Assembly (NCBI GenBank): GCA_022482815.1
Contig: JAKVOM010000001.1
Location: 992,001-1,056,000 of the forward strand
From: Acidaminococcus sp.
Lineage (GTDB): Bacteria > Bacillota > Negativicutes > Acidaminococcales > Acidaminococcaceae
Direction of reading: 5' to 3'
DNA: 64,000 nucleotides
Numbering within the stretch: position 1 is the stretch's first letter; each line of letters opens with the position of its first letter. Below, piece after piece: positions 1 through 64,000 of this stretch. The position numbers were made by a program, and so were the translations under genes. A model generated the notes under the pieces. That model was given only the letters and a program-made list of their open reading frames with translations. It did no database searches and was not told where the DNA came from.

Positions 1-241
1 AATCCTCCAGGAGTCTAAAAATCTTATTACCCTGGATGCGCTTGCACAAGTTAACTATGCTACCGTGCTGCTTCCGCGAAAACAGCTGTCAGCCGAGCTG
101 AAACGACGTGCTTATTTTTTTATTGATCCTAAGTACGCTGCCTATTATCCGCTATATGTGTCGGTAGCTAAAGGTGCTTATCGCTCATCAATGACTGAAA
201 AATTACTGGCTTTTCTCCGCAGCTTGATTTATACGTTTTAA
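1..241 (+). CDS. LysR-type transcriptional regulator, C-terminal end (partial)
   Basis: An open frame entering from the left edge (codons from base 2) gives the last 79 residues of a protein ending at TAA 239-241. The pattern is that of the end of a LysR substrate-binding domain: a short hydrophobic strand (ATVLLP), a stretch resembling PLYVSVAKGAYRS, and a final helix (LLAFLRSL). LysR regulators are homotetrameric activators that respond to a small ligand. The next gene in the same direction is a carboxylate-type permease, so this could be its regulator, although such regulators are more often divergent. The N-terminal DNA-binding domain is outside the window, so the family call rests on the C-terminus only. 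Confidence 0.55.
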   Translation, partial: ILQESKNLITLDALAQVNYATVLLPRKQLSAELKRRAYFFIDPKYAAYYPLYVSVAKGAYRSSMTEKLLAFLRSLIYTF

Positions 242-380
242 ATAGGTGAGACCGTAAAAAATAAAAAGATGTCTTGGCATTTAGCCTCACGTGCGTTGAC
301 ATAATGAACTTTGCGGATGATGAAAGGCAAAAAAGGGACTGCGAAAGAATGAATTTTCATTTTTCGCAGCCTCTTTTTTA
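241..380 (+). repeat. Truncated copy (R4) of the dispersed 3'-region repeat
   Basis: Bases 241-300 resemble the left end of the repeats at 10268, 13279 and 21138 (GACCGTAAAAAATAAAAAG, then GGCATTTAGCCTC). The copy then jumps to a terminator hairpin equivalent to their right end. The central long hairpin is missing, so this looks like an internal-deletion derivative. Confidence 0.5.
333..378 (+). terminator. Intrinsic terminator after the LysR gene
   Basis: A stem of AGGGACTGCGAAA with TTTCGCAGCCTCTTT around a short AT-rich loop is followed by a T run. It lies about 90 bases after the stop of the partial regulator. Confidence 0.75.
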
Positions 381-762
381 TTTCCGCTAACTGATGATGT
401 TCGTTTAAATTATATAAAAATCCATATGCCCCTATATAGATTCTGTATTTTTCAACGAAGTATTTATGGTGATACTGTTTAATAAACAAAAATTAAATGG
501 CGGATTAGAGGGGGGATGACAATGAAGATAAATAAAAAGAATATTAAAACAAGTAAGAGTCGAATTATACTGAAATGCGGTAAGTAACTTTTTACTAGAG
601 AAGGATTTGAAGCATCTGTCTGCTGCATGTTGCTTCTGGGATATGCCGCGGCGGGGACCGGTTCGGAAGAAGTTGTTGGGTTACCTGCAGTAAATCAGAC
701 AGTATGCCGCGCTGTTACGTATCGTAAGGATAGCGTAATGATGTTATTCGTGAGGTAGAAAA
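381..762. other. Intergenic stretch with a possible 21-codon ORF and gene-like debris
   Basis: ATG 522 to TAA 587 encodes 21 Lys-rich residues behind a strong GAGGGGGG ribosome site. From 588 to 757 the DNA becomes G+C-rich and one frame reads without stops for about 50 codons (containing GYAAAGTGSEEVVGLPAV) to TAG 756-758, just before the permease start. It has no start signal of its own. It looks like a decayed gene fragment or an extended leader. I do not recognise it. Confidence 0.25.
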
Positions 763-2067
763 ATGATTAACATAATTATCGTCATCAGTATTGTCATCGC
801 TATTGTTTTAGGCTTTAAAACAAAATATAACATTGGCTTCTTCGCCATGACGTTTGCCTATTTTATTGGCTGTTTTGGCTTGGGAATGAAGCCAAAAGCC
901 ATTATTGCGCTTTGGCCTATCAGTACGTTCTTTGTCATTTTTTCCGTCGGTTTATTTTATAATTTTGCCGTTGTTAACGGCACGATGGAGAAAATTGCCG
1001 GCTACGCATTGTACGCGACTCGCAAATTCCCTGATTTCTTGCCGCTGATCATTTACTTAGCCAGTGTTTTTGTTGCTGCTTTAGGTGCCGGCTTCTTTAC
1101 TGTTATGGCTGTTTTTTGTCCTATGACGCTGATTCTCTGCGAAAAAGCACACCAGAATAAGTTGATAGGGGCTTCAGCCGTTAACTGGGGAGCCTTGTCC
1201 GGAGCCAATCTTATGACGAGCGGATCTGGTGTTGTCTTTCAGGGGCTCATTAAAGATGCCGGCTACGAAGAACAGGCTTTTGTCATGGGGATTCCTCTTT
1301 TCGTGGTCACGGTTGTCTACCCTATCGTTGTTTTGTTAATTTATATTCTTGGTAAACGCTTGTTAGGAAAAGGCGTGCGGGGAAGTTTGGAAGTGCCTCG
1401 TCCCCAGCCGTTTGACGCAACGCAGAAAAAGACACTGATGCTGATGGCACTTACCATTGTATTAGTTCTGATTTTCCCAATTATGCATATCATAATGCCT
1501 GGTAATGCTGTTATTTCACGAGTCAATGCCAGCATAGATATTGGTCTGGTCTGCATTGTTATGTCGGTTGTTGCGTTGTTTATGCATCTGGGTTCCCAGA
1601 AAGCCGTTGTAGATAAAGTGCCCTGGAATACCATCATCATGATTTGTGGTGTCGGGATGCTGATTAAAGTGGCAGTTAAGGCTGGTCTGATTGATATTAT
1701 TGGTGCCTGGATCGGTGGAAATATTCCTATTTTCTGGCTGCCTGTGGCCTTTGCGTTTATCGGTGCCGTGATGTCCTTCTTCAGCAGTACGCTGAGCGTG
1801 GTAGCCCCGGCCCTGTATCCGGTGGTAGGTGCTATGTGTGCGGCGAATCCGGCTCTCAATCCTGCTGTTCTTTTTGCAGCTGTTGTCTGCGGAGCACAGT
1901 CTTCCAATATTTCCCCATTTTCGTCCGGAGGTTCGCTTATTCAGGGCTCTTGCCAGAACGATGAAGAACGTGACTGGCTTTTCCCACGACAGATATTTAT
2001 CGGTGTTCCTATAAGTGTTGGATCAGCTTGTATTGCTACCCTTATTATGAGCTTGATATTAAAATAA
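763..2067 (+). CDS. SLC13/MatC-type dicarboxylate permease
   Basis: The 434-residue, almost entirely hydrophobic protein has about 11-12 predicted membrane segments. The pattern is that of the ion-transporter superfamily: two halves (about 1-200 and 230-434) joined by a polar cytoplasmic loop around residues 205-225. Each half carries a Ser/Gly/Asn-rich re-entrant motif, SGANLMTSGSG near 150 and SSNISPFSSGG near 385. Members of the MatC/SLC13 group carry malonate, C4-dicarboxylates or related anions, usually with Na+ or H+. The substrate cannot be read from sequence. GAGGTAG lies six bases before ATG 763. The gene stands alone between the LysR fragment and a terminator at 2167. Confidence 0.75.
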   Translation: MINIIIVISIVIAIVLGFKTKYNIGFFAMTFAYFIGCFGLGMKPKAIIALWPISTFFVIFSVGLFYNFAVVNGTMEKIAGYALYATRKFPDFLPLIIYLASVFVAALGAGFFTVMAVFCPMTLILCEKAHQNKLIGASAVNWGALSGANLMTSGSGVVFQGLIKDAGYEEQAFVMGIPLFVVTVVYPIVVLLIYILGKRLLGKGVRGSLEVPRPQPFDATQKKTLMLMALTIVLVLIFPIMHIIMPGNAVISRVNASIDIGLVCIVMSVVALFMHLGSQKAVVDKVPWNTIIMICGVGMLIKVAVKAGLIDIIGAWIGGNIPIFWLPVAFAFIGAVMSFFSSTLSVVAPALYPVVGAMCAANPALNPAVLFAAVVCGAQSSNISPFSSGGSLIQGSCQNDEERDWLFPRQIFIGVPISVGSACIATLIMSLILK

Positions 2068-2166
2068 TGAGCTGATTTTCATAACACATAAAAAGGTTTT
2101 AAATAATTCTATGATTTTCTATTGTAGGACTATTAGCGCCCCTCTATAAACCCTTATGTGGTTATA

Positions 2167-2208
2167 AAGAAGACTCGAAGAGACTATAATTGCTTCGAGT
2201 CTTCTTTT
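2167..2208 (+). terminator. Intrinsic terminator after the SLC13 permease
   Basis: AAGAAGACTCGAAG and CTTCGAGTCTTCTTTT form a 13-bp stem with a 12-base loop and a T tract. This is about 100 bases after the permease stop and before the IS200-type element. Confidence 0.8.
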
Positions 2209-2214
2209 ATTTTT

Positions 2215-2947
2215 TGGCTTTAGCTGGTCGAGCTCCGCGACTGAATAAGGCGCGAGCGAAACAAACAACCACCCGCTATGCGGGTGCGCGTCGATTGTTA
2301 TACAAAAAAATCACCCTTTCAAGGTATAATACAGCTGCTCAGACCGTATTGTCCTATAGAAAGGATGATTTTTATGGCAATGATGGCTAATAGCCTTGCC
2401 CACACCAGATGGATTTGCAGATACCATATAGTGTTCTGCCCAAAGTATAGAAGAAAAATTGTTTATAATCAATATCGAGAAAGCTTGAGAGACATTATCC
2501 GAGTACTTTGTAAATACAAAGGAGTCGAAATTATAGAGGGACACCTCATGCCCGATCACGTACACCTGCTGGTATCGATACCACCGAAACTAAGCGTAGC
2601 ACAGTTTATGGGATATCTGAAAGGGAAAAGTGCTCTGATGATGTTTGATAAACACGCAAATTTGAAATACAAATTTGGGAACAGACACTTTTGGGCCGAA
2701 GGCTACTACGTAAGTACAGTAGGAGTCAATGAGGCCACAATAGCAAAATATATCCGAGAGCAGGAAAAACGAGATATAGCAATGGATAAATTAAGCGTAA
2801 AGGAATACGAAGACCCCTTCAGGGGTCCAGGCAAGTAATACAAACACCCTTTTAAGGGTAGCTACGAGTCAAGGGCAATACGGCTTGAGCCAAGCCAGCG
2901 CCTTGAGACGCAGCCGGTAACAGGGGCTTATAGCCCCAGAGCAAACC
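2215..2947 (+). mobile_element. IS200/IS605-family element (tnpA only)
   Basis: The element holds a single Y1-HUH transposase gene flanked by subterminal hairpins rather than inverted repeats, as in IS200. On the left is CCCGC-tat-GCGGG near 2272. On the right, hairpins at 2813-2828 and 2846-2862 are followed by a G+C-rich imperfect foldback at 2880-2940. Exact ends cannot be fixed by eye. The right end runs directly into the IS1182 terminal repeat at 2948, so it may have been clipped by that insertion. Confidence 0.6.
2374..2838 (+). CDS. tnpA: IS200-type transposase TnpA (Y1 HUH)
   Basis: This 154-residue protein is the normal size for IS200 TnpA (about 150). The HUH metal motif is His62-Val-His64 within PDHVHLL, and the catalytic tyrosine is probably Tyr126 in AKYIREQ near the C-terminus. 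TnpA dimers cut and rejoin single-stranded transposon ends by a 5'-phosphotyrosine link. I place the start at ATG 2374, preceded by AAGGATG. A longer in-frame reading begins at 2278 but would cross the left-end hairpin. All key residues are present, so it may be active. There is no accompanying tnpB. Confidence 0.85.
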   Translation: MAMMANSLAHTRWICRYHIVFCPKYRRKIVYNQYRESLRDIIRVLCKYKGVEIIEGHLMPDHVHLLVSIPPKLSVAQFMGYLKGKSALMMFDKHANLKYKFGNRHFWAEGYYVSTVGVNEATIAKYIREQEKRDIAMDKLSVKEYEDPFRGPGK

Positions 2948-3040
2948 GGGGCTGTCGCAAGTGACCGATTTTTAATCCCTGAAATAACTTGCTAAAGACC
3001 CCAAATTGCCTTACTTTTTAGTTGAATATGTTTTGAGATG

Positions 3041-3098
3041 AAAAAAGGGCGCACGAAATTAAGCAACTCTAAGTTGCTTTTTTTCGTGCGCTCTTTTT
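3041..3098 (-). terminator. IS1182 transposase terminator (copy 1)
   Basis: A long foldback (GCGCACGAAA with TTTCGTGCGC, plus an inner AGCAACT / AGTTGCT) ends in T-rich sequence in the minus direction, just after the transposase stop. Copy 2 has the equivalent at about 12230-12288. Confidence 0.7.
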
Positions 3099-3105
3099 GT
3101 ATCTT

Positions 3106-4734
3106 TTAGGCCTCTTTTTTCAGCGGATATAAGTGCAAATCCTCTTTGCCGTCTTGAACTTTGTGATGGACCTTCAGGACATTCCGTGCCATGGCACATA
3201 TTCCCACTGTTACCAGGGCATTTCCTTTGCCTCGGGTTTCTAGTCTTCTGACGTTTAATGAATCCTTGAGATCCGCAAAGGCTCCTTCTGCCTGTATACT
3301 GCGGTTCATCCTCAGTTCCTTACCATATTCGGAAGTAATGTTCTTCAGGGATTCTGCCCTCAATGCAGCAAAATTCTTCGAGACCACTAATTTCTTGTTT
3401 CTTTTCTCCATGGGTGTCCTGCAATTGTTCCCATGGATGCACTGTTCCTTGTAGGGACAACCGCTGCAGTCCTTACATTCGTAATATGTTTTCTCTGACA
3501 CATATCCTGACCGGTTCTTTACCTGGGTTACTTTACTGACTTTCAGCAGTCTCCTACCTTTACAGATATACATGTCTTGATCAGGCAAATATGTCATGTT
3601 TTCTGCTTTGCCGATGTCGTTCTTATACTTTTTCCTCTTGCTTCTTTCATAATTGTTAGGCTTGATATATGAAGTATACTGATTCTTCTTCAGCCAGACC
3701 AAGTTCTCTTCGCTTTCATAGCCTGCATCGGCTACAATGTTTGCAAATTTCTGACCGAAGTGGGCTTCAAATCCTTCAAGAAAAGGAATGAGTGTCCGCA
3801 TATCTGTTGGATGTGCACTCACATCTGCAAACAAGGTAAAACCGGAATTGTTGGCATATTGGACATTGTATCCCGGCTTTAAGGCGCCATTAAGCATGGC
3901 GTCTTCTTTCATCCTCATAAAGGTAGCATCCGGGTCTGTTTTGGCAAAGCTGTTCCGTTCCCCACAGATGTGAAGCTGCTTCGTATACACCTTAAGCCGT
4001 TTGAGATAGTTAGCTAAAATCTCATAGTACTTCTGTAGAATGGTCTTTCTTTTCCCACATCCGTGAACAAACTCGATCCCTTCAGCCCGCTTTATGACAA
4101 GCAGTTTTTTTAGGAGCTTCTTTAAATGACGGATGTGGAAAGTGTTTCCGTAACAGACCTTGATTCCGAAACGTTCCTCGATTTCGGGAACCAGTTGCTC
4201 CAGTTTCTCTATGAGTTTGTTCTGGCTGCCTAAGACTCTGTTTTTCCAAACAAATTTGTATTTGTTTGCCACAGATTCAATTTTTGTCCCATCGATGAAC
4301 AGGCTATCCAGCGTGATGAAACCGCGAGCCAGCAGCCATTTATCCATCTGAATCATGAGCTCCTTGATACATGGTTTTAGATGGAGGGAACAAAATCTTG
4401 CAATGGTTGCATTATCCGGAGCTTTTTTCCCATCTAAGAGGAACATGAAATGAGTGTCTCTTTTACAGGATTGCTCTATCTTACGCGAACCACGAATTCC
4501 TTCCATACATGCATAAATGACGATCTCCAGCAGCTGAATTGGTGACGTTAATTTATTCTCGACATGAGAATACGTGTCATACAATGCCTTTACATCCATC
4601 CCTTCTACCATGGCACGCACCAAGCGAACAGGATCGTCATTAGGGATTTGTACTTCAAAATTTAGAGGAAGAAAAAGTTGATAAGAACTGCCAATTTTTG
4701 TATAATCCTTTTGTGTAGGTTTGTTTTTTGGCAT
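3106..4734 (-). CDS. IS1182-family DDE transposase (copy 1)
   Basis: This is a 542-residue transposase with an N-terminal IS1182-type domain (about 15-110) that contains PDNATIARFCSLHL. A DDE core follows, with likely catalytic residues Asp148 (FIDGTK), Asp336 (VADAGYES) and Glu483 (QAEGAFADLK). A Cys cluster at about 420-438 (YECKDCSGCPYKEQC) interrupts the region between the second Asp and the Glu and probably binds zinc, as in this family. It differs from copy 2 at only two residues (Pro2/Gln2, Glu125/Lys125). A G+C-rich hairpin just upstream (4749-4786) would block read-through translation from outside the element. The frame is intact, so it may be active. Confidence 0.9.
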   Translation of the reverse strand: MPKNKPTQKDYTKIGSSYQLFLPLNFEVQIPNDDPVRLVRAMVEGMDVKALYDTYSHVENKLTSPIQLLEIVIYACMEGIRGSRKIEQSCKRDTHFMFLLDGKKAPDNATIARFCSLHLKPCIKELMIQMDKWLLARGFITLDSLFIDGTKIESVANKYKFVWKNRVLGSQNKLIEKLEQLVPEIEERFGIKVCYGNTFHIRHLKKLLKKLLVIKRAEGIEFVHGCGKRKTILQKYYEILANYLKRLKVYTKQLHICGERNSFAKTDPDATFMRMKEDAMLNGALKPGYNVQYANNSGFTLFADVSAHPTDMRTLIPFLEGFEAHFGQKFANIVADAGYESEENLVWLKKNQYTSYIKPNNYERSKRKKYKNDIGKAENMTYLPDQDMYICKGRRLLKVSKVTQVKNRSGYVSEKTYYECKDCSGCPYKEQCIHGNNCRTPMEKRNKKLVVSKNFAALRAESLKNITSEYGKELRMNRSIQAEGAFADLKDSLNVRRLETRGKGNALVTVGICAMARNVLKVHHKVQDGKEDLHLYPLKKEA

Positions 4735-4836
4735 ATTTAAATTCTACACCAAGGCGCGGTCTCATTCAATGAGGCCGCGCCTTGCTTTTACCTTGTTTTT
4801 GATACAAAAGGGGCCGTCGCAAAATGCGACAGCCCC

Positions 4837-5027
4837 GGTGCTGATTTTTCCATCTTACTTTTTAAAAGAGATTAGATTAATTTCCGGATTTCTTCTGTTT
4901 CAATCTGTAAACTGAAATAGGGTAAAATACCTCATATATATTTTTTCCTTGGAACAAATTGGGGGAATGTATTGTTAAAGGAATAAGCGCGTCACAAAGT
5001 TGTTTTACGTGTCTTTTTTCATAATGC
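4837..5027. other. Intergenic spacer between IS1182 copy 1 and the NSS symporter
   Basis: This A+T-rich DNA has no ORF with a ribosome site and no clear repeat. I see nothing functional apart from the terminator that starts at its right side. Confidence 0.4.
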
Positions 5028-5082
5028 ATAAAAAAGCGGAATCTCCCATATCGCTCAGGCTGGAGAGGTTCCGCTTTTTTGT
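5028..5082 (-). terminator. Intrinsic terminator of the NSS symporter
   Basis: AAAAAAGCGGAATCTC pairs with GAGAGGTTCCGCTTTTTT. Read on the minus strand it follows the symporter stop by about ten bases. A runs on one side and T runs on the other make it bidirectional. Confidence 0.8.
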
Positions 5083-5092
5083 GCAGATATTT

Positions 5093-6574
5093 TTATTTTT
5101 TGCTCTTAACTGTCCCCATGCTTCCGTAAAGGATATACAACAGGAAGCAGGCAGCGATGCAGAACCATTTGATGAGAGCACCGGTGCCCTGCTTCACAAA
5201 CATGTCGTAGTAGCCCTTCAGGTAGATTGTCAGGATAAAGAGCGGAAGGATATACATTAAGTAGTTCTTAACGCCGGCAGGCATCTTGGTACCAAGACCG
5301 TCATTAGCCTCGGCCAGGAAGTTTTCCCAGGTCCAGCCGTTTTTCTTTGTACAGAACAGAACAAAGACAAGACTGCCTAATGGCAGCAGGTTATTGGAAA
5401 CGATGAAATCTTCCAAATCGAGGATGCCCGTACCGGGACCCAGTGGCTGGAAGCCGGACCAGATATTAAAACCAAGGACACAAGGGACACTCAGGATTAC
5501 TACAAGAATGCCGTTAATCATAACGCTCTCTTTGCGCTGCCAGCCGAAGAGGTTCATCCCAAAGGCGATGAGGTTTTCAAAGACGGCAATGACCGTCGAC
5601 AAAGCGGCAAAGGAAAGAAAAACAAAGAACAACATACCCCAAATCTGACCGCCCGGCATTTGAGCAAACAAGTTTGGAATGGTCAGGAAGATGAGGCTCG
5701 GACCGGCATCCGGTTTGATGCCATAGGCAAAGCAGGCCGGGATGATGATGAAGCCGGCCATCAGCGCTACAAATGTATCAAGCGCTGTGATGGTGACAGC
5801 TTCGCCGAGCAAGCTGCGGCCGCGGGGCAGGTAGGCACCAAAAATCAGCATAGCGCCGATACCGATGGACAACGTAAAGAATGCCTGGCTCATGGCGGCA
5901 AAAATTACGTTGCCCCAGCCAATTTTGTTAATCGCATCAAAATTGGGTACCAGGTAAAATTCGATTCCTTTTTCTGCGCCTTCCAGGAAAACGGAATGGA
6001 TGGCCAAAGCAACCATTAAAAGCAGCAGGGCGACCATCATGACCTTCGTAATGCGTTCAACGCCATTTTGAATCCCGAAATAGCAAACCAAAAAACCGAT
6101 GACGCAGGCAAGTACCATCCAGAACATCATTGTAGAGGCACTGCCCAGCATGGCTCCGAATGCGGCTCCGATGACTTTTGGAGTAGCTCCGATAAAGGCA
6201 CCTCTGAAATGAAGATAGCAATAGTAGAGCATCCAGCCTGTTACGGTCGTATAGTACATCATCAGCATGTAACAGCCGATGATACTGATCCACTTAAATT
6301 TGTGCCAGCGTGTGCCGGGCGGTTCCAGTACGTCAAAACTCTTGGCGGCACTGCGGCGGCTGCCGCGGCCGATGGCAAATTCACAGACCATGACGGGAAT
6401 GCCCATAATAAGAAGAAATATCAAATAGATCAGGATAAAGGCAGCTCCGCCAAACTGACCGCACAGGTAAGGAAATTTCCAAACATTGCCAATACCGATA
6501 GCACATCCTGCCGATACCAGAATAAACCCGAGCCGGGTCGCAAAAGAGTCCATAGGATTATCTTGTCCTGCCAT
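5093..6574 (-). CDS. Neurotransmitter:sodium symporter family (SNF/NSS) transporter
   Basis: The 493-residue polytopic protein has about 11-12 membrane segments. The LeuT-fold first helix is clear: AIGIGNVWKFPYL at about residues 19-32, the unwound Na+/substrate-binding motif. GGAAFILIYLIFLL follows. Bacterial NSS proteins import amino acids (Trp, Tyr, Leu, Met and others) with Na+. The substrate here cannot be named. GAGGTG sits eight bases before ATG. The gene is followed by its own terminator, and the next gene upstream on the same strand (6622-7032) may be co-transcribed, with a 47-base gap. The gene lies inside the segment bracketed by the two inverted IS1182 copies. Confidence 0.85.
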   Translation of the reverse strand: MAGQDNPMDSFATRLGFILVSAGCAIGIGNVWKFPYLCGQFGGAAFILIYLIFLLIMGIPVMVCEFAIGRGSRRSAAKSFDVLEPPGTRWHKFKWISIIGCYMLMMYYTTVTGWMLYYCYLHFRGAFIGATPKVIGAAFGAMLGSASTMMFWMVLACVIGFLVCYFGIQNGVERITKVMMVALLLLMVALAIHSVFLEGAEKGIEFYLVPNFDAINKIGWGNVIFAAMSQAFFTLSIGIGAMLIFGAYLPRGRSLLGEAVTITALDTFVALMAGFIIIPACFAYGIKPDAGPSLIFLTIPNLFAQMPGGQIWGMLFFVFLSFAALSTVIAVFENLIAFGMNLFGWQRKESVMINGILVVILSVPCVLGFNIWSGFQPLGPGTGILDLEDFIVSNNLLPLGSLVFVLFCTKKNGWTWENFLAEANDGLGTKMPAGVKNYLMYILPLFILTIYLKGYYDMFVKQGTGALIKWFCIAACFLLYILYGSMGTVKSKK

Positions 6575-6621
6575 AAATACACCTCATTTTAGTCGTTTTG
6601 TTTTATTTTGTGCCGAAGTGC

Positions 6622-7032
6622 TCAGCGTGGCTTATTCGGCGTGATGGGAGTTGGCTGCATTGCTTTTATATTAGAATGGGGCTGCCCGGGAGCCGGTGCA
6701 GAGACATTCCCTTTATTGCTGTGGGGAATTGATCCGGAAGGAAGCTGAGAACCACTTTGGCTTTTAGCAGCAGGAACCTGCGGTTGGGAAGATTTGAACC
6801 TTTTTTTGAATTCCTGAAGTGCACGGTTCTTATCTGCCTGATTCAGCTTTACCTCCTGTTCAAGACGCGCTTTTTCTGCCCGATAGCGTCTGACATAACG
6901 TGTCCAGACGAAAAGACCGCCTGCCAGAATAGCAATCAAAAACATCGCAATCAACTTCGTTGTTCTGTTGTCATGGGGCTTGGTCCCGCCATTATTTTTG
7001 TTTTTATTATATTCATTCCACGGAAATACCAT
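6622..7032 (-). CDS. Small single-pass membrane protein, unknown function
   Basis: I do not recognise this 136-residue protein. It has a polar, Asn/Lys-rich start (1-25), one membrane segment at about 27-43, then a charged stretch (44-80, Arg/Lys/Glu-rich, probably helical). The tail is Pro/Ser/Gln-rich and low in complexity to the end. The basic residues after the membrane segment would place the tail in the cytoplasm by the positive-inside rule. AAGGAGAG precedes the ATG by eight bases. It lies upstream of the NSS symporter on the same strand, so it may be the first gene of a two-gene unit. The layout recalls small envelope or division accessory proteins, but there is no motif to support a function. 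Confidence 0.6.
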   Translation of the reverse strand: MVFPWNEYNKNKNNGGTKPHDNRTTKLIAMFLIAILAGGLFVWTRYVRRYRAEKARLEQEVKLNQADKNRALQEFKKRFKSSQPQVPAAKSQSGSQLPSGSIPHSNKGNVSAPAPGQPHSNIKAMQPTPITPNKPR

Positions 7033-7218
7033 ATCGATCTCTCCTTACAAGATTGATATATCCTTATTTTACTATTTATGTCTTTAAATAGAAATAGGAT
7101 GTTACAAAAAAGTCTGTTAATATTCAATAAAATAAGAAAAATGGGTTCTTCTTTTTCTGCTTATCAGGGAATCATTATGGTATAATCATGCTAATTCAGA
7201 AAGTAAAAGGATGGGAGT

Positions 7219-8616
7219 ATGATGCGGAAACTCGATTATGGAAGCGGGAGTGTCGGAAAAAATATCCTGTATTCGGCAATTCCTCTAACGATTGCCCAGC
7301 TCCTTTTGATTTTTTATAATATCGTTGACCGCTTTTATATCGGCCGAATTCCGGGAAGCGGGACCCTGGCCCTGGGCGCTGTGGGAATTTGTTTTCCGGT
7401 CATCGTTTTGGTTACTGCCTTTACTAATTTATTCGGAATCGGCGGTGCACCGCTGTTTTCTATCGCTTTAGGGCAGAAGAATCCGAAGAAGGCGCAGGAA
7501 ATTGTCAATACGGCCTATCGATTGGAGTGCATTTCTGCTCTTTTGATTTTGCTTATCGGGGAAGCTGCAATGGTTCCGCTGCTCCATCTTTTCGGGGCCG
7601 GAAAAGAAGCAATGCCTTATGCAGTTCCGTACCTCAGGATTTACCTTTTGGGGACATTCTGTGTGATGATTTCCGGCGGTATGAATCCCTACATGACGGC
7701 ACAGGGATATCCCAGAGCCGGAATGATTGCAATCCTTATCGGGGCAATAGCTAATTTGATTCTGGACCCGATCTTTATTTTTGCATTTGGCATGGGTGTC
7801 AGCGGTGCTGCCTGGGCCACCGTGATTTCACAAACACTCTCCTGGTTTTATGTGAGGCGCTTTTTTGCTTCTTCCCTCTCGTCTTTCAAGTTATGGCTGC
7901 GTAAAAAAGACAGTGAAAAATATTTACCTCATGCACTTGATATCATGGGACTGGGTGTAGTGCCTTTTATTATGCAGGCGACTAACAGTCTGGTACAGGT
8001 TGTTGCCAATCATGCTTTGATGCAGTGGGGCGGAGCTCTTTTCATTTCGGCGATGACCATCATTTCTTCTGTCCGCCAGGTAATCGAGACGCCGGTTGCC
8101 ACCATTGCTCAGGGAGCGGCACCGCTGGTCAGCTACAATTACGGGGCACATGATGCTGCAAAGGTACGGCGGGGTATTCAGATTACTACCATTGTGGCCG
8201 TAGGATATGCCCTGACTGTCTGGATTTTGATAGCTTCTTTCCCGCACTTTTTTGCCCGCATCTTTACTTCGGATGAAGCGTTGATCGAGGAGACAGTACA
8301 CGCTATTCATTTGTACTTTTTTGCTTTTATTTTCCAGGCTTTTCAGGTTACGGGACAAAATATTTTTCGTGCTCTCAATAAGAGAAAGCAGGCTATCTTC
8401 TTCAGTTTGTTCCGTAAAGTGATCCTGGTGGTGCCGCTGACTCTGCTGTTGCCGAATTTCATGGGACTTGGAACCGACGGCGTATTTATAGCGGAACCGA
8501 TTTCCAATTTAATCGGCGGTACATTCAGCTATTCCACCATGGTCTGGATTGTCAGCCATGAATTAAAATCCTGGAAAGAAAAAACAGATTCATCTCAAAT
8601 GGCTGACGGCAGGTAG
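7219..8616 (+). CDS. MATE-family efflux transporter
   Basis: This is a 465-residue protein with about 12 membrane segments in two similar halves. The N-terminus (GSVGKNILYSAIPLTIAQ and VDRFYIGRI) and the repeat in the second half (QATNSLVQVVANHAL, then ETPVATIAQGAAPLVSYNYG) match the MATE pattern. MATE exporters of the DinF/NorM type expel cationic compounds or drugs in exchange for Na+ or H+. The substrate cannot be predicted. The start is ATG 7219 or 7222 behind GGATGGGAG. The gene stands alone with a terminator at 8645. It diverges from the small membrane protein gene at 7032. Confidence 0.85.
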   Translation: MMRKLDYGSGSVGKNILYSAIPLTIAQLLLIFYNIVDRFYIGRIPGSGTLALGAVGICFPVIVLVTAFTNLFGIGGAPLFSIALGQKNPKKAQEIVNTAYRLECISALLILLIGEAAMVPLLHLFGAGKEAMPYAVPYLRIYLLGTFCVMISGGMNPYMTAQGYPRAGMIAILIGAIANLILDPIFIFAFGMGVSGAAWATVISQTLSWFYVRRFFASSLSSFKLWLRKKDSEKYLPHALDIMGLGVVPFIMQATNSLVQVVANHALMQWGGALFISAMTIISSVRQVIETPVATIAQGAAPLVSYNYGAHDAAKVRRGIQITTIVAVGYALTVWILIASFPHFFARIFTSDEALIEETVHAIHLYFFAFIFQAFQVTGQNIFRALNKRKQAIFFSLFRKVILVVPLTLLLPNFMGLGTDGVFIAEPISNLIGGTFSYSTMVWIVSHELKSWKEKTDSSQMADGR

Positions 8617-8644
8617 ACAGACCTGGTCTGGTGTACGGACGGCG

Positions 8645-8695
8645 AAAAAAGGAGAGTGGAGAATGCAGGTGTGTTTCTCTGCTCCCCTTTTTTAT
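8645..8695 (+). terminator. Intrinsic terminator after the MATE gene
   Basis: AAAAAAGGAGAG(TGG)AGAA pairs with TTTCTCTGCTCCCCTTTTTT, with a T run, 28 bases after the stop codon. Confidence 0.75.
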
Positions 8696-8776
8696 AACCG
8701 GAGCTGATTCTGGATACTTTTTTTCCTTCGTGTTATAATTGCATTCTTGTAGGTAGGAAATTATGCAGCATGCATT

Positions 8777-9556
8777 ATGAAAGGGATTGTCATGAGAAAA
8801 AAATATTTCTTTTTTGATATCGATCAAACCCTGGGAATCGGCATCTCCCAGATTGTTCCGCCGGATGCACAGGCCTGTCTTGATGCCCTGCAGGCAGCCG
8901 GCCATTTTGTGGCGCTAGCGACAGGGCGTCTGCAGTGCGATGCAGCAGCGTTTGCCGATAAACACGGTATTCATTCTATTGTAGCTGACGGCGGTAATAG
9001 TCTGACAGTAGATGGAAAGATTATCTTTATGGAAGGTCTTCCGCTGAATCCGGTAAAAAAGATGCTGCACTATCTGACGGATATCCATCGTCCCTGGGCA
9101 GTGGTCAAAGATAATACATTCTATCGGTACTCGCCTTACTCTGATTATCCCCGCAAAGATCCGCGGAATTATATGATTACTCGCGTGGCACCCGTGGATA
9201 TTGATGCTCTTTCCACAGTGTACAAGGTTACTTATGCTCAGGAACCGGAAGGAGAAGAGCCTTCTCCTCAATTTGGGCTTCCGCATCTTGATTATATCGA
9301 TCGAACTTATTTGGTAGAACCTGTAGATAAAGGCCTTGGCGTGGAACGCATGATGGAGCGTTTGGGAGCAGATCCTTCCGATGCTGTCGTATTTGGAGAC
9401 GGGATGAATGATCTCACCATGTTCCGCCCGCCGTTTTTCTCAATTGCTATGGGCAATGCACGGCCGGAACTCAAAAAACAGGCTGATTACATCACGGACC
9501 CGGTTGATCAGGGCGGAGTCATCAATGCCTGCCGTCATTTCGGCTGGATTAAATGA
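8777..9556 (+). CDS. HAD-superfamily phosphatase, Cof type
   Basis: The 259-residue (or 254) protein has the HAD nucleophile motif FFDIDQTL near its N-terminus and LATGR as motif II. Near the C-terminus is the motif IV Asp pair in VFGDGMND. The size and the inserted C2-type cap (about 85-190) fit the Cof/YidA group, which dephosphorylates sugar phosphates and similar small metabolites. The cap is somewhat shortened. ATG 8777 has only a weak ribosome site. ATG 8792, behind AAAGGG, is an equally good start. The L,D-transpeptidase gene follows after 15 bases and is probably co-transcribed. Specific substrate unknown. Confidence 0.8.
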   Translation: MKGIVMRKKYFFFDIDQTLGIGISQIVPPDAQACLDALQAAGHFVALATGRLQCDAAAFADKHGIHSIVADGGNSLTVDGKIIFMEGLPLNPVKKMLHYLTDIHRPWAVVKDNTFYRYSPYSDYPRKDPRNYMITRVAPVDIDALSTVYKVTYAQEPEGEEPSPQFGLPHLDYIDRTYLVEPVDKGLGVERMMERLGADPSDAVVFGDGMNDLTMFRPPFFSIAMGNARPELKKQADYITDPVDQGGVINACRHFGWIK

Positions 9557-9571
9557 GGAGAGAAATTATCA

Positions 9572-10267
9572 ATGAAAAAAGGATTTTTTCCTAGAATTGC
9601 CCAGCATAAAAAACTGCTGATTGGAATTTTTACTTGTCTGCTCGTACTGACGGGCTGTTTTACCCTGGGATACAAAGGTGCAGGAGCCTTTTCGGAGGAG
9701 ACAAAAGGCCGCGTCGTAACTTCTGTCGGCAAGACAAAGCTTCCGAATGATCCGAAGACGACTGCTATGAAGAATCAGCAGGCAGGAGAGGCATCAAAGG
9801 CTGAGGAGAAGCCGGCAGCACCAGTGTCCCTGACACCGGGAAAAACGTATAAAATCATCGTTGATAAGAGTGAACATATGCTGTATTTGTATGACGGGGA
9901 TATGGTTGTCCGGAAATGGACCTGTGCCGTAGGACGCGGCGGATTGGGACAGAAACAGCGCCGCGGCGATAATATGACGCCTGTTGGCACATTCCGTATC
10001 GATGAAATTGATGATGCGTCTTCCTGGACTCATGATTTCGGAGATGGTAAAGGCGCCATTGCCGGAGCTTATGGACCCTGGTTCCTGAGCCTTGATACCA
10101 ATGAACTGAGCGGGGGCGCCTGGGACGGCATCGGTATCCATGGTACGCACGACCCGGCAAGCCTGGGAACGGATGCTTCCGAAGGATGTATTCGGCTGGA
10201 TAACCGAAACCTGGAGGAATTGCATCGTATTGCTCGTGTCGGAATGCTTGTGGAGATACGGGATTAA
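9572..10267 (+). CDS. L,D-transpeptidase (YkuD domain), membrane-anchored
   Basis: The 231-residue exported protein has a hydrophobic N-terminal segment at about 14-30 ending in VLTGC, so it is either a lipoprotein (Cys29) or signal-anchored. A linker rich in Lys, Ala and Glu (40-85) leads to a YkuD catalytic domain (about 92-230). Catalytic residues are His190 (GIHGTH) and Cys206. The usual SHGC is SEGC here (Ser203-Glu-Gly-Cys206), followed by IRLDN. These enzymes make 3-3 crosslinks in peptidoglycan or attach proteins to it. It lies 15 bases after the HAD gene. The stop is followed at once by repeat R1. Confidence 0.85.
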   Translation: MKKGFFPRIAQHKKLLIGIFTCLLVLTGCFTLGYKGAGAFSEETKGRVVTSVGKTKLPNDPKTTAMKNQQAGEASKAEEKPAAPVSLTPGKTYKIIVDKSEHMLYLYDGDMVVRKWTCAVGRGGLGQKQRRGDNMTPVGTFRIDEIDDASSWTHDFGDGKGAIAGAYGPWFLSLDTNELSGGAWDGIGIHGTHDPASLGTDASEGCIRLDNRNLEELHRIARVGMLVEIRD

Positions 10268-10503
10268 GAAAAAGGGACTGTGAAAAAATAAAAAAGCGCC
10301 TTTGGCTTTTGACCTGTGGCATTTAGCCACGTCTGCAGCAGTGTGGTAAGGCTTTTGATTCAAATAAAAAATAAAAGCCTGAAATTCAGCAGATAACCTG
10401 AATTTCAGGCTTTTATTTTTATAAGTTTTTGGAAAAATGCTTTGGTCATTTTTTTTCCCACGGGCGGGATGCGGACGGCGGGATGGCGGAAAGCGCTCAA
10501 AAA
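10268..10503 (+). repeat. Dispersed 3'-region repeat, copy R1 (right end replaced by IS1182)
   Basis: It begins with AAAAAGGGACTGTGAAA and contains a block shared with copies at 13279 and 21138 (GGCATTTAGCC, CAGCAGTGTGGTAAGGCTTTTGATTC). A perfect 17-bp hairpin follows (10373-10389 with 10398-10414), then AAAATGC..TGGTCATTTT and GCGGACGGCGGGA. The other copies end in a GGGGCTGTGAAATAA terminator hairpin. Here that hairpin is interrupted exactly by the IS1182 terminal repeat at 10504. Confidence 0.75.
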
Positions 10504-10548
10504 GGGGCTGTCGCATTTTGCGACGGCCTCTTTTGTATCAAAAGCAAG

Positions 10549-10580
10549 GCGCGGCCTCATTGAATGAGACCGCGCCTTGG
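10549..10580. other. Transposase-shielding hairpin of IS1182
   Basis: AAGGCGCGG-c-CTCATT pairs with AATGAG-a-CCGCGCCTT just before the transposase start. Both IS copies carry it. Such hairpins in a long read-through mRNA can hide the start site and keep transposition low; that role is inferred. Confidence 0.55.
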
Positions 10581-10594
10581 TGTAGAATTTAAAT

Positions 10595-12223
10595 ATGCAA
10601 AAAAACAAACCTACACAAAAGGATTATACAAAAATTGGTAGTTCTTATCAACTTTTTCTTCCTCTAAATTTTGAAGTACAAATCCCTAATGACGATCCTG
10701 TTCGCTTGGTGCGTGCCATGGTAGAAGGGATGGATGTAAAGGCATTGTATGACACGTATTCTCATGTCGAGAATAAATTAACGTCACCAATTCAGCTGCT
10801 GGAAATCGTCATTTATGCATGTATGGAAGGAATTCGTGGTTCGCGTAAGATAGAGCAATCCTGTAAAAGAGACACTCATTTCATGTTTCTCTTAGATGGG
10901 AAAAAAGCTCCGGATAATGCAACCATTGCAAGATTTTGTTCCCTCCATCTAAAACCATGTATCAAGAAACTCATGATTCAGATGGATAAATGGCTGCTGG
11001 CTCGCGGTTTCATCACTCTGGATAGCCTGTTCATCGATGGGACAAAAATTGAATCTGTGGCAAACAAGTACAAATTTGTTTGGAAAAACAGAGTCTTAGG
11101 CAGCCAGAACAAACTCATAGAGAAACTGGAGCAACTGGTTCCCGAAATCGAGGAACGTTTCGGAATCAAGGTCTGTTACGGAAACACTTTCCACATCCGT
11201 CATTTAAAGAAGCTCCTAAAAAAACTGCTTGTCATAAAGCGGGCTGAGGGAATCGAGTTTGTTCACGGATGTGGGAAAAGAAAGACCATTCTACAGAAGT
11301 ACTATGAGATTTTAGCTAACTATCTCAAACGGCTTAAGGTGTATACGAAGCAGCTTCACATCTGTGGGGAACGGAACAGCTTTGCCAAAACAGACCCGGA
11401 TGCTACCTTTATGAGGATGAAAGAAGATGCCATGCTTAATGGCGCCTTAAAGCCGGGATACAATGTCCAATATGCAAACAATTCCGGTTTTACCTTGTTT
11501 GCAGATGTGAGTGCACATCCCACAGATATGCGGACACTCATTCCTTTTCTTGAAGGATTTGAAGCCCACTTCGGTCAGAAATTTGCAAACATTGTAGCCG
11601 ATGCAGGCTATGAAAGCGAAGAGAACTTGGTCTGGCTGAAGAAGAATCAGTATACTTCATATATCAAGCCTAACAATTATGAAAGAAGCAAGAGGAAAAA
11701 GTATAAGAACGACATCGGCAAAGCAGAAAACATGACATATTTGCCTGATCAAGACATGTATATCTGTAAAGGTAGGAGACTGCTGAAAGTCAGCAAAGTA
11801 ACCCAGGTAAAGAACCGGTCGGGATATGTGTCAGAGAAAACATATTACGAATGTAAGGACTGCAGCGGTTGTCCCTACAAGGAACAGTGCATCCATGGGA
11901 ACAATTGCAGGACACCTATGGAGAAAAGAAACAAGAAATTAGTGGTCTCGAAGAATTTTGCTGCATTGAGGGCAGAATCCCTGAAGAACATTACTTCCGA
12001 ATATGGTAAGGAACTGAGGATGAACCGCAGTATACAGGCAGAAGGAGCCTTTGCGGATCTCAAGGATTCATTAAACGTCAGAAGATTAGAAACCCGAGGC
12101 AAAGGAAATGCCCTGGTAACAGTGGGAATATGTGCCATGGCACGGAATGTCCTGAAGGTCCATCACAAAGTTCAAGACGGCAAAGAGGATTTGCACTTAT
12201 ATCCGCTGAAAAAAGAGGCCTAA
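10595..12223 (+). CDS. IS1182-family DDE transposase (copy 2)
   Basis: This is a 542-residue protein identical to the copy at 3106-4734 except Gln2 for Pro2 and Lys125 for Glu125. Catalytic Asp148, Asp336 and Glu483 and the Cys cluster (420-438) are intact. Several synonymous differences separate the two genes, so they are recent but not the newest duplicates. Transcription ends at a long foldback at about 12230-12288. No strong ribosome site precedes ATG 10595, as usual for shielded transposase genes. Confidence 0.9.
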   Translation: MQKNKPTQKDYTKIGSSYQLFLPLNFEVQIPNDDPVRLVRAMVEGMDVKALYDTYSHVENKLTSPIQLLEIVIYACMEGIRGSRKIEQSCKRDTHFMFLLDGKKAPDNATIARFCSLHLKPCIKKLMIQMDKWLLARGFITLDSLFIDGTKIESVANKYKFVWKNRVLGSQNKLIEKLEQLVPEIEERFGIKVCYGNTFHIRHLKKLLKKLLVIKRAEGIEFVHGCGKRKTILQKYYEILANYLKRLKVYTKQLHICGERNSFAKTDPDATFMRMKEDAMLNGALKPGYNVQYANNSGFTLFADVSAHPTDMRTLIPFLEGFEAHFGQKFANIVADAGYESEENLVWLKKNQYTSYIKPNNYERSKRKKYKNDIGKAENMTYLPDQDMYICKGRRLLKVSKVTQVKNRSGYVSEKTYYECKDCSGCPYKEQCIHGNNCRTPMEKRNKKLVVSKNFAALRAESLKNITSEYGKELRMNRSIQAEGAFADLKDSLNVRRLETRGKGNALVTVGICAMARNVLKVHHKVQDGKEDLHLYPLKKEA

Positions 12224-12381
12224 AAGATACAAAAAGAGCGCTCGAAAAAAAGCAACTTAGGGTTGCTTAATTTCGTGCGCCCTTTTTTCATCTCAAAACA
12301 TATCCAACTAAAAAGTAAGGCAAATTGGGGCCTTTAGCAAGTTATTTCAGGGATTAAAAATCGGTCACTTGCGACAGCCCC

Positions 12382-12740
12382 TTTTGAACCTATAAAAGTA
12401 AGTTCTCAGATTCAAGTCAAGTGCTGAAAACTGAATGCCATTTTCGCTTTTCTTAAGGGACGGCTTATTGGTCCGGGCAGTCTGCCTGTTCACTAGATGA
12501 TACCGATTTGTTTTCGGTACCAAAAATATGTAAAGAAAACTGGATAATAAAACGACTAAATAGGCATGATTTTATTATTTATTATTTAATGTTCGGAAAT
12601 TAAATAATATCAATTATTTAATTTTATATTGCTTTGATTTAAAAATTTAGTTTGTAAAAGCAAAAATACGAAAGTAGTAAAGATTATTATTATTATTAGA
12701 AAAGAATATAGAAAATATCTAAAGTTTTTTAAAATCGTTA
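12382..12740. other. A+T-rich intergenic region between IS1182 copy 2 and the fur-type gene
   Basis: No ORF with a ribosome site. A short dyad (GATACCGATTTG / TTTTCGGTACC, near 12500-12523) and long A+T tracts from 12540 precede the promoter. Nothing else recognised. Confidence 0.4.
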
Positions 12741-12769
12741 TTGACATTTAGCACCAAATTATATATTAT
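12741..12769 (+). promoter_or_regulatory. Promoter of the Fur/PerR-type gene
   Basis: TTGACA (12741-12746), a 17-base spacer and TATTAT (12764-12769). Confidence 0.7.
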
Positions 12770-12772
12770 TAA

Positions 12773-12792
12773 ATTGTAATAATCGTTATTTG
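12773..12792. promoter_or_regulatory. Possible Fur/PerR-type operator
   Basis: TTGTAATAATCGTTATTTG is an imperfect dyad resembling per/fur boxes (TTATAATnATTATAA type) and overlaps the expected transcription start. A second half-site, AATCGTTATT, lies just before the -35 at 12733. Autoregulation is typical for this family, but the site match is only partial. Confidence 0.45.
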
Positions 12793-12844
12793 TTTGAGAG
12801 GGAAAATAACCAAAGTAAGGATATTAATTAGGGAGATGATTTTA

Positions 12845-13270
12845 ATGTATACTGCAGTGGAGCTTGCAAAAATTTTGAGGGATCACGGATGCAAAGTAAC
12901 CCCGCAGCGTCTTGTTGTCTATGATGTATTGGCTCATACCAAAGAACATCCGACGGCTGAAATGATTTATGAAAAGGTTCGTGAAGAGTACCCGACCATG
13001 AGTTTTGCTACGGTGTATAAATCCGTGGAAATCTTTAGCAAACTCGGTATTATTCAAGTATTAAACACTGGCGAAGACAGCTTCCGTTATGATGCAAACA
13101 CGACGGAACATCCGCATATCAGATGTATCAAATGCGGTAAGGTATGTGATGTATCCCACTTGGAAGCAAAGGCTGTTGAAAACATGGTATCTACAGAAAC
13201 CGGTTTTGATGTAAAGGGTCATCAGTTCTATTTCTACGGTGTATGCCCCGATTGCCAGAGCAAGAAATAA
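12845..13270 (+). CDS. Fur-family metalloregulator, PerR-like
   Basis: From ATG 12845 (ribosome site AGGGAGATG) the protein has 141 residues, normal for Fur/PerR. It has a winged-helix DNA-binding half (1-80, with TPQR and FATVYKSVEIF) and a dimerisation half with two CxxC zinc pairs (Cys94/Cys97 and Cys134/Cys137). Residues matching the PerR regulatory metal site are Asp83, His89, His91 and Asp102. An Asp rather than Glu at the last position favours a peroxide sensor over an iron sensor, as known for B. subtilis PerR. An in-frame reading back to 12794 exists but would overlap the operator-like dyad. It stands alone, followed by repeat R2, whose end acts as its terminator. Confidence 0.85.
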   Translation: MYTAVELAKILRDHGCKVTPQRLVVYDVLAHTKEHPTAEMIYEKVREEYPTMSFATVYKSVEIFSKLGIIQVLNTGEDSFRYDANTTEHPHIRCIKCGKVCDVSHLEAKAVENMVSTETGFDVKGHQFYFYGVCPDCQSKK

Positions 13271-13278
13271 GATTTGAT

Positions 13279-13540
13279 AAAAAGAGTGACTGTGAAGAAA
13301 TAAAGGGTGCTTTTGGTTTTTGGCCTATGGCATTTAGCCTCGCTTGCAGCAGTGTGGTAAGGCTTTTGATTCAAATAAAATAATAAAAACCTGAAATTTA
13401 GCAGATAATCTAATTTCAGGTTTTATTTTTATAAGTTCGTAGAAAAATGCCTTGGCAATTTTTCTTCCACGGGGGCTGCGAAAAGCGTGAAAAGGGGGCT
13501 GTGGAATAATGCACACGCATTATTTCACAGCCTTATTTTT
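13279..13540 (+). repeat. Dispersed 3'-region repeat, copy R2
   Basis: This full-length copy begins with AAAAGAGTGACTGTGAA and has the shared GGCATTTAGCCTC / GCAGCAGTGTGGTAAGG block. Its central hairpin is 13386-13401 with 13410-13424: AAACCTG pairs with CAGGTTT where R1 has AAGCCTG with CAGGCTT. It ends in a terminator hairpin. It lies between convergent genes. Confidence 0.8.
13493..13540. terminator. Bidirectional terminator at the end of R2
   Basis: AAAAGGGGGCTGTGGAATAATG with CATTATTTCACAGCCTTATTTTT. It serves the PerR-like gene on the + strand and the FMN reductase on the - strand. Confidence 0.8.
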
Positions 13541-13570
13541 TGTCTGTTCCTGTTTTATGGGCGTCGCTGG

Positions 13571-14116
13571 TTACTCCAAAAACTTTAAAAAGGCGTCAGC
13601 CTGCTTTTGCAGTTCTGACTTCGTATTGTCGCTGAGCACAAGGACATTCGTCTGCATTTCTTCCGGCGTAAGCGATATCCCCACCTGAGTATCCATGAGC
13701 TCAAGTCCCATGAAATCAAGCAGGTCTGTGAGTTTAGCCCGGGAAAAACTTGCGGCAGAGCGCCCGGACACACCACTGATGGCTGCTTTCTTTCCATAGG
13801 TTACAGCCGATTTCCGTACTCCTGGCTGTACGGGACGGGAGAGCCAGTCTAAAAGATTTTTCAGGATACCGGGATAACTGTGGTTATATTCCGGCGTAAA
13901 GAACCAGAGACCATCGGCTTCAGACACTTCTTTTCGCACGCGGGCCACTTCCGGGGGTGCAGGAAATTCTTTGTCCTGGTTCATGTAGGGGAGGTCCTCA
14001 TAGGAAAGTAAGGAGACTTCTGCTTTATTTTCCACCATCTTTTTTATCAGCAGGGCTGTTTGACGGTTAAAGGATTCCCTTCTCAGAGATCCAACGATGA
14101 GCAGTACTTTTTTCAT
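13571..14116 (-). CDS. NADPH-dependent FMN reductase family protein
   Basis: The 181-residue flavodoxin-fold protein opens with the phosphate-binding loop GSLRRESFNR (9-18) and has TPEYNHSYPG at about 76-85, the FMN-ring contact of the SsuE/YieF/ChrR group. Such enzymes reduce FMN, quinones, chromate or azo dyes with NAD(P)H. Here it sits next to a PerR-like regulator, so a role in oxidative stress is a reasonable inference only. AAAGGAG lies ten bases before ATG. Upstream there is a long leader with a hairpin and a 9-codon ORF. It ends at the shared terminator of R2. Confidence 0.82.
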   Translation of the reverse strand: MKKVLLIVGSLRRESFNRQTALLIKKMVENKAEVSLLSYEDLPYMNQDKEFPAPPEVARVRKEVSEADGLWFFTPEYNHSYPGILKNLLDWLSRPVQPGVRKSAVTYGKKAAISGVSGRSAASFSRAKLTDLLDFMGLELMDTQVGISLTPEEMQTNVLVLSDNTKSELQKQADAFLKFLE

Positions 14117-14698
14117 GGTTTATCGACTCCTTTCATAATCAGATGAAGATGACCAGGAAGGTTTTCTTCATTAAGTTATTAAGTTGAATGAGTTATTGTA
14201 CCATATTTCCTACTTAATTACTATAATAAACTCTTTATTATTTTGCCGCCATCTGCTACAATTCTATCTGTTGGAGACCTTGTTTTGATAGTTCACGCCG
14301 GAATATTCACTATCTTAACCATAGGGTCTCTCCTTTGTTTATTGGCATTAAAAAATGCGAATCGCCGGCCGCTCTAAAGCGAAAGTGCCGGGGCAATTAT
14401 ACACCGAACAAAGCGAGTTCTTAAAATCAGATTAAAAACCATATTTGATATGCTGAATGCAGTTTTCGTCTCAATATAGTTTTTTTGTTTTTCGGCGCTG
14501 CCGTAATGACCTCTGTTCTTGCTTGACGGTCGTTATTGGCTTTGAATGTATATTTATCCGTGAAAAAGTCACATTTTGCCACGTTTTCTTTCATAAAATG
14601 TCACAATCAGGAAAGCCCAATTTTAGTGAAATTTGTTATAATAGGGCAAATATTATAGAATAGACGAGTAAATTCAACTTTTATAGCAGGTGTAAATC
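14117..14698. other. Divergent intergenic region between the FMN reductase gene and walJ
   Basis: It holds the structured leader at 14273-14333 (minus strand) and a second small foldback at 14357-14392 (GCCGGC / CGCTctaaAGCG / TGCCGG). On the + side there is a -10-like TATAAT at 14637-14642 for the walJ operon. A 68-codon frame on the + strand (14457-14663) has no ribosome site and no recognisable features. Confidence 0.45.
14273..14333 (-). promoter_or_regulatory. Structured leader with 9-codon ORF upstream of the FMN reductase
   Basis: On the minus strand AAAGGAGAG is followed after six bases by ATG 14322 and an ORF of nine codons (MVKIVNIPA) to TGA at 14293. The ribosome site GGAGAGACC can pair with GGTCTCC (14272-14279), and GATAGT with ACTATC inside, so the ORF sits in a hairpin that would hide its own start. 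It is about 180 bases before the reductase start. Function unknown. Confidence 0.4.
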
Positions 14699-15496
14699 AT
14701 GCATACTCATTTCGAAATTGATCTTTTAGCCAGCGGCAGCAAAGGCAATTCTGCACTTATCCGTGCGGGCGGAACCGCCATTTTGATTGATGCCGGAATT
14801 TCCTGCCGCCGTATTGTCCAGGGACTGCAGGCCTGCGGACTTACACCGGAAGACTTATACGGAATTTTTCTCACTCATGAGCATCGCGATCATATTGCCG
14901 GCCTGGAAGTGTTTTGCAAGCACCATACAGAAATTCCCGTTTTTGCCAATGAGCGGACTTGGGAGGCGATGCCTCTGCGCAGGCAGCTTGAACGTTCCCA
15001 GATGCGAGTTATCCCCCGGAGCTGTACGCTTGGCAGTCTTCGTATAGCCTCTTTTAAGATTCCTCATGACGCGGCTGATCCGGTTGGTTATCAAATTTTT
15101 TATGGTGATGAAAAATGTACGTACCTGACCGACTGCGGGGTATTGACAGATACCTGTGAACGGGCCGTGGATGGAGCGGAAGCCCTGATTCTTGAAGCCA
15201 ACCATGACGAGGAGATGCTGAAGGCTGGTCCTTATCCGGCCGATTTGAAACGGCGCATCCTCGGGAGGGAAGGGCATCTCTCCAATCTGGCTGCCGGCAA
15301 GCTGCTCGCTTCTATCGGGAAGCCGCCGCGGGAAGTTTTCCTGGCGCATCTCAGTGAAGTCAACAATAACCCGGAAACGGCGTTTCATACTGTGCATGAT
15401 CAGCTGGAAACGGCGGGTCTTGAACGGCAGGTTACCTTATATGTCGGGAACCAGCATCATATGGTCAGCAATATAAAAAAAGAGGGTAATTTATAA
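14699..15496 (+). CDS. walJ: Metallo-beta-lactamase-fold exonuclease WalJ/YycJ
   Basis: The 265-residue MBL-fold hydrolase opens with LLASGSKGNS, the signature of the YycJ/WalJ group. The metal motif is His60-Glu-His62-Arg-Asp64-His65, and later metal residues include Asp in LTDCG and the His of LSHxS-like AHLSEVNNN. WalJ acts as a 5'-3' exonuclease in DNA repair in Bacilli and is typically encoded next to walRK and htrA. Here walRK is absent but the walJ-X-htrA-rlmH order is kept. It overlaps the next gene by one base (TAATG). A TATAAT at 14637 probably drives the operon. Confidence 0.85.
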   Translation: MHTHFEIDLLASGSKGNSALIRAGGTAILIDAGISCRRIVQGLQACGLTPEDLYGIFLTHEHRDHIAGLEVFCKHHTEIPVFANERTWEAMPLRRQLERSQMRVIPRSCTLGSLRIASFKIPHDAADPVGYQIFYGDEKCTYLTDCGVLTDTCERAVDGAEALILEANHDEEMLKAGPYPADLKRRILGREGHLSNLAAGKLLASIGKPPREVFLAHLSEVNNNPETAFHTVHDQLETAGLERQVTLYVGNQHHMVSNIKKEGNL

Positions 15497-16203
15497 TGAA
15501 AAAGTGGCTGTTAACGGGAGGTCTTGTCTTTTTGCTTGCGTTCCCATGCTTTGCGGCAGAACAGAGCGCGGCACCTTCGACCCCGGGGCAGAAAGAAACG
15601 GCTATGGAGAAAGCACTTCAAGAAGAAAAAGAACGCTCTGAAAAATACGGCGTTTCTTTTGGGGAATGCTTGTCGCTTGTCGAGGACGGCGACGTTTATG
15701 AGGATTTATCCCCTCTGCCGCCGGCCAGTGAGCCGATGGACGTTCTGAATTCCATGGTACTTGATATGTCTGGCGGCCGGGTAAAATCCGTTAACATGGT
15801 GCTCCGCAGCGCACGCAAAGCAAAAGATGCCGCAAAAATAGAAATCGGCAAACCGACCATGGTTTTTCATGCAGTCGACACAGTCAATGTAGATGTCAAA
15901 CCGGTTAAGGATAAAGAAGCAGCCGTGGCGATTGAATTCGTCGGCGCCCACAGGAAAGAATGCAGCAAGTTATTTACCTACGTACTGCGCTGCTATATCC
16001 GGAATCCGAAAAAAAATACTTACACTTGTGTAGACGCTGAGGATTTGGCGAAAGATAAAATTAAAATCAACAGCCTTGAAGATTTTCTTAAGGCCCCGCA
16101 GCGTAAAATCAAGAAGGGCAGCAGGGACTGGGAAATCGCCGAGATGATATTCCATAAAGAAGCAAAGTCGAATGAACAGCAGGTAGAAGTAGTAAAAAAA
16201 TAG
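15496..16203 (+). CDS. Secreted protein of unknown function in the walJ-htrA operon
   Basis: The 235-residue protein has a clear Sec signal peptide (1-21, MKKWLLTG..FPCFAA, with AA at the cleavage site). A Glu/Lys-rich stretch (33-52) follows, then a mixed alpha/beta region without a motif I know. It contains two Cys (GECL near 57 and an EC..RCY pair near 155-167). The start overlaps the walJ stop. It holds the place where Bacilli have yycH/yycI (regulators of the WalK kinase), but I see no resemblance in sequence. The position before htrA suggests a periplasmic or envelope role. Function unknown. Confidence 0.65.
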   Translation: MKKWLLTGGLVFLLAFPCFAAEQSAAPSTPGQKETAMEKALQEEKERSEKYGVSFGECLSLVEDGDVYEDLSPLPPASEPMDVLNSMVLDMSGGRVKSVNMVLRSARKAKDAAKIEIGKPTMVFHAVDTVNVDVKPVKDKEAAVAIEFVGAHRKECSKLFTYVLRCYIRNPKKNTYTCVDAEDLAKDKIKINSLEDFLKAPQRKIKKGSRDWEIAEMIFHKEAKSNEQQVEVVKK

Positions 16204-16239
16204 TGAGGCTGCTGCGAAGAAGATGAAGGAGTGGATACT

Positions 16240-17370
16240 ATGAAACAGGCAATTGTCAAGAAAACGATGGCCGCTCTCCTGGCCATGTCTTTTACAATGA
16301 GCTTTATTACGACAGGCTGCAGTTCTGCCGGTAAGGCTAAAACAGAAAATACTCAGCCGTCAAAAGAAGTTGCACAGCAGCAGGAACAGATGCAGCAGGC
16401 AGAAAAGAAGATGAGCGCAGCCCGTAATACAGCTATCGTGCAGGCAGCTAAAAAAGTAGGACCCGCTGTTGTCGGTATTACTAATAAAGCCCTGGTTCGG
16501 GATTATTTTAACCGTACCCAGATGGTAGAAAAGGGATCTGGTTCCGGTGTTATTTACAGCAAGGACGGGCTCATCGCTACGAATAACCATGTGGTGGAGG
16601 GTGCTCAGGAAATCGTTGTCAGCCTGTCCGACGGGACGACCTACAATGGGAAAGTACTGGGCCGTGACTCGACGACCGACCTGGCCGTAGTAAAAATCGA
16701 TGCCAAGGAACCGCTCACGGTCGCAGAATTTGGCGATTCCGATTCACTTATGGTCGGCGAACCGGCCATCGCTATCGGCAACCCGCTCGGCATGGAATTC
16801 CGTGGTACCGTTACTGCCGGCGTAATCAGTGCATTGAACCGTTCTGTGGATGTAGGCGAGCGTCGTTTCAAACTGATTCAGACGGACGCAGCCATCAACC
16901 CCGGTAACTCCGGCGGGGCGCTTGTTAACGCAGATGGTCAGGTCATTGGCATCAACAGTGCCAAGATTGCGGCAAGCGGTGTAGAAGGCATTGGATTTGC
17001 CATTCCTATCAACGAAGCTAAACCAATCTTGGAAGAGCTGGCCAAGAATGGCCGTGTCGCTCGTCCTTATCTGGGAGTCAGCCTGATCGATGAAGATACG
17101 GCAAGACGTTTCGGTATCGGGCTTGACCTGAGAGGTGGACTCTTTGTAGCCAAATTGTTTCAGAATGGTCCTGCCTACAAGGCTGGTATCAGACCTAATG
17201 ACATTATTACAAAGTTTAATGGCAAAGCTGTCAAGTCTGTGGCCGATTTGAGAGAAGCTTTGAATGAATGCAAGATTGGTCAGCAGGTGTCGGTTACGGT
17301 ACTGCGTGGTGATACGGAAACTGATATTACGGTGACGCTGACTGAAATGCCAAGGACTACCAATGATTAA
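16240..17370 (+). CDS. htrA: HtrA/DegP-like serine protease with PDZ domain
   Basis: From ATG 16240 (AAGGAG at 16226) the protein has 376 residues. An upstream in-frame GTG at 16231 overlaps that ribosome site and is less likely. The N-terminus is a lipoprotein-like signal ending in TTGC (Cys27), followed by a Gln/Lys-rich linker (33-62). The trypsin-like domain carries His117 (NNHVV), Asp147 (TTDLAVV) and Ser224 (GNSGG). One PDZ domain (about 275-370) completes it. HtrA proteins degrade or refold misfolded exported proteins. The stop overlaps the rlmH start by eight bases, so the two are translationally coupled. Confidence 0.92.
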   Translation: MKQAIVKKTMAALLAMSFTMSFITTGCSSAGKAKTENTQPSKEVAQQQEQMQQAEKKMSAARNTAIVQAAKKVGPAVVGITNKALVRDYFNRTQMVEKGSGSGVIYSKDGLIATNNHVVEGAQEIVVSLSDGTTYNGKVLGRDSTTDLAVVKIDAKEPLTVAEFGDSDSLMVGEPAIAIGNPLGMEFRGTVTAGVISALNRSVDVGERRFKLIQTDAAINPGNSGGALVNADGQVIGINSAKIAASGVEGIGFAIPINEAKPILEELAKNGRVARPYLGVSLIDEDTARRFGIGLDLRGGLFVAKLFQNGPAYKAGIRPNDIITKFNGKAVKSVADLREALNECKIGQQVSVTVLRGDTETDITVTLTEMPRTTND

Positions 17371-17845
17371 GATTACGCTTGCCTGTGTCGGCAAGCTGAA
17401 AGAAGATTATTTAAAAGCCGCGGAAGCGGAATTTCGGAAGCGCCTGGGAGCTTACTGCCAGCTTGAAATTTCTGTGATTAATGAAGAGAAGATGCCTGAC
17501 AATGCGTCTCCCGCAGAGGCGCAGCAGATTCTCCGCAAGGAAACGGAGCGGCTGCTCAAAATCATTCCCGACCATTCTTACGTGATTTTGCTTGATCTTA
17601 AGGGTAAGGAGATTACTTCTCCGGCGCTTGCGGAAAAAATGGAGTCACTGATGGTAGGCGGCGTCAGTCATCTGACGTTCGTCATCGGAGGACCTTTCGG
17701 ATATACGGATGAACTGAGAAAAAGGGCCGATTTTCGCTGGTCCTTTTCTCCGCTCACCTTTACCCATCAAATGATTCGGATTCTCTTGTTGGAACAGATT
17801 TATCGGGCCTTCAAGATTATGCGAAAAGAAAAATATCATCATTGA
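17363..17845 (+). CDS. rlmH: 23S rRNA (pseudouridine-1915 N3) methyltransferase RlmH
   Basis: The 160-residue SPOUT-class methyltransferase is full length. The family signature is present: ITLACVGKLKE at the start, LLDLKG near 76-81 and the SAM-binding FVIGGPFGY at 106-114. SFSPLTFTHQMIRILLLEQIYRA follows, including the conserved C-terminal knot residues, and the protein ends KYHH. RlmH methylates m3-pseudouridine 1915 in helix 69 of 23S rRNA on 70S ribosomes. It overlaps htrA and is followed at once by the PHP gene. Confidence 0.95.
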   Translation: MIKITLACVGKLKEDYLKAAEAEFRKRLGAYCQLEISVINEEKMPDNASPAEAQQILRKETERLLKIIPDHSYVILLDLKGKEITSPALAEKMESLMVGGVSHLTFVIGGPFGYTDELRKRADFRWSFSPLTFTHQMIRILLLEQIYRAFKIMRKEKYHH

Positions 17846-17859
17846 GGATGGCAAAAGTT

Positions 17860-18672
17860 ATGGAAAAACGCGTTGACCTGCATATTCATACCGTTGCTTC
17901 TGACGGCAGCTGGACACCGGAACAAGCCGTGACGGCTGCCGCGAAAGCAGGGCTTGGCCTGATGGCTATTACGGATCATGATTCGGTTGCCAGCGTGGCG
18001 CGTGCACAGGAAGCAGCCCGGAGGGAAGGAATTCAGTGCAGGACCGGTGTTGAAATCTGCAGCACATTTCGCGGTCATTGTTTTCACATTTTGGGCTATG
18101 ACTTTGATGTGGAAAATAAGCATTTGCTGGAACACCTGGCTTATAACACGAAGCTCCTCGATGACTGCGATGACGCTGCCATAGGCACTCTTGCCCAGGA
18201 AGGGTGGCCGGTATCCGTGGAGGAATACCGCGCCTATCAGTACGACCCGGCAAGAGGGGGCTTTAAAGCCTTATGTTATCTGGTCGACAAAGGGCTCTGC
18301 AAAGACGTAAAGGACTTCTTTTCCCGTATCTTTGTCAAGGAACGGGGTCTTGATTTTCCGACCTTTCCGACTATCGAGGAAACGGTTGCCGTGATTCATG
18401 AGGCCGGAGGCAAGGCACTTCTTGCGCATCCGGCCAGTCATTTTCATGGGCCGGGCCTTCAGGAGACGTTAAGGGAAGTCGGGGGAAAATCCCTGGATGG
18501 GTTTGAGTGCTATCACACGGCGCATAATGCGGAAGACACAGCAGCTCTTGTCGAGTACTGCCGGAGCCACCATAAACTGATCAGCGGCGGCAGTGACTGC
18601 CATGGCCGTTTTGTGGACGGCCGCATCATTGGTAAGCCTGTGGTATATGAAAATCAGATAAAGCTGAGCTGA
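17860..18672 (+). CDS. PHP-domain metal-dependent phosphoesterase
   Basis: A PHP-family protein of 270 residues from ATG 17860 (TTG 17842 and ATG 17848 are alternative in-frame starts closer to the rlmH stop). Metal ligands appear in order: DLHIHTVASDGS, ITDHDSV, GVEIC, LAHPA and SGGSDCHG. This set matches the stand-alone PHP proteins of the YciV/RnaA type, which act on nucleoside 3',5'-bisphosphates or short RNA 5' ends. The exact substrate is not certain from sequence. It is the last gene of the walJ operon. No obvious hairpin terminator was seen immediately downstream. Confidence 0.8.
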   Translation: MEKRVDLHIHTVASDGSWTPEQAVTAAAKAGLGLMAITDHDSVASVARAQEAARREGIQCRTGVEICSTFRGHCFHILGYDFDVENKHLLEHLAYNTKLLDDCDDAAIGTLAQEGWPVSVEEYRAYQYDPARGGFKALCYLVDKGLCKDVKDFFSRIFVKERGLDFPTFPTIEETVAVIHEAGGKALLAHPASHFHGPGLQETLREVGGKSLDGFECYHTAHNAEDTAALVEYCRSHHKLISGGSDCHGRFVDGRIIGKPVVYENQIKLS

Positions 18673-18856
18673 AGGGCTGTCGTACCAATTTGAATCTGTG
18701 CGAGAATTTATCCTCATGGCAGCATGACGGCCGTCTGCTGTTTTATCTTAAAATGTGCGCGGCATACTAGATGCGGCAGATCAATTTATCTATTGCTTTG
18801 TGTGAAATTTGTGTGAAATAGTGCCTGCATATGATACAATGAAAAGAGTACATAGA

Positions 18857-18892
18857 GCCGAAAAACGCACCTTGTTTAAAGGCGCGTTTTCC
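18857..18892 (+). promoter_or_regulatory. Leader hairpin upstream of the DUF362 gene
   Basis: AAAACGC..CCTT-gtttA-AAGG..GCGTTTT forms a terminator-like hairpin between a likely promoter (TACAAT near 18835) and the ATG at 18924. It is followed by CCTTTATTT. It could be an attenuator; no known riboswitch was recognised. Confidence 0.4.
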
Positions 18893-18923
18893 TTTATTTC
18901 AACATGGTACGGAGGGGATAACT

Positions 18924-20048
18924 ATGGAAAAAGCAAAAGTATATATGACGGATTTTCGTGTTCCCGTGGGAACCAGTCTGCCTCAGAAACTGCAGAAGCT
19001 GTGCCGCTTTGCCGGCATGAAGAATATTGATTTTGAAGGAAAATTCACGGCCATCAAGATGCATTTTGGAGAATTGGGCAACCTGGCGTCCCTGCGTCCG
19101 CAGTATGTAAAAGCGGTTGCTGACCTTGTCAAGGAATTTGGGGGCATGCCTTTCCTGACAGACTGCAATACCCTTTATCCGGGCAGCCGTAAAAATGCAC
19201 TGGACCATTTATACTGCGCGGCCATGAACGGCTATAATATGACAACAACCGGCTGCCAGATTATCATCGGCGACGGCCTGCGCGGTACTGATGAAGTGGA
19301 AGTCCCCGTAAAGGGCGGGGAATACATCAAGACAGCCAAAATCGGGCGTGCTGTCATGGACGCTGATGTATTTATCAGTCTGGCTCATTTCAAGGGACAT
19401 GAAGCGACTGGCTTCGGCGGTGCCATTAAAAATATCGGTATGGGCTGTGGGAGCCGTGCCGGCAAGATGGAGCAGCATTCTTCCGGAAAACCCGTTGTAG
19501 ATGAATCCAAGTGCCGTGGCTGCCGCCGCTGCGCCAAGGAATGCGGTTCCGACGCCATCAGTTATATCAATAACAAAGCGCATATCGACGAAAATCTCTG
19601 CAAGGGCTGCGGCCGCTGTATCGGCGCTTGTGCATTTGATGCCATCAGCAATGTGCAGTGGGACGCCAACGAACAGCTGGACCGCAAGATGGCTGAATAT
19701 GCCAAGGCGGTTTGTGACGGACGGCCTTGCTTCTATATCAATCTGATTGTCGACGTATCCCCGAACTGTGACTGCCATGGTGAAAATGATGCCCCGATTC
19801 TGCCGAATATCGGCATGTTTGCTTCTTTTGATCCGGTGGCACTGGATCAGGCCTGTGCCGATGCCTGCCTGAAAGCTTCTCCGCTGCCAAACAGTCAGCT
19901 TTCTGACAACCTGGCAAAACCGGATTGGAAGTGCCATCATGATCATTTCCTTGACAGCAACCCGCGGATTGATTGGCAGACTACCTTGGAGCATGCCGAA
20001 AAGATTGGACTTGGCACCCGTCAATATGAATTAGTTGTTATGAAATAA
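18924..20048 (+). CDS. DUF362 protein with 2x[4Fe-4S] ferredoxin domain
   Basis: The 374-residue protein has a DUF362 core (about 1-190 and 245-350) with KMHFGELGN near 46-54 and a Gly/His-rich HFKGHEATGFGGAIKN at about 155-170. Inserted in it is a bacterial-type ferredoxin module with two CxxCxxCxxxC sets (Cys197/200/203/207 and 226/229/232/236). Proteins of this build are widespread in anaerobes, and their reaction is unknown; an electron-transfer or Fe-S related role is assumed. GGAGGGG precedes the ATG. citC follows after 12 bases, so the two are co-transcribed. Confidence 0.8.
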   Translation: MEKAKVYMTDFRVPVGTSLPQKLQKLCRFAGMKNIDFEGKFTAIKMHFGELGNLASLRPQYVKAVADLVKEFGGMPFLTDCNTLYPGSRKNALDHLYCAAMNGYNMTTTGCQIIIGDGLRGTDEVEVPVKGGEYIKTAKIGRAVMDADVFISLAHFKGHEATGFGGAIKNIGMGCGSRAGKMEQHSSGKPVVDESKCRGCRRCAKECGSDAISYINNKAHIDENLCKGCGRCIGACAFDAISNVQWDANEQLDRKMAEYAKAVCDGRPCFYINLIVDVSPNCDCHGENDAPILPNIGMFASFDPVALDQACADACLKASPLPNSQLSDNLAKPDWKCHHDHFLDSNPRIDWQTTLEHAEKIGLGTRQYELVVMK

Positions 20049-20060
20049 GAGGAGCAGAGT

Positions 20061-21110
20061 ATGTCAGATTATCAGATCAGTCCGGTCTATCCGGGCGACA
20101 AACGCACTATGGAACAAGTCGAGGCGCTGCTGCACCAGGAAGGAATCCGGCTTGATCCGAACTTGGACTATACCTGCGTTATGTTTGACGAAGATTATAA
20201 TGCGATTGCCACGGGAAGCTGCTTTGGAAATACGCTGCGCTGCTTTGCAGTCAGCCATGAGCACCAGGGCGAAGCACTCATGAATGAAATCGTATCTCAT
20301 CTGATTCAGTACGAATACGACCGCGGGTACGTTCGTCTTTTCCTCTACACCAAATGTTCTTCTGCTAAGTTTTTCCGGGATCTGGGATTCCATGAAGTAG
20401 CACGGGTCGAAGGCCAGGTTGTTTTCATGGAAAAGGAAAAAGATGGCTTTGAGCACTATCTGGAAAATCTGGAATCCCAAAAGGTGTCCGGAGCCCGCAT
20501 TGCTGCCATTGTCATGAACGCCAACCCATTTACCCTGGGACACCGTTATCTCGTGGAAACGGCGGCCCGGGAAAATGACTGGGTGCATCTTTTCATGGTC
20601 AGCGAAGATGCCAGCTTATTTCCGTATGCCGTGCGCAAAAAATTGATCCTGGAAGGTACGGCGGATTTGAAGAATCTGGTCTACCACGACAGTGGTCCCT
20701 ATATCATCAGCAATGCTACGTTCCCAAGCTATTTCCAGAAGGACGACATGGCTGTCATTGAAAGTCACGCTAACCTGGATTTAGCCGTGTTTGTGCAAAT
20801 CGCGGCACGACTTGGCATTTCCGTGCGTTACGTCGGCGAGGAACCGACCAGTACTGTGACAAAACGATATAACGAAATTATGGCACAGAGACTGCCGGAG
20901 GCAGGTATTGCCTGCCGCATTATTGCGCGTAATCAGACGGTCAATGGAGAAATCGTCAGTGCATCGACGGTCCGAAAAGCTATCCATGACGATGACTGGG
21001 AGACGGTGAAGCAAATGGTTCCTGAAACGACCTGGAACTTCCTCCGGAGCGAGGAGGCTAAGCCGATTATCGCAAAGATTAAAAAAACAACAGACGTCGT
21101 GCATTATTAA
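20061..21110 (+). CDS. citC: [Citrate (pro-3S)-lyase] ligase CitC
   Basis: This 349-residue protein has an N-terminal GNAT-like domain (about 1-130) and a C-terminal nucleotidyltransferase domain. The latter opens with NANPFTLGHRYL (about 153-164, with the TxGH signature) and ends with a cytidylyltransferase-like ISASTVR element (SASTVRK near 301). CitC acetylates the phosphoribosyl-dephospho-CoA arm of the citrate lyase acyl carrier protein using ATP and acetate. No citD, citE, citF, citX or citG is present in the window, so the partner genes must lie elsewhere or the enzyme serves another thiol carrier. GAGGAG precedes the ATG. Confidence 0.85.
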   Translation: MSDYQISPVYPGDKRTMEQVEALLHQEGIRLDPNLDYTCVMFDEDYNAIATGSCFGNTLRCFAVSHEHQGEALMNEIVSHLIQYEYDRGYVRLFLYTKCSSAKFFRDLGFHEVARVEGQVVFMEKEKDGFEHYLENLESQKVSGARIAAIVMNANPFTLGHRYLVETAARENDWVHLFMVSEDASLFPYAVRKKLILEGTADLKNLVYHDSGPYIISNATFPSYFQKDDMAVIESHANLDLAVFVQIAARLGISVRYVGEEPTSTVTKRYNEIMAQRLPEAGIACRIIARNQTVNGEIVSASTVRKAIHDDDWETVKQMVPETTWNFLRSEEAKPIIAKIKKTTDVVHY

Positions 21111-21137
21111 AGTTGCGGCTCGCTGCCAGCGACCAGT

Positions 21138-21405
21138 AAAAAGGGGCTGTAAAAAATAAAAAGCGCATTTGCCTTTTGGCCTATGGCATATAGCCTCGTC
21201 TGCAGCAGTGTGTGAAAGCTTTTGCTTCAAGTAAAATATGATATAAAACCTGAAATTTAGCAGTTACCCTGAATTTCAGGTTTTATTTTTATATGTTCAG
21301 AGCAAAATGCCCTGGTCATTTTGCTTCCACGGGCGGACTGCGGACGGCGGAAAGCGACAAGGGGCTGTGAAATAATGCACACGTTATTTCACAGCCCCTT
21401 CTTTT
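21138..21405 (+). repeat. Dispersed 3'-region repeat, copy R3 (complete)
   Basis: This is the best-preserved copy. The left end is AAAAAGGGGCTGTAAAAAATAAAAAGCGC, and the shared GGCATATAGCCTCGTCTGCAG block follows. The central hairpin is 21245-21260 with 21269-21284. A second foldback, CAAAATGCC..GGTCATTTTG, and GCGGACGGCGGAAAGCG come next, and the right end is a terminator hairpin whose arm repeats the left end (GGGGCTGTGAAATAA). The two ends are thus inverted repeats of each other. Confidence 0.82.
21359..21405 (+). terminator. Terminator at the end of R3 (citC unit)
   Basis: AAGGGGCTGTGAAATAA(TGCACACG)TTATTTCACAGCCCCTT, a 17-bp perfect stem followed by CTTTT. Confidence 0.85.
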
Positions 21406-21493
21406 CGCATCATAGCCAGCCGCCAGGCGAAGTGTCGCGGCTGACTGCTTTTTTGTAGGCTGTCATGTTGTCTGCTTTCTTCGAAGTGCCCTC

Positions 21494-21522
21494 TTGTAAT
21501 TTTTAAATATATTCAGTATAAT
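21494..21522 (+). promoter_or_regulatory. metK promoter
   Basis: TTGTAA (21494-21499), a 17-base spacer and a perfect TATAAT (21517-21522), about 20 bases before the SAM riboswitch. Confidence 0.75.
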
Positions 21523-21543
21523 TAGATGTCACAACTGAATATG

Positions 21544-21645
21544 CTCATCAAGAGTAGGGGAGGGAATGGCCCTGTGAACCTACAGCAACCATGGCCGTAT
21601 GACCAACGGTGCTAAATCCTGCAATGTTTTTTGTTGTGAGATGAG
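21544..21645 (+). ncRNA. SAM-I riboswitch (S box)
   Basis: The diagnostic S-box blocks appear in order: CTCATCAAGAGTAGGGGAGGG, TGGCCCTGTGAA, CAGCAACC, GGTGCTAAATCC and the closing GAGATGAG. These form the P1-P4 core that binds S-adenosylmethionine. It is followed by a terminator at 21656. High SAM should therefore stop transcription before metK. Confidence 0.95.
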
Positions 21646-21655
21646 AGTTGATAGG

Positions 21656-21684
21656 TGCTCTCATTTCGTGAGAGTATTTTTTTT
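21656..21684 (+). terminator. Riboswitch-controlled terminator before metK
   Basis: GCTCTCA-tttcg-TGAGAGT followed by eight T. The 5' arm partly repeats the riboswitch P1 3' strand (GATGAGAG), consistent with an antiterminator alternative. Confidence 0.85.
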
Positions 21685-21703
21685 GTTATCTTGAGGAGGA
21701 GCC

Positions 21704-22894
21704 ATGAAAAAATTTTTTACTTCTGAATCCGTAACAGAAGGTCATCCTGATAAAATTGCGGATCAGATTTCGGATGCCATACTGGATGCTATTCTGGAAA
21801 AAGATCCGCATGCCCGTGTGGCCTGTGAAACGCTGGTAGCTACCGGCCAAATTCATATTGTAGGCGAAATTTCTACCGACTGCTATGTCGATATCAATAA
21901 GATTGCCCGTCAGACAGTTATTGATATCGGCTATGACCGTGCAAAGTATGGTTTTGACGGCTATACCTGCGGTGTGCTCATTTCTTTGGATGAACAGTCC
22001 CCTGATATCGCTCAGGGTGTCAATGAATCCGATGAAGCTAAGCAGGGCAATAAGGATGATGAAGAACAGATTGGTGCCGGCGATCAGGGTATGATGTTTG
22101 GCTATGCAACGGATGAAACTCCGGAATACATGCCGCTGCCAATTTCTCTGGCTCATAAGCTGGCACGCCGTCTGGCTGAAGTCCGTAAGAACGGGACGCT
22201 GGATTATCTCCGCCCCGACGGCAAGACCCAGGTGACGGTCGAATACGATGATGATAAGCCTGTCCGCGTTGATACCATTGTCGTTTCTGCTCAGCACAGT
22301 GAAAGTGTTACCCAGGAACAACTGCGCAAGGACATTATCGAACAGGTTATTAAACCGATTGTGCCGGCTAACCTGCTGGATGCCAATACAAAGTACCATA
22401 TCAATCCGACGGGCCGTTTTGTTATCGGCGGACCGCAGGGTGATTCCGGTCTGACCGGCCGTAAGATTATTGTTGATACCTACGGTGGTATGGCACGTCA
22501 TGGCGGTGGTGCTTTCTCCGGCAAGGATCCTACGAAGGTTGACCGCAGTGCTGCTTATGCTGCCCGCTACGTAGCTAAAAACATCGTAGCAGCTGGTATT
22601 GCAAAGCGCTGCGAAATTCAGCTCGCTTATGCCATCGGGGTAGCTCGTCCGGTTTCTATCAGTGTCAATACTTACGGTACCGGCAAGCTCTCTGATGAAG
22701 AAATCGTTTCCCTCATTGAAAAGAACTTCTCTTTGACACCGGCAGGTATCATCAAGACCTTGAATCTGAGACGCCCGATTTACAAGCAGACTGCTGCTTA
22801 CGGGCATTTTGGCCGTACTGACATCGATCTGCCCTGGGAACATCTGGACAAGGTGGAAGTCCTGAAGGAAGCATTGAAGAAAGCACAGCATTAA
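21704..22894 (+). CDS. metK: S-adenosylmethionine synthetase
   Basis: The 396-residue enzyme is full length. It makes SAM from methionine and ATP in the cytosol. Signature motifs: [10 protein letters not shown] (12-21), [13 protein letters not shown] (about 127-139) and [19 protein letters not shown] (about 267-285). GAGGAGGAG lies just before ATG. It is controlled by the SAM-I riboswitch upstream, giving product feedback. priA begins one base after the stop, so the two are probably transcribed together. Confidence 0.97.
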
Positions 22895-22895
22895 G

Positions 22896-25292
22896 ATGAA
22901 ATATGCAAAAGTAGCCATCAATCTGCCGGCAAAAAATCTTTTTCGACAGTTTACCTACCGCGTTCCTGAGACGCTGGATTTCCTGGGCGAAGGCTGGCGG
23001 GTTGTGGTTCCTTTTGGCAGACAGATGCTGGAGGGCTTTATCGTCGAGGAAGATCGGAACGTGGATTTGTCCCTGGACATCAAAGATATTGCCGATGTTA
23101 TTGGGACGCAGCCGTGGTTCGATGCGGAAATGCTCGCTACAGCGCATTGGCTGTCGCAGTATTATCTTTGTTCTTTGGCTGAAGCTTTACGGCTATTTAT
23201 TCCGGGTAAACGCACTGTAGCCGCCATCGGGCGCTACCGTGCCGTTCCCGACAAAGAGGGTCCGCTGACGGAATCGGAGCGGGCCCTCTATACGTATATT
23301 GCCATCAAGGGACCGAAAACCCGCAAAGAAATTGCCCGTCTGGATGAAGGCGAGAAGGCCTTGAAAGGACTGATTACAAAACAGTTTGTAAGCCTTGATT
23401 ATGAAGTGACCTACAAGATCAAAGAAAAGTGGGAACGTACAGTCAAAATCCTGCCGGAAGGGTACAAAGCGCTGCAGGAAGGCGGCATTCGGGGTAAGAG
23501 TCAGAAGGCAGCACTTTCACTGCTGCAAAACGGAGAAGAAACTTCGGCCCGGGACGTGGAAAAACAGGGTATTTCCGCAGCCGTGCTGCATTCGCTGATT
23601 CAAAAAGGCTGGCTCGCTGAAGGAAAGCGGCGCGTCCTGCGGGACAGTTATGACGATTGGCAGGGAACCAAGGAGACTATGACGCTTACTGAAGAACAGC
23701 AGGCCGCTGTCGACGCGGTCGAGGCAGAACGTCAGAAGCATCGGTTCCGCACTTTTTTGCTGCGTGGTGTTACGGGAAGCGGCAAGACAGAAGTGTATCT
23801 GAGGCTCACGGACAAGGTGCTGCGCGCAGGCGGGCAGGTCATGGTCCTGGTGCCGGAAATCGCGCTGACGGGACAAATCGTAAAACGTTTCAAAGCTTGG
23901 TTTGGAGATATTGTTGCCGTGGCACATTCCCGCCTTTCTGCCAGTGAACGTGCCGATGTCTGGGAGCGCATGCGCTCCGGATCGGCACGGGTTCTCATCG
24001 GAGTCCGGTCGGCTGTCTTTTGTTCTTTTCATAAGCTCGGGCTGATTATCCTCGATGAGGAACACGAGGGAACTTATAAGCAGGAGGAACGGCCGGGCTA
24101 CCATGCCCGTCTGGTGGCCCAGGTGCGGGCCAGCCACTACCAGATTCCCGTTGTGCTGGGCAGCGCTACGCCGGATCTTGAATCTTATGAAATGACCAGG
24201 CAGGGCCGATATACTGAACTTGTCATGACTCACCGCGCTCACAGCGGATCGCATCTGCCACAGGTTTCCATCGTCGATATGCGCGAGGAGCTGCAGCACG
24301 GGAATCGGTCTGTTTTTTCCGATGAGTTGCGTGAAGCTCTGGAAACGACGATAAAAAATGGGGAGCAGGCTATTATCCTGCTGAACCGCCGCGGTTTTTC
24401 CACTTTTGTCATGTGCCGTGACTGCGGGGAATCGATTCAGTGCCCGAATTGTGCTGTATCCCTGGTATACCATGCCAAACAGCAGATGCTCGTCTGTCAT
24501 TACTGCGGCCATACGGAACCTGTTCCGACTGTTTGCCCGAAATGCGGCAGCAAACGGATTCGCTTCTTCGGAACGGGGACGGAAAAGGCCGAAGCAGAGA
24601 TTGCCGCACTGTGTGAAGGAGTTAAACCTCTGCGCATGGATCAGGACTCGACGGCGCGTAAATTTTCTCACGAAAAAATTCTGCGGGCTTTCCGCAGTCA
24701 GGAATATAATGTGCTTCTTGGAACCCAGATGGTGGCAAAGGGACATGATATTCCTAATGTGACGCTTGTGGGTATCTTATCAGCCGATTCACAGCTCAAT
24801 CTGCCTGATTTTCGCAGCGGGGAACGCTGTTTTGCCCTGCTTACACAGGCAGCGGGACGGGCCGGCAGGGGTACGAAACCGGGCCGCGTCATTTTTCAGG
24901 CCTACGATGCAGACAATCCTATCCTGAAACTGGCTGCCGATCAGGATTATGTGACTTTTGCCGCACAGGAACTGGAACAAAGGAAACAGCTTCATTATCC
25001 GCCCTTCACGATGCTGCTCAAAGTCGTGGTGACAGGTAAGAATCAGGAGGAAGCTCTTGAAACAGCCCAGCGGGTTGTGAACGGCCTGCAGGCCTGGCAG
25101 TTGGAGACAAAATATGAGCTCGAAATTCTGGGCCCGTTCCCGGCTATTGTTCCGGTTATTAACCATATCTGGCGGGTAAATATCCTGCTGAAAAGCCGCA
25201 GCATGAAACCGGTGAAAGACTGGATCAGAAAGTCCGAATTCATCAATCTGCCGAATGTATATTTTGATGTGGACCCAATCAGTGTAATCTGA
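22896..25292 (+). CDS. priA: Primosomal replication-restart helicase PriA
   Basis: This 798-residue superfamily-2 helicase has a normal PriA length. It has an N-terminal DNA-binding domain (1-110) and Walker A GVTGSGKTEVYL near 290. Walker B DEEHEGTYKQE is near 390, and an eight-Cys zinc-binding region lies at about 508-550 (CRDCG, CPNC, CHYC, CPKCGS). The C-terminal helicase motif QMVAKGHD and AGRAGRG are present. PriA reloads the replisome at stalled forks. It starts one base after metK without its own strong ribosome site. A G+C hairpin terminator follows. Confidence 0.95.
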   Translation: MKYAKVAINLPAKNLFRQFTYRVPETLDFLGEGWRVVVPFGRQMLEGFIVEEDRNVDLSLDIKDIADVIGTQPWFDAEMLATAHWLSQYYLCSLAEALRLFIPGKRTVAAIGRYRAVPDKEGPLTESERALYTYIAIKGPKTRKEIARLDEGEKALKGLITKQFVSLDYEVTYKIKEKWERTVKILPEGYKALQEGGIRGKSQKAALSLLQNGEETSARDVEKQGISAAVLHSLIQKGWLAEGKRRVLRDSYDDWQGTKETMTLTEEQQAAVDAVEAERQKHRFRTFLLRGVTGSGKTEVYLRLTDKVLRAGGQVMVLVPEIALTGQIVKRFKAWFGDIVAVAHSRLSASERADVWERMRSGSARVLIGVRSAVFCSFHKLGLIILDEEHEGTYKQEERPGYHARLVAQVRASHYQIPVVLGSATPDLESYEMTRQGRYTELVMTHRAHSGSHLPQVSIVDMREELQHGNRSVFSDELREALETTIKNGEQAIILLNRRGFSTFVMCRDCGESIQCPNCAVSLVYHAKQQMLVCHYCGHTEPVPTVCPKCGSKRIRFFGTGTEKAEAEIAALCEGVKPLRMDQDSTARKFSHEKILRAFRSQEYNVLLGTQMVAKGHDIPNVTLVGILSADSQLNLPDFRSGERCFALLTQAAGRAGRGTKPGRVIFQAYDADNPILKLAADQDYVTFAAQELEQRKQLHYPPFTMLLKVVVTGKNQEEALETAQRVVNGLQAWQLETKYELEILGPFPAIVPVINHIWRVNILLKSRSMKPVKDWIRKSEFINLPNVYFDVDPISVI

Positions 25293-25332
25293 AAAACGGG
25301 GCTGCCGCATACTGCGGCGGCCCCGTTTGTGT
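25293..25332 (+). terminator. Intrinsic terminator after priA
   Basis: AACGGGGCTGCCGCA-tac-TGCGGCGGCCCCGTTTGT, beginning at the stop codon. The stem is strong but the T run is short. Confidence 0.7.
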
Positions 25333-25349
25333 ACCATAAGGCAGTTGTT

Positions 25350-25575
25350 AGCCGACAAAAAATATCAAAGGCGCTTTTGGCTTATCGCCTTCAGCCTTGC
25401 CAGCATCACGGTACGGCCCGGCGGCCGGAATAAAATCAAACCGGAAGCATGCTCTTAGCATTTAGCTTGAATTCAGGAATCCGCTTCTGTAAGTTCAGCG
25501 CAAAATTCTTTCGGAAATTTTGTCCCTACGAGTGGGCAGCCTGCTGGCGGTTTGATATTCCTGAACGAGAGCCGC
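25350..25575 (+). repeat. Diverged/mosaic copy (R5) of the 3'-region repeat
   Basis: Pieces of the repeat are recognisable in the same order: AAAAAATATCAAAGGCGCTTTTGGC, AGCATTTAGC, then TAAGTTCAGCGCAAAATTC..GGAAATTTTG..ACGAGTGGGCAGCCTGCTGGCGG. This parallels TATGTTCAGAGCAAAATGCC..GGTCATTTTG..ACGGGCGGACTGCGGACGGCGG in R3. The central hairpin is replaced by unrelated sequence. Confidence 0.45.
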
Positions 25576-25652
25576 CCTTTTCTTCCCAAAAACGTGCATT
25601 CTATATCTGTCCTGTGGTAAAATGAAGGGTAAATTTGTAAAGGAGTAAGATT

Positions 25653-26123
25653 ATGTCACTTTTAAAAATTGTAAAGGTGGGAGCACCGATTTTGCGCGAA
25701 ACTGCTGAACCGGTTACCCGCTTTGATAAAAAGCTTCAAAAAACATTAAAGAATATGGCAGAGACCATGTATGCAGCTAACGGATGCGGCCTTGCCGCTC
25801 CGCAGATCGGCCTCAAAAAGCGTATGGTTGTCATTGATGCGGGCGATGGTGCCGGCATCCGTGAATTCGTTAACCCTGTACTCAGTGATTTTAAAGGAGA
25901 AGCCATCGATACGGAAGGCTGCCTCAGTGTGGATGAGTATGAAGGCGAGGTTAAGCGGGCCGCGGAAGTGACCTGCATTTTTCAGGACAGCAAAGGAACT
26001 CATTGGAAGCTGGAAGCTCATGGCCTTCTGGCCCGGGCACTGCAGCACGAATGTGATCACCTCGATGGCATTCTTTTCATCGATAAAGCCATCAGCCTGA
26101 CTCCGAAACGGAAGGAAGAATAA
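25653..26123 (+). CDS. def: Peptide deformylase
   Basis: This 156-residue enzyme removes the N-formyl group from new proteins. All three family motifs are intact: GCGLAAPQIG (about 45-54), EGCLS (about 90-94, the Cys metal ligand) and HECDHLDG (about 131-138, with two His ligands and the catalytic Glu). AAGGAGTAAG precedes the ATG, and a -10-like TAAAAT lies at 25617. It is the first gene of a ten-gene run to 35787. fmt begins one base after its stop. Confidence 0.95.
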   Translation: MSLLKIVKVGAPILRETAEPVTRFDKKLQKTLKNMAETMYAANGCGLAAPQIGLKKRMVVIDAGDGAGIREFVNPVLSDFKGEAIDTEGCLSVDEYEGEVKRAAEVTCIFQDSKGTHWKLEAHGLLARALQHECDHLDGILFIDKAISLTPKRKEE

Positions 26124-26124
26124 T

Positions 26125-27063
26125 ATGAGAATCATCTTTATGGGAACTCCTGAATTTGCCAAGGCTAGCCTGCAGGCTTTGGTGGAATCGGGGCGTCATG
26201 AAATTCTTGCCGTGGTTACGCAGCCCGATCGTCCGAAAGGGCGGGGGCATAAGCTGATGATGTCGGCAGTCAAGGAATACGCACTTTCTCAAAATCTGCC
26301 GGTACTCCAGCCGGAAAAGGTTAAAACTGAATCTTTCCTTGCCCAGGTGAAGGCTTATGCTCCGGACCTCATTGTGGTGGCGGCTTTCGGACAATTTTTA
26401 CCCAAGCGTCTCCTTGAGCTTCCTAAATATGGCTGCATCAATGTGCATGCTTCGCTGCTTCCAAAATATCGGGGTGCAGCACCGATTCATTACGCCATTT
26501 TAAAGGGTGAAAAAGAAGCCGGTGTCACCATTATGCAGATGGATGTCGGTATGGATACCGGTGCTATGCTGGCCAAAGTCAGCACACCCATCGGACCGGA
26601 AATGACCCAGGGTGAACTTCATGATGTGCTGAAGGAAAAGGGAGCGGCCCTGCTTCTTGAAACGATAGATGGCCTGGCGCAGGGAACCGTTAAAGCCCAG
26701 GCACAGAACGAAGCGGAAGCTACTTATGCCACGTTGATTACGCGGGAAATGGAAAAGCTGCAGTGGCAGAATACGGCCGATGCCCTGCATAATCAGATCC
26801 GCGCTTTTAATCCCTGGCCGGGATCTTACACGCTGCTGCCTGACGGCAAGCGTCTTAAAATATGGAAAAGCCGTGTCCGCACGGATGTTTCCGGAAAGGC
26901 GGTACCGGGAACAGTTCTTCAAGCCGATTCCAAAGGATTTTTAGTAGCCTGCGGTACGGGCGTGCTGGAAATCGTGGAATGCCAGCCGGAGGGGAAAAGG
27001 AAAATGGCGGCAACCCAGTTTGTCAATGGCAATCAGGTTTCTGCCGGTGTTCTCCTTTCTTGA
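26125..27063 (+). CDS. fmt: Methionyl-tRNA formyltransferase
   Basis: This 312-residue enzyme formylates Met-tRNAfMet with 10-formyl-THF. The formyltransferase motif (about 108-140) includes INVHASLLPKYRGAAPI with catalytic Asn-His, plus GVTIMQMDVGMDTG. FMGTPEFA opens the N-terminus. The C-terminal tRNA-binding domain starts near 205 (LQWQNTADALHNQIRAFNPWPG). It pairs with def, which reverses its reaction on finished proteins. Confidence 0.95.
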   Translation: MRIIFMGTPEFAKASLQALVESGRHEILAVVTQPDRPKGRGHKLMMSAVKEYALSQNLPVLQPEKVKTESFLAQVKAYAPDLIVVAAFGQFLPKRLLELPKYGCINVHASLLPKYRGAAPIHYAILKGEKEAGVTIMQMDVGMDTGAMLAKVSTPIGPEMTQGELHDVLKEKGAALLLETIDGLAQGTVKAQAQNEAEATYATLITREMEKLQWQNTADALHNQIRAFNPWPGSYTLLPDGKRLKIWKSRVRTDVSGKAVPGTVLQADSKGFLVACGTGVLEIVECQPEGKRKMAATQFVNGNQVSAGVLLS

Positions 27064-27069
27064 TGTAAC

Positions 27070-27843
27070 ATGATTGTAAGCAGACCTAAAAAGAGATTAT
27101 TCATCGTACTTATTTCCCTGTCAGCTCTGCTCATGGGGGTTGTGGGCTATGCCGTCTGGCGCATCATGGTGCCGGGGCTTGCTCAGATCCATCCAGTGCT
27201 GCCAGCTATTATTGGCGGCGCGATATTATTTATTACGGTAGCCCTTTTTGTCGGAATTGCCGGGATTGTCCTGGCGATTTTGGGATTTCCGACAATTCGC
27301 TTTTTCTATTTCTGGGCATGGAATGTCATTAACCTGATCTATCCGATTGCCATTTTTCTGGGCAAAGCCATGCATATTTCCAAACGTAAAGTAGAGCAGT
27401 CTTTTATTGAGGTCAGCAACCACCTTGTTCGCCGCCAGCATATTCGCGTGCCGGCTGACAAATTGATGATTCTGACGCCTCATTGCCTGCAGCTGGATAC
27501 GTGTCCCTTTAAAGTGACACGGGATATCCATAACTGTCATCAGTGCGGGCGCTGCGGGGTGGGCGATCTTCTTCGCCTGTCCCAAAAGTACGGTGTCCAC
27601 GTCTATATTGTAACGGGCGGCACCCTGGCCCGTCAGGCGGTTAAAAAAGTTCGCCCCAAGGCTATCCTGGCCGTAGCTTGTGAGCGCGACCTGACAAGCG
27701 GTATCCAGGACGTTTTCCCTATGCCGGTTATCGGAGTGCTCAACCAACGGCCAAACGGGCCTTGTTTTAATACATGTGTAGACATGAAACGCGTTGAAGA
27801 AGAAATTCGTTCGTTTATTCTGGAAGAGGACAAGCATGAATAA
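27070..27843 (+). CDS. DUF116 membrane protein
   Basis: The 257-residue protein has two or three N-terminal membrane segments (about 9-30, 40-75, 83-100) and a soluble DUF116 domain. The domain has a Cys set HCLQLDTCPFKV..CHQCGRCGVGDL (about 140-172) and later ACERDL and GPCFNTCVD. The Cys pattern suggests a metal or Fe-S centre, but the reaction is not known. The DUF116 gene next to fmt and rsmB is a recurrent arrangement in anaerobic Firmicutes as far as I recall. Its last codons overlap the rsmB start (ATGAATAA). Confidence 0.75.
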   Translation: MIVSRPKKRLFIVLISLSALLMGVVGYAVWRIMVPGLAQIHPVLPAIIGGAILFITVALFVGIAGIVLAILGFPTIRFFYFWAWNVINLIYPIAIFLGKAMHISKRKVEQSFIEVSNHLVRRQHIRVPADKLMILTPHCLQLDTCPFKVTRDIHNCHQCGRCGVGDLLRLSQKYGVHVYIVTGGTLARQAVKKVRPKAILAVACERDLTSGIQDVFPMPVIGVLNQRPNGPCFNTCVDMKRVEEEIRSFILEEDKHE

Positions 27844-29179
27844 ATCCACCAACCCGAGAGCAGCTGCGCTCTTTATTCTCCATGATATCTATCACAAGGG
27901 AGCTTATGCCAATCTGGCCTTGAATAAGGGCCTGAAGCAGGCTTCCTTGTCGAATGTCGACCGCAGACTGGCAACGGAACTTGTATACGGTACGGTGCGC
28001 ACTACAGGTACGCTTGACTGGTATCTGGGTAAAGTCGTAAAGCGTCCTCTCTGGAAAATGCTGCCGCTCTTAAGGACGCTGCTGCGTCTGGGTGCCTATC
28101 AGATTCTGTATCTGGACCGGATCCCCGATGCGGCGGCTGTCAACGAAAGTGCCGAGCTCTGCCGGCATTTTGTCAATGAAAATAGTGTCAGTCTCGTCAA
28201 TGGTTCTCTGCGTCAGCTTTCACGGGTCAAGGGTGAGCTGCATTTTCCTGAAGGGGAAGAGCATCTGTTGGAGAGAATCGCCCTGGAAGAATTTCACCCC
28301 GAGTGGCTTGTCCGCCGGTGGAAGTATCGCTTCGGTCTGGACGAAGCCATTGCGCTCTGCCGCTACGACAATACGGTGCCGCCGCTGTCTCTGCGTGTCA
28401 ATACACTGAAAACGACGCGGGAAGCCCTGCGGGAAAAACTGCAGGAAGCCGGAATCGGAACCGAACTTTCCAAGTGGTCTCCGGACGGACTCCTCTGCCA
28501 TAAACTGCCTTCATTGGAACAGCTTATGAAGGATTTCGGAACTTGCCTCTATATTCAGGATGAAAGCTCCATGCTGGATGCGGCAGCACTTGCTCCCAAG
28601 CCGGGTGAAACTGTGCTGGATCTGTGCAGCGCTCCGGGCGGCAAAGCGACGCATCTGGCCCAAAAAATGCAGAACCAGGGAAAACTTGTGGCCATGGATA
28701 TCTATGATCACAAATTGGAACTTGTGAGAGCAAATGCCGAGCGTTTAGGGATTACCTGCCTTTCCACCAGGAAGGCAGATGGTACCGTATTTTTGCCGGA
28801 ATGGGAAAATCAGGCAGATAAAGTGCTCGTCGATGCTCCCTGCTCCGGTCTCGGTGTTTTGAACCGCCGGGTGGAGGCTCGCTGGACAAAGGTAGAAAAA
28901 CATCTCAGCCAGTTCCCTCCGCTGCAGAAAAAAATCCTGGATAATGCAGCCCGATATGTCAAATCGGGCGGACGGCTTCTTTATAGTACGTGTACGCTGG
29001 AACAGGACGAAAATACACGAGTAAGGGCAGCTTTTTTGAAGGCGCATCCGGAATTTAAGTCAGCTTCCTTCCCGCACCCTGTAACGGGAGCGCCCTTGGA
29101 GGAACTGCAGATCCTGCCCTGGCGGGATGGTATCGACGGTTTCTACCTGTGTCTGTTTGAGAAACAAAAAGAGGATTAA
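27836..29179 (+). CDS. rsmB: 16S rRNA (cytosine-967 C5) methyltransferase RsmB
   Basis: I start at ATG 27836 (GAAGAGG upstream, overlapping the DUF116 stop), giving 447 residues. A longer frame from 27794 lies inside DUF116. The N-terminal NusB-like RNA-binding domain spans about 1-140. The Rossmann methyltransferase domain follows with SAM motif LDLCSAPGGKATHLA (about 260-274). The two catalytic Cys are in DAPCSGLG (about 338) and STCTLEQDEN (about 390). It methylates C967 of 16S rRNA. Confidence 0.92.
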   Translation: MNKSTNPRAAALFILHDIYHKGAYANLALNKGLKQASLSNVDRRLATELVYGTVRTTGTLDWYLGKVVKRPLWKMLPLLRTLLRLGAYQILYLDRIPDAAAVNESAELCRHFVNENSVSLVNGSLRQLSRVKGELHFPEGEEHLLERIALEEFHPEWLVRRWKYRFGLDEAIALCRYDNTVPPLSLRVNTLKTTREALREKLQEAGIGTELSKWSPDGLLCHKLPSLEQLMKDFGTCLYIQDESSMLDAAALAPKPGETVLDLCSAPGGKATHLAQKMQNQGKLVAMDIYDHKLELVRANAERLGITCLSTRKADGTVFLPEWENQADKVLVDAPCSGLGVLNRRVEARWTKVEKHLSQFPPLQKKILDNAARYVKSGGRLLYSTCTLEQDENTRVRAAFLKAHPEFKSASFPHPVTGAPLEELQILPWRDGIDGFYLCLFEKQKED

Positions 29180-29182
29180 GGT

Positions 29183-30241
29183 ATGACTAAAAAAGAAATC
29201 ATGGGCCTGACTCTTCCTGAATTGCAGGAAGAACTGATGGCCCTGGGTTTTAAAAAATTTCGGGCCGAGCAGGTTTTTCGCTGGCTTTATGAAAAATCAG
29301 CCGTGACGTTTGACGAAATGAGCAATCTTTCTAAAAAAGACCGGGCGCTGCTAGCCGAAAAATATTCTATTGCGGCGGGAGAAGTCAGGATTCTGAAAGA
29401 ATATCGTTCTACTGACGGACTGACGCATAAAGTCCTGCTGGAACTTTCTGACGGGGCCTCTGTGGAAACTGTGCTGATGCACCACGATTATGGCTACAGT
29501 GCCTGTTTATCCAGTCAGGTGGGCTGCGCTATGAATTGTGCTTTCTGTGCCAGCGGACTGCATGGGTTCGTCAGAAATCTGAAACCAGCCGAAATTCTGG
29601 CTCAGCTTTACTATTTTCAGCATATCCTGCAGCAGAAGGGGGAACGCGTCAGCCGTGTAGTCATCATGGGCAGCGGGGAACCGATGCTGAACCTGGATAA
29701 TGTGCTGAAAGCGCTCGATATTCTGCACAGTGACCGGGGACAGTGCATCGGATACCGCAATATGACGATTTCGACCTGCGGTGTCGTACCGGGCATCCGG
29801 GAACTGACGCGGCAGGGCAGGACCATCAATCTGGCAGTTTCCCTGCATGCGGCGACGGAAGTACTGCGCAATCGGCTTATGCCAATCAACCATAAATATC
29901 CCTTCCCTGAGACCATTGCTGCGGCCGATGAATATGAGCACAGCAACGGACGTCAGGTGATGTATGAATATATTCTCCTGGCTGGCGTCAACGACAGCGA
30001 AGATGATGCCAAAGCACTGGCCGATGTGCTGACCGGACGGGAATGTGTTGTGAACCTGATTCCTGCCAATCCGGTACCGGAAAAGGGCTTTGCACGGCCT
30101 TCGGACAAACAGGTTGACCGCTTTTTCCAGTATTTGAAAAAGCGGCACATCAATGTGACTGTGCGCAGGGAAATGGGTAAAGATATCAATGCGGCCTGCG
30201 GCCAGCTGCGGGCCAGTATGCTGAAGGAGGCAAAAGCATGA
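29183..30241 (+). CDS. rlmN: Radical-SAM 23S rRNA/tRNA adenine-C2 methyltransferase RlmN
   Basis: This 352-residue enzyme methylates A2503 of 23S rRNA and A37 of some tRNAs. The radical-SAM CxxxCxxC is GCAMNCAFCASG (about 114-125). GSGEPMLN is the SAM-binding GGE-like motif. Resolving Cys residues are expected at the C-terminal INAACGQLR (Cys near 341). An N-terminal helical accessory domain spans 1-90. The start lies three bases after rsmB, and the stop overlaps the prpC start (ATGA). Confidence 0.95.
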   Translation: MTKKEIMGLTLPELQEELMALGFKKFRAEQVFRWLYEKSAVTFDEMSNLSKKDRALLAEKYSIAAGEVRILKEYRSTDGLTHKVLLELSDGASVETVLMHHDYGYSACLSSQVGCAMNCAFCASGLHGFVRNLKPAEILAQLYYFQHILQQKGERVSRVVIMGSGEPMLNLDNVLKALDILHSDRGQCIGYRNMTISTCGVVPGIRELTRQGRTINLAVSLHAATEVLRNRLMPINHKYPFPETIAAADEYEHSNGRQVMYEYILLAGVNDSEDDAKALADVLTGRECVVNLIPANPVPEKGFARPSDKQVDRFFQYLKKRHINVTVRREMGKDINAACGQLRASMLKEAKA

Positions 30242-30969
30242 TAGCAGTGATGAGGACCAGTACGGGTCACGTCCGTAAGAATAATGAGGACATGACGCTT
30301 GTACGCGAGCCCGATTTTTATGCGATTGCTGACGGAATGGGCGGCGCCGATGCCGGGGAAGTTGCCAGCTTTGAGGCAGTGAATCAGCTGAAGCGGCTGG
30401 ACTTTTCGGGTCTCAAAAAATCAGAAATCCTTCCTTTTCTGGAACGCAGCATTCAAAATATCAATCGTAAGGTATGGGAATTATCCCAGCAAAAAGAAAA
30501 TTTGAGCGGCATGGGCACAACGCTGACAGCATTGTATCTTCCTGACCGCACCAAAGCCTTTGTAGGTCATGTCGGTGACAGCCGGGTGTACGTCTGGCAG
30601 GACGGCGTGCTTCGCCAATTGACGAGCGACCACAGCTACGTAGCGGAACTTGTCCGTCAAAAGCAAATTACACAGGCAGAGGCTGATGTTTCGGATCAAA
30701 AGCATGTCATCACCCGGGCCATCGGAGCGGCTCCGACCGTGGAAGTCGATACATTTGAAATCCTCCTGGGCGGAGTTCAGAAAATCCTGTTGTGTTCGGA
30801 CGGTCTGACGAATATGATTTCAGAAACGGAGATTGCCCGTATCATGGGAGACTCTAACCCGGAACGACTGGCCGACGGCCTGATGAACGCGGCCATGACA
30901 GCCGGCGGGGATGACAACATCTCTTTCATCATTATTGATCTGGAGGCTGCGGAATGGAAGAAAGAATAA
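30238..30969 (+). CDS. prpC: PP2C-family protein serine/threonine phosphatase
   Basis: This 243-residue PPM phosphatase has the metal-binding motifs in order: VRKNNEDM (about 12-19), DGMGGADAGE (about 33-42), GMGTTLTALYL, GHVGDSRVYVW (about 110-120) and, near the end, GGDDNISFI. It reverses phosphorylation by the kinase encoded next. The frame overlaps rlmN by four bases and the kinase by 16, so the pair is translationally coupled, the usual Stp-PrkC arrangement. Confidence 0.93.
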   Translation: MIAVMRTSTGHVRKNNEDMTLVREPDFYAIADGMGGADAGEVASFEAVNQLKRLDFSGLKKSEILPFLERSIQNINRKVWELSQQKENLSGMGTTLTALYLPDRTKAFVGHVGDSRVYVWQDGVLRQLTSDHSYVAELVRQKQITQAEADVSDQKHVITRAIGAAPTVEVDTFEILLGGVQKILLCSDGLTNMISETEIARIMGDSNPERLADGLMNAAMTAGGDDNISFIIIDLEAAEWKKE

Positions 30970-32927
30970 CCCTCAATCATCGCTATGAAATCATAGATAA
31001 GGTCGGGGGCGGCGGTATGGCCGAAGTGTTCCACGGCTATGATATTGTGCTGCACCGCGATGTTGGTATCAAGATCCTGCGGGATCAATTTATTCAGGAT
31101 AAAGATTTTGTGGCTCGTTTCCGTCAGGAAGCCTGCAATGCGGCCGGCCTTTCGCACCCTAACATTGTAAATATTTACGACTGCGGCAGCGAGCATAACA
31201 TTTATTACATCGTCATGGAATACGTGGTCGGCCGAACCTTGAAAGAAGTCATCGAGGAAAATGGCCCCCTGGATTACATGACGGCTGTGCGGTATGCGAC
31301 AGGCATCGCTTCTGCTCTGAAGCAGGCTCATGATCACTCCATTGTCCATTGTGACGTGAAGAGCCAGAATATCCTCATTGACACCAAGGGCGTCGCGAAA
31401 ATCACTGATTTTGGCATTGCCCGTGCTTACGGTCAGCCTTCGAACGGGCCGGATAAAAATGTCATGGGTTCTGTGTATTACCTTTCTCCGGAACAAGCCG
31501 CCGGTCAGGAAGTGACACCGCAGTCAGATTTGTACTCACTGGGTGTCGTTTTATTTGAAATGCTGACCGGTAAGCTTCCTTATGACGGCAATACGCCAAT
31601 CGAGGTGGCAAGGATGCATCTGGAATCGTCGACGCCTTCTGCACGCCGTTATGATCCGGATATTCCGTATTATCTCGACAATGTCATCACCAAGGCACTG
31701 GCCAAGAATCCACGGCTGCGCTACGCCAATGACGATGATTTCCTGGCCGACTTGCATGATGTGCAGGAACGACTGATGCAGGAAGCAAGAAACGGGGCGG
31801 ATCCGGATAAGTGGGGCTATCGTGAGGCAACTAATCCCGTGAGCCAGCAGACCATGGTCATCAGTAAGACCGAAATGCTGGATGGGATTTTGCATCCGGA
31901 CACGCAGCCTGTGGAAGAATCCTCAAATCAGCAGAACGAGAGAGAAGAAAAGAAACCGCCCAAGACAAAAAAATGGATTGCCATTTTTATTGGGGCCATT
32001 ATTGTTTTGTGCGGCATTATTTACGGCATTGCCGGCTATTCCAGCGGTGATATCCTGGTACCGAATGTGGAAGGAAAGACGATTGTCGAGGCAGAAACCA
32101 TTCTGAAAGAAAAGAACCTGGATTATACGCTGACGGAACAGTATGATTCCAAGGTGACACCTGGCGTAGTCATCAAGCAAAAACCGGGAGCCAATGCCCG
32201 CGTGAAAGCGGGACGGAAAATACAGCTCTTTGTCAGCAAGGGTGCAGAGCCTGGCGTAGTTCCTGATTTGAAGGGTAAAACTCTCGCCGATGCCACGGCT
32301 CTTCTCCATGAAGTAAAGTTGTCCCTGGGCAAAGTGACCGTACAATACAAGGAAGGTACGGCACAGGGTGTTGTACTCAGTCAGAGCGTCAAACCTTCAT
32401 CTAAGGTGGATCTTGGGACGAAGGTGGACGTTGTTGTGAATATCAGTGAAGGACAGACCGTGGTGCCCTCTTTGAGCGGTATGAAAGTCAGTGAGGCCCG
32501 GGAACGCCTGGCATCTATGGGCCTGAGTGTAGGCGCTGTCAAAGAACAGGAAAATGATGCCGAGAAGGGTACCGTTATCGGTACGGAACCGGCTGCCGAT
32601 GAGGTGATTTCAAAAGGCGGCGTGGTTACGCTGGTCATTTCCAAGGGCAAAAAAGAGGAGCCTAAGAAAACGCAGCCCTCGGAAAGCGATAGCAATAATT
32701 CCGGCAGCAGTACACCGAAATCGTATTCGATTGATTTCACGGTACCAGGTTCCGGCAGTAATGCCAAAAAGGTAAAAGTAGTCGCTTCTGATGCGACCAG
32801 CTCTCGTGTGCTGTATTCCGGGTCCATGAAACCCGGTACCCGCTTCCATCAGTCTGTAACGCTCGGGCAGGATGCCAGTGTGCAGGTTTATATCAATGGA
32901 ACGTTAGTGGAGGACAAATCTCTTTGA
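30954..32927 (+). CDS. prkC: PASTA-domain serine/threonine protein kinase (PrkC/Stk)
   Basis: This 657-residue membrane kinase has a cytosolic kinase domain (about 8-275) with the Gly loop VGGGGMAEV, Lys in VGIKILR, the catalytic loop HCDVKSQN and DFGIAR. A Lys/Glu-rich juxtamembrane stretch and one membrane segment (about 340-365) lead to three extracellular PASTA repeats (about 368-435, 436-502, 503-568). A Ser/Lys-rich linker and a C-terminal beta-rich region follow. The catalytic loop has Cys where most have Arg (HCD, not HRD), a non-RD form that may not depend on activation-loop phosphorylation. PASTA repeats bind muropeptides and link cell-wall state to signalling. The rsgA start overlaps its stop. 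Confidence 0.93.
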   Translation: MEERITLNHRYEIIDKVGGGGMAEVFHGYDIVLHRDVGIKILRDQFIQDKDFVARFRQEACNAAGLSHPNIVNIYDCGSEHNIYYIVMEYVVGRTLKEVIEENGPLDYMTAVRYATGIASALKQAHDHSIVHCDVKSQNILIDTKGVAKITDFGIARAYGQPSNGPDKNVMGSVYYLSPEQAAGQEVTPQSDLYSLGVVLFEMLTGKLPYDGNTPIEVARMHLESSTPSARRYDPDIPYYLDNVITKALAKNPRLRYANDDDFLADLHDVQERLMQEARNGADPDKWGYREATNPVSQQTMVISKTEMLDGILHPDTQPVEESSNQQNEREEKKPPKTKKWIAIFIGAIIVLCGIIYGIAGYSSGDILVPNVEGKTIVEAETILKEKNLDYTLTEQYDSKVTPGVVIKQKPGANARVKAGRKIQLFVSKGAEPGVVPDLKGKTLADATALLHEVKLSLGKVTVQYKEGTAQGVVLSQSVKPSSKVDLGTKVDVVVNISEGQTVVPSLSGMKVSEARERLASMGLSVGAVKEQENDAEKGTVIGTEPAADEVISKGGVVTLVISKGKKEEPKKTQPSESDSNNSGSSTPKSYSIDFTVPGSGSNAKKVKVVASDATSSRVLYSGSMKPGTRFHQSVTLGQDASVQVYINGTLVEDKSL

Positions 32928-33811
32928 GTGAAGTGACAGGAAGAATCATCAAAACCTATAACGGCTACTATTATGTGGCAGACAAAGCCGGTACTTTATA
33001 TACCTGCAAAGTGAAAGGCAGGATGAAGAAAAATCGCTTCGTTCTTGCTGCCGGTGACTTTGTGACTGTTGACGCAGCGGGCAGTGAAGGCATGATCAGC
33101 GGGATTACGGATCGGAAAAACCTGCTGCAGCGTCCTCTGGTGGCCAACCTTGACTGGCTTTTTGCTGTTTTTGCCTGCAGCAGCCCGGATCCCAGCTTTC
33201 TCCTGATTGATAAACTGCTGGCACTTTCGGAGTGCGCGGGTATTCCCGCTGCTCTTGTTATGAATAAGCGGGACCTTGCCCCGGAGGGGATGGAAGCACG
33301 GATTCGTTCCGTCTATGAACCCTTGGGCTATCCTGTCCTTTTTGTGGAGGCTAGAAATGGGCTGGGTCTGGAACCCATCAAGGAAAGGATTGCCGGAGCT
33401 ACGGTGGCTTTCGGGGGGCCTTCCGGCGCAGGAAAATCTACGCTGCTCAATCATCTTGATACCCGGCTTTCCCTTAAAACAGGCGCAGTCAGTGATAAAA
33501 TCGGGCGCGGCAGGCACACTACACGATTTGCCGAGCTGCTGCCCTATGCAGGCGGGTTTATCGTGGATACTCCGGGTTTCGGCAACATTAATCTGGCCGA
33601 GCTTGAAATGGAGTCCGCTGCGGCGGGATTTCGGGAGTTCCGAGCTTATGAAGGACAGTGCCGGTTTACGGGCTGCAGCCATACTCACGAACCGGACTGC
33701 GCTGTCAAAGCAGCGCTGGCAGCAGGAAAAATCGCCCAGAGCCGGTATGATTCCTATCTTGTCATTCGTGAAGAACTAGCAAGTCAAAAGAAAAGAGGAA
33801 AAAAGTTATGA
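32924..33811 (+). CDS. rsgA: Ribosome small-subunit biogenesis GTPase RsgA
   Basis: This 295-residue circularly permuted GTPase starts with TTG 32924 (GGAGG at 32909), overlapping the kinase stop. An OB-fold (1-70) precedes the GTPase domain, where NKRD (G4, about 111) comes before the P-loop GPSGAGKS (about 165-172) and DTPGFG (G3, about 211). A C-terminal zinc site uses Cys-x6-Cys-x-His and Cys ([14 protein letters not shown], about 246-259). RsgA checks 30S subunits late in assembly. rpe overlaps by four bases. Confidence 0.94.
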
Positions 33812-34449
33812 CGATTATTGCACCATCCATTCTCTCATCTGATTTTTCCCGTTTGGCCGAAGAGACGGCACGCATCAAGGATGCCGGTGCCGACTGGGTT
33901 CATATTGATGTGATGGACGGGCAGTTTGTACCTAACCTGACATTTGGCGCTCCCGTCGTAAAGTGTCTGCGCAAACGGACCGATATGTTTTTCGACTGCC
34001 ACCTGATGGTAGAGCACCCGGAAAACTATATTGATGCTTTTACTGCCGCCGGCGCCGATATGATTGTGGTGCATGCCGAGGCTACAAAACATCTGCATCG
34101 CCTGATTCAGACTATCCATGGCAAAGGAATCAAGGCCGGCGTTGCGCTGAATCCTGCAACTTCTCTTTCGGCTGTTGAAGAAATTCTGCCTTACGTGGAT
34201 ATGGTGCTTATCATGTCCGTAAACCCTGGTTTTGGCGGTCAGAAATTTATTCCGACGAGCGTGGACAAGATCCGTCGTCTGAAGAAGATGCTCACGGATA
34301 GAAAGTTGGACGCCTTGATTGAGGTTGACGGCGGCGTCAACGCCGAAACGGGGCGGCAGGTACGGGAAGCCGGAGCTAATGTGCTCGTGGCCGGCTCCTA
34401 TATTTTTGGAGCGACGGATATGGAGGCCGCTGTTTCTTCACTGCGGTAA
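33808..34449 (+). CDS. rpe: Ribulose-phosphate 3-epimerase
   Basis: The 213-residue TIM-barrel enzyme interconverts ribulose-5-P and xylulose-5-P in the pentose phosphate pathway. Motifs: [12 protein letters not shown] (5-16), [17 protein letters not shown] (about 31-47, metal ligands His and Asp), [18 protein letters not shown] (about 141-149) and EVDGGVN (about 173-179). It overlaps rsgA by four bases, a common pairing in Firmicutes. Confidence 0.96.
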
Positions 34450-34455
34450 TACAAT

Positions 34456-35787
34456 ATGTATCCAAAACGGTTTTGGAATAAACATAAAAGAAAAATAAAA
34501 TATGGCTGTGCAATCTTTTTCGGCACCGTTATTGTTCTTTTTGTCATGGCCTGGATTTTAAGCCGTCAGGCAGCTGCTATCTTCAATATGGTGGCTGCTA
34601 AACAGCATTTTTTTGAAGGGACTATCACGGTAGAGGCCTTGTCGGCGACGCCGCTCGGACATGTACATTTTGAGAATCTGGTCTGGAAATCGGAAGGCGG
34701 GGAAAACCAAGTTGTCATTCCGGACGGACACTTCCACGTCAAACCGCTTGATTTTATTTTTAAAAGAGTTTCTACATCTACCATTGATAACCTGGAACTG
34801 AATGGAGCGGACATTGCGCTTACTTTTGATGACAGGATGCATATCAAGGGAATCCGGGCTATCGAGCGGGTGCAAAAGCCAAAAAAGAAGGACACTGGGA
34901 AAAAGAAGAAAAAATTTGATATCAAACTGAAAAACTTGAATGTTGTAGTGACGCTGAACCACTGCCGGCTCACTGCTTACTACAAGAGTCGTGTCCATAC
35001 GTTTAAAGACGTAAATGCAACACTGCACTATGACAGCAACGATAAGCTGACCATCGACTTCTCTACGGGCGAGCTCGGTGGTACCCTTGAAGGCGGCGGT
35101 GTGGATATTCAGGGAACGATAGACCTTAAACCCAAAATTTCTACCTATGACCTGCAGCTTGGCATCAAGGAACTGAATCCGTCCTCCCTGGGGACCGGAC
35201 TCGATATCCATGAAACGGTTACTGCCGGTGCTGCTGTTACGGGACAGCTTCCGGAACCGGTGATTGTGGGCAAGCTTTACATGAAGAGCCTGACGCTTCC
35301 CGGTCTTGCGTTTACCAATCTTCGCGGTAATTTTAAGTACAAAGACGGGTACATCGGGGCGCAGAATGTGACGGCTGATGTTTTCGGCGGTACGTGCGAC
35401 GCCCATGGTGGGTTTAATATCGATACCAAAGCTTATGACGTTTATGTCAAAGGGCATAACCTGAAGAGTGAAGTGGCGGCCAATGCTCCGTATTTCAAGA
35501 CTCTGGTAGAGCTCGATCTCACGATGAAATGTGACGGGAACCCGAAATCCACTTTGACGTATGGTTCTTTTACTTCGGGTAAGGGAATCTACGCGCTCAT
35601 TAAATTTGATTCTATCAGCGGGGCTTTCTCCAACCAGTACAAACGGCTTGCTTTTGATGACGTTCAGATTAAATCGCAGGGCGGCGACATCGTTGCTCCG
35701 CAGTTTGAGCTGATCGATGGCAAACTTCACCTGGGCAATCTTTATTTTGTGTCCCCGAACGGTACGCGCAGTCTTATCAGGTTCTAG
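34456..35787 (+). CDS. AsmA/TamB-like envelope protein (inferred)
   Basis: The 443-residue protein has an uncleaved N-terminal membrane anchor (about 15-36, after a basic start). A long periplasmic beta-rich region follows, built from repeated strands such as NLELNGADIALTF and GGTLEGGGVDIQGTID. A Lys-rich patch (about 137-154) interrupts it. The pattern of short amphipathic strands with Gly/Asn turns is that of AsmA-like or TamB-like bridge proteins that move lipid to the outer membrane. I cannot place it in a named family with certainty. It begins six bases after rpe and ends the operon. An outer-membrane role fits a diderm Firmicute. Confidence 0.55.
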   Translation: MYPKRFWNKHKRKIKYGCAIFFGTVIVLFVMAWILSRQAAAIFNMVAAKQHFFEGTITVEALSATPLGHVHFENLVWKSEGGENQVVIPDGHFHVKPLDFIFKRVSTSTIDNLELNGADIALTFDDRMHIKGIRAIERVQKPKKKDTGKKKKKFDIKLKNLNVVVTLNHCRLTAYYKSRVHTFKDVNATLHYDSNDKLTIDFSTGELGGTLEGGGVDIQGTIDLKPKISTYDLQLGIKELNPSSLGTGLDIHETVTAGAAVTGQLPEPVIVGKLYMKSLTLPGLAFTNLRGNFKYKDGYIGAQNVTADVFGGTCDAHGGFNIDTKAYDVYVKGHNLKSEVAANAPYFKTLVELDLTMKCDGNPKSTLTYGSFTSGKGIYALIKFDSISGAFSNQYKRLAFDDVQIKSQGGDIVAPQFELIDGKLHLGNLYFVSPNGTRSLIRF

Positions 35788-35790
35788 ATG

Positions 35791-35838
35791 AAAGAGGCTG
35801 GGAAGAAATGTGTCAGCATTTTTTTCCAGCCTCTTTTT
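35791..35838 (+). terminator. Operon terminator (def to AsmA-like)
   Basis: AAGAGGCTGGGAAGAAAT and ATTTTTTTCCAGCCTCTTTTT form a strong stem with a T run right after the stop. Confidence 0.85.
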
Positions 35839-35880
35839 GCGCAGTTCGTTGCTTGACACATACCTTGCCAGCCACTCAAT

Positions 35881-35908
35881 TTGCATTTCTACTCATATGT
35901 GTTATAAT
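35881..35908 (+). promoter_or_regulatory. Riboflavin operon promoter
   Basis: TTGCAT (35881-35886), a 16-base spacer and a perfect TATAAT (35903-35908), shortly before the FMN riboswitch. Confidence 0.7.
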
Positions 35909-35931
35909 AAAGCAGTAATTTAATAGGAATT

Positions 35932-36038
35932 GTCTTTGGGGCAGGGTGAGATTCCCAACCGGCGGTAAAGTCCGCGAGCCTTCGGGCATGAATTGGTGCA
36001 AGTCCAATACCGACAGTAGAGTCTGGATGAGAAAAGAC
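35932..36038 (+). ncRNA. FMN riboswitch (RFN element)
   Basis: Conserved RFN blocks in order: GGGGCAGGGTGAGATTCCC, ACCGGCGGTAAAGTCCGCGAGCC, GGTGCAAGTCC, ACCGACAGT and GTCTGGATGAGAAAAGAC. The ends GTCTTT and AAAAGAC close P1. It precedes ribD and a terminator at 36056. Confidence 0.96.
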
Positions 36039-36055
36039 AGCATGGAATGAGTGTA

Positions 36056-36094
36056 GCCGTACTATCTCCCCAAGGAGTTAGTGCGGTTTTTTCA
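36056..36094 (+). terminator. FMN-riboswitch terminator
   Basis: CCGTACTATCTCC / GGAGTTAGTGCGG pair with two mismatches, followed by TTTTTT. Expected to form when FMN is bound. Confidence 0.7.
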
Positions 36095-36114
36095 TATGTG
36101 AAGAGGTGACTGAC

Positions 36115-37212
36115 TTGACTGATGAAGAGTATATGAGAATTGCCCTGGACCTTGCTGAGAAGGCCCGTGGCTATACGAGTCCCAATCCGCTTGTGGGCTG
36201 CGTCATTGTGGCACCGGACGGGAAAATTGTGGGCCGCGGGTATCATCACAAGGCAGGGACACCGCACGCAGAGGTCAATGCGATGGCGGACGCTGGAGAT
36301 AAAGTCCGTGGTGCGACGGCTTATGTGACCCTTGAACCGTGTTCCCACTATGGACGTACGGGCCCTTGCTGCGAGGCCTTGATCAAGGCCGGTATCCGCA
36401 AGGTGGTCGCGGCGACCGGAGATCCGAATCCCCGGGTTTCAGGGCGCGGATTTGCCCGTCTCAGAGAGGCCGGTGTAGAAGTGGTCACAGGCATCCTGGA
36501 AAAGGAAGCACGGCGTCAGAATGAAGTGTTTATGCATTGGATGACGACGGGTCGTCCTTTTACCGTTTTGAAATATGCAATGACGCTCGATGGCAAGATT
36601 GCCACGGCATCCGGTGACTCCAAGTGGATTACAAGCGAAGCTTCCCGCCGCTATGCCCACCGTCTGCGCGCCTGGTATGATGCCATTCTGGTAGGGAAGG
36701 GAACCGTTCTTGCCGATGATCCGTCTCTGACCTGCCGTCTTGTAGAGGGCAATAACCCGGTTCGTGTCATCCTGGATACGCATGCCGAACTTCCAACGGA
36801 CCGGAAAGTTTTTACCGATGGCGCAGCAAAGACAATTCTTGTTGTTTCAGAGAAAGTGCCGCAGGAAAGATGGAAAAAGATGTCTGAAATTCCGCAGGTT
36901 ACAGTGCTTCCTCTGCCGGAAAAAGACGGTCATATCGACTTGGAGGCCCTTCTTGATGCACTGGGCAAAGAGTCGCTTACCAGTCTTCTTGTAGAAGGCG
37001 GCAGCGCTGTTCTTGGCGCTTTCCTGGATGCCCGGCTGGCTCAGCGTGTGTACGCGTTTATTGCACCTTCCCTGATTGGCGGAAAAGATAACCTGACCGC
37101 CATAGGAGGCAAGGGGGCTTCCACAATGGATGAGCGGATTACCTTGCAGGAACCACACGTTGAAGAGGTGGGACCGGACGTTATGGTTACGGGCCTTCTG
37201 GAAAGGAGCTGA
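36115..37212 (+). CDS. ribD: Bifunctional riboflavin deaminase/reductase RibD
   Basis: I prefer TTG 36115 (AGAGGTG six bases before) over GTG 36106, which overlaps that ribosome site. The protein has 365 residues. The N-terminal deaminase has the zinc motif HAEVNAM and PCSHYGRTGPCCEAL (about 45-90). The C-terminal reductase has KYAMTLDGKIATASGDSKWI and LLVEGGSAVLGAFL. It converts the GTP cyclohydrolase product in two steps. First gene of the riboswitch-controlled operon. Confidence 0.95.
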   Translation: MTDEEYMRIALDLAEKARGYTSPNPLVGCVIVAPDGKIVGRGYHHKAGTPHAEVNAMADAGDKVRGATAYVTLEPCSHYGRTGPCCEALIKAGIRKVVAATGDPNPRVSGRGFARLREAGVEVVTGILEKEARRQNEVFMHWMTTGRPFTVLKYAMTLDGKIATASGDSKWITSEASRRYAHRLRAWYDAILVGKGTVLADDPSLTCRLVEGNNPVRVILDTHAELPTDRKVFTDGAAKTILVVSEKVPQERWKKMSEIPQVTVLPLPEKDGHIDLEALLDALGKESLTSLLVEGGSAVLGAFLDARLAQRVYAFIAPSLIGGKDNLTAIGGKGASTMDERITLQEPHVEEVGPDVMVTGLLERS

Positions 37213-37216
37213 CCTC

Positions 37217-37852
37217 ATGTTTACCGGACTTATTGCCGAATTGGGGCATGTGGAAGCGCTGCGGCGTGAACAGAATTCTTATCGACTGACCCTTTCGGCC
37301 GAAAAAATTCCGCCCCAGCTCGTGATTGGAGAAAGTGTCTGCTGTAATGGGGCTTGTCTGACCGTGACGAGTGCGGACAGCCATCATTTTACAGTGGATG
37401 TCATGCCGGAAACGGTGCGGCGCACAACAATCGGCCTCCTGAAAAAGGGAGATCCCGTGAATCTGGAACGGACCCTCCGCGTAGGTGACGGCCTTGATGG
37501 CCACATTGTGCAGGGCCACGTTGACGGCGTGGGAACGATTGTGCGTATGGTACCGGAAGGTATTGCGAAGGTCACGACAATCAGTGCTCCGCCGGAATTG
37601 CTGCAGCTTATGGTGACCAAGGGCTCGATTGCCATTGACGGAATCAGCCTGACGTTAACGGATGTCACGGATACGAATTTTTCAGTGTCCCTGATTCCCC
37701 TGACTGTGCAGTTTACAACGTTAGGTGTAAAGAAACCCGGCGATAAGGTCAATCTTGAGACCGATATCCTGGGAAAATATATAAAAAAAATGATGGAAAA
37801 CCGTAGCGGTGGTCTTACAATGAAGTCCCTGCTGGAAAATGGGTTTGCATAA
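37217..37852 (+). CDS. ribE: Riboflavin synthase, alpha subunit
   Basis: This 211-residue protein from ATG 37217 (AAAGGAG upstream) starts with MFTGLIAELG, the family signature. It has two lumazine-binding repeats (about 1-95 and 96-190) that share the GxVxG..HVDGVG pattern. It dismutates two 6,7-dimethyl-8-ribityllumazine into riboflavin and pyrimidine. It follows ribD after four bases. Confidence 0.95.
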   Translation: MFTGLIAELGHVEALRREQNSYRLTLSAEKIPPQLVIGESVCCNGACLTVTSADSHHFTVDVMPETVRRTTIGLLKKGDPVNLERTLRVGDGLDGHIVQGHVDGVGTIVRMVPEGIAKVTTISAPPELLQLMVTKGSIAIDGISLTLTDVTDTNFSVSLIPLTVQFTTLGVKKPGDKVNLETDILGKYIKKMMENRSGGLTMKSLLENGFA

Positions 37853-37864
37853 GGAGTGTGTGTT

Positions 37865-39088
37865 ATGGACAATGAATTTAAGTTTAACACGATTGACGAG
37901 GCAATTGCCGATATCAAGGCCGGTAAGATGGTACTGGTAACGGATGACCCTGACCGTGAAAACGAAGGCGACCTGATCATGGCGGCGGATTTTGTAACGC
38001 CGGATGCCATTAACTTTATGGCTACTCATGCCAAGGGATTGATTTGCGCTCCCTGCGACGGGTCCATTCTGGATCGTCTGCAGCTGGAGCCGATGGTTGC
38101 TAACAATACGGATAATCACGAAACGGCTTTCACCGTGTCCATTGACCATGTGGATACGACCACGGGCATTTCTGCTGTGGAAAGAGCCTATACCATCAAG
38201 AAGCTTACCGACAAGGATGCCAAGCCTCTGGACTTCCGTCGTCCGGGCCATGTCTTCCCGCTGCGCAGCAAAGAAGGCGGCGTTATGCGCCGTACCGGTC
38301 ATACTGAAACAACGACCGATTTGTGTAAACTCGCAGGTCTCACTCCGGCTGGTATCTGCTGCGAAATCATGAGTGCCGACGGTACGATGGCAAGAACTCC
38401 GGAACTGATTGAATTTGCCAAGAAATATCATCTGACCTTTATCACCGTGGCCGATCTTGTTGCCTACCGCAAGAGAACCGAAAAGATGGTTCATCGTATT
38501 GCTAATGTGGCATTGCCGAGCAAGTATGGCACGTTCCGCGCAATTGGTTACGAAAATGATTTGAATGATAAGTGCGATGTAGCTATCATCAAGGGAGAAG
38601 TGGCCGGTAAGAAAAACGTACTTGTCCGCGTCCATTCCGAATGCCTTACGGGGGATGCTTTTGGTTCCCTGCGCTGCGACTGCGGCGACCAGCTGGCAAC
38701 GAGCCTGCGGATGATTGAAAAGGAAGGCTGCGGCGTGGTTCTTTACATGCGCCAGGAAGGCCGCGGTATTGGCCTTGCCAATAAGCTGCGCGCTTATGAA
38801 CTGCAGGATAAGGGCCTCGATACGGTGGATGCCAACATTAAGCTGGGCTTCAAACCGGATCAGCGCGACTATGGTATCGGTGCCCAGATTCTGTCCGACC
38901 TGGGACTGACGAGTATCCGTCTCCTTACGAATAACCCTGCCAAGCGTGCCGGCCTTTCCGGATATGGCATTACCATTACGGAAAGCGTGCCTATCATCAT
39001 GAAAGATAATCGCTATAATCATAGATACATGGTTACCAAGCAAGTCCGCATGGGCCATGAACTGCATGAAACGGAGGTTTTGAAATGA
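37865..39088 (+). CDS. ribBA: Bifunctional DHBP synthase / GTP cyclohydrolase II
   Basis: This 407-residue protein starts at ATG 37865 (AAGGAG eight bases before). The N-terminal RibB domain has [15 protein letters not shown] (about 28-42) and RTGHTE. The C-terminal RibA domain (from about 205) has the zinc set [15 protein letters not shown] and RQEGRGIG. It makes both precursors of lumazine from ribulose-5-P and GTP. ribH overlaps by four bases. Confidence 0.96.
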
Positions 39089-39546
39089 AGGTTTTAGAAG
39101 GAAAATTACTTGCGCAAGGTCTTAAATTCGGGATTGTCGTCTCCCGTTTCAATGATTTTATTACGAGCAAGCTGCTCTCCGGGGCGGAAGATACGCTCGT
39201 TCGTCATGGTGTATCCGCTGATGATATTACAGTAGCCTGGGTTCCGGGCGCTTTTGAAATTCCACTCATTGCCAAAAAGATGGCAAAAAGCGGTAAATAT
39301 GATGGCATCATCTGCCTTGGTGCCGTCATTCGCGGTGCAACGAGCCATTATGATTATGTCTGCAACGAAGTCTCCAAGGGCATTGCCCTCGTCAACATGG
39401 AAACGGAAGTCCCGACGGGCTTTGGTATCCTTACGACCGAAAACATCGAACAGGCCGTGGAACGCGCCGGCACTAAAGCAGGCAACAAGGGATCTTCTAC
39501 GGCAGAAGCTGTTATTGAAATGGTCAACCTGACGAAGAACCTGTGA
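39085..39546 (+). CDS. ribH: 6,7-dimethyl-8-ribityllumazine synthase
   Basis: The 153-residue protein has the expected length and motifs: [14 protein letters not shown] (about 13-26), VPGAFEIP (about 54-61), [15 protein letters not shown] (about 80-94) and [23 protein letters not shown] (about 113-135). It assembles as icosahedral capsids or pentamers and joins the two branches of the pathway. It overlaps ribBA by four bases and the hslO frame by four. Confidence 0.96.
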
Positions 39547-40442
39547 GCATCATGGAAGATGTATTAGTGCGTGGTACAGTGGGAGATGCTCGCGTGTATG
39601 CGGTTACGACGACCCACTTGACCCAATATATGAATGAAACTCACAAATTAAGTCCGGTAGCGGCAGCTGCCCTGGGGCGCGCCTGTGCCGGAGCGCTCAT
39701 GATGGCAGCCACGATGAAGGACAACGAAGGTGTAACACTTCGCTTCAAGGGCAACGGCCCTCTGGGCCAGGTACTGGCTGATGCCACAGGATACACGGTT
39801 CGCGGTTTTGTGCAGCATCCGCAGGTCATGCTGCCTTCCAAAAACGGCAAACTGGACGTTGGCGGCGGTGTTGGTAAGGATGGGCTCCTTATTGTCACCC
39901 GGATTCCTGAAAAGGGTGCGCCTTTTACCGGCTGCTCTCTGCTGAAAAGCGGCGAAATTGCCGACGATCTGACAAAGTATTTGTTTGATTCCGAGCAGAC
40001 GCCCTCCGTTGTCGCATTAGGGGTACTGGTGAATCCGGACTGTTCCATTGCTGCATCGGGCGGGTTCTTTGTCCAGCCGCTTCCAGGTGCCACGGATGAT
40101 TTTCTGGAAGCGCTGGAACATAATGTCATGTCCCTTCCTCCTGTAACAGAAATGCTGAAACAAGGGCATACGGCTGAGGATATCATTCGCATCGTCGGCA
40201 AGGGGATGACCGTGGATATTTTGGACTCCCATCCCGTATCTTTCCACTGCAGCTGCAGCCGGGAAGGTGTAGAACGCATGATAGAGGGCCTTCCTGATAA
40301 GGAATTTGAGGCCATGCTGAAGGATCCGAAGACGGAAGTGACCTGTCACTACTGCGGCCGTCATTACCTCTTTACGCCGGAGGAACTGCGGGCCCTGCCG
40401 CGGAAACCCAGAAAAGAAAATGACGCCAAAGCGGTAAAATGA
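39543..40442 (+). CDS. hslO: Redox-regulated chaperone Hsp33
   Basis: The 299-residue protein (from GTG 39543; ATG 39552 is an equally possible start) matches Hsp33. The N-terminal region has [24 protein letters not shown]. The C-terminal redox switch is CSCS (about 235) plus [10 protein letters not shown] (about 263), four zinc-binding Cys. Oxidation releases zinc and turns on holdase activity. It overlaps ribH by four bases, so it is read from the riboflavin operon. A terminator follows. Confidence 0.94.
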
Positions 40443-40445
40443 TAA

Positions 40446-40491
40446 GAAAGGGACCGTGCAAAAATGATTTCATTTTTGCACGGCCTCTTTT
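40446..40491 (+). terminator. Terminator of the rib-hslO operon
   Basis: AAAGGGACCGTGCAAAAATGA / TCATTTTTGCACGGCCTCTTTT, a strong stem right after hslO. Confidence 0.85.
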
Positions 40492-40566
40492 ACGCCGGCG
40501 GCTGGCTGCCGACTACAGCAGGCCGATATATTCAGAGAAAAAAATCAGACTAAGTGGCGGAAAGAC

Positions 40567-40595
40567 TTGACGAATCGAACAAATGTTTATAGAAT
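40567..40595 (+). promoter_or_regulatory. recA promoter
   Basis: TTGACG (40567-40572), a 17-base spacer and TAGAAT (40590-40595). Confidence 0.75.
40576..40589. promoter_or_regulatory. SOS box (LexA/DinR operator)
   Basis: CGAACAAATGTTTA matches the Gram-positive consensus CGAACnnnnGTTCG at 12 of 14 positions counting the spacer, and lies between the -35 and -10. Repressor there would block RNA polymerase until DNA damage. Confidence 0.75.
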
Positions 40596-40628
40596 ACCAG
40601 TATGAAGATATTGCAAGGAGATGAAGTG

Positions 40629-41705
40629 ATGAGCATGGATATGGATAAAAGCAAAGCTTTAGACGCAGCAGTAAAACAAATTGAAAAAGACTTCGGTAAA
40701 GGCTCCATCATGAAACTGGGTGCCGCCGGAGATAAAATGAATATTGAAACAATCCCGACCGGCGCTCTTTCTTTGGATATAGCCCTCGGCGTCGGCGGCA
40801 TTCCCCGGGGCCGCATCATTGAGATTTACGGACCTGAATCTTCCGGTAAGACGACGGTCGCGCTGCATATGATTGCGGAAGCTCAGAAGCGCGGCGGATA
40901 TGCAGCTTTCATTGATGCTGAACACGCGCTGGATCCGGAATATGCCCGTCATCTGGGTGTCGATATCGATAACCTCTTGATTTCCCAGCCGGATACCGGT
41001 GAACAAGCCCTTGAAATCTGTGATGCCCTGGTTCGCAGCGGTGCCATTGATATTATTGTTATTGACTCTGTGGCAGCGCTGGTTCCGAAAGCAGAAATCG
41101 AAGGCGACATGGGTGATTCCCACGTAGGACTGCAGGCTCGTCTGATGAGCCAGGCACTGCGTAAATTGACGGGTGTCATTTCCAAGTCCCGTACGGCAAC
41201 CGTCTTTATCAACCAGATTCGTGAAAAAGTCGGCGTCATGTTCGGCAACCCTGAAACGACGACCGGCGGCCGTGCGCTGAAATTCTATTCGACGGTTCGT
41301 ATGGATGTACGCCGGATCGAAAGTATCAAAAACGGTAATGATGTTATCGGCAACCGGACGCGTGTCAAAGTCGTTAAGAACAAAGTAGCGCCTCCGTTCA
41401 AACAGGCTGAATTTGATATCATGTATGGCCAGGGTATTTCCCACGAAGGGTGCCTGGTAGACCTTGGTGTTCAGTACAACATCATCAATAAGAGCGGTGC
41501 CTGGTATTCCTATGGTGATGAGCGTATCGGCCAGGGCCGTGAAAATACGAAGGCATTTCTCAAGGAACATCCGGATATGGCTTTTGAGGTAGAAAACAGA
41601 ATCCGTGAAGCTGCAGGACTTCCTCCTCTGGCTCCGCTTGCAGGGGATGAAGGCGATTCCGAAAATCTGTTGAAACCGGAAGAGGACCCGACGAATGTGG
41701 GCTAA
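40629..41705 (+). CDS. recA: Recombinase RecA
   Basis: From ATG 40629 (AAGGAG eight bases before) the protein has 358 residues, normal for RecA. Walker A is GPESSGKT (68-75), followed by [28 protein letters not shown] and the DNA-binding loop 2 region ([22 protein letters not shown]) are intact. RecA drives strand exchange and LexA cleavage. recX overlaps by 11 bases. Control by the SOS box upstream. Confidence 0.97.
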
Positions 41706-42195
41706 ATCGAAAAAAATGCTCCTTTCCTACGCCGATGCGTATAATTTTTCCCTTGATCGCCTGGCAGATCGGGATCACAGTTCGGCTGAACTCACGGCTA
41801 AGCTGAAAGAACGCGGCTGCAGCGATGAAATGACAGAGCGTGTCCTTACGGCGCTCCGTTCCCATCATTTCGTCGATGACGAGCGCTGTGCCGGATATGT
41901 GGTCGATGCCTGGAGAAGGAAAAAATATTACGGACGGCAGTATCTGCGCCTGATGTTTTCAAAACGGATGATTCCGCAGGACATTGCGGAACGGCTTATG
42001 GAAGAAATCACGGAAGCAGAGGAGCGGGAAAGAGCCGGAGCACTGGCCCGGCAGCAGATGCCCAAACTTCGCCGCAAATATGGGGATGAATCCCGCAAGG
42101 GCAAAGCCGCACTGGCAAGGATGCTGACATCCCGTGGATTTACGAGCGGCGTGATTGCGGAGACGATTGGTCTCTATGATGATATGGCAGAGTAA
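41695..42195 (+). CDS. recX: RecA inhibitor RecX
   Basis: This 166-residue, charged, all-helical protein has three RecX-type repeats, as in [19 protein letters not shown] and [30 protein letters not shown]. RecX caps RecA filaments and blocks their growth. It overlaps the recA 3' end by 11 bases, the usual coupled arrangement, and is followed by a terminator. Confidence 0.88.
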
Positions 42196-42220
42196 AATCG
42201 GTCATTGGAATAATTTGTGT

Positions 42221-42278
42221 AAAAATGCAGTGTCTGGAAAGTATAAACAGCCTTTCAGACACTGCATTTTTGTTTTTG
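42221..42278 (+). terminator. Terminator after recX
   Basis: AAAAATGCAGTGTCTG(gaaagtataaacagcctt)TCAGACACTGCATTTTTG, with a T run. Confidence 0.88.
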
Positions 42279-42372
42279 AGAAGAGATTACACGAAAAGGG
42301 TGTACTTGTTCAAAGACCATATATAAATCCGTTTAAACCGCGGAAAATCGGGCATGGGCGACGGCTCCTTTG

Positions 42373-42401
42373 TTGACACTCCTCTCAAAATACTATAAAA
42401 T
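42373..42401 (+). promoter_or_regulatory. rny promoter
   Basis: TTGACA (42373-42378), a 17-base spacer and TAAAAT (42396-42401). About 100 bases of leader follow, with a hairpin AAGGCGACC-ctcat-GGTTGCCTT at 42427-42449. Confidence 0.75.
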
Positions 42402-42503
42402 AACAATGTCCAATTCATTGGGTATTAAGGCGACCCTCATGGTTGCCTTATTTGTTGTATGTAAAGAAAGTGTGAAAATTCCATAAAAAAGGAGGTGTGA
42501 ATC

Positions 42504-44042
42504 ATAGATCCCATAGTTATAGTTGTTGCAGTTGGTGCCGTGATTATCGGCGCAGGCGCAGGATACTTCGGACGCAAGAATGTGGCCGAAAGTAAAATTG
42601 GCAAAGCAGAAGACGTTTCCCGTCAAATGGTCGAGGATGCCCAGAAAGAGGCAGAGGCGAAGAAGAAGGAAGCGCTTCTCGAAGCAAAAGAAGAAATTCA
42701 TCGTCTGCGTTCCGAAATGGAACGGGAAAACAAGGAAAGACGTGCCGAACTGGCTAAGAAAGAACGCCGCTTAGTCCAAAAAGAAGAAAATATGGACCGC
42801 AAGATGGATGCGTATGAGAAGAAGGAAGAAAAACTTCAGGAACAAAGCAACCATCTTCGCGAAGCACAGAAAAAAGTGGATGAACTCTATGGTCAGCAAG
42901 TCACGGAATTGGAACGAATTTCCGGACTTACCAGTGATGAAGCGAAACAGGAATTGCTGGATAATGTGCGGGATGAAGTTAAGCATGACAAGGCAAAACT
43001 GATCAAGGATATGGAGCAGGAGGCAAAAGACATAGCCGATCAGAAAGCTCGGGAAATTATTTCCCTGGCGATTCAGCGCTGTGCTGCCGACCAGGTAGCA
43101 GAAACTACCGTAACGGTCGTTCCGCTGCCGAATGATGAAATGAAAGGTCGTATCATCGGGCGTGAAGGACGTAATATCCGGACCCTCGAAACCCTTACCG
43201 GTATCGATCTTATCATTGATGATACGCCGGAAGCTGTTATTATTTCCGGGTTCGACCCTGTGCGCAGGGAAGTAGCCCGTATCGCTCTGGAAAAATTGAT
43301 CAACGATGGCCGAATTCACCCAGCTCGTATTGAGGAAATGGTGGAAAAGGCCCAAAAAGAATTGGATCAGAAAATCAAGGAAGCCGGTGAGCAGGCTACC
43401 TTTGAGACGGGAGTTCACGGAATTCATCCGGAACTCATCAAACTGCTGGGGCGGTTGAAGTACCGTACCAGTTATGGGCAGAATGTGTTGAAGCATTCTA
43501 CGGAAGTTGCGCATTTGGCAGGCCTTATGGCTGCTGAACTGGGCGTAGACGTGAACGCGGCAAAACGTGCCGGTCTGCTGCATGATATTGGTAAAGCTGT
43601 GGACCACGAAGTGGAAGGATCCCATGTGGATCTGGGTGCTGAGGTGGCTAAGCGGTATCATGAAACGGATACGGTTATCAATACAATTATGTCCCATCAT
43701 GGTGATGTGGAACCAACCTCTGTTGAAGCTGTTCTTGTTTCCGCGGCCGATGCGATTTCGGCTGCCAGACCTGGAGCTCGTCGGGAGACCCTGGAAACTT
43801 ACCTCAAACGGCTTACGCGGCTTGAGGAGATTGCCGAATCCTTCGACGGTGTCGAAAAATGTTATGCGGTTCAGGCCGGCCGTGAAATTCGTATCATGGT
43901 CAAACCTGATAAGGTGGACGATGATGCTGCCGTTATCCTCGCTCACGATGTGGCAAAGCGCATCGAAGAGGAAATGGAATATCCGGGCCAGATCAAAGTT
44001 GTCATTGTGCGGGAAACCCGCGCGGTGGACTACGCAAAGTAA
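42504..44042 (+). CDS. rny: Ribonuclease Y, probably with an AUA start codon
   Basis: RNase Y is the membrane-anchored endonuclease that starts much mRNA decay in Firmicutes. The ribosome site GGAGGTG (42491-42497) is followed by an in-frame TGA (42498-42500) and then by ATC, ATA, GAT, CCC. Beginning at ATA 42504 the protein is 512 residues with the usual N-terminal anchor ([21 protein letters not shown]), as in B. subtilis RNase Y, which starts with MTPI. The first standard start, GTG 42540, has no ribosome site and removes half the anchor. The rest is classic: a long coiled coil (about 28-190), a KH domain ([12 protein letters not shown]) and an HD domain ([12 protein letters not shown]). 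Confidence 0.9.
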
Positions 44043-44049
44043 ACTCAGA

Positions 44050-44084
44050 AGCGGTGAAGAAAATTTTCTTCGCCGCTTTTTTAG
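44050..44084 (+). terminator. Terminator after rny
   Basis: AGCGGTGAAGAAAATTTTCTTCGCCGCTTTTTT, a perfect stem with a T run, directly after the stop. Confidence 0.88.
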
Positions 44085-44263
44085 TCATTATAATCGTCCC
44101 TTTGTCATTTCTGCACGTGTCCTGAAGCCTGGCAGATGGAAAACTGACGACTCGAAAGTCATTAAAGTTTCACTGTAATCGGCAGATGATACTGATTATT
44201 TCATCCCCTTTCACACTTTTGTGATATACTTATTCCATACGCATTGAAGGGAGCTTGACAGTT

Positions 44264-44854
44264 ATGAGCGAAAAAACGAGAGAAGAAGCCTGGGCTTTAG
44301 TCAAGGAATATAATAAAGAACCGTTTCACCGTCAGCATGCACTGACCGTAGAAGGCTGCATGCGCTATTTTGCCCGGACTTTGGGATATGAAAACGAAGA
44401 GGATTTCTGGGGCCTTGTCGGACTGCTGCATGATTTGGATTATGAAAAATATCCGGAACAGCACTGCCGTAAGGAAGCTGAAATCCTGAAGGATAAAGGC
44501 TGGGATGAAAAATTGATCCACGCTGTAGTAAGCCATGGCTGGCCGCGCTGCAGCGATGTCAAACCGGAACTTGAAATGGAAAAAGTTCTTTATACAGTGG
44601 ATGAACTTTCCGGTCTTATTGGGGCGGCCGCTTTGATGCGTCCTTCCAAGAGTGTGCAGGATATGGAAGTAAAATCTCTGAAGAAGAAATTCAAGGACAA
44701 ACGTTTTGCCGCCGGCTGCAGCCGTGATGTTATTAAAGACGGAGCAGAAATGCTGGGGTGGGATCTTAATAAAGTCTTTGAGGAATCCATTCTTGCTATG
44801 CGCAGCTGCGAAGAAGCTGTAAAAGAAGCGATGGAAAAAGATTCACAGGAATAA
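44264..44854 (+). CDS. HD-domain hydrolase
   Basis: From ATG 44264 this protein has 196 residues. The HD metal motif appears as RQHALTVEGCMRY (His near 25), LLHDLDYEKYPEQH (about 57-70) and a later VVSHGW (His near 90), the pattern of small stand-alone HD phosphohydrolases. Several such proteins act on nucleotides, but the substrate here is not known. It stands alone between terminators, with a GAAGGGAG ribosome site about ten bases upstream. Confidence 0.75.
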   Translation: MSEKTREEAWALVKEYNKEPFHRQHALTVEGCMRYFARTLGYENEEDFWGLVGLLHDLDYEKYPEQHCRKEAEILKDKGWDEKLIHAVVSHGWPRCSDVKPELEMEKVLYTVDELSGLIGAAALMRPSKSVQDMEVKSLKKKFKDKRFAAGCSRDVIKDGAEMLGWDLNKVFEESILAMRSCEEAVKEAMEKDSQE

Positions 44855-44855
44855 A

Positions 44856-44903
44856 AACAAGGGACTGCCAGAATGAGAAATCATTCAGCAGTCCCTTTAT
44901 TTG
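44856..44903 (+). terminator. Terminator after the HD gene
   Basis: AAGGGACTGC(cagaatgagaaatcattca)GCAGTCCCTTTATTTG, directly after the stop. Confidence 0.82.
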
Positions 44904-45011
44904 TAAAGCCATGTAAAAAGTGTACACATTTTAAGAAAAATTTTTACAACCGTGCATTTTCATTTTCAGGCTGCTTTCCTATAATGTAAACCATATAGGG
45001 GAGTGATTCTG

Positions 45012-45572
45012 ATGAATTCCGTACAAATTCACAAGCTGACGCTGGCAGGGCTCTTCGCGGCCCTGGCGTTTGCCTGTTTTTCGTATTTGCGGATTGAAAT
45101 TCCGATGGGGCTGGGTCTTACAGGAAAAATTTATGTCGGCCATACTTTTATCATGCTGTCGGCACTGTTTCTGGGTGCGAAGTACGGCGCTCTTTCGGGA
45201 GCTGTCGGGCTGACACTAGCGGATGTTCTTGCCGGTTACACCACGTCGGCACCTCCGACTTTTTTGGCTAAGTTTATACTCGGGTGGGTTACGGCCGCAA
45301 TTTTTCATGCCGGACATAATGCAGAAAAGCAGGCTTCTTCCCGCCGCGTTTTTCTGGCCTGTGCGGGCGGCGCAGTGGCTAATGTAATTACAGAGCCTTT
45401 GATTCGGTTCAGTTTCAAATACTTTATTTTGGGAATTCCGCGCGAGGTGGCTTATGTATCGGCCTTGAATTGCTGTGTCAGCATGGCTGTCAGTAATGTG
45501 GTTTGTGTTATCCTGTCTCTGCTTCTTTACAAGGCTGCATTTCCTATCGTCAGCCGGTCGCTGCAAAATTAA
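45012..45572 (+). CDS. ECF transporter S component
   Basis: The 186-residue protein has about six membrane segments. It starts with a short polar tail, then LAGLFAALAFACFSYLRIEIPMG, typical of substrate-specific (S) subunits of energy-coupling-factor importers for vitamins. The shared EcfA/A'/T subunits are not in the window, so it would use a common module elsewhere, as group II S components do. No riboswitch precedes it that would name the vitamin. I start at ATG 45012 behind GGGGAGTG; an in-frame GTG lies at 45003. Confidence 0.78.
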   Translation: MNSVQIHKLTLAGLFAALAFACFSYLRIEIPMGLGLTGKIYVGHTFIMLSALFLGAKYGALSGAVGLTLADVLAGYTTSAPPTFLAKFILGWVTAAIFHAGHNAEKQASSRRVFLACAGGAVANVITEPLIRFSFKYFILGIPREVAYVSALNCCVSMAVSNVVCVILSLLLYKAAFPIVSRSLQN

Positions 45573-45588
45573 AAAACTGCGTGAGGAT

Positions 45589-45627
45589 AGCCCCGTGCCG
45601 CACTTGAGGTACGGGGCTGTTTTTATT
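45589..45627 (+). terminator. Terminator after the ECF S gene
   Basis: AGCCCCGT(gccgcacttgaggt)ACGGGGCTGTTTTT. Confidence 0.8.
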
Positions 45628-45889
45628 TTAGTGAAAAATTATACCCACTAAAAGCTGAAGGGCAGCGGAACGTTTTACAATGAAAATTCCTCAAAAAGAA
45701 TAGTTACTAAGTCCGATTCATGCGCTTATCGGCCAACAGCCGTCGGCAGCTTAAAACAGTCATTACCGCAGATGTACCAATCATCAACTGATTACGTATT
45801 GCTTAGATTTCTCTCAATTTTCTGCTTGGCTATGGTATAATTATCTATACGATATATGCCTGAAGAATTAGATTCCGGAGGGAATAAAA

Positions 45890-46678
45890 ATGGCCAATTT
45901 TTCCAAACCAGAAGAAATTCTGTATCATACACAATTGTCAAGAAATATGCTCCTGGGAGCCGACACGGCTATTTTGCCGGGGGATCCCGGACGCGTTAAG
46001 ACGCTTGCGGAAGCGCTGGGTCCGGCCGTAGAGCTGGGCAGCCACCGTGAATATACAAGCTGGCTTGCCCAGGTTCAAAATCAGCCTGTTCTCGTATGCT
46101 CGACCGGAATGGGCGGTCCTTCTACGGCTATTTGTCTGGAAGAATTGGCCAGACTTGGGATTCGCCGGGTCATTCGTGTAGGAACGACCGGGTCAATCCA
46201 GGAAGACCTTCAGCTGGGTGACGTGGCGATTTTTAAAGGCGCAGTGCGTCTTGAAGGCACTAGTACCCATTATGCTCCGCTGGAATTTCCTGCCGTTGCC
46301 GATTTCGATTTGACGCAGCTTTTGGTTTATGCGGCACGGATTGAAAAAATCCCTTGTCAGGTAGGAATTTGTGTTTCCTCGGATACTTTCTGGCCCGGAC
46401 AGGAACGGTATGACAGTTTTACCGGTTATGTAATCCGCCGCTTCCAGGGCAGTCTGGAGGAATGGCAGGCATTGGGTGCTCTTTGCTACGAAATGGAAAC
46501 GGCTGCTCTCTTTGTGACGGCACAGGCTCTTGGACTGCAGGCAGCAAGCCTTTGCGGTGTCGTGGCAAAGCGTACTGAAAGTGAACATATTGCACCTCCT
46601 GAAGTTTATAAGCAGGCAGAGGAACGCTTCCAAAAAGTTGTTCGGAGAGCTTTGGAAGAACTTTTGGAGAGGAAGTGA
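45890..46678 (+). CDS. udp: Uridine phosphorylase
   Basis: This 262-residue NP-1 family phosphorylase cleaves uridine with phosphate to uracil and ribose-1-P. Motifs: ILPGDPGRV (about 28-36), STGMGGPST (about 71-79), RVGTTGSIQ (about 96-104) and, near the ribose site, YEMETAALF (about 201-209). The Arg in SGDPGR-like and RVGTTG sequences contacts phosphate. The ribosome site is GGAGGG. The following deoB would carry ribose-1-P onward to ribose-5-P, a nucleoside salvage unit. Confidence 0.9.
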   Translation: MANFSKPEEILYHTQLSRNMLLGADTAILPGDPGRVKTLAEALGPAVELGSHREYTSWLAQVQNQPVLVCSTGMGGPSTAICLEELARLGIRRVIRVGTTGSIQEDLQLGDVAIFKGAVRLEGTSTHYAPLEFPAVADFDLTQLLVYAARIEKIPCQVGICVSSDTFWPGQERYDSFTGYVIRRFQGSLEEWQALGALCYEMETAALFVTAQALGLQAASLCGVVAKRTESEHIAPPEVYKQAEERFQKVVRRALEELLERK

Positions 46679-46683
46679 AAACC

Positions 46684-47910
46684 ATGGGACGCTGTATCAT
46701 TCTGATGTTTGATTCGTTTGGTATCGGCGGAGCGGCTGACGCCGGACGTTTTGGTGACCAAGGTGCCGATACGCTGGGGCATATTGCCGAATGGTTTGAA
46801 TCGGAACACAAAAAAGGAAGCGCTTTGGAACCATTTGCTTTGCCGTATCTTGCAAAGCTTGGCCTTGGCAAAGCGCATGAGATGAGTATTGGCCATGCTT
46901 TTGCACCTTCCATCGGTGCGGGTGAGCCAATCCGGGGTGCCTATACCTACGCAGCAGAAAAAAGTACGGGCAAGGATACTTTGAGCGGGCACTGGGAACT
47001 GGCCGGTTATCCTGTCATGTTTAATTGGGGCTATTTTCCCGATGTGCCGCACTGCTTCCCACAGGAACTTATTTCCGGCCTGATTGAAAAAGGCGGTCTT
47101 CCGGGTGTGCTGGGAGAAAAACATGCTTCCGGAACGGTTATTATCCAGGAGCTGGGGGATGAGCATATCCGCAGCGGCAAGCCGATTGTCTATACGTCAG
47201 CTGACAGCGTCCTGCAGATTGCTGCCCATGAAAAATATTTTGGCCTTGACCGGTTGTATAAGCTTTGTGAAATTGCTTTTGAACTGGTAAAACCTTATAA
47301 AATTGCCAGGGTCATTGCCAGACCGTTCATCGGAGAAAAGAGCGGGGAATACACCCGCACGGGAAACCGCCATGATTATGCGGTGGCAGCACCGGAAAAG
47401 ACCCTGCTTGATTTTGTAACGGAAAGCGGCGGTGAGGTTCATGCCGTAGGAAAGATTGCCGATATTTTCGCGCATCGCGGCGTTACGCAGGCTTATCACG
47501 CTACAGGGCTTTCTGCGTTATTTGATGCTACCCTGGAAGCGATGCGAAATGCGCCGGACGGTAGTCTGGTATTTACGAACTTTGTGGATTTTGATTCTTC
47601 CTATGGTCATCGCCGTGACGTAAAAGGATACGGGGAGGGGCTGATGCTGCTGGATCATCGCCTTCCGGAACTTGAAAAAATAAGAAAACCCGGTGACCTC
47701 TTCCTCATTACAGCGGACCATGGCTGTGACCCGACCTGGAAGGGCACCGATCATACGCGGGAACATGTCCCCGTCCTGTTCTTTGGTGACGGTGTGCGCC
47801 CGGGACCGCTTGCTCCGATGGAGACGTACGGTGACGCCGGACAAATCATTGCGCAGCATCTGGGAATTACACTTTCCAGGGGGACTGCACAGGAGGTGTG
47901 GATGAAATGA
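46684..47910 (+). CDS. deoB: Phosphopentomutase
   Basis: From ATG 46684 (GAGAGGAAG upstream) the protein has 408 residues. It belongs to the alkaline-phosphatase superfamily: the first metal-binding Asp is in MFDSFGIGGAADA, and the nucleophile Thr is in KDTLSGHWELAG (about 95-106). Later metal residues lie in NFVDFDSSYGHRRD, LFLITADHGCDPT and TDHTREHVPVL. It interconverts ribose-1-P and ribose-5-P. It overlaps the next gene by four bases. Confidence 0.94.
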   Translation: MGRCIILMFDSFGIGGAADAGRFGDQGADTLGHIAEWFESEHKKGSALEPFALPYLAKLGLGKAHEMSIGHAFAPSIGAGEPIRGAYTYAAEKSTGKDTLSGHWELAGYPVMFNWGYFPDVPHCFPQELISGLIEKGGLPGVLGEKHASGTVIIQELGDEHIRSGKPIVYTSADSVLQIAAHEKYFGLDRLYKLCEIAFELVKPYKIARVIARPFIGEKSGEYTRTGNRHDYAVAAPEKTLLDFVTESGGEVHAVGKIADIFAHRGVTQAYHATGLSALFDATLEAMRNAPDGSLVFTNFVDFDSSYGHRRDVKGYGEGLMLLDHRLPELEKIRKPGDLFLITADHGCDPTWKGTDHTREHVPVLFFGDGVRPGPLAPMETYGDAGQIIAQHLGITLSRGTAQEVWMK

Positions 47911-48524
47911 AGATTGTCAGAAAAACACTTTTTATGCTGCTTTGCCTGCTGGTGCTCGTTTGCGGCGCCGTTCCGGCTCTGGCAGCAGAACCGCAGAGTG
48001 CGGCTCCGGCAAAAGAAACTTCAATCTATAACCGGAAACAGATTGCCTTTCTTGTCATTGACGGAACCGGTCAGGTAAACAGTAAAATGAGGACGTTATG
48101 GCAGCGGCAGGTGCGCCAGGCCTACCCGAGAGCGAAATATGAATTTATTTCCGATCCCCAGGTTCTGTTAAGAGGACAGAATTATGTAGAAGTTCAGGCC
48201 ACAGACGGCGTCAATGAATCCGTGCTGGCCGGGGCTGCCGAAACTATGGGGGCTGATGTAGTTGGTCTGATCGTTGTCAATGACATGCGCGAGTATTTGG
48301 TGCAGTCCTTTTTCATGGATTGGGATGATGGACCGGAAACTTATCTTCGTGTGATTACTTCCGCCGATCTTTATATGTACAAGCGGGATGGAGACAAGTT
48401 TAAAAAGAAGAAACTCCGCAAGGTGGAAACCACGGATATTTCCCTTGCCGTATCTCCCTATAAGGAAATCCAGTATGCAATGAGCGACCTGGCACGTTCC
48501 TTTGAAGGACTTCCACTGATTTAA
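47907..48524 (+). CDS. Secreted protein of unknown function downstream of deoB
   Basis: From ATG 47907 (AGGAGGTG eight bases before, inside the deoB end) the protein has 205 residues. It has a signal peptide (1-27, LLCLLVLVCGAVPALAA) and then a mature domain of about 178 residues. The mature domain has alternating strands and helices (IAFLVIDGTGQVN, GADVVGLIVVNDMREYLV), somewhat like periplasmic proteins of the penicillin-binding-protein activator type; this is only an impression. No catalytic motif is visible. Function unknown. Confidence 0.6.
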   Translation: MKIVRKTLFMLLCLLVLVCGAVPALAAEPQSAAPAKETSIYNRKQIAFLVIDGTGQVNSKMRTLWQRQVRQAYPRAKYEFISDPQVLLRGQNYVEVQATDGVNESVLAGAAETMGADVVGLIVVNDMREYLVQSFFMDWDDGPETYLRVITSADLYMYKRDGDKFKKKKLRKVETTDISLAVSPYKEIQYAMSDLARSFEGLPLI

Positions 48525-48537
48525 ACAGACTTTTATG

Positions 48538-48577
48538 CCGAAACTTTGGGTAATACCGAGGTTTCGGTATTTTTTTA
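48538..48577 (+). terminator. Terminator after the deoB unit
   Basis: CCGAAACtttgggtaataccgaGGTTTCGGTATTTTTTT. Confidence 0.75.
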
Positions 48578-48594
48578 TGCAAAATTCTCACTTT

Positions 48595-48608
48595 GTTGTT
48601 ATAACAAC
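48595..48608. promoter_or_regulatory. Perfect 14-bp palindrome upstream of hcp
   Basis: GTTGTTATAACAAC lies about 90 bases before the hcp start. hcp genes are commonly controlled by redox- or NO-responsive regulators binding short dyads, so this is a candidate operator. The regulator cannot be named from the site. Confidence 0.45.
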
Positions 48609-48697
48609 GGAATAAATATGTCTTCCAGGCTACAATGGACTCATCAATCGGAATTGCAATTACTGAAACTTGTCAGTGAGAAAGAGAGGTATATACA

Positions 48698-50323
48698 ATG
48701 TTTTGTTATCAATGTCAGGAAACGGCGGGATGCAAGGGCTGCAAGGTGGCCGGTGTCTGCGGCAAGCGTCCGGAAGTCGCTGCTATGCAGGATTTGTTAA
48801 TTTTTGTAACCAAAGGAATTTCTGCAGTTACGACCGAGCTGCGTAAGGAAGGAAAAACAATTTCCCGCGAAATTAACCATCTTATTACCTTAAACCTGTT
48901 CACGACCATTACAAACGCGAACTTCGATGAAGCTTCTATTCGTGAACGTATCACGATGACGCTTCACCGGAAGGCTGAGCTGTTAGCTGAAGCGGAGCAC
49001 AAAGAAAATCTTCCTGAAGCGGCTCTGTGGAACGGCACGGAAGCGGAATATGCTGCAAAGGCAGCGGAAGTGGGTGTACTTGCCGAAGCTAATGAGGACA
49101 TCCGTTCCCTCAAAGAGACTATTACGTACGGCTTAAAAGGACTGGCGGCTTATCTGAAACATGCAAATGTGCTGCAGAAAGAAGACGAATCTATCGACGC
49201 ATTTATTCAGAGCACTCTGGCTGCTCTTCTGGATACCGATAAGGGAGCTGAAGAACTGACTGCTTTGGTACTGGAAACGGGAAAGTTCGGCGTCAAAGGC
49301 ATGGCTCTCCTTGATGAAGCCAATACGAGTGCTTATGGCCAGCCGGAAATGACGGAGGTAGACCTTGGTGTCCGGAATCATCCTGCAATTCTGATTTCCG
49401 GTCATGATTTGAAGGATTTGGAAATGCTCCTGGATCAGACGGAAGGTACAGGCGTGGACGTCTATACACACGGAGAAATGCTGCCGGGCCATTATTATCC
49501 ATTCTTCAAAAAATATAAGCACTTTGCAGGAAACTATGGCAACGCCTGGTGGAAGCAGCGGGAAGAGTTTGAAAGCTTTAACGGACCTATCCTGATGACT
49601 ACGAACTGTGTCGTACCTCCAAAAGACAGCTACAAGAACCGCCTGTGGACGACGGGCGCAGCTCAGTATCCCGGCTGCCGTCATATTGATGAAACTGCTG
49701 ACGGCAGAAAAGATTTCAGCGCGGTGATTGCGCAGGCAAAGGAATGCGCCGCTCCTAAAGCTTTGGAAAAGGGCAAGATTATCGGTGGTTTTGCTCATTC
49801 TCAGGTACTGGCGCTGGCAGACAAAGTGGTGGCAGCCGTGAAATCCGGTGCTATCAGGAAATTTGTAGTCATGGCGGGCTGCGACGGCCGTCATATGACC
49901 CGCGACTACTACACTAAATTTGCAGAAGCCCTGCCGAAGGATACGGTGATTTTAACGGCTGGCTGTGCAAAATATCGTTATATTAAATTGAACCTGGGTG
50001 ATATCGGAGGGATTCCGCGCGTCCTGGATGCAGGACAATGCAACGATTCTTATTCGCTCGCACTGATTGCCTTGAAACTTAAGGAAGCTTTCGGGCTTGA
50101 TGACATCAACAAACTCCCGATTGTCTATAATATTGCCTGGTATGAGCAGAAGGCGGTGATTGTACTCCTGGCACTTCTGGCACTCGGTGTAAAGAATATC
50201 CACTTGGGACCGACTCTTCCTGCCTTCCTTTCTCCGAATGTGGCAGCTCTGTTAGTAAAACAATTTGGAATCGGAACCATCTCCAATGTGGAAGATGACA
50301 TGGAGGTTTTTGGCCTGAAATAA
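48698..50323 (+). CDS. hcp: Hybrid-cluster protein (Hcp), hydroxylamine/NO reductase type
   Basis: This 541-residue cytosolic enzyme has an N-terminal Cys set [15 protein letters not shown] (Cys3, 6, 12, 15) for a [4Fe-4S] cluster. The hybrid Fe-S-O cluster ligands are in SGHDL, GEMLPGH, NCVVPP, AGCDGR and TAGCAKYRY (His, Glu and Cys). In anaerobes Hcp protects against nitric oxide and reduces hydroxylamine. GAAAGAGAGG precedes the ATG. It stands alone between terminators, downstream of a palindromic site at 48595. There is no hcr reductase partner nearby. Confidence 0.94.
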
Positions 50324-50333
50324 ATATAGAGTA

Positions 50334-50371
50334 AAAATGGTGCGGCTGGTTTACCGGCAGCACCATTTTTA
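50334..50371 (+). terminator. Terminator after hcp
   Basis: AAAAATGGTGC(ggctggtttaccggca)GCACCATTTTTA. Confidence 0.8.
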
Positions 50372-50867
50372 TTAAAAAATGAACAAAATATACAATTTAA
50401 AAAATAATATCGAAAATCGTTCGGGAAAAGGCGAATTATATTTTAGTTTTACAAAAATATTACGGAAAAGGAACAAAATAAAAAGAAATTGATGTAAAAA
50501 GTAGGTAAAAGAAGAAAAATATTGTAAAAATCTCGGAAATGAACGAAAATTTGCCATAAAAATCATTTTGCATAAATGAGACTTGTGTGGTACTATAATC
50601 AAGCACTCTCCTCTAGAGAGCGCTCACAAAGAAAAGATGAAACAGCGAAGAAAAAAGTTGTTGACAAGATCTTTTCTGAGTGGTAATATAAACAAGTCGT
50701 CGCTAATGAAGCGAACGACAAGGAATGAACCTTGAGAACTGAATATTGATTGACAGATGTGCGGGTCAAGTCACTTTGGTGACGCGACCGAGTCACTTCG
50801 AGAAAACGAAGTAAAAAAACAAGAAGCTAGTATTTCAAGAGCCAAGCGGCTCTTCAAAATAATCCTA
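50372..50867 (+). promoter_or_regulatory. rRNA operon promoter and leader region
   Basis: Very A+T-rich upstream DNA (UP-element-like) leads to two promoters. P1 is TTGCAT (50568) / TACTAT (50591), 17 bases apart, with an overlapping TATAAT at 50594. P2 is TTGACA (50661) / TAATAT (50684), 17 bases apart. The leader 50731-50763 can pair with 52472-52503 after 16S to make the 16S processing stem. Confidence 0.75.
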
Positions 50868-52425
<1,558 letters not shown>

Positions 52426-52814
52426 ATGGAGAACCAATCAGGACGGAGGTCCTGGTTCAATCTCTCGTCGACGCACATCTGTCCGGTCAATATTTGGTTC
52501 CCAGGGCTTGTCCCTGGAACATGAACCCTGAAAACTTCATAGAAGAGACAAAAAAGTCTTGTATGTTGTGATGAACATGCAAGCACCTCTGATCTAAATG
52601 CGAATTTAGAAATGAGTTTAACGAGAAAAGAACCAAGGAACGAACGTTCCTTAGTACTTGAACTCGCAAGAGAAATCTAGCGAGAATTTCACGAAGAGAA
52701 ATTGCTCTGATCCGCGAAGCGAGGAAGCGAAGCGGGCGAGATAATACTCAGGTATATCGAGCCCGATGAGCGACGAGCGACAAAGGAGCGGACAATTTAT
52801 CGAAGTGAAAAGAT
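52426..52814 (+). other. 16S-23S internal spacer, no tRNA genes
   Basis: The 389-base spacer contains no tRNA. It holds the 3' arm of the 16S processing stem (52472-52503) and the 5' arm of the 23S stem (52527-52549, pairing with 55746-55767). A G+C-rich foldback lies around 52710-52790. Confidence 0.75.
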
Positions 52815-55721
<2,907 letters not shown>

Positions 55722-55785
55722 AGCTCGAGATAGAAGATGTAAGAAGTCTCTTCATGAAGTTTTGAGGGCTCATGCCTTCAGTAAA

Positions 55786-55902
55786 TCCGGTGATGATAGC
55801 CAAGGGGATCCACCTGTTCCCATGCCGAACACAGTAGTTAAGCCCTTGTACGCCGAAAGTACTCGACTGGAAACGGTCCGGGAGGATAGGGCGTTGCCGG
55901 TT
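55786..55902 (+). rRNA. rrf: 5S ribosomal RNA
   Basis: A 117-base segment has the conserved CCACCTGTTCCCATGCCGAACACAG core (shown in part) and GTTAAGCCC. Its ends TCCGG and CCGGTTGGA can pair. It follows 23S by about 65 bases and precedes a terminator. Confidence 0.93.
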
Positions 55903-55908
55903 GGATTG

Positions 55909-55948
55909 ACTCCTGAATGACGAATGTCGTTCAGGAGTTTTTCTTTTG
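55909..55948 (+). terminator. rRNA operon terminator
   Basis: ACTCCTGAATGACGAATGTCGTTCAGGAGTTTTTC: an 11-bp stem of CTCCTGAATGAC with GTCGTTCAGGAG, then a T run. Confidence 0.9.
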
Positions 55949-56473
55949 TCTACTAGTGCTCAATATTGAAGCTAATTCGAATGTAAGCTATAATGAATTA
56001 GAACGATTTAATTTATTATTTAAATGAATTTATAACTATTTAAAAACTATTTGTAATAGTCGTATCACTTTTTGTCTTAAAATTTTTAAAAAATTCAAAA
56101 TATTAAAGTTTTTATTGTGTTTTATCTTACTTGTATTATAATCTTCCGTAGTGGTGATACAAGTTGTACCTATTTTTGTTACTCTTAAATAATCGCTGCT
56201 GCTAGTTTGCTTCTCTTTACTGCCAAATAATCATTGAGTTAATCTATAGTTGTTTTTTGCGGATAAGTTCAGATGGTACTTTTACAATCTAAAACATTTT
56301 GATTTTTTCATTTCTTACTCTTTCTTGCAGGGAATCTCACCTTACAAGGTGATGTCTTCTTTGTTTGAGCGGGAGTACGGCAATTAATGGCTATAAAATC
56401 AGAAATATCAAAAAATACCGAATACTATATTCGATAGGTGAAAAAAGATGTTGAGGCAAAGGAGGAATTTCTG
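55949..56473. other. A+T-rich intergenic region upstream of the first DctP gene
   Basis: No ORF with a ribosome site. A likely promoter is TTGTGT..TATAAT around 56116-56143. A short hairpin CACCTTACAAGGTG lies near 56338. A CGAATA-cta-TATTCG palindrome at 56419-56433 is close to the gene and could be an operator. Otherwise nothing recognised. Confidence 0.4.
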
Positions 56474-57502
56474 ATGAAGAAAAAGTTTGTTGCCGGTCTA
56501 GTTTGTATGTCACTTGCTTCTCTTGCTGTGGCAGGCTGCGGAAATAAATCCGCAGATAGTTCCGGAGGGCAGCCCATTACTCTCAAGATGAATGTAACAA
56601 CGAGTGAGAGCAGCGTTTGGCATGTGGCTGCAAAGGCATTTAAGAAGGAAGTAGAAGAGAAAACTAAAGGTAAGTACAAAATCAACATTTTCGGCAATGA
56701 GCAACTTGCTTCCGGTGATTTCACAAAAGGCATCGAAATGTTGTTCAATGGTTCTACTGACGTTGATATCCATTCGAGTATGATTGTTTCTAACGTCGTT
56801 CCTAAAGTAAGTATTGTCAGTATGCCCTGGCTTTTCCCTGAAGGTTATAAGAGCGTAGATGAGTATATTATGAAGGCAGGGAGTCCCGGCGATAAATTAA
56901 TCAAGGAACAGATGGCTTCTAAAGGCGTGCATTGCCTGGGCATTGGCGAAAACGGATTCCGTCAGGTCACGAACAATGTAAGACCGATTACTAAACCGCA
57001 AGATCTGCAGGGTCTTAAGATTCGTGTTCCGCCGATCACAATTCTGATGGACGTGTTCACGACACTTGGCGCCGATCCTACGCAGATGCCATTCAGCGAA
57101 TGCTTCACAGCTTTGCAGCAGGGTGCTGTTGATGGACAGGAAAACCCTTACGATACTATGCGGTCGGCTAAACTCCAGGAAGTTCAGAAGTACATGACGA
57201 TTTGGAACTATTCCTATGACCCGATTGTTCTTAGTGTCAGTGGAAAAGTATGGGATAAATTGACCGACGAAGAAAAGAAAATCTTTGAAGAAGCAGGCCG
57301 TAAAGCTTGTGCTGAAGAAGTTGCTGCTTCCAGAAAACTGGATGCTACTATCATAAAGGAATTCAAAGACAGCGGAGTTCAGGTTAATGAACTTTCTCCG
57401 GAAGTCATTGCCCAAATGAAGAAAGCGATGGTTCCTGTTTATGAGAAATACAAGGACAAGTTCGGTGAGGACACCTTTAATGCTTTCGGGTATAAGTTTT
57501 AA
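56474..57502 (+). CDS. TRAP transporter solute-binding lipoprotein (DctP), paralogue 1
   Basis: The 342-residue protein starts at ATG 56474 (AAAGGAGG upstream). It has a lipoprotein signal ending LAVAGC (Cys near 21) and a DctP/TAXI-like solute-binding domain. Motifs include ITKPQDLQGLKIRVP near 175-190 and DPTQMPFSECFTALQQGAVDGQENP around 200-225 (shown in part). TRAP importers use this receptor with DctQ and DctM membrane subunits to take up carboxylates with Na+. No dctQ or dctM lies nearby. It is strongly similar to the product at 60925-61959. Ligand unknown; C4-dicarboxylates or sugar acids are common. Confidence 0.88.
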   Translation: MKKKFVAGLVCMSLASLAVAGCGNKSADSSGGQPITLKMNVTTSESSVWHVAAKAFKKEVEEKTKGKYKINIFGNEQLASGDFTKGIEMLFNGSTDVDIHSSMIVSNVVPKVSIVSMPWLFPEGYKSVDEYIMKAGSPGDKLIKEQMASKGVHCLGIGENGFRQVTNNVRPITKPQDLQGLKIRVPPITILMDVFTTLGADPTQMPFSECFTALQQGAVDGQENPYDTMRSAKLQEVQKYMTIWNYSYDPIVLSVSGKVWDKLTDEEKKIFEEAGRKACAEEVAASRKLDATIIKEFKDSGVQVNELSPEVIAQMKKAMVPVYEKYKDKFGEDTFNAFGYKF

Positions 57503-57565
57503 GCTTTTGAGAAGCAAAAACTAAAAAGTTTACAGACTTATTTCTTAGAAACGGGAGTGAATCGA

Positions 57566-58621
57566 ATGCAAGGAACGATGTGCGGCCTGGTAAAGAAAGA
57601 AGCAGGCCCCGGTAAGTTTGTGTACCGTACAGATTTGCCGATTCCTCAAATCGGGGATGACGAAGTTTTAATCAAAGTTCACTGCAGTGCTATCTGCGGT
57701 ACGGATTTTCATATCATGGATTGGGATACCTGGTCCCAGATGCGGGTACATCCGCCTCTGATTCCGGGTCATGAAACAGCCGGTGATATTGTTGCTGTCG
57801 GCAAAAACGTGACCGAACGTAAAGTGGGTGACCGCGTGTCCTGCGAATCGCATATTTCCTGCGGTGAGTGCTGGTTCTGCAAGCATGATATGAGGAATAT
57901 CTGCAAAAATATGAAGATTTTTGGCGTCAGCCAGGATGGTGCTTTTGCCGAGTATACCAAAATCCGCTGGGATGTCACTTTCCCTCTGGATGATGATATT
58001 TCCTACGAAGCTGCCTGCATGTTTGAGCCCATGGGCGCCGGCGTCCACGGTGTCGAAAAAGCGGATGTACCGGGTCATACGGTGCTTGTCAGCGGCTGTG
58101 GCCCGATTGGACTTACTGCGATTTCCGCCAGCAAGACTTTTGGCGCGACTAAAGTGATTGCCTGCGACCTCATTGATGAAAAACTTGAAGTCGCTAAAGA
58201 TATGGGTGCTGACTACGTATTTAACAGTGCAAAGGTAGACTTGCCGAAAGAGGTCAAAGCCCTCACTGGAGGTATGGGTGTCGACCGCGTCGTGGATATT
58301 ACGGGGTCCGGCAAAGCCATCAACACGGATTTGAAGTGCCTGCGCGCAGCCGGGCGTCTGGTCTGCGTAGGCCTGCCCAGCAAACCGGTTACCATCGAGG
58401 ATATGACGGATGATCTGATTTACCGTGAAATTGAACTCACGGGGATTTCGGGCCGTAAAATCTGGGATACGTGGATAGACTTTGCTAAAGTCATGAAGGG
58501 CTCGTACTGGAAACTGGACCGCGTCATCGGCGGCCGTTATGCTCTGTCTGATTTTGACAGCGCCGTAAGTGCCGTAAAAAACGGTATGCCCGGTAAGATG
58601 CTGCTTTATCCGCATATGTGA
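57566..58621 (+). CDS. Zinc-dependent medium-chain dehydrogenase, threonine-dehydrogenase-like
   Basis: The 351-residue MDR-family enzyme starts at ATG 57566 (GGGAGTG upstream). The catalytic zinc site is SAICGTDFHIMDW (Cys, Asp, His) and GHETAGDI. The structural zinc loop CGECWFCKHDMRNIC has four Cys (about 98-112). NAD binding is at SGCGPIGLTA (about 175). The SAICGTD.HI..WD.WSQ block resembles L-threonine 3-dehydrogenase, but sorbitol- and sugar-alcohol dehydrogenases are close. Located between two TRAP receptor genes, so it may oxidise the imported compound. Exact substrate unknown. Confidence 0.82.
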   Translation: MQGTMCGLVKKEAGPGKFVYRTDLPIPQIGDDEVLIKVHCSAICGTDFHIMDWDTWSQMRVHPPLIPGHETAGDIVAVGKNVTERKVGDRVSCESHISCGECWFCKHDMRNICKNMKIFGVSQDGAFAEYTKIRWDVTFPLDDDISYEAACMFEPMGAGVHGVEKADVPGHTVLVSGCGPIGLTAISASKTFGATKVIACDLIDEKLEVAKDMGADYVFNSAKVDLPKEVKALTGGMGVDRVVDITGSGKAINTDLKCLRAAGRLVCVGLPSKPVTIEDMTDDLIYREIELTGISGRKIWDTWIDFAKVMKGSYWKLDRVIGGRYALSDFDSAVSAVKNGMPGKMLLYPHM

Positions 58622-58695
58622 GTATTTGTTAGGATTGTTCGCTTGTTTCGAAGATGATTTTATCTTCATCTCTCTTCTCAACTCCATCTTGAGCG

Positions 58696-58735
58696 AAAAG
58701 GATTGCCGTGTATTGTTATGCGGCAGTCCTTTTTG
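58696..58735 (+). terminator. Terminator after the dehydrogenase
   Basis: AAAAGGATTGCCG(tgtattgttatg)CGGCAGTCCTTTTTG. Confidence 0.85.
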
Positions 58736-58905
58736 CGTTTTGTGGAAAGGATTTTTGTAACAGTACCTGTCGACTTAATCTTACTTGCTCACTAAAGAAT
58801 TCCGTGCTATCATTGACTTCCTATTGCATAATAATTAAATAAGATGTATAATTATCGCATTCAACACGAAAAAATCTACACAATGGTTAACAAGGAGGAA
58901 TATTT

Positions 58906-59703
58906 ATGAAAAAGATAAAGATGTTATCCGGGCTGCTGGCCGGGCTGATGCTCTGCGCTGCGGCAGCTGGATGCGGAGGCAGCAGTGGAAGCAGCAGCGG
59001 CAGCAGTGATAAAAAGGCCGAAGCGAAGAAGGAACTCGTTGTAGGTACGAATCCTTCGTTTGCTCCTTTTGAATTCACCGACAAAAAAGACGGTACAATC
59101 ATGGGCTTTGATATTGACTTGATCAATGCTCTGGCAAAGAAGGCCGGCTTTGAAAAGGTCACTATCAAAAATATTGCCTTTGATGGCTTGATTCCTTCTC
59201 TGGAAGCAGGGAATATTGATGCAACAATTACCGGGATGAGTATTACGGAAGAACGTAAGAAGAAAGTGAATTTCACCGATCCGTACTATGAATCCGGGTT
59301 GATGGCCATCGTAAAGAAAGATAACAACAGCATCAATAGCCTGGATGATTTGAAAGGCAAGACCATTGCTGTTCAGCTTGGCACGACGGGAGCGAAATAT
59401 GCAGAAACAATTCCTGAGGCGAAAGTAAAGACATTCGATTCATCCGATCTCGCCTGCCTGGAACTGAAAAATGGAGGAGCCGATGCGGTTGTCAGTGATT
59501 TGCCGGTACTTCAGTATTTCCTGAAGCAGGGCGGCAGCAAATATGCCAAGAGCGTAGGAACCCCGAAGAAGGGCGACTTCTACGGTATTGCTACAGCTAA
59601 GAGCAACAAGGAATTGTGCGAGAAGCTGAATAAGGCACTGGCTGAATTAAAGCAAAGCGGCGAATACCAAAAGATTTACGATAAATGGTTTAAAGCTGAA
59701 TAA
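58906..59703 (+). CDS. Amino-acid ABC transporter solute-binding lipoprotein
   Basis: The 265-residue protein has a lipoprotein signal ending AAAAGC (Cys near 23), a Ser/Gly spacer, and a family-3 substrate-binding domain. Motifs: LVVGTNPSFAPFEF, GFDIDLINALAKKAGF, and a DGLIPSLEAGNIDATITGMSIT-like block (shown in part). YESGL and a C-terminal YQKIYDKWF follow. This type binds polar amino acids such as Gln, Glu or Arg for ABC uptake. No permease or ATPase gene is adjacent. AAGGAGGAA precedes the ATG. It stands alone before a terminator. Confidence 0.88.
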   Translation: MKKIKMLSGLLAGLMLCAAAAGCGGSSGSSSGSSDKKAEAKKELVVGTNPSFAPFEFTDKKDGTIMGFDIDLINALAKKAGFEKVTIKNIAFDGLIPSLEAGNIDATITGMSITEERKKKVNFTDPYYESGLMAIVKKDNNSINSLDDLKGKTIAVQLGTTGAKYAETIPEAKVKTFDSSDLACLELKNGGADAVVSDLPVLQYFLKQGGSKYAKSVGTPKKGDFYGIATAKSNKELCEKLNKALAELKQSGEYQKIYDKWFKAE

Positions 59704-59710
59704 AACAAAG

Positions 59711-59756
59711 CAAAGGGTTGTGAAAGGTGATTCTTCCTTTCACAACCCTTTTTTGT
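59711..59756. terminator. Bidirectional terminator between the binding protein and the Crp/Fnr gene
   Basis: CAAAGGGTTGTGAAAGG(tgattctt)CCTTTCACAACCCTTTTTTG, an almost perfect stem. It separates converging genes. Confidence 0.88.
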
Positions 59757-59790
59757 TTAGCAGAATTGCTTGTTTTACAGACTGTACCGA

Positions 59791-60420
59791 TTAATAAAAT
59801 TCCATTCCCTTAAATATAGCTAACAGGCCTTCACGGTCGATGATTTTAATTTTCTTATAAGATAGTTCGATGAGCTTTTCTTTTTCGAATTTATCCAAAA
59901 CTTTTGTCGCACTGATGCGGCTCATGCCGGTGACGGAGGCAATTTGTTCATGTGTATAGCGAACGAAAGGCGTATGGTTTGAAGCAGAGTAGAGAAGGCA
60001 GGCGACTTTTTCGTCGTTATGAAGAAATTGGGCGTAAAAAATCCACCCATGGAGCAGTGTGATTTTTTTCATGAATAATTCCAAAAGTTCACGCATATCA
60101 CTTTTTTGCTGCATGCAGAGTGTGGTCAGTTTTTGGCTGTCCATGGCATAGACTGTGATATCACTGGCTGCATCGGCGCTTACAATTCTGACGGACGGGT
60201 TGCCCACTGCCTCTTCACCAACCAGATTGCCGGATTCGATGAAGCAGAGCGTTCTTTCTTCTCCGTCAGGATAGAGCAGATACGCACGAACCATCCCGGA
60301 TTTGAGGTAATAAATTTCTTTCGCACTGCTTTCTTTATGAAACAAGATTTTTCCTTTTGGATAGTTTCGTAAAATTCCATACTTTTTGAAGAGAAGTGGG
60401 ATTCTCTTTGTAATATCCAT
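59791..60420 (-). CDS. Crp/Fnr-family transcription regulator
   Basis: This 209-residue protein has an N-terminal cyclic-nucleotide-binding-type beta-roll (about 15-125) and a dimer helix (about 125-145). A C-terminal winged-helix HTH follows (THEQIASVTGMSRISATKVLDKF, about 154-176, shown in part). The beta-roll has no four-Cys Fe-S set, so it is not an oxygen-sensing Fnr. The PDGEERTLCFIESGNLVGEE block resembles the effector pocket of small-molecule sensors of this family. It lies divergent from the second DctP gene and convergent with the binding-protein gene. It could control either one. Confidence 0.85.
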   Translation of the reverse strand: MDITKRIPLLFKKYGILRNYPKGKILFHKESSAKEIYYLKSGMVRAYLLYPDGEERTLCFIESGNLVGEEAVGNPSVRIVSADAASDITVYAMDSQKLTTLCMQQKSDMRELLELFMKKITLLHGWIFYAQFLHNDEKVACLLYSASNHTPFVRYTHEQIASVTGMSRISATKVLDKFEKEKLIELSYKKIKIIDREGLLAIFKGMEFY

Positions 60421-60924
60421 TAATATTCCTTCCTTATAAAAAATAAACTAAATTTTTATACTATTCTAAAATAAATCACAATTTTGGTAAAGTTCGCTAC
60501 AAACTTCAAAAAGCATCTCTGCTACAATGAAAGGAGTTAAAAAAAGCCCAGATAGCAATGAGGGGAAATAGAGGAGAGATCACTTATTTGCGCTTTACAT
60601 CGGAGATTTTGGTACATGATTAAAAATTTAGCCGTTTATCCGGTAAGGCCAAAATTTAAGTCCTGAAATTTTGCAAAAGCCTACTTATTTCATTTTCGTA
60701 TTTATTTATTTAAAAGTCAATACGAAATAGTAGAGAGTATTGTTTATAATTAATACCTTGGAATTCAGAATGCAAGAAATTGCTCATACCATAAAAATCA
60801 GAAAAATCTTACAAATAACTTGAAACCGGTTCTTTTTTTGTTTTTGAATTTAAACGTGGAAAAACTTTACAAGTATTATAAGTGAGTGGATTATATGTGG
60901 ACTAATTTCAAGGAGGGAATGAAA
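60421..60924. other. A+T-rich divergent region between the Crp/Fnr gene and the second DctP gene
   Basis: No ORF with a ribosome site on the + strand before the DctP gene. A -10-like CTACAAT at about 60521-60528 (+) suggests a promoter, giving a leader of roughly 400 bases. TTGAAACCGGTTC near 60820 contains an AACCGGTT palindrome followed by a T run. No known riboswitch was recognised. Confidence 0.4.
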
Positions 60925-61959
60925 ATGAGTAAGAAGTTTTGGATAGGTTTGGCTTGTATGACTGCTGCTGCTTTTGCAATGACGGGTTGTGGCGGGGATA
61001 AAGGTAAGACGGCCAGCAAGGATAACCCTGTCAACTTGAAAATGAATGTTACGACGTCTGAAGCCAGTGTTTGGCAAGTCGCCGCTAAGGGCTTTAAGAA
61101 AGAAGTCGAAGAAAAGACCGGTGGTCGTTATAAGATTACGATTTATTCCAATGAGCAGCTTTCTTCCGGTGATCAGACTAAAGGAATTGAGATGCTTTAT
61201 AATGGAGCAACCGACTGTGATATGCACTCTACGATCATTCATACGAACGTTGTTCCTCGACTTTCCGTAATTAATATGCCGTGGATTTTGACGAACGGTT
61301 ATAAGAGCGCGGATGAATATTTCTTTAAGAAAGATGCTCCTGGTTTTACTTTTGTCAAGAAAGAAATCGAAGCGAAAGGCCCTCACGTTTTGGCAATGTG
61401 TGAAGCGGGTTTCCGTCAGATTACAAATAATGTGCATCCAATTACCAAGGCTGAGGATCTGTCCGGCCTGAAGATTCGTATTCCGGCCATCGCCATTCTG
61501 GTCGATGTGTTCCGTACCTTTAATGCCGATCCGACTCAGATGCCTTATAGCGAATGCTTTACAGCACTCCAGCAAGGGGCTATCGATGGTCAGGAAAACC
61601 CGTATGATACGATTCGTGCCGCCAAGATTGAAGAAGTACAGAAATACATGACGATTTGGGATTACTGCTACGATCCGCTGGTACTTAGTGTCAGCGAAAA
61701 GACTTGGAAACGCCTCAGCGATGAGGATAAAAAAATCTTTACGGAAGCTGCTCAGCATGCTTGTGAAGAAGAAATTAAGGCGTCGCGTTCTCTTGATCAG
61801 CAAATCGTTAAGGAATTTAAGGATAAGGGCATGATCGTTAACGAACTGACTCCGGAGATGAGACTCGCCATGAAGGCTTCCATGAAGCCGGTTTATGATA
61901 AGTATAAGGATAAGTTTGGTGAAGATGCATTTAAGATTTTTGGATATACCTTTAAATGA
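60925..61959 (+). CDS. TRAP transporter solute-binding lipoprotein (DctP), paralogue 2
   Basis: The 344-residue protein starts at ATG 60925 (AAGGAGGG seven bases before). It has a lipoprotein signal ending AMTGC (Cys near 21) and a DctP domain. It shares long stretches with the product at 56474-57502: NLKMNVTTSE.SVW.VAAK.FKKEVEEKT, PTQMP.SECFTALQQGA.DGQENP and QKYMTIW. The binding Arg in LSGLKIRIP is kept. The two are clearly paralogues, but the mid-region that lines the ligand cleft differs, so they may bind different acids. No dctQ/dctM nearby. The dehydrogenase at 62059 follows after about 100 bases. Confidence 0.88.
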   Translation: MSKKFWIGLACMTAAAFAMTGCGGDKGKTASKDNPVNLKMNVTTSEASVWQVAAKGFKKEVEEKTGGRYKITIYSNEQLSSGDQTKGIEMLYNGATDCDMHSTIIHTNVVPRLSVINMPWILTNGYKSADEYFFKKDAPGFTFVKKEIEAKGPHVLAMCEAGFRQITNNVHPITKAEDLSGLKIRIPAIAILVDVFRTFNADPTQMPYSECFTALQQGAIDGQENPYDTIRAAKIEEVQKYMTIWDYCYDPLVLSVSEKTWKRLSDEDKKIFTEAAQHACEEEIKASRSLDQQIVKEFKDKGMIVNELTPEMRLAMKASMKPVYDKYKDKFGEDAFKIFGYTFK

Positions 61960-62058
61960 TGTAAGAATCAAGTTTACGAGATTCAGCTTAAAAGATGGAC
62001 CACGTTCCCATGGTTTCGGCAAAAGGGATACATCATTAATTGAAAAGAGGCCTTTATC

Positions 62059-62949
62059 ATGAAAATAGGTTTTTTGGGAATGGGTGTCATGGGCGGTCCG
62101 ATGTCCATGAATGTGGTGAAGAAATGTGGCTGCGAAGTTTTGGGGTATGATGTGGTACCCGATCATATGAAAGGGTTTATCAGTGCTGGTGGTAAGGCTG
62201 TCAAAGATCCCGTTGAAATCTACAAAAACTGCGATATCATCATGCAGATTTTGCCGACTCATCCTATAATTATTAATTCTATTGAGCAGGCAGTCACCTA
62301 CGGGAAACCCGGTAATATCATCATCGACCTTTCTTCTACGGCACCTCATATTATCCAGGAGTTATATGAGAAGGTTAAAGCAGCGAAGATGTTTCTCCTG
62401 GATTCGCCTGTCAGCGGTGGAAATCCGGCAGCTATTGCCGGTACACTGGCCATCATGACAGGCGGTGATAAGGAAGCGTATGATAAGGTCGAGAAATATC
62501 TGGCCTGCATGGGAAATCCGGTCTATGTAGGCAAGAGCGGCAGCGGGGACGTTACGAAACTCGTAAATAACATGATTGCCGGGGCTTACATGGTAGCCAT
62601 TGCCGAAGGGTATGCCTTTGCAGCAAAAGCCGGCATCGATCTTCAGACAACCTTTGAAGCGACACGCTGTGGATTTGCCGGCGGGCCTGTCTACGATAAT
62701 AAGGTTCCTAAAATCATCCATCGCGACTATACGCCGGGAGCACGCATTGCCGTACACCGGAAGGATATCATCAATGCTAAGCATTATGCCCATAAGCTTG
62801 ATATTGATACGCCAATGACCGACGTTGTGCTTCTGGTCATGGACTGGATGAACGATAACGGTCATATTGATGAAGATCAGGCCGCTATGGTCAAGTATTT
62901 TGAAGACAAGATGGATGTGAAAGTGGGATCCGGTCCTGAAAAGAAATAA
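62059..62949 (+). CDS. 3-hydroxyisobutyrate dehydrogenase family oxidoreductase
   Basis: This 296-residue beta-hydroxyacid dehydrogenase has the Rossmann opening IGFLGMGVMGGPMS (3-16). The substrate-binding motif DSPVSGGNPAAIAGTLAIM is at about 114-132 and the catalytic Lys is in GSGDVTKLVNNM (near 169). The family includes tartronate semialdehyde reductase (GarR) and 3-hydroxyisobutyrate dehydrogenase; the choice cannot be made here. It lies downstream of a TRAP receptor gene, so it may act on the imported hydroxyacid. A ribosome site GAAAAGAGG precedes ATG 62059. Confidence 0.88.
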   Translation: MKIGFLGMGVMGGPMSMNVVKKCGCEVLGYDVVPDHMKGFISAGGKAVKDPVEIYKNCDIIMQILPTHPIIINSIEQAVTYGKPGNIIIDLSSTAPHIIQELYEKVKAAKMFLLDSPVSGGNPAAIAGTLAIMTGGDKEAYDKVEKYLACMGNPVYVGKSGSGDVTKLVNNMIAGAYMVAIAEGYAFAAKAGIDLQTTFEATRCGFAGGPVYDNKVPKIIHRDYTPGARIAVHRKDIINAKHYAHKLDIDTPMTDVVLLVMDWMNDNGHIDEDQAAMVKYFEDKMDVKVGSGPEKK

Positions 62950-63003
62950 TCCGTTATGCGGTTACGCATTTTTCATCTCTCTTCTCTCATCTCCTACTTT
63001 GGC

Positions 63004-63043
63004 AAAAAGGATCGCCGCTAATAGTTTGCGGCGGTCCTTTTTG
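63004..63043 (+). terminator. Terminator after the hydroxyacid dehydrogenase
   Basis: AAAAAGGATCGCCGC(taatagttt)GCGGCGGTCCTTTTTG. Confidence 0.88.
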
Positions 63044-63289
63044 TATATGTACCAGTGAAAATATAAAAAATTAGAGACAAGTGTCTCTACTGGAAAGAAA
63101 CTTATCCACTATAAATTGCCTATATTATTGCAGAATATGAATAAAAGTGAAATATTGTTTACAATAATGTAAATATAGAAAAATTGAGAAAAAAGATTTT
63201 TTAAAAGAAAATTGCTAGGATTCATGCGGGTTTGAGCCATATTTACCGAAAAAATAGAAAAATAAACACTGGTATTTATTTTTGAGATA
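63044..63289. other. A+T-rich spacer before the putative large RNA
   Basis: A small hairpin GAGACAAGTGTCTC at about 63072-63085 and a possible promoter at the right end (TACAAT 63293-63298) are the only features seen. No gene. Confidence 0.4.
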
Positions 63290-63435
63290 CGCTACAATGC
63301 AGGTAAAGAAAGACGAAATCGCAAAAGGTTCTGCTCCTTCAGTTATTGGGGAGCAAAAAGAACGAGATGGGAGCGAGTCCAATGGGCAGCGATAGCAAGT
63401 AACCACAGGAAGTTTAAACCGATAGGAGGTTTTCT

Positions 63436-63483
63436 TATGGTTATGTTCAATGGGATTCCAAGGTACATGTTGGAAGAACATTA
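63436..63483 (+). CDS. Possible 15-codon mini-ORF with strong ribosome site
   Basis: AGGAGG (63425) lies six bases before ATG 63437 (within a base of the coordinate given) and an ORF reading MVMFNGIPRYMLEEH to TAA. It lies inside the putative large RNA and may be chance. A following ATG behind AAGAAGGGAG opens a 10-codon ORF. Confidence 0.25.
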
Positions 63484-63907
63484 AGAAGGGAGATAGTCCA
63501 ATGGGCCAGGAAATGGGTGGTCGCGAATTGTGATCACAAAGGATACGAAGAATCCGAACGAGACGAGTTTTCAGAAGTAAACCTCTAAAGAGAGGAACGT
63601 GACGGGGTTTAGTCCCGATGTGGAAATAATTTCAAGTGGTTCTTCTTACAACTGAATAGCGAACGAATGTCTATGGTTGGTAAGCAGGCGAGGAGATGAT
63701 CCAGCGTCTTTCATCCCGAGCGGATGAATGCAGTTCTGATGATTTATCGACCGATATCTCAGCTAAGGCGGATATCGACGTGGAAGATAGATCGGTTGTC
63801 CTGGAAGCTTGCGGGCAGCCAGAGATTAAAAGAAGGGAATGAGTCCGAAATACAATGCAGGATAGTGAAATCGAGTCAATAAATTTGCGATTGGGTTTTT
63901 CGAGTGA

Positions 63908-63953
63908 AGAAATCTGATCGGCCGATGAGTCAGTCGGCCGGTCAGATTTTTTA
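63908..63953 (+). terminator. Terminator of the putative large RNA
   Basis: AAATCTGAtCGGCCGA(tgagtcag)TCGGCCGgTCAGATTTTTT, about 15 bp with one mismatch, then a T run. Confidence 0.92.
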
Positions 63954-63960
63954 TTAGTTA

Positions 63961-63982
63961 AGTCAAACCTTTAGGTTTGACT
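63961..63982. repeat. Perfect palindrome at the right edge
   Basis: AGTCAAACCT-TT-AGGTTTGACT. It could be a terminator or a transposon-end hairpin. Read on the minus strand, the last 30 bases of the window are open and end in TAA within this palindrome (KEVAEDSQT-stop), so a minus-strand gene may run in from the right. Confidence 0.5.
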
Positions 63983-64000
63983 ATCCTCTGCCACCTCCTT

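Follow-up and report, generated by a model that had tools for sequence, protein, structure and literature searches.

The giant bacterial RNAs ROOL, GOLLD, OLE and HEARO are the closest described counterparts in scale of the RNA reported here, which lies in a 64,000-nucleotide stretch (hereafter the window) of a 3.06-Mb Acidaminococcus genome and is like them in size, in standing alone, in having a closing stem and in lacking a known protein product. In contrast to these RNAs, the window RNA carries repeated ribosome start sites, most of its relatives are small, and it gave no match to their Rfam models at E values up to 5. SR1 and RNAIII are dual-function small RNAs with a short ORF, and the likeness to them lies in a stand-alone RNA with a Shine-Dalgarno (SD) sequence and a short reading frame; in the minigene RNAs described below, however, the frame mostly has two or three codons, specifies no conserved peptide and is repeated within one RNA. 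Lambda bar is a start-stop minigene made of an SD, an AUG and a very early stop, and the same three parts recur in the minigene RNAs, but here they are set in a conserved structured RNA gene with its own predicted promoter and terminator, and the second codon is always Gly.

Within the same bacterial class, the Negativicutes motifs gltD, ldh2, ilvD and potE are located 5' of the named genes, and the accessible part of the source contains no description of the minigene element (PMC8632094). Genome screens covering the Negativicutes report, in the portions available, other motifs (PMC8632094, PMC6429828), and a literature search, with most subscription journals outside its scope, found no paper describing the element. 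Rfam at the gathering score returned no match for 63298-63955, and at E<=5 the sole entry was an sRNA model that matched the terminator below its threshold, so that no membership of any Rfam family, including ROOL, GOLLD, OLE, HEARO, tmRNA, 6S, SRP and RNase P, was found; 15 relative loci likewise gave no Rfam match at the element. An earlier reading of the DNA letters (the sequence-only reading) had noted that the landmarks of tmRNA, RNase P, SRP, 6S and group II introns were absent and had proposed a check against all Rfam models, which agreed with it and yielded no known family even at E=5. The RNA family is absent from Rfam and has an unusual conserved feature.

The RNA gene and its homologues in Acidaminococcus

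Judged by its sequence, 63298-63955 holds an RNA gene of the gut bacterium Acidaminococcus that has its own terminator, overlaps no protein gene and was previously uncatalogued (Table 1). The longest plus-strand frames in this region have 48 and 52 codons, no ORF exceeds 52 aa, and the three longest frames gave no Pfam family above the cut-off. The G+C content is 45% in the RNA region vs 25% in the 240 bases 5' of the RNA; 20 pairs form in the predicted fold of the terminator hairpin (63910-63949), which is conserved in the congener G006. Thus the gene-free stretch, the base composition unlike its surroundings and the very strong intrinsic terminator of the sequence-only reading were all borne out. 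Its CTACAAT-type −10 fared less evenly, since TACAAT is present and the stretch upstream of it is common to G006, but a simple sigma-70 scan gave no promoter pair at 63293-63298; because of this, the −10 call rests on the motif and on the GATACGNTACAAT common to G006. The gene 3' of the RNA, which we take from reading of its protein to be a transporter-like ORF, lies on the opposite strand (L007 1348-2361) and is convergent, so the window RNA cannot be its leader, and has a terminator and a putative promoter of its own. Directly 3' of the terminator (63956-64000 and L007 955-1140) is a repeat with GTCAAACCTTTAGGTTTGAC and TTCCACGAAGTCGGAAGGAG, and a similar sequence is found near genome position 642215 (L055). 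Elsewhere in the window, between two genes at 59714-59751, there is a strong inverted repeat (AGGGTTGTGAAAGG/CCTTTCACAACCCT) that is probably a two-way terminator.

Table 1. Positions of the RNA gene, its parts and its homologues
Feature	Position	Strand	Remarks
RNA gene, about 650 nt	63298..63955	+	homologues L008, L010, L011; no Rfam match
Putative −10 box TACAAT	63293..63298	+	inferred promoter; preceding ACACTGGTATTT..GATACGNTACAAT conserved in G006
Closing stem, long-range, 5' strand	63308..63322	+	pairs with 63887-63901
Site 1, GGGAGCGAGTCCAATGGGC	63369..63387	+	extended SD and start
Mini-ORF of site 1, MGSDSK*	63382..63402	+	G006 MGSTGT*, G003 MG*
Hairpin GTAACCA/TGGTTAT	63399..63444	+	invariant AGGAGGTTT in upper part, next start codon in stem
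Second SD, AGGAGGTTT	63424..63432	+	invariant
Middle mini-ORF, MVMFNGIPRYMLEEH*	63437..63484	+	read from the sequence
Site 2, GGGAGATAGTCCAATGGGC	63488..63506	+	
Mini-ORF of site 2, MGQEMGGREL*	63501..63533	+	G006 MGQKKGDRPQ*, G007 MGHLDGGYRW*
Hairpin P5	63517..63537	+	3' of site 2; 8 pairs
boxA-like ACAACTGAATAG	63648..63659	+	conserved in G006 (one change) and G007
AGGAGATGATCCAGC	63691..63705	+	holds the fourth GGA-N5-TCC; 14/15 complementary to 16S 3' end
Site 3, GAAGGGAATGAGTCCGAAATACA	63832..63854	+	left half as in sites 1 and 2, no ATGGGC
Closing stem, 3' strand	63887..63901	+	pairs with 63308-63322
Intrinsic terminator	63910..63955	+	sequence strongly conserved in G006
Homologue L008	708-1	minus	
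Homologue L010	about 113-715		
Homologue L011	about 576-1150		

A blastn search of 59 genomes of the family matched the RNA in three other Acidaminococcus genomes, one of which, G003, is A. intestini DSM 21505, and in no genus besides Acidaminococcus; comparison with these three congeners demonstrates both the RNA gene and its conservation in relatives, which the sequence-only reading had put forward as a check. In two of the homologue copies the RNA lies upstream of a gene that matches dapF of the window genome (presumably dapF, from reading of its protein), and the window RNA lies 3.8 kb from its own dapF. In the four-way alignment, which for the giant form comprises four sequences in all (the window and three congeners), the longest invariant blocks are AGUCC-AUGGGC, AGGAGGUUU, GAAGGG-GA-AGUCCAAUGGGCCA and AAAUACA, and they fall mainly at the sites. 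The draft contigs C38 and C49 of G006 (L008 1-100 and L009 1-106) both hold the terminator end of the RNA and look like two sides of one assembly break.

Start sites, mini-ORFs and fold of the window RNA

Copies of GGA-N5-TCC are found at 63370, 63489, 63692 and 63836, and these four compare with a mean of 0.21 in shuffles, none of 1000 shuffles reaching four. The sequence-only reading had noted the four copies as mini-hairpins; all four are present, in excess of chance expectation, but three are the core of an SD and start-codon element, marking either GGGAGNNAGUCCAAUGGGC, in which the SD is joined to the start codon, or a start-less variant of it. Aligned, sites 1 and 2 read GGGAG-N2-AGUCCAAUGGGC, that is, an SD, eight bases and AUG GGC, and site 3 has AAAUACA where they have AUGGGC. 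Site 2 is the sole place in the 3.06-Mb genome with up to three mismatches from the class-wide element described below. Other copies of AGTCCAATGGGC in the same genome lie mostly inside coding sequence and were dismissed as chance. Between sites 1 and 2, the fully conserved AGGAGGUUU stands 5' of another start, and the AGGAGATGATCCAGC stretch at 63691-63705 is not conserved in G006.

The frames of sites 1 and 2 have 6 and 10 codons in the window and 2 and 21 in G003; the Acidaminococcus mini-ORFs (2 to 21 codons) are longer than those of the small RNAs. In all four homologues the middle mini-ORF is open for 14-15 codons and its stop (TAA, TGA or TAG) falls just 5' of site 2; the placement of the stop matches, its kind differs, and the amino acids are not conserved. 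The boxA-like ACAACTGAATAG, similar to GAGAACTGAATATTG in the rRNA leader within the window, may have an antitermination role, which would fit an untranslated transcript in need of protection from Rho. Another ACAACTGAAT occurs at 21531-21540, just 5' of a SAM riboswitch (21542-21647), and may be chance.

In the window, the 16S rRNA has ...GGCUGGAUCACCUCCUUUCU as its 3' end, with GGATCACC at 52410, and the predicted pairing of the sites with it extends past the usual SD, through AGGAGG, GA, one extra base and UCC against GGA. Duplexes between the sites and the 16S tail have −12.5 to −19.7 kcal/mol, compared with −11.5 as the median of the best start per ORF in the window, and AGGAGATGATCCAGC (63691-63705) reaches −27.1 against the 16S end in its scan interval. 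Many site duplexes beat their own shuffles, several small-RNA sites do not, and the number of 16S-complementary stretches per RNA was not above that of purine-rich shuffles. Site 3 and tandem 3' copies in four other Acidaminococcus genomes keep the 16S complementarity without a start codon. Because a mismatch and an extra base relative to the 16S tail are conserved, the element is not selected simply for the longest pairing. The predicted duplexes suggest that 30S subunits would bind at the sites.

The tandem copies, which resemble site 3, were found in four other Acidaminococcus genomes (G001, G004, G005 and G008) as two GGGGTGAGTCCAAAATACA (or GAGGTG..) 51 bases apart, followed by ACAACTGAATA or a variant and then by a terminator (L028 minus, L029 minus, L030, L063). 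They follow the gene for a 175-aa secreted protein, the start of which is CAGGAGG..TTCCAATGGGCC; its orthologues in the window genome and G003, 61-64% identical, are without the tandem copies, ACAACTGAATA, the terminator and the element start. A PepSY label for the secreted protein of those other Acidaminococcus genomes was dropped as unsupported by Pfam.

The fold z-score of the window RNA is −6.2 with the terminator and −1.7 without it, and −1.2 to −2.3 in the three homologues. Because the score falls to −1.7 once the terminator is removed, the claim of structure rests on comparison and not on energy. The closing stem has 13 of 15 pairs in the window and 14 of 15 in G006, against 5-9 in slid controls, with 1 compensatory change; it was looked for in G003 and G007 and not found there. 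In hairpin P5, 100% of scored cells are paired and 3 pairs have changes on both sides, although among few sequences, and by eye the outer pairs of the 63399-63444 hairpin co-change in G007 (AUCAU/AUGAU) and G003 (AUCUUAU/AUAAGAU). Comparison of these few sequences demonstrates some conserved helices with compensatory changes (P5 and the closing stem). The RNA is indeed hairpin-rich, as had been proposed, but, by its fold z-score without the terminator, less so than it appears.

The minigene element across the Negativicutes

A core covariance model built from the four Acidaminococcus sequences only was used to search 380 genomes of the class; beyond those four it gave weaker matches in three other genera, and the distant two-site RNAs L091 and L092 were reached at E values of 6.5e-5 and 1.6e-4. 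Sequence comparison demonstrates a related, class-wide element, AGGAGGNGANUCCRAUGGGC, of which L091 and L092 (about 0.4 kb) and L094 and L095 (about 0.2 kb), all stand-alone and with promoter-like and terminator sequences, carry one or two copies followed by an immediate stop, as in AUG GGC CCG UAA and AUG GGC CAG UAA. With up to three mismatches, the pattern was found in 55 of the 380 class genomes vs about six reversed-control hits, some of these matches being gene starts or chance that were set aside by hand. A stricter pattern that included the stop codon matched 34 of the 189 genomes of family f20 (to judge by its size, probably the Selenomonadaceae), with 0 control hits; across the eight genera concerned, the element is mostly in stand-alone promoter-to-terminator RNAs. 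The minigene-group element, (A)GGAG(G)N(G)A(N)UCCRAUGGGC, is present at window sites 1 and 2 with a spacing one base shorter than in f20, and because of this difference the pattern GGNGNNAGTCCRATGGGC missed the f20 forms.

The sequence-only reading had placed the window RNA among the giant RNAs. What stands is that the RNA gene is real, large and conserved and has a terminator of its own; what does not is an isolated giant like ROOL or GOLLD, because the element recurs in other Negativicutes, in many RNAs of 0.2-0.4 kb and in a few mRNAs. Homology of the giant and small RNAs is seen within the element only, and the giant RNA is probably the Acidaminococcus member of this minigene RNA family.

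Of the 37 non-coding sites outside Acidaminococcus, 34 reach a stop within four codons when read in the AUG frame, whereas only 3 and 5 do so in the other two frames. TAA, TAG and TGA are all used, mostly at codon 3 or 4. Because the stops are concentrated in this frame and vary in kind, the reading frame is selected beyond what RNA structure alone would impose, and the comparison of frames demonstrates that the small forms are under selection for an early stop in frame. Their minigenes are MG*, MGP*, MGQ*, MGR* and MGH*, with peptides of 2-6 residues in which the second is always Gly and the third is free (Pro, Arg, Gln, His). No conserved encoded peptide was found among the minigene RNAs, the peptides differing beyond Met-Gly.

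The element also occurs in mRNAs and next to genes. In family f33 a small cupin gene (L093, L155; MGCERIEN.., MGTERIEN..) has it as its ribosome-binding site, with a short 5' hairpin. In f20, many small RNAs lie same-strand 5' of an IMPDH or DUF362 gene: minigene RNAs and a terminator precede DUF362 genes in several genera (L136, L138, L158, L160, L120) and IMPDH in genus g63 (L094, L123-L132), the Pfam naming of these neighbours covering L136 and L094 only. Because of this arrangement a cis role is possible in f20; gene order rules it out in the window. In one subtype (L136, L140-L145, L148, L157, L160) the terminator loop GGUGACGAGAAAGC hardly varies, a conservation beyond the needs of a terminator, and the loop is a possible base-pairing seed. 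In some RNAs (L091, L092, L116-L118, L125, L136) a second short frame follows the MGx stop, starts with ACATGGA(N)AA and ends 5' of the terminator, giving peptides such as MENQTESR*, MDNQTESK* and MEKLHYEK*; whether it codes is uncertain because the frame is shifted in the relative L159. Searches of phage and plasmid collections gave no accepted match, matches in viral contigs at phage and coding starts being judged chance, and a pattern match in Melioribacteraceae (L015) was rejected as lying inside a coding gene.

Alternative explanations and a possible role at the ribosome

The reading that we prefer, and to which we give roughly even confidence, is that of an independently transcribed structured RNA that is the long, multi-site Acidaminococcus form of Negativicutes-wide minigene RNAs and engages ribosomes. 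A large structural or scaffold RNA like ROOL or GOLLD, free of translation and with GGA-N5-UCC serving as three-pair mini-hairpins or oligomer contacts, would account for the size, the closing stem and the covarying hairpin, and the GGA and UCC halves are kept in most sites, where three pairs with 5-6-base loops are possible. We nevertheless regard it as unlikely, since it leaves unexplained the AUG with early in-frame stops of varying kind and the use of the element to start real genes (cupin, L093; secreted protein, L063), and most members are only 0.2-0.4 kb and without an Rfam match to such RNAs. That the element starts a few real genes, and that GNGAGUCCAA is retained at site 3 and its tandem 3' copies although they have no start codon, would suit an RNA-protein binding site, with the RNA as a sponge titrating a repressor or chaperone whose targets are the genes starting with the element; no candidate protein was found, however, and the selected stop codons of the mini-ORFs are left unexplained, which makes this fairly improbable.

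A polycistronic mRNA for functional micropeptides would be expected to show strong SDs and SD-ATG-stop frames kept in all four homologues, as is the case, but the peptides are alike only in Met-Gly and those of the small RNAs have 2-6 residues with a free third residue, and we consider such an mRNA quite improbable. The position of many f20 small RNAs same-strand 5' of IMPDH or DUF362 genes is what a cis-acting attenuator would predict, in which a ribosome on the mini-ORF decides on the terminator before the next gene; given that the next gene is convergent in the window and that L095 and L140/L141 have their next large frame on the opposite strand, there is very little to recommend it. The short frames, and nothing beyond them, would be compatible with a decayed gene or chance. 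The sequence-only reading had named a decayed coding gene as a possible refutation; no Pfam match above the cut-off was obtained and invariant blocks and covariation were found instead, together with homologues in congeners and a class-wide element, so that this explanation is scarcely credible.

Under the preferred reading of a ribosome-engaging minigene RNA, sites 1 and 2 each present a strong extended SD with AUG-Gly and a stop a few codons later, and 30S subunits, to judge from the complementarity to the 16S 3' end, would dock at several sites, start and terminate at once. This predicted engagement of ribosomes we consider somewhat probable. Least certain is what follows: the cycle of ribosome loading and release may set the fold, stability or activity of the RNA, and if occupancy sets its fold or lifetime the RNA would report translation status or hold back ribosomes in trans. 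Such a regulatory use is proposed as a doubtful possibility. We put forward only tentatively, and with slightly less doubt, that there may be an undescribed RNA class built around start-Gly-stop minigenes, ranging from 0.2-kb single-site to 0.65-kb multi-site forms, that would sense or control translation via abortive initiation-termination.

The proposed relationship accounts for the failure of cmscan alone to place the window RNA, and it ties a large orphan RNA to translation in a concrete way that is open to testing. If it is true, the Negativicutes, which are common in gut and mouth, carry conserved RNA genes whose chief feature is a ribosome start followed by a near-immediate stop, and these would represent a new way for an RNA to meet the ribosome, be it as a sensor, a sponge or a hibernation aid.
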